Origin: Candidatus Hydrogenedentota bacterium | GTDB taxonomy: Bacteria > UBA8481 > J006 | Direction of reading: 5' to 3' | DNA length: 8,685 nt | Assembly (NCBI GenBank): GCA_003697085.1 | Contig: RFFU01000052.1 | Location: 1-8,685, forward strand | In this document: one piece after another, positions 1 through 8,685 of the stretch | Layout: every line of letters starts with the position of its first letter | Numbering within the stretch: the first letter of the stretch is position 1 | The notes under the pieces: model-generated | The model's database searches: none | Seen by the model: only the letters and a program-made list of their open reading frames with translations | Told to the model about the DNA's origin: nothing | Position numbers and translations under genes: made by a program

Positions 1-194
1 CGCCAACCGCGATGCAGCCCGCGATCACGGTGCCCGAACCGCCCCCGCCTTCCGAACGCGCGCCTTCGGCCCTCGCGCCCCTCTTCGCCCGACATGCGCC
101 GGAATCGCCGCCGCCCCCAAAACTCCCGCCCCTCTCCTTCCCTCTCTCCTTTTCGCCAACCGCGATGCAGCCCGCGATCACGGTGCCCGAACCG
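1..194 (-). repeat. 41-bp exact direct repeat inside the secreted-protein gene
   Basis: Bases 1-41 and 154-194 are identical over 41 bp. The offset is 153 bp, exactly 51 codons, so both copies encode the same residues (RFGHRDRGLHRGW and flank). The first copy touches the window edge, so the repeat could be longer or have further copies outside. Identity at DNA level, including third codon positions, suggests recent duplication or gene conversion. Confidence 0.9.
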
Positions 195-452
195 GCCGCG
201 ATGCGCTCGCCACTCCTTCGACCCCTTACCTTGGTAACGGTGCTCTTCTTTCCTACCCCGATTCTCCTTCCGCCGCCGCTCTAGTCTCCTCTCCGAATGT
301 TCTTTTCCCTCTTTCTCCTTGTTCGTTTTGCCGTGTTCCTTCGCGACCTCTGGTCGTTTTCCTTTTTCTTCCTTCGCGTGAGTCGGCGTCGCCATCCCCG
401 CCATCGCCACGAAAAAGAGTGTCGCCGCCAGCCCGGACAAAAACCTCTTCAT
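1..452 (-). CDS. Secreted Arg/Lys/Glu/Gly-rich repeat protein (3' end outside window)
   Basis: An open frame runs from ATG at 452 leftwards to the window edge with no stop, giving about 150 residues; the C-terminus is missing. The first 26 residues look like a Sec signal peptide: MKRF start, hydrophobic core LAATLFFVAMAGMA, then a THA site before KEEKGKR. The mature part is extremely charged. Residues 27-75 are rich in Lys, Glu and Arg; the rest is rich in Arg, Gly and His with scattered Trp and Phe. There is no Cys and almost no aliphatic residue, so it is probably disordered. The motif RGRFGHRDRGLHRGW appears twice, 51 residues apart, the second copy ending at the edge. A strong ribosome site supports the start. 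I recognise no family; binding of polyanions (nucleic acid, acidic glycan) or metal through His is speculation. No partner gene is visible to the right, because 575 bases of gene-free DNA follow. Confidence 0.82.
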   Translation of the reverse strand, partial: MKRFLSGLAATLFFVAMAGMATPTHAKEEKGKRPEVAKEHGKTNKEKEGKEHSERRLERRRKENRGRKEEHRYQGKGSKEWRAHRGRFGHRDRGLHRGWRKGEREGEGREFWGRRRFRRMSGEEGREGRRRAFGRRGRFGHRDRGLHRGW

Positions 453-459
453 TGTCTCG

Positions 460-466
460 CCTCCTT
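460..466 (-). promoter_or_regulatory. Ribosome binding site of the Arg-rich secreted protein
   Basis: On the minus strand AAGGAGG lies 7 bases before the ATG at 452. This near-perfect Shine-Dalgarno sequence decides the start, and it supports the frame as a real gene despite its low-complexity product. Confidence 0.85.
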
Positions 467-519
467 CATAGCGTTCTTCCGTCTCGGAACAACCCGAAGG
501 CCGTACCATCGCTTTTCAT

Positions 520-553
520 AACCTTTGACTTGGAAATCCAGAAAAGGTTTAAC
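520..553 (+). promoter_or_regulatory. Candidate sigma70-type promoter overlapping an imperfect dyad
   Basis: TTGACT (525-530) is separated by 17 bases from TTTAAC (548-553), a fair -35/-10 pair reading rightwards. The same bases form an imperfect inverted repeat: AACCTTT (520-526) pairs with AAAGGTT (543-549), and inside it TGGA (531-534) pairs with TCCA (537-540). No convincing gene lies downstream on the plus strand. The dyad also sits about 70-100 bases upstream of the leftward secreted-protein gene, so it could be an operator for that gene or drive an unannotated RNA. It could also be chance. Confidence 0.3.
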
Positions 554-620
554 GCGGTATGCGAAACGGACGGGAATTGGCGGTTCGCGAACAAAGGCAT
601 CCCCGCGCCATTATGCCGCA

Positions 621-666
621 GGCATCTTGCCATGCAGAATTGGAGCGCAGGTTCCCAACCCGTGCG
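621..666. repeat. Intergenic hairpin element, copy 1
   Basis: Two small dyads lie side by side: GGCA-TCT-TGCC (621-631) and CGCAGGTT-CCC-AACC followed by CGTGCG (646-666, with a two-base bulge on the right arm). The second has the same arm sequence and the same bulged design as the hairpin at 1928-1950. This suggests a dispersed palindromic (REP-like) repeat of this genome. It lies outside any supported gene. Confidence 0.45.
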
Positions 667-690
667 GAAATCGGTTTCCTGTCTTCCCAT

Positions 691-1021
691 CTTTTCCGTG
701 TATTCAGTGTATTCGGTGGTTACCTTTCTTCCGTGTGTTCCGTGGTTGTCGTCGTTTATCGTTTTCCGTTTACCGTTTTTCGGTTTTCATTTTCCACGGT
801 TGAACGGAACGTTTGAAACCGTCAACGGTAAGGAGTGAACAGTGAACGTTGGATGAGCTTTTCTTTTTTGTTCCCTTTTCCCCTTTGCCCTTTGCCCTTT
901 GACTTTTGCCTTTTCTTCCGTGTTTTCCGTGGTTTTCGTGGTTGTCGTGCCCCCCTCTTCCGTGAATTCCGTGTCTTCCGTGGTTCCTTCTTTCCGTGTT
1001 ATTCCGTGTATTCCGTGGTTT
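691..1021. repeat. Composite array of degenerate short repeats
   Basis: The gene-free stretch 453-1028 is mostly filled by five blocks. At 691-750 and 915-1021 the minus strand reads as variable CACGGAA/ACCACGGAA units (plus strand TTCCGTG/CCGTGGTT). At 751-797 there are AAACGGTAAACGG-like units. At 821-852 lies a GTCAACGG...GTGAACAGTGAACG block. At 859-914 there are TTTGCCC/TTTTGCC units. Unit length varies between about 7 and 11 bases, unlike a clean satellite. Translations in any frame are low complexity and look spurious. The array ends 8 bases beyond the stop codon of the leftward outer-membrane protein gene. Similar repeats occur between genes in many environmental bacteria; I know of no established function. 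Confidence 0.75.
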
Positions 1022-1028
1022 TTTGGGG

Positions 1029-1715
1029 TTAAAACTCGTGGCGGAAGCCGATGTGGCCGGAAGCCTTCGTGGCATTCTCACGGCTCGCGGATACCTGCCG
1101 AAACCGCGTCCGCTCGACCGTTGCTCCGACACGAACGCTCGTCGCTTCCGAAAAGGGCTTTTCCAGGTTCACGAAGGCCTTCCAATTCTCACGATCCCGC
1201 ATCGTTTCAATGTCATAACGTGCCGCCTCGTAATTTGCTCCGAACCGCACGTTGTTTCTCACGGCCCACCGGAACCGCGCCTCGAACCCCGTCCGCCAGA
1301 TCCGATTGTCCGCCGTCCCCCGCGCGTAATTACGATCCCGCAGAGAAAGGAACGGCCAAATCGCCCATCCGTTCCCCGGTTCGATCCTGAGGCGGATCCG
1401 ATATTGATCCGTCGTGTTATCGAGATCGGAGCGATCCTGATACCTCCGCCGGAGAGTTTGCGCACGCAGTGTCAACCGAATCACCTTCGACAGAGCATGA
1501 TCGTATTGGAGAAAAGCCCGGCGAAAGACGTAGCGGTCGTAATCCTCGTTGTCCAAAGCCTCTCCGGCCGCCTCGAGCGGCACGAAGACCTCGGTGTATT
1601 TTTCCCCATATTCAAAGTCCCCGGTAAGCACGCGGCCGGAACCGGCGAAAACCGAAGTGGGCGAGAGGGATACGAGCAGGACACCCAAAAGAATCTGGAA
1701 AGAAATCGTTTTCAT
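1029..1715 (-). CDS. Outer-membrane beta-barrel protein of unknown function
   Basis: The 228-residue product starts with a clear signal peptide (about residues 1-24: MKTISF, hydrophobic core ILLGVLLVSLS, cleavage after SVFA). The mature part is a series of roughly ten alternating polar/hydrophobic segments separated by charged turns, for example RYVFRRAFLQYDHAL, VIRLTLRAQTL, WAIWPFLSLRDRNYA, RTGFEARFRWAV, VRFGANYEAARYDIE and TSVRVGATVERTRF. The final segment SGHIGFRHEF ends in Phe, the usual signal for BAM-mediated insertion. It should be a small outer-membrane barrel of about 8-10 strands, rich in Arg and Tyr. I cannot assign a substrate or a named family. A modest Shine-Dalgarno (AAGGTAAG) abuts the ATG at 1715. 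It is monocistronic in view: a repeat array follows the stop, and the next gene upstream is divergent. Confidence 0.83.
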   Translation of the reverse strand: MKTISFQILLGVLLVSLSPTSVFAGSGRVLTGDFEYGEKYTEVFVPLEAAGEALDNEDYDRYVFRRAFLQYDHALSKVIRLTLRAQTLRRRYQDRSDLDNTTDQYRIRLRIEPGNGWAIWPFLSLRDRNYARGTADNRIWRTGFEARFRWAVRNNVRFGANYEAARYDIETMRDRENWKAFVNLEKPFSEATSVRVGATVERTRFRQVSASRENATKASGHIGFRHEF

Positions 1716-1927
1716 CTTACCTTAACCCTTCGTCCCGTGGCCTTATGCACTTTAGAGACGAAGGCAGGCCAACAAGGAGAAAAAAAACAGAGACCACGGG
1801 GGAGGCAAGGAGGTCGTTTCGTCACAAGAGCCTGATCACCGAAGAGGGTGAAAAAACCGCGCATCATTCCAGCAGGTAGGATGCCTCCGGTCACGGTCGA
1901 TGGTGCTCCATTCCTCCGTTGCGCCTC

Positions 1928-1950
1928 CGCAGGTTGAAGAACCCGCGCGG
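1928..1950. repeat. Intergenic hairpin element, copy 2
   Basis: CGCAGGTT, a four-base loop GAAG, then AACCCGCGCGG form the same bulged stem-loop as at 646-666 (CGCAGGTT-CCC-AACCCGTGCGG). The loops differ while both arms are kept, as expected if the structure rather than the sequence matters. Outer CCTCC/GGAGG segments (1924-1928 and 1954-1958) could extend it. Confidence 0.45.
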
Positions 1951-1982
1951 ATTGGAGGGCCCGCATTCCTGTTCCGAACATC

Positions 1983-2008
1983 TTAAACGATTTCGTTAAA
2001 CGATTTCG
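1983..2008. repeat. 13-bp tandem direct repeat upstream of the glycosyltransferase
   Basis: TTAAACGATTTCG occurs twice without a gap (1983-1995 and 1996-2008). A third partial copy ACGATTTCG lies at 2028-2036, just before the ribosome site of the glycosyltransferase gene. The position and iteration are compatible with a regulator binding site (iteron-like operator) or with simple slippage duplication. Confidence 0.5.
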
Positions 2009-2050
2009 GCAACCGTTGTTTTGAAGTACGATTTCGCTGCGAGGAGAGCA

Positions 2051-3505
2051 ATGGAGTCTGAATCCTTGTTGACATTCAAAACGGATTACGGTGGAAGAGA
2101 ACTCGTTTTTCAGTACAACGAAACCACACTCGAACAACACTTCCGCCTCCGCCTTCGGGAAGGCCGTCGGGATCCTTCCCGCCCGCTCGTCGTGATCGGA
2201 TCACTCCCCCCCGTCTGGATTGAACGCTTGGAACGTATGGCGGCGGCACGAGAGGTCGTCGTTATCGAAATGGAAGAGCCGGACCTCACGAAAGACAAAG
2301 GAAGAGCTCGATCGCCGATTACCTTTCTTTCACTCCGGACTCCGCGGGATCTCGGTTCCATCTCGACCCATCTCTGGAAAATATCCCGAGCGGGGCTTCC
2401 TGAATTTGTTACCGCTCCATCCTTTTTCCCAATGGTCGCGCGTTCCGAAACAGAGATCGCGAAGATCTTTCACAAAGATATCCTCCGGTTCCTCGGACGA
2501 ACATTGGACGGAAAATACCTAGGTTGCGGTTTTAAGGGGACTTTCCTTCTCGAACACGCTCCCGACTACTTCCGCTTGTTATCGCTTTCCCCGATCGAGA
2601 GGTTTTACTTCGACGAGTCGGCGGAAAAGCGAGGCCTCGCCGCTGTCAAGAAAGCCCGCTTGAGCATCGTCGTTCTCACCTATCAAAATCGTCGTCTCGT
2701 TCAAAGGACGGTCGAAAGCCTTTTCGAAACGCTCACGTGGCCACGAAGAGAAATCATCGTCGTGGACAACGCCTCCACCGACGACACGAAGGCTGTGTTG
2801 CGGCGTTACGAAGCCTCTCGTCCGGACTTCCGTTATCTCCGGCTCGAAAGGAATCGCGGGCCGGCCGGCGGAAGGGAAGCAGGCCGCCAGGCGGCCCGCG
2901 GGGACTTCCTCGTATTCCTCGATAATGACACCGTTATGATGACGCCCGGTTGGGATCGAACCATCCTCTCCATCCTCGGGGCCTTTCCGAAGATCGGTCT
3001 CCTCTGTTCCTTCGCCACCGTTTTCACCTCGGACGATCGACCGGGTACCTTTCTTCAAAATATCTACGTTCCGCGGTATGCCGTTCCGGCGGCGATCGGA
3101 TCAGGCTTCTTTATGGCCGCCCGCGCCTCCGTACTCGACAAGATCGGCGGTTTCCATCCTGAACTCTTCCCGCTTTATGGTTCGGAGGATGTCTCGCTTT
3201 CCTACGCACTTCGCGCCGAGGGTTACGCGACCGTGGCCTCCCCCGTTCTCTTGCCGCTCCAAATCGAAAACGAGATCAATCCCCGTGGTTACGACTACGA
3301 TCGTTCCCAAACGGCGCAACGTCAACGAGAGATATTTCGTTGCCTTTGGGGAGACCGCTACCGCTTACTCGATCCAACCACGTCGAACCGGACGTCTCGC
3401 GGATGGTGGGACTGGCGGCGGCAATGCTATACCGAGACGTCTCCCCCCGATAATCCTTACCGGCACTCGGAGGAATTCCTCCAGAGAATCTCTTCTCTCT
3501 CCTGA
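2051..3505 (+). CDS. Two-part GT2-family glycosyltransferase
   Basis: The product has 484 residues. Residues from about 203 form a GT-A glycosyltransferase family 2 domain: start LSIVVLTYQNRRLVQRTVES, nucleotide-binding VDNAST (Asp239), metal-binding DND (291-293) in FLDNDTVMMTPGWD, then GSGFFMAARASVLDKIGGF and the acceptor/base motif SEDVS (Glu379-Asp380). All key residues are present, so it should transfer a sugar from a nucleotide sugar in the cytoplasm, probably to a surface glycan. Residues 1-200 are not GT2. They include VVIGSLPPVWIERL and REVVVIEMEEPD, vaguely like the nucleotide-binding part of Maf/DUF115-type glycosylation proteins; that is a weak guess. I chose ATG 2051 (GAGGAG 5 bases or so upstream) over an in-frame TTG at 2021. 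It converges with fabI, 26 bases apart. No membrane segments are seen. The glycan made is unknown. Confidence 0.88.
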   Translation: MESESLLTFKTDYGGRELVFQYNETTLEQHFRLRLREGRRDPSRPLVVIGSLPPVWIERLERMAAAREVVVIEMEEPDLTKDKGRARSPITFLSLRTPRDLGSISTHLWKISRAGLPEFVTAPSFFPMVARSETEIAKIFHKDILRFLGRTLDGKYLGCGFKGTFLLEHAPDYFRLLSLSPIERFYFDESAEKRGLAAVKKARLSIVVLTYQNRRLVQRTVESLFETLTWPRREIIVVDNASTDDTKAVLRRYEASRPDFRYLRLERNRGPAGGREAGRQAARGDFLVFLDNDTVMMTPGWDRTILSILGAFPKIGLLCSFATVFTSDDRPGTFLQNIYVPRYAVPAAIGSGFFMAARASVLDKIGGFHPELFPLYGSEDVSLSYALRAEGYATVASPVLLPLQIENEINPRGYDYDRSQTAQRQREIFRCLWGDRYRLLDPTTSNRTSRGWWDWRRQCYTETSPPDNPYRHSEEFLQRISSLS

Positions 3506-3531
3506 ATCACTCGACCTGAGGTACGTTCGGA

Positions 3532-4308
3532 TCAGACCCCGAGAAAATGATGCCCTCCATCGATGAAAAGGACCGTTCCGGTTATGCCCCGCGCGGCATC
3601 CGAGGCAAGATACGCCGCGGCTTCTCCGACGTCCTCGATCGTAATCGCGCGATGCAACGGTGTCTTCTCCACGAAAAGCCGATGGATTTCGGTAAAGCCG
3701 CTGATCCCCCTCGCCGCGGCCGTTTTGATCGGACCGGGAGAGATGATATTTACGCGGACACCCTTTTCACCCAGATCCCGCGCCAAATACCGCGCCGCCA
3801 TCTCCAACGCCGCCTTCGCCACCCCCATGATGTTGTAGTTTGGAATGACTCGTGTTCCGCCTAGATACGACATCGTCAGAACAACCCCGCGCCGGTTCTC
3901 GAGTAGCGGAAGACACGCGCGCGTCAATGCGATCAGGGAGTACGCCGAAATGTCCAAGGCGATTCGAAATCCGTCGCGGCTCGTATCGATGAACTCGCCG
4001 CCCAATTCCTCCCTCTTCGCATAAGCGATGGAATGAACGAGACAATCGAGACCATCCCACCGCTTCGAGAGTTCCTCCGCGAAGCCCTCGATCGACGAAT
4101 CCTCCGCCACATTCAGCGGCAACACGAAAGTGTTTGAAAGACTCCCCGCCAGTTCCTCGACCCGCGGTTGGAGCCGCTCGTCCGGATAGGTCAAACACAG
4201 TTCGTAATCCCGCGCCGCAAGACTTCGCGCTATCCCCCACGCAATCGAAAATTTATTCGCCACTCCGGTTACAACGGCCCGGCGTGTCTTGGCCGCTTCT
4301 TCCTTCAT
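3532..4308 (-). CDS. fabI: Enoyl-[acyl-carrier-protein] reductase (NADH), FabI
   Basis: FabI reduces trans-2-enoyl-ACP to acyl-ACP, the last step of each type II fatty-acid elongation cycle, in the cytoplasm using NADH. The 258-residue product is full length for the family. It shows the atypical SDR cofactor motif GVANKFSIAWGIA (residues 15-27), HSIAYA (92-97), and the active site SYLGGTRVIPNYNIMGVAKA. Tyr148, Tyr158 and Lys165 there match E. coli Tyr146, Tyr156 and Lys163. SPGPIKTAAARGI (190-202) and the C-terminal FIDGG follow. Residue Ala95 sits where E. coli has Gly93; several sensitive FabI proteins also have Ala there, so nothing about inhibitor resistance follows. Shine-Dalgarno GAGGTG lies 8 bases before the ATG. 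The gene stands alone, convergent with the glycosyltransferase, and no other fatty-acid synthesis gene is nearby. Confidence 0.96.
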   Translation of the reverse strand: MKEEAAKTRRAVVTGVANKFSIAWGIARSLAARDYELCLTYPDERLQPRVEELAGSLSNTFVLPLNVAEDSSIEGFAEELSKRWDGLDCLVHSIAYAKREELGGEFIDTSRDGFRIALDISAYSLIALTRACLPLLENRRGVVLTMSYLGGTRVIPNYNIMGVAKAALEMAARYLARDLGEKGVRVNIISPGPIKTAAARGISGFTEIHRLFVEKTPLHRAITIEDVGEAAAYLASDAARGITGTVLFIDGGHHFLGV

Positions 4309-4559
4309 CTCTGTTCCACCTCATCATTCTCCCAGCCACCCGGCTCCCACCGGACCGCCGGACCAGTTCCCCAATACCGTAACACGCTTCTGACGCGTGG
4401 CAAGTTTTATTCGGAGGAAGGGGAGTATGACAAAAACCGGCATTCTGTGCCAGACCAGACCGGGTCTCCCTCGGCCGCAAGACCAACGCGCAATCCCGAC
4501 GGCCGAAGCGAGAGCCGCTACGACCCCATTTCTGCTAACGAGATGCCCGCGCCCCAGGT

Positions 4560-4656
4560 TTTTGCCCCATTTCCCTTCTCCCTTTTGCCTTTTTCCTTTT
4601 GCCTTCTTGCTCTCCCTTTTGCCCTGCGCCTTTTGCCTTCTTCCTTTTGCCTTCCT
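4560..4656. repeat. TTTTGCC-type degenerate repeat array
   Basis: Plus strand reads as irregular units of TTTTGCC, TTTTGCCTT and CCCTTTTGCC separated by pyrimidine-rich spacers; the minus strand reads GGCAAAAGG. It is the same family as the block at 859-914. It ends directly at a TATAAA box in front of the Nramp-like gene. Confidence 0.7.
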
Positions 4657-4661
4657 ATAAA
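4633..4661 (+). promoter_or_regulatory. Candidate promoter of the Nramp-like operon
   Basis: TTGCCT (4633-4638), a 17-base spacer and TATAAA (4656-4661) resemble a sigma70-type promoter (4/6 and 5/6 matches). Transcription would begin near 4668, leaving about 35 bases before the ATG at 4704. The -35 box is itself part of the last TTTTGCC repeat units. No clear Shine-Dalgarno follows. Confidence 0.45.
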
Positions 4662-4703
4662 TTGCCATTTTTCTTGCTCGAATGTCCGTGGTAACCTCAA
4701 AGT

Positions 4704-6110
4704 ATGCCGTGGAATTACCCATCTTACTCTCCTCCGCGCGGAATAACCGGGATTCTGCGGTCGTTCGGTCCCGGCGCGATCCTCGCTTCGGCCACGATCG
4801 GCGCCGGCGAGACGATCTTGGCGGTGCGCGCCGGAGCCTGGGGCGGATATGACCTCCTCTGGCTCATCTTCCTCGCTTGCCTGACGAAATCCTTCTTCCT
4901 GCTCTGGTTCCTCGGACGCTACGCGGCCTTGACCGGGGACAACGTCGCGGCGCGTCTGAAAGAATTTCCCGGGCCGCCGGGTTGGCTCCTCGTCTTCATC
5001 CTCTTCGCCGATCTCGTTCCCGCCGGTCCCGTCTTCGCCGCCATCGCCTCCCCCTGTGGAAAACTCATCGCGGACATCCTCGCTTCGTCGTTTCCCTCCC
5101 TCACGGGGCTTCTCGCCGACCCGCGAACCTGGGGAATCGCCTTCGCCTTGCTCGCCATCGGGCTCGCCGTCATCCAAAAATATGATTTCCTCGAAAAACA
5201 ACAGGTCTTCGTCTGTCTCGTGCTCCTCCTGGCGGTCATTCTCTCGACCCTCCTCGTTCATCCCAGCCTCAAATCCATCGTCGTCGGGCTCCTTTCCTTC
5301 GGAAAGGTTCCGAACGTCCCCCACTGGGCGGCTCACGCCGTTCACGCCGATCGGATCGGCCTCGAACTCGCCACTGTCTTCGGCTATGCCGGAAACATTG
5401 CGATGGGATACATCGTCTATGCCGACTTCGTCCGCGAAAAACGTTGGGGTGTCTATGCGGCCACGGAGCCCCCTCCCGAACCTTCGGCGCTGCCGATGGA
5501 CGAAGAAAACCTTGCCCGAGCCCGCGCCGGCTTGATCCCCCTCTGGGGCGACCTCGCCGTCACCTCCTTGCTCATCTTTCTCGTCACCGGCGCTTTTCTC
5601 ATCGCGGGAGCGGCCATCCTCAACCCGCGCCAAATGCTTCCGGCCGGATTCGATCTTCTCTCCAAGCAGGCGACTATCTTCTCCACAATCTCTCCCTACC
5701 TGATTCCGGTATACTATGTAGCGATCCTCTTCGCTCTCTGGGGAACCCTCAATTCGCTTCCCGAAATCTACGCGCGCGTTACGAGAGACTTCCTCGCCGT
5801 TCTCGCCCCGGAACGCTTCCGGAACCTGCAACTCTCTACCGTGATGCGCATTCTCGGAGCCTATTTCGCCGTGTGTGTCGTCGTTTTGATTGCCCGCGGA
5901 ACGAAACCGATGGCGATGATCCATTTCGTCGGCCTCTATTCCACGAACCTCGGCGTCGCCGCGGCAATGGCCGCCGCGCTCTGGCTCGATCGAAGATTGC
6001 CTCGCCCCCTCCGCTCCTCCCCCTTCTTCTTCGTAATGGGACTCCTTTCCTTCCTCGTTATCGCCGTCTTTTCCGGTATTTCGGCTTATCACCAGTGGTT
6101 TGTCTCGTGA
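4704..6110 (+). CDS. Divergent Nramp-like metal ion transporter
   Basis: The 468-residue integral membrane protein has about 11 hydrophobic segments, the size and layout of the Nramp (SLC11) family. Residues 21-60, FGPGAILASATIGAGE then GGYDLLWLIFLACLTKSF, match the first two Nramp helices. However, the canonical TM1 metal motif DPGN is replaced by GAGE (33-36). The helix expected to be TM6 reads FGYAGNIAMGYIVYADF (226-242) in place of the usual MPH-containing segment. This matches a variant group, annotated as Nramp-family transporters in Planctomycetes-like genomes, whose substrate is to my knowledge not established. Divalent metal uptake is therefore an inference; a different ion is possible. 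There is no good Shine-Dalgarno; an in-frame stop lies 10 bases upstream, so ATG 4704 is the first possible start. It is the first gene of a four-gene unit, and its stop codon lies inside a palindrome shared with the next gene's leader. Confidence 0.8.
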   Translation: MPWNYPSYSPPRGITGILRSFGPGAILASATIGAGETILAVRAGAWGGYDLLWLIFLACLTKSFFLLWFLGRYAALTGDNVAARLKEFPGPPGWLLVFILFADLVPAGPVFAAIASPCGKLIADILASSFPSLTGLLADPRTWGIAFALLAIGLAVIQKYDFLEKQQVFVCLVLLLAVILSTLLVHPSLKSIVVGLLSFGKVPNVPHWAAHAVHADRIGLELATVFGYAGNIAMGYIVYADFVREKRWGVYAATEPPPEPSALPMDEENLARARAGLIPLWGDLAVTSLLIFLVTGAFLIAGAAILNPRQMLPAGFDLLSKQATIFSTISPYLIPVYYVAILFALWGTLNSLPEIYARVTRDFLAVLAPERFRNLQLSTVMRILGAYFAVCVVVLIARGTKPMAMIHFVGLYSTNLGVAAAMAAALWLDRRLPRPLRSSPFFFVMGLLSFLVIAVFSGISAYHQWFVS

Positions 6111-6118
6111 GACAAACC
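6097..6118 (+). promoter_or_regulatory. Perfect inverted repeat spanning the transporter stop codon
   Basis: GGTTTGTCTC (6097-6106) and GAGACAAACC (6109-6118) are perfect reverse complements separated by GT. In RNA this gives about nine base pairs closed by a CGTG loop. The TGA stop of the transporter (6108-6110) lies in the loop and right arm, and the ATG of the next gene follows two bases after the stem. No T-run follows, so it is not a typical terminator. It could tune translation coupling, act as an RNA processing or stability site, or be a protein-binding site on DNA. Confidence 0.65.
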
Positions 6119-6120
6119 TT

Positions 6121-6576
6121 ATGAAAGAGACCTCCGAACCATCTCCTCAAGAACCGCCGAAGGGAGCACGCGAGACACTGCTCGATCTCGGAGCCGTGGC
6201 ACTCATTCTCCTTGCCGTCGTCATCGCCGCAATCCGCCTCTCCGGCCGAAAAAGCGATCTTCCCGCCGAAGAACCCGATCTCTCCCCGGCAACCGTATCA
6301 CTCCGCGTCCGGCTCGACGAAGCCTGGGCGGAGCCGGATCTGAGAGAAAAAGCGCTTCCGGGTGAAGAGGTCGTCTCCCTCAATGGGAATGTCCACGCGC
6401 GAATTCGATACCGCAACGGACGAACCGCGCAACTCATCGCCTCCGGACCGAAAGCGTTTTTGTACGGTGCCTCTCTCCTCCCCGGGGCCTACACGAGATG
6501 GAAGGGGGATGACTTCGTTCTCAGTGGTTTTATTCTGGCACGCGCGGAAACGGTCCCCTCCCCTCCGCCGCGGTGA
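6121..6576 (+). CDS. Small single-pass membrane protein (possibly DUF4330-like)
   Basis: The 151-residue product has a short polar, Pro/Glu-rich N-terminus, one membrane helix at about 20-40 (LLDLGAVALILLAVVIAAIRL) and a soluble C-terminal part of about 110 residues. That part is rich in short beta-like segments: VSLRVRLDEAW, EEVVSLNGNVHARIRYRNG, DFVLSGFILARAE. The helix is probably oriented with the domain outside the cytoplasm. The layout (an LDLGA-type helix followed by a small beta domain) recalls DUF4330 proteins, which I remember near polysaccharide genes; I am not sure of this match. ATG 6121 is preferred; an in-frame TTG at 6100 lies inside the palindrome. No Shine-Dalgarno precedes it, which fits translational coupling to the transporter. 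Its stop overlaps the ligase start by four bases, so it may assist that enzyme. Confidence 0.7.
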   Translation: MKETSEPSPQEPPKGARETLLDLGAVALILLAVVIAAIRLSGRKSDLPAEEPDLSPATVSLRVRLDEAWAEPDLREKALPGEEVVSLNGNVHARIRYRNGRTAQLIASGPKAFLYGASLLPGAYTRWKGDDFVLSGFILARAETVPSPPPR

Positions 6577-7793
6577 AACCATCTTCTTCCGGCGGCAGCG
6601 CCGCCGAAATCGACCCGTGCTTCGCCGATAACTCGTTTCTCCTTCCTGGAAAGCCGACTCCCGGTAAACTGATCGCACCGCTTCTTTTCCTGCTTCCCAT
6701 CTCGATGGTGACCGACTTTCTCCTCCCCCGCCTCTTCGATATCCTCTTTCTGCTCCTTCTCTTCCCCTTCTTGTTCGATCGAAATCGAAAGAATCGATAT
6801 CAATGTTTCGGATTCGAGCCGCTGTTGGCGTGTTATCTTCTTGTTGCGGCGATCGCCTGGGGCCGAGGACTTGTTATTGGAACCCTCGATGATCCTTTCC
6901 GCGGGCTTCCCACGGCGGCACGCCTTCTGGAGATTATCCTCTTTATCCCCGTCATCACCGTTCATACCATCGCTCCGCGGGAAAGACGATATTTTCTTGC
7001 TGGAATCACGGCGGCCTTTGTCGTCCATCTTCTCCTTTTCGCCGTTTTCGTAGGCCCGGCCGCACACCTTGCCGAGTCCGAGCCGGAATGGAGCCGGACC
7101 GCGGAACGGATCTCTTCGACGACGGCGCTTCTTCTCCCGATCGCCGCCGCTTTCGTTCTCTTTTCCCCAACATTTCTTCGCCTCGCCGCCCTTCTCCTCC
7201 TTCCCGTGCTCGTCGCGCTTGGAGGGAATCGCGCCTCTACCGTCGCGGGCTTGGTGGCGCTTCTCGTTGTCGTCCTCTTTGTTCCCTCATCGAGGCTCTC
7301 CGCGGCATCACGCCGGTTTCTCGGCGCCGTACTGATTACCTTCTTGCTCCTCTTTCTCCTTTCGAAACATGCACAGTACGGGCTCACAAGTCTTGCGGGT
7401 GAAAATTTCCCCATCGGTGAATACGGACGTTTCTATTCCTGGCATCAGGCCCTTCATGAATGGCGGAATACCCCCTTCCTGGGACGAGGCCTCGGCGCGG
7501 TACGCCGTACATTCTACGAGGGCGACTGGGTACGCGTGCTCCACGAGACAGGATTGACCGGACTCTTCTTCCTCCTCCTTCCCGCCGTGACTCTTCTCCG
7601 GATCTCGCTCGCCCGTCGAACCCCCTTTTCGCTCTCCATCGGCGGCGTCCTGCTCGTTCTGCTCCTCCGCAGCATCTTTTCCAGCCCGTTGCTTCGGATT
7701 TCAGATATCGGTATCCTGTTATTGATGATTTCCGTCCGCCGTTCAGTGTCCGTTCACCCCTCTGAAACGACAACCGGAAATCTCCCGATTTGA
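6573..7793 (+). CDS. O-antigen ligase / polymerase-like membrane protein (Wzy_C type)
   Basis: The 406-residue protein has about 11-12 hydrophobic helices and one large loop, as in WaaL/Wzy-type GT-C enzymes. These use undecaprenyl-linked glycans at the outer face of the inner membrane, either joining them to an acceptor or polymerising them. Typical features are GGNRAS (Arg220 at the end of a helix), then a loop with RFYSWHQALHEWRNTPFLGRG, ending in VLHETGLTGLFFLLL (His324-Glu325). A His in this loop is needed in studied WaaL ligases. Ligase and polymerase cannot be separated from sequence alone. Translation starts at GTG 6573, overlapping the stop of the upstream gene as GTGA. There is no Shine-Dalgarno, so translation is probably coupled. 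The first ~30 residues are polar and cytoplasmic. Neighbouring methyltransferase and GT2 genes fit a surface-glycan role. Confidence 0.85.
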   Translation: MKPSSSGGSAAEIDPCFADNSFLLPGKPTPGKLIAPLLFLLPISMVTDFLLPRLFDILFLLLLFPFLFDRNRKNRYQCFGFEPLLACYLLVAAIAWGRGLVIGTLDDPFRGLPTAARLLEIILFIPVITVHTIAPRERRYFLAGITAAFVVHLLLFAVFVGPAAHLAESEPEWSRTAERISSTTALLLPIAAAFVLFSPTFLRLAALLLLPVLVALGGNRASTVAGLVALLVVVLFVPSSRLSAASRRFLGAVLITFLLLFLLSKHAQYGLTSLAGENFPIGEYGRFYSWHQALHEWRNTPFLGRGLGAVRRTFYEGDWVRVLHETGLTGLFFLLLPAVTLLRISLARRTPFSLSIGGVLLVLLLRSIFSSPLLRISDIGILLLMISVRRSVSVHPSETTTGNLPI

Positions 7794-7833
7794 GTTCGCG
7801 ATGTCTTCCAACCCTCAACCACCGGAGAGATCG

Positions 7834-8544
7834 ATGAATTTGGATGTCAAAAAGGAAACAAAGGCCTACTTCGATTCGGTCGCCGAAAAATTCGAAGGAT
7901 ATTATGACGCACCGACGCTCGGCAATCAACTGCGGCATACTTTCGTTCAAGAACGAAATCGCCGCCATATTCTCACTTACCTTCAGTCAATAAAAAGCAA
8001 AAATACTCCCCTCAAAAACATTCTTGACGCAGGTTGCGGCAACGGAGATTTCTCGAATCGACTTGCGCGGGAATTCCCCGACGCTTTGGTTCACGGAGTG
8101 GATTTTTCGATGGAGATGCTGCGCCTGGCAAAAAAAAGACGCCGCAACGAAATACGGCGGCTCTCCTTCAGTCGCCAGGATCTTTCCCGTCCTCTCGCCT
8201 TCCCCACGGAAACCTTCGACCTTACCATTTGTCTCAACCTCCTCCACCACATTCCGCCGGAAAGACAAAATGAGACCCTTCGGGAATTGACACGAATCAC
8301 CCGTTCCCATCTCATCCTTGAGATTAAACGACGCCACCTGCTTTTTTCTGCACTGACTCGGAACCGTGCCTTTGGATTCCTCCCGGTATTCCCTACATCA
8401 ATCCGAGAAGTACGGCAAACCATTGAAAGCGCCGGCTTTGTTCTCGAACGACTCCTTCCCGTCTTCCGCCCCCTCTTCCTCTGCCCCGTCGTTGTCCTTG
8501 CATGGAAGCGAAAAGAAACCAACGACCGTTGTGAAGGTCGTTAA
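7834..8544 (+). CDS. Class I SAM-dependent methyltransferase
   Basis: The 236-residue product has a Rossmann-type methyltransferase core: motif I LDAGCGNGDFS (Asp65 to Ser75), the acidic residue binding the SAM ribose in HGVDFSMEML (Asp90), a motif II/III region with FDLTICLNLLHHIPPE, and LILEIKRRH after it. The N-terminus KKETKAYFDSVAEKFEGYYD is typical of methyltransferases acting on lipids, quinones or glycans. The substrate is unknown; it may methylate a sugar or lipid carrier made with the adjacent ligase. I chose ATG 7834 because GGAG lies 6 bases upstream; an in-frame ATG at 7801 would add 11 residues but has a weaker ribosome site. It follows the ligase by 40 bases and ends in a terminator hairpin, making it the last gene of the unit. 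Confidence 0.88.
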   Translation: MNLDVKKETKAYFDSVAEKFEGYYDAPTLGNQLRHTFVQERNRRHILTYLQSIKSKNTPLKNILDAGCGNGDFSNRLAREFPDALVHGVDFSMEMLRLAKKRRRNEIRRLSFSRQDLSRPLAFPTETFDLTICLNLLHHIPPERQNETLRELTRITRSHLILEIKRRHLLFSALTRNRAFGFLPVFPTSIREVRQTIESAGFVLERLLPVFRPLFLCPVVVLAWKRKETNDRCEGR

Positions 8545-8550
8545 TCTTTT
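8521..8550 (+). terminator. Probable intrinsic terminator after the methyltransferase gene
   Basis: AACGACC (8521-8527) pairs with GGTCGTT (8536-8542) across an 8-base loop, followed by AATCTTTT (8543-8550). The stem is only 7 bp and overlaps the last codons and the first base of the stop codon. It would end the four-gene unit starting at 4704. Confidence 0.6.
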
Positions 8551-8685
8551 CCGTCAGAGAAACATCACCTCGACTCTTCAAAAACACCGTCATTCCCACA
8601 TTCTCCGCCCGTTTCTCCCGTTCCCCTATTCTCCTTATCCTCTCTCTGCCCCTGTGTCTCTGTGGCCCCGCCTAACCCCGCTCCC
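8551..8685. other. Gene-free right end with degenerate repeat remnants
   Basis: The last 135 bases are pyrimidine-rich on the plus strand. A segment at about 8648-8668 reads on the minus strand as CCACAGAGACACAGGGGCAG, a CACAGAG-type degenerate repeat akin to the CACGGAA units elsewhere. No gene, hairpin or promoter is supported here. Confidence 0.5.

Follow-up and report, generated by a model that had tools for sequence, protein, structure and literature searches.

A perfect inverted repeat over a transporter stop codon is probably a chance feature of an ordinary tandem gene junction

The junction between a gene for an Nramp-like metal transporter and the gene for a small membrane protein that follows it is probably an ordinary, closely spaced tandem junction in which a short perfect inverted repeat lies by chance (Table 1). 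It lies in a window that comprises an entire 8,685-base contig from a 3.2-Mb genome. A chance hairpin is the most likely reading because repeats at gene ends occur at about the level of the genome background and because this one is shared by no relative. Repeat frequency, stop codon overlap, stability rank, the opening cost of the downstream start, the absence of a Shine-Dalgarno (SD) motif, the comparison with a related genome and the small gap between the genes all favor this interpretation, whereas the uninterrupted stem, precisely centered on the stop codon, speaks against it.

Table 1. Features at and around the transporter junction, in window coordinates.
Feature	Position	Strand	Basis and remarks
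Nramp-like divalent metal transporter gene	4704..6110	+	NCBIfam NF037982 Nramp_1, E 4e-22, above cut-off; Pfam Nramp weak; 65% identical ortholog in G001
Inverted repeat, GGTTTGTCTC-GT-GAGACAAACC	6097-6118	.	10-nt arms, 2-nt center; single copy in genome
Candidate five-codon bridging ORF GTG AGA CAA ACC TTA TGA (MRQTL)	6107..6124	+	Read from sequence; 4-nt overlap with each neighbor; architecture enriched in genome
Small protein, one likely N-terminal membrane segment, weakly DUF4330-like	6121..6576	+	Pfam DUF4330 below cut-off; 27% identical G001 counterpart upstream of ligase-like gene
Wzy/O-antigen-ligase-like membrane protein	6573..7793	+	Pfam Wzy_C 32.1 bits, cut-off 31.7; start overlaps previous stop by 4 nt (GTGA)
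SAM-dependent methyltransferase, next gene on strand	7801..8544 (start 7801 or 7834)	+	Pfam Methyltransf_25 E 4e-22

The two arms of the repeat (6097-6106 and 6109-6118) are 100% complementary and 2 nt apart. The original prediction described a 22-base perfect palindrome; its arms and position were confirmed, but the central G/T pair is not self-complementary, so that the element is an interrupted palindrome rather than a perfect 22-bp DNA palindrome. As had been noted, the transporter stop codon (TGA 6108-6110) is held in the middle between the arms, the repeat ends two bases before the next start codon (position 6118, TT, then ATG 6121), neither strand carries a T-run, and no SD-like 4-mer precedes ATG 6121. 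In its RNA form, the element folds into a 9-bp stem with a CGUG loop (-10.7 kcal/mol) that spans -24 to -3 relative to ATG 6121 and leaves the ATG itself outside the stem. Folded alone, the 22-mer had a z-score of -4.5 and none of 200 shuffled sequences folded as well; its 121-nt context folded no better than shuffles (z -0.45). An assembly artefact is unlikely, given that neither reading frame is broken and that the contig ends are distant. Possibly, the right arm was copied from the coding left arm by a template switch.

No Rfam match at gathering score was obtained in the window, and on plasmids we found no relative of the small membrane protein. The window contains other repeated sequences. 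A 41-base exact direct repeat (1-41 and 154-194) lies at the contig end, and 2 Mb of the genome contained no further copy. Repeats of the TTCCGTGT-TTCCGTGG type form intergenic runs at 690-1020 and were matched 43 times in the 2 Mb, and low-complexity runs of the CCCTTTTGCC type are found between genes at 4560-4660 and 870-915, CCTTTTGCC occurring 158 times in 2 Mb.

How unusual the hairpin is was judged against the genome itself. In 489 kb there were 18 perfect repeats whose arms measured at least 10 nt and whose spacer did not exceed 10 nt, compared with about 8 in dinucleotide shuffles. They were mostly intergenic and occurred about once per 27 kb, so that an 8.7-kb window would be expected to hold about 0.3. 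In 1.99 Mb we counted 148 perfect stems that had at least 9 bp and a loop of 2-8 nt, and these overlapped 4 of 1,524 stop codons; this was no enrichment over the roughly 3 expected, a value that we calculated from the overall density (148 repeats/1.99 Mb x 1,524 stops x ~26 positions). With arms of at least 10 nt and the same loop range, 3 stops were overlapped versus about 1.2 expected, numbers so low that a slight excess may still exist. Regarding stability, the hairpin ranked 44th among 356 stop-overlapping hairpins of any kind and 19th among 118 at close tandem junctions. Together, counts and ranks imply that it is notable for its perfection, not for its stability or position.

Nor did the downstream gene's start region stand out. 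The computed cost of opening positions -15 to +15 around ATG 6121, a proxy for accessibility, was 11.9 kcal/mol and ranked 172 of 337, the genome median being 12.0. The start is thus no more closed than is usual, and this speaks against a strict structural block. Likewise, the absence of an SD motif is ordinary, because about half of the gene starts in this genome (171 of 350) have no SD-like 4-mer, compared with 80% of random places.

The comparison with relatives covered one other genome of the phylum (G001; PEWQ01000076). The transporter ortholog there ends in QYFS* (QWFVS* here) and adjoins a convergent mfd-like gene instead of the small membrane protein gene. The counterpart of the latter is located elsewhere with a ligase-like partner, facing away from a ruvA-like gene; both the mfd and ruvA names derive from reading translations, not from a family search. 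Apart from AT-rich imperfect repeats about 85 nt past the transporter stop, neither place had a comparable repeat. As the two genes are apart in the relative and have no such repeat, the comparison cannot support a function of the repeat, and the differing gene order makes the transporter/small-protein pair lineage-specific within the searchable genomes. The small membrane protein gene lies directly upstream of the Wzy/ligase-like gene (6121-7793; L016), and this pair is conserved in the sole relative, which suggests that the DUF4330-like and the Wzy/ligase-like proteins work together.

The original prediction further proposed that the hairpin enforces strict coupling of the membrane protein to transporter translation. 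According to this RNA-unfolding model, the downstream start region would stay hidden by the hairpin until ribosomes that end translation at TGA 6108 unfold it. Precedents exist: phage f1 VII-IX, MS2 coat-lysis and E. coli rpmI-rplT and atpHA (reviewed in PMC12548453) resemble the present junction in that the downstream start is weak by itself, and a stem that is stable alone, covers the region up to -3 and precedes a gene without SD motif would suit such a role. In contrast to these systems, however, the start region here has a computed opening cost no higher than average, so that no inhibitory structure over the downstream initiation region was apparent; no conservation was seen in the sole relative, which has another gene order, and coupling is predicted from sequence. 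The position of the ATG outside the stem also argues against this model, as does one screen (Chemla et al., as reported in PMC12548453), in which structure just downstream of the stop lowered coupling. We therefore consider enforcement by the hairpin unlikely. Of the proposal, coupling as such stays plausible in view of the 10-nt gap, the shared strand, the missing SD motif and the continuing operon, while the enforcing role of the hairpin conflicts with the median opening cost, the rank of 44th among 356 and the lack of enrichment at stop codons. The same element was also thought to be an equally good binding site for a dimer. Twofold-symmetric arms with an unpaired 2-bp center would fit a DNA operator for a dimeric regulator, but the search for other genomic copies that was suggested in support of an operator revealed a single copy, even when up to 3 mismatches were allowed. 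With up to 2 mismatches, the nearest relative had none, and the 60 genomes searched in all yielded one two-mismatch match, in an unrelated genome; hence, neither the further copies nor the conservation in relatives that characterize a regulon was found. Moreover, the element lies between close same-strand genes with no promoter-like site nearby, and there is no regulator gene among the scanned window ORFs. An operator is the least probable of the readings considered here. Hardly more probable is a hairpin for mRNA 3'-end formation or processing, or a terminator lacking a U-tract, through which mRNA levels would differ between the transporter and the downstream genes: the hairpin lies where a reading frame ends, but the next gene begins 2 nt later. 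A stem without U-tract is not a standard terminator in this genome, where canonical GC-rich stems with eight T behind them occur. An intrinsic terminator at 6097-6118 was rejected, as the stem has no T-run and is followed by TTATGAAA with no U-tract, and the terminator scan did not find it. Both the operator and the terminator readings thus failed their tests.

A different possibility is that the hairpin is incidental and that ribosomes cross the gap by a relay. Ribosomes from TGA 6108 would restart at GTG 6107, make the pentapeptide MRQTL, stop at TGA 6122-6124 and restart at ATG 6121. The frame is open and its overlaps with the two genes (GTGA at 6107 and ATGA at 6121) are of the 4-nt type, which is more frequent here than any other tandem junction (183 of 518). 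We examined eligible junctions, defined as tandem with a 1-60 nt gap and NTGA at both stop and start, and detected a bridging frame at 20 of the 36 discovery-set junctions and at 4 of the 6 in a second set. The enrichment is post hoc in the first set, which contains junction 6110/6121, and came to light after this junction had been inspected; the second set, tested after the hypothesis had been fixed, is tiny. Both sets combined gave 24 of 42 versus one third expected (binomial p 0.0013; Fisher p 0.001 versus other junctions). The enrichment was stable under altered start-calling rules, in one genome and with a simple, home-made gene caller on which all gene starts depend, and translation of MRQTL is predicted; we regard it as a lead rather than a finding. 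Another 10-nt junction, before the minus-strand start of L050 at 11444 (reverse-complement count), has the similar sequence GTGAGACGCAGGTTATGAAT (window: GTGAGACAAACCTTATGAAA) and a five-codon bridging frame too. Like known short ORFs, the candidate joins an operon junction with a 4-nt overlap; unlike them, it has only five codons, with no repeat family seen and a sequence unique in the genome. On balance, a relay at this junction is improbable. Slightly less probable still is the broader idea that this lineage uses tiny relay ORFs with 4-nt overlaps at both ends to carry ribosomes across operon gaps, GTG6107-TGA6124 being among the shortest and the relay merely opening the hairpin.

We therefore return to the ordinary junction with a chance hairpin. 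The stop TGA 6108-6110 and the start ATG 6121 are on the same strand and within the ~20 nt expected for termination-reinitiation, and a further 4-nt overlap follows at 6573. Probably, one mRNA carries both the transporter and the downstream gene, and ribosomes finishing at TGA 6108 would restart on it at ATG 6121, ten bases further; the background-level hairpin would be melted by passing ribosomes and would influence access to the start or the stability of the mRNA little, if at all. The 10-nt spacing by itself makes coupling of the two genes plausible; if it occurs at all, it most likely proceeds by ordinary reinitiation across this gap. Coupling efficiency is reported to be highest at small distances, and both unfolding and scanning models have been described (PMC12548453). 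The 10-nt gap without SD motif resembles termination-reinitiation at close or 4-nt-overlapping genes, and the next operon junction is itself such a GTGA overlap, whereas here a gap takes the place of the overlap and a hairpin covers the stop.

Our analysis illustrates that a perfect hairpin on a stop codon, however striking, can be just what one would expect from the background of the genome. If the bridging mini-ORFs hold with proper annotation and in other genomes, they would represent a simple, testable way for operons to keep coupling across short gaps.
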